The translations under genes were made by a program, and so were the position numbers. From assembly GCA_026391235.1 (NCBI GenBank), contig JAPLDV010000039.1, positions 1 through 6,360 of the forward strand: a stretch of DNA of 6,360 nt, in the 5' to 3' direction. Below, one piece after another: positions 1 through 6,360 of this stretch. The stretch is from Bacteroidia bacterium (GTDB lineage Bacteria > Bacteroidota > Bacteroidia > Bacteroidales > UBA12481). Numbering within the stretch: the first letter of the stretch is position 1; each line of letters opens with the position of its first letter. The notes under the pieces are model-generated. The model ran no database searches. It saw only the letters and a list, made by a program, of their open reading frames with translations, and was not told the origin of the DNA.

Positions 1-1135
1 ATTCAGACTCTGTTCCCGGTTTGATTTTTCCCGGCCAGGCGGCAATCATGGGAACCCTGATTCCGCCTTCATGCACAAATCCTTTACCCCAGCCATAGGT
101 AGTGACAAAGGGTGCAAAAGAATTAAACCAGGCTGGATCGCATCCGGCATTATAGGCATAACCGTTGTCGCTTGAAAAAATAATGAGCGTGTTTTCGTAT
201 TGCCCGGTCTCTTTGAGCTTTTTGATCAGCTGGCCAACCTGAAAATCCAGGTACGAAACCATTGCCGCATAGGTGGCATGCGGATATCTTGCCGGGAAAT
301 AACCTTCTTTTCCGAGATATGGCTTCTCATCGCCGAATTTTGCAACATACTTATCCACCCATTCCATGGGAGCCTGTAAAGCCAGGTGGGGCAGGGTGGA
401 GGCGAAATACAGAAAGAATGGCTGATTGCTCCGGTTTTCGATAAACCGGCCGGCCTCATCGATGAACAGTGCCGGTGAGTATTCCTTTTGGGTAAAAATG
501 GCATAACTCAACAGGTCGAGCGTATCGGCACCCTTCGCCAGTTTGGTTCCCGGGACAACAAGATCATTGTTCAGGATTACTTTTTCTTCGTTTCTCCACA
601 GATGTTTCGGATAGTAAGTATGAGCCTGGCGCTGGCAATTATACCCGAAAAAGAAATCAAAGCCCTGCTTATTCGGAGTGCCTTCGCTATTGGGTGCACC
701 GAGACCCCATTTACCCACGATGCCGGTTCGGTATCCTGCCGTTTTAAGATATTCCGCGAGGGTTTTCAGGCTGTCCGCTATGGGATATTGTCCTTCCAGG
801 TTCGGATCATTTTCCGCTTTGGCGAAATTCCAGACATCTCCCCGCTCGCCCCATTCATGATTACCCCTGATGTAGGAATGGCCCGAATGCTGACCGGTCA
901 GTAAAACGCACCTCGAAGGCGCGCTCACCGGGCTTCCGCAATAATGCTGGGTAAAGCGCATGCCATTTCGCGCGAGCAAATCCAGATTGGGTGTTTCAAT
1001 CAGTTTCTGACCGTATGCGCCGATCTCGGTATAGCCCAGATCATCAGCCAATATATATATGATGTTGGGCTTATCCTTGGCGAAACCCGGAATCCCGGCA
1101 AGGACTGAAGATAAAAGGAGGGGGAGGGCTTTCAT
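1..1135 (-). CDS. Secreted sulfatase, Ser-type (formylglycine-dependent), partial at C-terminus
   Basis: Enzyme of the arylsulfatase/alkaline phosphatase fold that hydrolyses sulfate esters, probably on a sulfated sugar or glycan in the periplasm. I translated 378 uninterrupted codons; the gene leaves the window before its stop. Residues 1-19 form a short signal peptide ending GIPGFA before KDKPN. Metal ligands are D31-D32 and D323-N324 (SDNG). The sulfatase signature is SAPSRCVLLTG at 71-81, so the residue converted to formylglycine is Ser71, not Cys. Further family blocks are GKWGLG around K142, QAHTYYP around H172, and GKGFVHEGGIRVP around K351. Ser-type sulfatases are matured by the radical SAM enzyme anSME, which is not in this window. 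The ATG at 1135 is secure because an in-frame TAG lies three codons upstream. No Shine-Dalgarno site is visible; the leader is the octamer array. The substrate cannot be told. Confidence 0.95.
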   Translation of the reverse strand, partial: MKALPLLLSSVLAGIPGFAKDKPNIIYILADDLGYTEIGAYGQKLIETPNLDLLARNGMRFTQHYCGSPVSAPSRCVLLTGQHSGHSYIRGNHEWGERGDVWNFAKAENDPNLEGQYPIADSLKTLAEYLKTAGYRTGIVGKWGLGAPNSEGTPNKQGFDFFFGYNCQRQAHTYYPKHLWRNEEKVILNNDLVVPGTKLAKGADTLDLLSYAIFTQKEYSPALFIDEAGRFIENRSNQPFFLYFASTLPHLALQAPMEWVDKYVAKFGDEKPYLGKEGYFPARYPHATYAAMVSYLDFQVGQLIKKLKETGQYENTLIIFSSDNGYAYNAGCDPAWFNSFAPFVTTYGWGKGFVHEGGIRVPMIAAWPGKIKPGTESE

Positions 1136-1140
1136 AATAT

Positions 1141-1204
1141 GCTAACATGCTAATGTGCTAATATGCTAATATGCTAATGGGTTAATATGCTAATATGCTA
1201 ATGT
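1141..1204. repeat. 8-bp tandem repeat array, eight units (left array)
   Basis: Eight contiguous units of exactly 8 bp with plus-strand consensus GCTAATAT. Six units begin GCTAAT; unit 1 has GCTAAC and unit 6 has GTTAAT. The last two bases vary (AT, GT, GG). A degenerate ninth unit (CATAATAT) follows at 1133-1140 and contains the sulfatase start codon, so the array would form most of the sulfatase 5' leader. Period 8 is not a multiple of 3, which argues against coding. The units are contiguous with no spacers, so this is not a CRISPR array. Confidence 0.93.
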
Positions 1205-1256
1205 AAAGATTCGCTGATACGAACTTCTTGCTTATCAATAATTTAATATCCCTGAT

Positions 1257-1319
1257 CAAACTAAAATAAACCCGTTTCCTTCTACAATTAATTCTATTGA
1301 CTAAAATAAAGTTTTCAAA
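1257..1319 (-). promoter_or_regulatory. Two candidate Bacteroidota-type promoters for the sulfatase gene
   Basis: The Bacteroidota primary sigma factor prefers TTTG, about 19 bp, then TAnnTTTG. Candidate A reads TTTG (1316-1319), 19 bp, TAGAATTA (1289-1296), a partial -7 match. Candidate B reads ATTG (1285-1288), 20 bp, TTAGTTTG (1257-1264), a better -7 match with one base off. Either would give a leader of roughly 110-150 nt that contains the octamer array. The region is AT-rich, so chance matches are likely and neither is secure. Confidence 0.28.
1260..1310. repeat. 11-bp direct repeat pair
   Basis: ACTAAAATAAA occurs at 1260-1270 and again at 1300-1310, 40 bp apart start to start, about four helical turns. 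On the minus strand each copy reads TTTATTTTAGT and each overlaps or lies next to one of the two promoter candidates. It may be a duplicated regulatory element or simple AT-rich chance similarity. Confidence 0.4.
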
Positions 1320-1336
1320 TGTCAGAGGCTTGACAT
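1319..1336. promoter_or_regulatory. Palindrome, possible operator
   Basis: ATGTCA and TGACAT form a perfect 6-bp inverted repeat around a 6-bp spacer (GAGGCT). On the minus strand the palindrome directly abuts the TTTG of promoter candidate A, a plausible place for a regulator. It is short and could be chance. Confidence 0.25.
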
Positions 1337-1352
1337 ATAAGTACATTCTTAA

Positions 1353-1388
1353 ATTAGCATATCAGCATATTAACCCATTAGCATATTA
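1353..1388. repeat. 8-bp tandem repeat array in opposite orientation (right array)
   Basis: Four to five units of the same octamer, here read as ATTAGCAT on the plus strand, hence inverted relative to the array at 1141-1204. Units two and three deviate (ATCAGCAT, ATTAACCC), and a further degenerate unit (ATTATCTC) covers 1385-1392. The array overlaps the last codons and the TAA stop of the broken tcdA gene. Confidence 0.9.
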
Positions 1389-2060
1389 TCTCCCGGATGA
1401 CCACCGAAGCCAGATAGCAACCAAACACGGGAGGCATATAGCTGATCGTACCTACCGTTGACCTTTTATTCAGTTCACCGTCGGTGAGGACAATTGTTTC
1501 GGGATTTACCTTTTCAGGTGAAAAAACCACCTTCAGGCCGGTATACACTCCAAGCGCATGCAACCGCTTTCGTAAAATGCTGGCAAGTTGACAGTTATAA
1601 GATTCCGAAAGGTCGGATATCTGAACCTGCATCGGATCAAATTTGCCACCCGATCCCATGGAACTGACTATTCTCAAGCCCTTTGAAACAGAATGAAAAA
1701 TCAGGAAAACTTTAGGTGACAAGGTATCAATGGCATCAATCACATAATCAAATCTCCCGCTGAGAATCTCAATCATCCTTTCATCGCGTATGTACTCATC
1801 ATGAACAGTGAGTTCCAGGTCGGGTTGGGTAATCCTTCAACACTGGTTAATGCAATCAATTGCCGGTTGCGGTTGGTGGCATGGATTTTATCGCCATCCA
1901 CAATAGTCATTTTACCAACTCCCGACCGGCAGAGCATTTCGGCGGCATAGGCTCCAACCCCGCCGAGCCCGACTACCAAGATATGTGCCTGCCGGAGTTT
2001 CGAAAGTTTCTCGTTGCCAAGAAGAAGTTCAGTCCGTTCCAGCCATTCGGGATGTATCAT
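1378..2060 (-). pseudogene. tcdA: Broken TcdA-like tRNA threonylcarbamoyladenosine dehydratase (E1/ThiF family)
   Basis: Intact TcdA uses ATP to cyclise t6A to ct6A at position 37 of ANN-decoding tRNAs. The first frame (ATG at 2060, MIHPEW) carries the Rossmann motif GLGGVG at 31-36, acidic residues D55 and D57, and NRNRQ at 63-67, then loses similarity after TSVEG at residue 76. The rest is in another frame: ITQPDL from 1833, then YVIDAID, SSMGSGGKFDP and a C-terminal SYMPPVFGCYLA, ending at TAA 1378-1380. Against my recollection of E. coli TcdA, about 11-14 residues holding the conserved GxxK-x-x-VM-x-x-R segment are absent at the junction. This fits a deletion of 3n+1 bases, roughly 30-45 bp, that also shifted the frame. 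The start overlaps the preceding TatD-family gene by 32 bp. A functional protein is unlikely unless this is an assembly error. Confidence 0.85.
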
Positions 2061-2724
2061 GAATTCCAAATACTTTTTCGAAATTGGAGGCCAGGCAAGA
2101 TTGCATTCTTTCCAAAGATAGCTTTTTGATCCTTGATGCCGCGTCGTAGATATCTTCAATCGGACGCCGGCCTTCGTCTGATTCAAGAAAAAAGCGGTTG
2201 TCAGGGGTGTTTCTCAGGATTTCGGAGAGAACCGGGTTGAATGATAAAAGGCTTTCCCCGAAGGAAAGATAAAACCCCATGTCCACAAGTTTTGCGGCTA
2301 TGTGGATTTTACCCCGGAAACCGTGAATGATCCACGGGACTTTCGGGCTCAGTTCGGTTTTCAGCGACATGATTTCGTGCCAGGCCCGTACACAATGTAT
2401 GATCAGCGGTTTTTGCCTTAATTCGGCAAGCCCGGCGTGTTGCGTGAAAAGCAGTGCCTGCGACCTGACAGGTGCCCCTTTCAGGCGGTCGATCCCGCAT
2501 TCACCGATGGCAATTACCTGTGGCAGTGAGGCTGCCTGATCGCTTGATTTTTTATCCATGCTCACCCTGTCACTGTCCCATGGATGAACCCCAAAAGAAA
2601 ACAGCCCTTCACGCGGAATATCCAAAGTGGGCCCCTTGATCAGTATATTCCTGATACTGATCAAATCCGGACGGTGCGGGGAATCCTGGTGCGAATGGAT
2701 ATCGATGAACATCTGTTCCATCAT
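2029..2724 (-). CDS. TatD-family metal-dependent hydrolase (short form)
   Basis: Member of the TatD branch of the amidohydrolase superfamily, whose characterised members are metal-dependent 3'-5' exonucleases or DNases acting in the cytoplasm. All expected metal ligands are visible: H10 and H12 (DIHSHQ), E75 (IGECGID), H110 (IIHCVRAWHE), H134 (IHGFRG) and D183 (FLESDEG). GVHPWD at 45-50 is the usual family block. At 231 residues it is shorter than the roughly 260 of E. coli TatD, but all catalytic blocks are present, so I read it as a naturally short form. It begins 11 bp after the acetyltransferase and its end overlaps tcdA by 32 bp, which suggests coupled translation. ATGs at 2724, 2721 and 2712 are possible starts; the purine-rich AGGGTGG at 2731-2737 favours the first two. 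The exact substrate cannot be inferred. Confidence 0.93.
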   Translation of the reverse strand: MMEQMFIDIHSHQDSPHRPDLISIRNILIKGPTLDIPREGLFSFGVHPWDSDRVSMDKKSSDQAASLPQVIAIGECGIDRLKGAPVRSQALLFTQHAGLAELRQKPLIIHCVRAWHEIMSLKTELSPKVPWIIHGFRGKIHIAAKLVDMGFYLSFGESLLSFNPVLSEILRNTPDNRFFLESDEGRRPIEDIYDAASRIKKLSLERMQSCLASNFEKVFGIHDTSRMAGTD

Positions 2725-2730
2725 GAAATT

Positions 2731-2737
2731 CCACCCT
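2731..2737 (-). promoter_or_regulatory. Shine-Dalgarno-like site for the TatD-family gene
   Basis: AGGGTGG on the minus strand lies 6 nt before the ATG at 2724 and 9 nt before the ATG at 2721. It overlaps the TAG stop of the acetyltransferase gene. The match to AGGAGG is imperfect. It matters mainly because it favours the upstream starts over the ATG at 2712, which would begin the protein at MFIDIHSH. Confidence 0.35.
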
Positions 2738-3230
2738 ATAACCTCTTCACATAAACAACCTTATCGTCGCCATCATTATAAAAATCTTCAAACCGTGCTT
2801 TTTCAATGTAATTATTCTTCAGATAGAAAGCCCGGGTAGGCTCATATTTGGGAAGATAGGAGGTTTCAACGTAAATCGTTTTTCCACCGGATGCCGCGAT
2901 AGCTTTCTCGACTTCACGGAGTACGATCTTTCCGATGCCCTGGCCACGATAATCCTCATGGGTCGCGATCCAATACAGGTCGTAGCTGTACAGAGTGCAG
3001 GGAATGAGTCCAAAGCAAGCATAGGCAACTGTGCGGCCATCCGCCTCAACAAATACAAAATCATATCCGCTTTCCCGGCCCTTTTCCAGGCCTTCAGCCA
3101 CGAGCTCTACTGCCACAGGTACTTCATCCGGGCGGAAAAAGCCGGATGAGATAACTATTTCCTCAACAGCTGCCGGATCCGAGGCCATGACTTCTGACCT
3201 TACGGATAGATTTTTCGCTTTGGTTTTCAT
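2736..3230 (-). CDS. GNAT-family N-acetyltransferase
   Basis: Cytoplasmic acetyl-CoA-dependent acyltransferase, 164 residues, a usual length for a single GNAT domain. The fold runs from about residue 22: helical region to 54, strands around FVFVEADGRTVAYACFG (58-74) and YSYDLYWIAT (81-90), the acetyl-CoA pyrophosphate loop RGQGIG at 95-100, helix to about 113, KTIYVETS (117-124), and a C-terminal FYLKNNY (135-141) followed by DGDDKVVYVK. The ATG overlaps the TGA of the upstream ATP-grasp gene as ATGA, so the two are almost certainly co-translated. From memory, proteins with the same YDLYWIA, RG-G-G and ETS-P-Y-PTRAFY pattern occur in many phyla, often near D-Ala-D-Ala-ligase-like genes; I could not verify this. 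Context suggests it modifies the amine of the pathway product or an intermediate. It could instead be a resistance or protein acetyltransferase. Confidence 0.92.
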   Translation of the reverse strand: MKTKAKNLSVRSEVMASDPAAVEEIVISSGFFRPDEVPVAVELVAEGLEKGRESGYDFVFVEADGRTVAYACFGLIPCTLYSYDLYWIATHEDYRGQGIGKIVLREVEKAIAASGGKTIYVETSYLPKYEPTRAFYLKNNYIEKARFEDFYNDGDDKVVYVKRL

Positions 3231-4189
3231 CGATCGTTAAGAATTCGTTGTACTACCTCAGTAAATGAATAGCCGCTACGGAGGGCGGCATTATAGAATC
3301 CTGAATCAGGCGAAATACATGGATTAGCATTGATTTCAAGCACGTATGGCTGATTATCCTGATCGATCCGGAAATCTATACGGGCATACCCTTTAAGATT
3401 GAAAGCCGACCAGCATTGGTAGCAAATCACTTTCATCTGTTCAAGCAGGGGCTGGTCTGATTCCGGAAGGTCGAACGTCCGCATGGTATTCCGATATTCA
3501 AAGGTGTTTTCATCCCATTTAGCTGCGTAACCCATAATCGATGGTTTTCCGGCCGGGAAGTCTTTATATATCATTTCGGCTGGTGAAAGCACTTCCGGAC
3601 CATTGGGCCCGCCAAACACCGACAGGTTAAATTCCCGGCCGGTTATGAACTCTTCGATAAAGAAATGATCACCCCATCGGTTTCGGAACATTTCGAGAAT
3701 GCCAGTATCTGCGCCATTAATGACGTTCTCATCATTGATTCCGACCGAAGCATCCTCACGCGAAGGTTTCACTATATATTGCCTGGCCGGATCAAGATTA
3801 AAAGAATCCTTAGCTGTCCACCACTGTGGAGTTGGAATTCCCATGCCCTTCATTAACTTCTTTGCCAATGGTTTCTGAGTGGTCAGGAACATGGCATCCG
3901 AAGGGTTGCCGGTCATTGGATAATTCAGGCTTTCCGACAGTGCCGGAATAAAATACACCAATCCGCCGCTGTTGTTCAAACTTTCGACCAGGTTAAATGC
4001 GATCCCCCCAGGTTCGCTCATCAGCTTATCGATTAAAGAGTTGAGGTTTGAATCCACGAATTCTCTTTCATGAACCAGACCCAATTCATCCAGGCTCTTT
4101 TCAACGGCTTCCACCTGATCGATAACATCCATCTCATCTATGGTGGGCTGGTCCGACAGGCGGTTTATCAGGATAATTATCTTGTTCAT
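3227..4189 (-). CDS. D-Ala-D-Ala-ligase-like ATP-grasp carboxylate-amine ligase (second of pair)
   Basis: ATP-grasp enzyme, 320 residues, expected to activate a carboxylate as an acyl phosphate and join it to an amine. The N-terminal part shows Ddl-like blocks FNLVESLNNSGG (65-76), LNYPMTGNPSDA (88-99) and a Lys-rich helix before GIPTP (117-121). ATP contacts are YIVKPSREDASVGI (138-151, with K141) and FIEEFITGREF (177-187). Mg ligands fit D272 (ARIDF), E285 and N287 (LEINANP). It differs from peptidoglycan Ddl in having NANPCISPDSGF where Ddl has N-T-x-P-G-[MF]-T, so the second-substrate pocket differs and a role in D-Ala-D-Ala synthesis is unlikely. It overlaps both neighbours by 4 bp (ATGA), which indicates coupled, near-stoichiometric expression. 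Acceptor and donor are unknown; the neighbouring aminomutase suggests a beta-amino acid. Confidence 0.93.
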   Translation of the reverse strand: MNKIIILINRLSDQPTIDEMDVIDQVEAVEKSLDELGLVHEREFVDSNLNSLIDKLMSEPGGIAFNLVESLNNSGGLVYFIPALSESLNYPMTGNPSDAMFLTTQKPLAKKLMKGMGIPTPQWWTAKDSFNLDPARQYIVKPSREDASVGINDENVINGADTGILEMFRNRWGDHFFIEEFITGREFNLSVFGGPNGPEVLSPAEMIYKDFPAGKPSIMGYAAKWDENTFEYRNTMRTFDLPESDQPLLEQMKVICYQCWSAFNLKGYARIDFRIDQDNQPYVLEINANPCISPDSGFYNAALRSGYSFTEVVQRILNDR

Positions 4190-5166
4190 TTGACTTTTAT
4201 TTTTTTTATTGCCGAAAACATAATCCGTTGAATCAGTTCAGTATATGATATTCCGTTCATTCTGCTGAGCATGGGAAGATCGGAATAGGTGGGGTTCATT
4301 CCTGCCAATGGATTGACCTCTATGAAATTGGGCATCCCGTTGGAATCACAGCGTAGGTCGACTCGTCCGCCATCTTCGCAATGCAGGACAATCCAGGCAG
4401 CCAGTGCGACCTTTTCGCAGGCGGCGGCCATTTCACCGCCGGCGAGCTCATACCGGCATCGTTCGCGCCACTCTTCCTTATTGGTGTAGGAATAAACTCC
4501 GGGTTCGGCCTTGTCGGTAAGCAGTACCTCCATAACGCCGGTTACTGCTGACTGAGCGTCTGTGCCGGTGATTCCGACGGTAAATTCACGTCCGCCGAGG
4601 TATGTTTCAACCAGCACCGGCTGATGAAACCGGTCAAGCAAATAGAGGCAGCGGGTATTAAGTGCTTCAGGATCATTTATAATGGATTCGCCGGAAATCC
4701 CTTTGCCGGTACCTTCGGCCACAGGCTTTACAAAAAGGGGGTAGGGCAGGCTGACCTTCGGTATATCTCCGGGCATTGTCACCACGGCAAAGTCGGCCGT
4801 TGGGATACCTGCATCACGTATTATCCTCTTGGTCATACCTTTATCGAGGGTGAGGGACAGGACAAGAGGGTTGGAAAAGACGTATGGGATAGTAAAAGCA
4901 TCCAGCAGTGCCGGCACCTGAGCCTCCCTGCCGATGCCATAAAACCCTTCGCAGATGTTGAATACCATATCCCAGCGGCGCCCGGCCAGCAGGGCTTCCA
5001 TTAGCGACCGGAGATGTCCGATCCTTTCGGTTTGATGACCCAGGTTATGAAGGGCATTTTCGATACCGGCTATTGTTTCAAACGTATCGAATTCTGCAGC
5101 ATCTTCCTCGCTGAATCCCATTAAAAGGTAATCCTCGCGAAGGTCGTAGGTAATTCCGATTGTCAT
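4186..5166 (-). CDS. D-Ala-D-Ala-ligase-like ATP-grasp carboxylate-amine ligase (first of pair)
   Basis: ATP-grasp enzyme, 326 residues, related to but clearly distinct from the downstream gene. Blocks in order: GITYDLREDYL (4-14), VFNICEGFYGIGREAQVPALL (68-88 region), LDKGMTKRIIRDAGIP (107-122), ATP-binding LFVKPVAEGTGKGI (144-157, K147), LVETYLGGREFTVGITG (185-201), and metal site D270 (GRVDL), E283 and N285 (IEVNPLAGMNP). The Ddl serine loop after the ATP lysine (REGSSVG in E. coli DdlB) is replaced by AEGTGKG. TYSDLP (293-298) sits where Ddl has the Ser that binds the terminal carboxylate. This fits a dipeptide-type ligase with altered first substrate. The ATG at 5166 lies 13 bp after kamA with no strong ribosome site, and the TGA overlaps the next ATG. 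It is probably not the housekeeping Ddl, since no peptidoglycan gene is nearby. The C-terminus KKIKVK is lysine-rich. Confidence 0.93.
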   Translation of the reverse strand: MTIGITYDLREDYLLMGFSEEDAAEFDTFETIAGIENALHNLGHQTERIGHLRSLMEALLAGRRWDMVFNICEGFYGIGREAQVPALLDAFTIPYVFSNPLVLSLTLDKGMTKRIIRDAGIPTADFAVVTMPGDIPKVSLPYPLFVKPVAEGTGKGISGESIINDPEALNTRCLYLLDRFHQPVLVETYLGGREFTVGITGTDAQSAVTGVMEVLLTDKAEPGVYSYTNKEEWRERCRYELAGGEMAAACEKVALAAWIVLHCEDGGRVDLRCDSNGMPNFIEVNPLAGMNPTYSDLPMLSRMNGISYTELIQRIMFSAIKKIKVK

Positions 5167-5179
5167 GTTGGGAAATCAG

Positions 5180-6360
5180 CTAGATATAATCCGGGAAGCG
5201 ATAAGTTTTACCCTCATAATTTTTGATGATCAGATCATCACCTTCGCGACCGACCACATAATCAGGCAGCAGCGGAATCTTTCCGCCGCCACCGGGAGCA
5301 TCGATCACAAAATGCGGGATGGCATATCCGGATGTAAATCCTCTGAGATTACGGATGATTTCCAGCCCTGATTCAAGCGGTGTCCGGAAGTGAGCGGAGC
5401 CGGGTATCGGATCACATTGATAGAGGTAGTATGGTTTTACCCTGATTCTCAATAACTCATGCGCCAGCTTTTTGAAAACGGAAGCGTCATCATTGATCCC
5501 TTTCAGCAAAACTGTCTGACTGCCGAGCGGAATACCCGCATCGGCCAGGCGGTTGCAGGCGTCGATCACCTCCGGAGTTATTTCATCCGGATGGGTAAAG
5601 TGGATGCTCAGGAACAGAGGATGGTATTTCTTTAGCATTTTCACCAGATCGCGGGTGATTCGCTGGGGCATTACCACTGGAACCTTAGTCCCGATGCGGA
5701 TAATCTCTACATGAGGAATTTCATGAAGTTTTTCCAACAGATACTCGATCCGGCTATCGCTGAGTGTAAGCGGATCACCTCCAGAAAGAAGGACATCGCG
5801 GACTTCCGTATGTTCCCTAATGTAATCGATTGCCTTATCCCATTCTAACTGACTGGAATGAACCTTATCCTGCTTCGAAACCATGTGCGTCCGGGTACAA
5901 TAGCGGCAAAAAGCAGAGCAGAAATTCGTTACCAGGAATAGAACGCGATCGGGATAGCGGTGAACAATAAGCGGAACGGGGCTGTCATGCGTTTCACTTA
6001 ACGGATCTTCAACCTCTCCTGGAGATATATTTAATTCGAGGGCCACTGGTACAACGGTACGGCGCAATGATTGTGATGCATCATCAGGATCCAGCAAACT
6101 GGCGTAATATGGAGTGATCCTCACCGGAAGGTTTTTACCATAAGCTTTTGAATTTAATTCCTGGTTGGAAAGACCCAGGAAAGAATTCAGCTGGTCAAGC
6201 GATGTGAAACTATTCCGCACCTGCCATTGCCAGTTGTTCCAGTCACTTATACCGGAACCTGGGAAATGCCTGGTTAGAAATTCAACTGACCTTAGGCTGA
6301 CAGTAAAAACGGTGCTGGGTGCTGCTTGAATAGTCAGATGGACATTTTGCCTGATATCAG
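5180..6360 (-). CDS. kamA: KamA-family radical SAM/PLP aminomutase (lysine 2,3-aminomutase-like), open at N-terminus
   Basis: Moves an alpha-amino group to the beta carbon using a [4Fe-4S]-SAM cluster and PLP; lysine to beta-lysine is the classic reaction. Counting from the GTG at 6220, the cluster motif is C101-x3-C105-x2-C108 (codons 5897-5920), the SAM block is LLSGGDPLTLSD (144-155), and the PLP lysine is K314 in DAPGGGGK. The lysine-binding residues of the Clostridium enzyme (R134, D293, D330) correspond to R110, D270 and D307, all kept. The protein stops at FPDYI and lacks the C-terminal Cys-rich zinc tail; the internal Cys partner is Asp in GINDD. GTG 6220 is probably not the start: the frame stays open to the window edge and encodes the family motif DWNNWQWQ just upstream. 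No ATG, GTG or TTG lies in frame in 6221-6360, so the true start is likely beyond the edge. EpmB is an alternative, but no EF-P gene is near. Confidence 0.93.
   Translation of the reverse strand, partial: DIRQNVHLTIQAAPSTVFTVSLRSVEFLTRHFPGSGISDWNNWQWQVRNSFTSLDQLNSFLGLSNQELNSKAYGKNLPVRITPYYASLLDPDDASQSLRRTVVPVALELNISPGEVEDPLSETHDSPVPLIVHRYPDRVLFLVTNFCSAFCRYCTRTHMVSKQDKVHSSQLEWDKAIDYIREHTEVRDVLLSGGDPLTLSDSRIEYLLEKLHEIPHVEIIRIGTKVPVVMPQRITRDLVKMLKKYHPLFLSIHFTHPDEITPEVIDACNRLADAGIPLGSQTVLLKGINDDASVFKKLAHELLRIRVKPYYLYQCDPIPGSAHFRTPLESGLEIIRNLRGFTSGYAIPHFVIDAPGGGGKIPLLPDYVVGREGDDLIIKNYEGKTYRFPDYI

Follow-up and report, generated by a model that had tools for sequence, protein, structure and literature searches.

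Gene layout of the locus

The window, by which we mean the whole stretch of 6,360 nucleotides analyzed here, carries on its minus strand four closely packed genes, followed in the same direction by a TatD-family gene:

5180-6358, minus strand: predicted KamA-family radical SAM lysine 2,3-aminomutase (KamA; Pfam LAM_C and Radical_SAM), 5' end beyond the window
4186-5166, minus strand: Lig1, predicted ATP-grasp amide ligase of the Ddl fold (Pfam Dala_Dala_lig_C)
3227-4189, minus strand: Lig2, predicted ATP-grasp amide ligase of the Ddl fold (Pfam Dala_Dala_lig_C)
2736-3230, minus strand: GNAT N-acetyltransferase (Pfam GNAT)
2029-2724, minus strand: TatD-family gene, co-directional with the set and beginning 11 bp past the GNAT

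KamA and Lig1 are spaced by 13 bp (5167-5179), and ATGA overlaps join Lig1 to Lig2 (4186-4189) and Lig2 to the GNAT (3227-3230); the coordinates confirm this layout, which an earlier note on this DNA had described. The arrangement is real and not a product of chance, because the same neighborhood recurs in relatives from other phyla. From its stop at 5180, the KamA frame (392 residues) stays open up to the window edge. The lysine 2,3-aminomutase match begins at residue 37 of this frame, ten residues ahead of the first internal GTG start, and the KamA of the closest relative is 419 aa long (L134, the same gene as that of L001), so the promoter region lies outside the view. The scan of positions 1100-3000 predicted 4 promoters and 2 terminators, against 3.3 and 1.7 in shuffled sequences. 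TatD was rejected as a member of the set, since none of the 80 relative loci, some with little downstream flank, gave a match (phmmer, E <= 1e-5). In a PHROGs search with three proteins, only the GNAT had matches.

Conservation and co-occurrence of the set

Among the 80 loci fetched with Lig2 alone, all four genes are present in 41 of the 50 with enough flank, in support of the one functional unit that the earlier note had proposed. Partner counts beside Lig2, which exclude loci without enough flank, are 67/70 for Lig1, 49/53 for KamA and 66/74 for the GNAT. The set occurs in genomes of Bacteroidota, Ignavibacteria, Thermodesulfobacteriota, Planctomycetota, Spirochaetota and Pseudomonadota, with a mean identity over phyla of 41-56%, and its form varies: the gene order is different in Ignavibacteria-type genomes, Lig1 is located elsewhere in a spirochaete genome (G008; L199), and Lig1 and KamA are separate from Lig2 and the GNAT in G016 (L181, L057). 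The divergence of KamA and that of Lig1 are correlated (Spearman 0.65, 44 loci), in part through host kinship.

In one phylum draw of 247 genomes, Lig2 matches of at least 240 bits were found in 38 of the 39 genomes with an operon-type KamA (at least 600 bits) vs 8 of the 208 others, a comparison that is partly circular, as the KamA profile was made from operon KamAs, and whose Fisher test ignores kinship. KamA lies at most 6.5 kb away in 43 of the 46 strong-Lig2 genomes of the same draw. The underlying table contains, for each of 87 genomes, the top-scoring Lig2 match (G479 has two), together with 39 KamA rows at or above 600 bits and 55 of the lower rows listed; adding the remaining rows could do no more than increase the number of Lig2 genes with KamA nearby. 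The survey suggested in the earlier note thus finds the four families together commonly, and not rarely, across genomes. Two observations count against the explanation that we favor below, a dedicated pathway: KamAs at 545-554 bits have no Lig2 match in their genomes (G363, G399, G402), and in the phylum draw around the closest relative the window's own Lig2 type occurs in 1 of 296 genomes, that relative only.

Around the core, no regulator or transporter recurs and no cluster of neighbor genes appears in more than six of the 80 loci; a Pfam scan of ten nearby genes gave nothing recurrent, and 18 of the 80 loci, searched for known riboswitches at the gathering threshold, returned rRNA matches only. 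These neighborhoods bear on the idea that the set makes a secreted specialized metabolite, such as an antibiotic, a metallophore or a signal. Amide ligases alongside tailoring enzymes would suit it, as would the EamA-type transporter adjoining Lig2-GNAT in L057 and the CitMHS transporter in L073; however, export genes are not recurrent, and the wide phylum spread at the identity given above looks more like primary metabolism, so that we regard secretion as improbable.

The KamA-type aminomutase

The KamA assignment of the earlier note stands, and can be narrowed to the lysine type. The window KamA matches the structure 2a5h with E 4e-133, and the equivalents of C125/C129/C132, R134, D293, D330 and K337 are residues 146/150/153, 155, 315, 352 and 359 of the 392-residue frame. 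D293 and D330, which we take to be the two aspartates binding the lysine side-chain amine, are kept in 56/56 operon KamAs, the window copy included, as well as in 3/3 variant rows and 20/20 AblA rows; glutamate aminomutases carry K/N at these positions (7/7 rows). Because both residues are kept throughout, the operon KamA looks lysine-specific in its predicted activity. Glutamate 2,3-aminomutase was rejected on both score (TIGR04368, 438.6 bits vs a cut-off of 650) and residues, with Asp/Asp instead of Lys/Asn.

Against the AblA model (TIGR03820, cut-off 525.4) the window KamA, which lacks its 5' end, scores 479.2 bits, and the full-length copies of L036 (486.9) and L059 (467.6) also fall under the cut-off; L059 belongs to the complete genome of an isolate, Planctomycetes bacterium Poly30. 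In the tree the window KamA belongs to a clade of its own, separate from AblA. Across the various forms of the set KamA is not monophyletic: KamAs of the Ignavibacteria type lie outside the window's clade, and the KamA of G016 (539 bits, above the AblA cut-off) groups with AblA. Alignment and tree left out ORFs below 340 aa, and hence the checked EpmB L150 (339 aa), together with the second copies L131-L146 except L132 and loci L081-L130; their sole EpmB row, L157, has a long branch and was not NCBIfam-checked. A second tree used alternate operon rows and did not include rows L151-L157.

β-Lysine is known as a free compound, on EF-P and in antibiotics, and the KamA relative EpmB supplies it for EF-P. 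This kinship is what speaks for a set devoted to protein or RNA modification, for example EF-P β-lysylation, which we nevertheless consider highly improbable. The window KamA reaches 264.5 bits against the EpmB cut-off of 369.3 (TIGR03821) and was rejected as EpmB, a possibility that the earlier note had kept in mind; EpmA is above its cut-off in only 5/20 genomes; and two of these five, G014 and G010, have a separate KamA-family gene near EpmA, that of G014 being a true EpmB (474 bits).

The two ATP-grasp ligases

Lig1 (109.9 bits) and Lig2 (81.3 bits) are both below the cut-off of 245.65 of the D-Ala--D-Ala ligase (Ddl) model (TIGR01205), and their counterparts from other genomes reach at most 170.8 bits. 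They share with Ddl the fold and the ATP/Mg residues (K97, K144, E180, E187, K215, R255 and D257), kept in 108/108 Lig1 and 127/127 Lig2 rows, whereas identity to Ddl structures is 15-30% among the matches listed. The positions of Ser150 and Tyr216, which we take to be site residues of E. coli DdlB, are occupied by T153 and E231 in the window's Lig1 and by A147 and W225 in its Lig2. All 127 Lig2 rows have A/G at the former and W at the latter. Lig1 relatives carry Ser (26/108) or Thr (the remainder) at the S150 position; at the Y216 position they vary, with E, S, K, A, Q or W and no Tyr among the residues listed, Glu in 61/95 rows and Trp in 12/13 variant rows. These counts cover 108 of 130 Lig1 and 127 of 142 Lig2 ORFs after removal of short and identical sequences; a few genes may be present twice, as pieces cut differently.

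A separate true Ddl above the cut-off is present in 18/20 host genomes. On these scores, the changed Y216 position, the true Ddl elsewhere in the genome and a separate clade in the tree, the ligases were rejected as Ddl paralogues, and Lig1 and Lig2 are supported as putative amide ligases other than Ddl; the earlier note's reservation that they might act on D-Ala only thus receives no backing from sequence. Only ligases of 280-430 aa went into the tree; of the 80 core loci it represents 11, to which are added 5 loci of the Ignavibacteria type, 6 of the polyamine type, 6 others and 5 with a lone ligase. That the structure-comparison lists show no other folds was not counted as evidence.

A related scheme is found in pyrrolysine synthesis, where the radical SAM enzyme PylB rearranges lysine and the ATP-grasp ligase PylC couples a second amino acid. 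The logic is similar, but KamA is an aminomutase and not PylB, Lig2 gives 24.3 bits against a PylC cut-off of 248.3 (TIGR03909), and PylC is absent among the best 25 of 32 families for Lig1.

The Ddl fold, and the Ser in part of the Lig1 rows, could also be read as the mark of a cell-wall or surface precursor, the ligases forming a modified dipeptide that would enter peptidoglycan or some other polymer of the envelope. We assign a low probability to this reading: a true Ddl is kept separately in most hosts, the Tyr216 position is uniformly Trp in Lig2 and Tyr is not among the commonest Lig1 residues, no Mur, flippase or transpeptidase was found by Pfam among ten nearby genes, and the deacetylase partner described below would fit a wall residue poorly.

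The GNAT and its deacetylase partner

The GNAT was rejected as AblB, at 22 bits against a cut-off of 205.1 (TIGR03827). At E <= 1e-6 its profile has a single solved relative, 2r7h, whose deposited name is putative D-alanine N-acetyltransferase. Lig2-GNAT fusions are seen among relatives, and the GNAT is absent beside the ligases in 8/74 loci. An extra GNAT-deacetylase (GNAT-HDAC) of the acetylpolyamine-amidohydrolase type accompanies the set in 16 of the 80 loci, the window not being one of them; this count leaves out L062, whose motifs were not found. The histone-deacetylase domain (PF00850) scores 241-264 bits in 5/5 scanned proteins, the catalytic motifs RPPGHH and DxDxHHGNG are present in 24/25 ORFs, and the best solved relatives of the one member searched carry the name acetylpolyamine amidohydrolase; the protein is predicted to be a deacetylase of that type.

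The set resembles AblA/AblB in joining a lysine 2,3-aminomutase, with the same lysine-binding residues, to a GNAT, and acetylated β-lysine is an osmolyte, or compatible solute, according to a passage of PMC1224877. The four genes might accordingly yield only N-epsilon-acetyl-β-lysine for salt tolerance, with the ligases serving a separate purpose nearby. This, too, appears rather improbable: the window KamA is under the AblA cut-off and in its own clade, the GNAT is not AblB, and the two additional amide ligases are the most constant partners, KamA and Lig1 diverging in step, with the share of host kinship already stated.

A possible polyamine connection

In 14 other genomes (one draw), a related ligase pair sits in an operon with an arginine decarboxylase (PvlArgDC), usually together with agmatinase; PvlArgDC was seen in 12 of these operons, the other two being broken by contig ends. 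KamA matches of 548-582 bits, unlinked to the ligase pair, occur in all 14 genomes, and the three of these KamAs that were placed in the tree adjoin the operon KamAs (SH-aLRT 98). The deoxyhypusine-synthase-family/agmatinase/PvlArgDC operon is thus alike in its ligase pair and unlike in its unlinked KamA, and the window is without a polyamine gene. Bacterial deoxyhypusine synthase homologues were reportedly treated by Brochier et al. in 2004. The comparison suggests a link between the set and polyamines, which the earlier note's proposal did not include. A polyamine is the foremost candidate for the amide partner, given that operons for putrescine synthesis elsewhere house the related ligase pair; PvlArgDC is present in only 11/26 genomes tested and absent from G001-G006, so the link is not general.

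Proposed pathway and significance

Taken together, we consider it reasonably probable that the four genes encode a dedicated pathway to a small metabolite in which β-lysine is amide-linked. KamA would move the amino group of lysine from carbon 2 to carbon 3, as its conserved active site indicates. Lig1 would then use ATP to turn a carboxylate into an acyl phosphate and form an amide bond, β-lysine being its likely substrate because no other partner is as closely linked to KamA as Lig1. Lig2 would put a second amide bond on the Lig1 product, and the GNAT, sometimes fused to Lig2, would acetylate a free amine, a mark that the GNAT-deacetylase may render reversible in some lineages. The product would then be a small, reversibly acetylated β-lysine amide, possibly linked to a polyamine. 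Its more specific form, β-lysine amide-linked to putrescine or agmatine (or a chain), with charge tuned by the GNAT vs the acetylpolyamine-amidohydrolase-type deacetylase, is put forward tentatively, as a possible though somewhat unlikely structure; if true, bacteria would widely possess a polyamine analogue of a new class.

The synthesis of N-acetylglutaminylglutamine amide (NAGGN) combines an acetyl cap and an ATP-grasp ligase in one small set, some members of which have the GNAT fused to the ATP-grasp enzyme. Our set is alike in these respects and differs in its KamA and its two Ddl-like ligases; no asparagine-synthetase-like gene was found by Pfam in the window or among the nearby genes scanned. 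A passage of PMC1224877 gives NAGGN as a solute of halophiles. The product of the set probably stays inside the cell, and a solute or stress metabolite is perhaps likelier than a wall precursor.

A conserved set that includes two amide ligases dedicated to it would imply that a metabolite common to many bacteria has escaped description. Public names of the ligases, where present, are often 'D-alanine-D-alanine ligase', which conceals the pathway. The word uncharacterized, used in the earlier note, holds in so far as titles and abstract openings among the literature matches listed contain no description of the four-gene set, and is weakened by a survey of ATP-grasp amidoligase gene neighborhoods, reportedly by Iyer et al. 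in 2009, that may list this neighborhood. The four genes are small enough for joint expression and direct testing.

Near the set, a small CxxCxxCC-like gene was also seen in six loci.

Gene Organization

The earlier note had described four minus-strand genes, joined by one 13-bp gap and two ATGA overlaps, coding for an aminomutase (KamA), two ligases of the Ddl-fold ATP-grasp type (Lig1 and Lig2) and a GNAT. This architecture was found again here, and all four family calls were confirmed with Pfam. The features of the window are as follows:

5180–6358, minus strand: KamA, reading frame open at the window edge
4186–5166, minus strand: ligase 1 (Pfam)
3227–4189, minus strand: ligase 2 (Pfam)
2736–3230, minus strand: GNAT (Pfam)
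2029–2724, minus strand: TatD-family gene, 11 bp past the GNAT
1378–2186, minus strand: two ORFs in different frames, one matching the N-terminal and the other the C-terminal part of the TcdA/ThiF family
2–1135, minus strand: sulfatase (PF00884; Pfam), running off the window

The KamA gene is cut at its 5′ end, since its match to 2a5h (a solved lysine 2,3-aminomutase) starts upstream of the first internal start codon, and the KamA protein of the closest relative has 419 residues. The TcdA/ThiF pair reflects either a disrupted gene or a misassembly; two arrays of 8-bp units, TAATATGC (8.5 copies, 1135–1204) and ATTAGCAT (4.5 copies, 1353–1388), sit between it and the sulfatase.

Conservation of the Four-Gene Set

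Species genomes were scanned with a Lig2 alignment and the best 80 of 554 loci were retained, their record titles naming Bacteroidetes, Deltaproteobacteria, Planctomycetes, Spirochaetia, Alphaproteobacteria and others. The nearest named relative of the window is a Porphyromonadaceae metagenome assembly (L001; 83% identity in Lig2, 94% in KamA). Among loci with enough flank, Lig1 was present in 67/70, KamA in 49/53, GNAT in 66/74 and all four genes together in 41/50; the families co-occur across genomes. Two of the nine incomplete loci are known split sets: the spirochaete genome G008 (L036) bears Lig1 on a separate contig (L199), and in G016 one locus (L181) pairs KamA with a Lig1-like gene and another (L057) has Lig2-GNAT, the KamA of L181 exceeding the AblA cut-off and clustering with AblA in the tree. 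The TatD-family gene of the window had no match in any of the 80 loci, and no neighbour cluster outside the core was common to more than six of them.

Across the 44 loci with all four genes, mean identity was 56% for KamA, 54% for Lig1, 41% for Lig2 and 43% for GNAT; distances correlated between genes (Spearman 0.38–0.65, 0/500 permutations as high), most strongly for KamA-Lig1, part of this correlation being due to the shared descent of the hosts. A small Cys-rich, CxxCxxCC-like gene (one member scanned, at 22.4 bits; Pfam cut-off 23) was seen in L038, L042, L048, L058, L061 and L072; in five of these it adjoins KamA and lies 5′ of a ligase, and the stretch covered in L072 is without KamA.

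Three phylum-wide genome draws were also searched. In 247 genomes from the phylum of one Desulfobacterales genome, Lig2 was matched at E ≤ 1e-40 in 87. The best 30 loci were inspected: Lig1 adjoins Lig2 in 29, fragmented in L112 and L121, and in L120 the contig breaks off. Searching the same genomes with the operon KamA, Lig2 reached at least 240 bits in 38/39 genomes with KamA at 600 bits or more vs. 8/208 others, and KamA lay within 6.5 kb in 43 of the 46 strong-Lig2 genomes; the cut-offs for these counts were picked after the scores were seen, and the counts ignore kinship. A strict KamA-Lig2 link is weakened by G363, G399 and G402, whose KamAs (545–554 bits) come without a Lig2 match. The Planctomycetes draw gave Lig2 at E ≤ 1e-60 in 15/199 genomes, whose short flanks held Lig1 in 10, a GNAT-deacetylase fusion protein (GNAT-HDAC) in three others, GNAT only in L214 and none of the partners in L211. 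In L205, from this draw, Lig1 and Lig2 matches fall inside one 721-residue ORF, adjoined by a KamA fragment match.

Specificity of the Aminomutase

Two Asp residues in 2a5h hold the lysine side-chain amine. Both positions are kept in 56/56 operon KamAs, 3/3 variant KamAs and 20/20 AblA rows, and are Lys and Asn in glutamate aminomutases (7/7; reference groups NCBIfam-checked on two members each); retention across the compared groups extends to the iron-sulfur cysteines and the PLP lysine. The 56 operon KamAs form one side of a branch (SH-aLRT 100), and Ignavibacteria-type KamAs make up a separate clade (99), not adjacent to it. The window KamA scores under the AblA cut-off. The possibility that it is an EF-P-modifying EpmB, raised beforehand as an objection, fails: it is far under the EpmB cut-off, the partner EpmA exceeds its own in 5/20 host genomes, and G014 has a true EpmB as a separate gene near EpmA. 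Taken together, the Asp site, the clade and the EpmB/EpmA results identify the window KamA, as judged from sequence, as a lysine-type aminomutase in a clade of its own. The ligase sites are non-Ddl, and the observation made in the earlier note is real, neither of the objections named with it having held.

GNAT Proteins and Polyamine Operons

The only solved relative of the GNAT profile at E ≤ 1e-6 is 2r7h. Lig2-GNAT fusions occur in 7/80 loci by ORF matches (Pfam-checked in two). GNAT-HDAC occurs in 16/80 (L027, 9033–11282; L024, 3952–5724; 14 more), with a GNAT-like N-terminal and a histone-deacetylase-type C-terminal domain, fused to a second GNAT in L027; its closest solved structures are acetylpolyamine amidohydrolases (one member compared), and 24 of 25 long ORFs carry its catalytic motifs, three being second copies of the same gene.

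Twenty Desulfobacterales-draw genomes had a weaker Lig2 match without nearby KamA. In the 14 inspected, a related ligase pair is placed in another operon, distinct from KamA. A pyruvoyl arginine decarboxylase (PvlArgDC) lies 5′ of Lig1, on the same strand and within 1 kb, in 12/14 (L215, L217, L219, L224–L230, L232, L234; one intervening ORF in L219), the other two being cut at a contig end. Arginase/agmatinase-family genes were found in 10/14 and deoxyhypusine-synthase-family genes in 7/14, families being assigned by Pfam on three of the 14 and by phmmer to those members for the rest. KamA is matched at 548–582 bits in every one of the 14 genomes; three of these KamAs, placed in the tree, are adjacent to the operon KamAs (SH-aLRT 98), and the KamA of L223, with a ligase beside it, groups with them. 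The polyamine link is not general, because PvlArgDC was found in 11 of the 26 genomes tested and is absent from G001–G006.

Proposed Pathway

KamA would convert lysine to beta-lysine, the ligases would form two ATP-driven amide bonds, and the set would acetylate the product and, in some hosts, also deacetylate it. The split and fused forms suggest that KamA-Lig1 act first and Lig2-GNAT next. The evidence allows, as its boldest compatible reading, a polyamine as the candidate partner of beta-lysine. A riboswitch search of 18 loci gave none, which leaves the osmolyte idea without regulatory support here. The enzyme families are known; their combination is not described in the titles and abstract openings of the papers listed by an open-literature search whose scope did not extend to Iyer et al. 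(2009).

A Second Form of the Set

In the phylum of the window's relative, 53/296 genomes match Lig2 at E ≤ 1e-50, and the window-type Lig2 is present in one, the relative itself (551 bits; next best 231.6). Among 19 other loci fetched, 12 have the order Lig1, Lig2, GNAT, KamA (three also viewed with wider flanks), and L087 has the same order, shortened on the Lig1 side. Six are lone ligases (L092, L093, L095, L096, L097, L100), Lig2 relatives without KamA, Lig1 or GNAT in the fetched stretch; two of these, viewed with wider flanks as L196 and L197, remain alone. Relatives of the second-form ligase 2 that have names are labelled Ignavibacteria, Ignavibacteriales or Bacteroidota.
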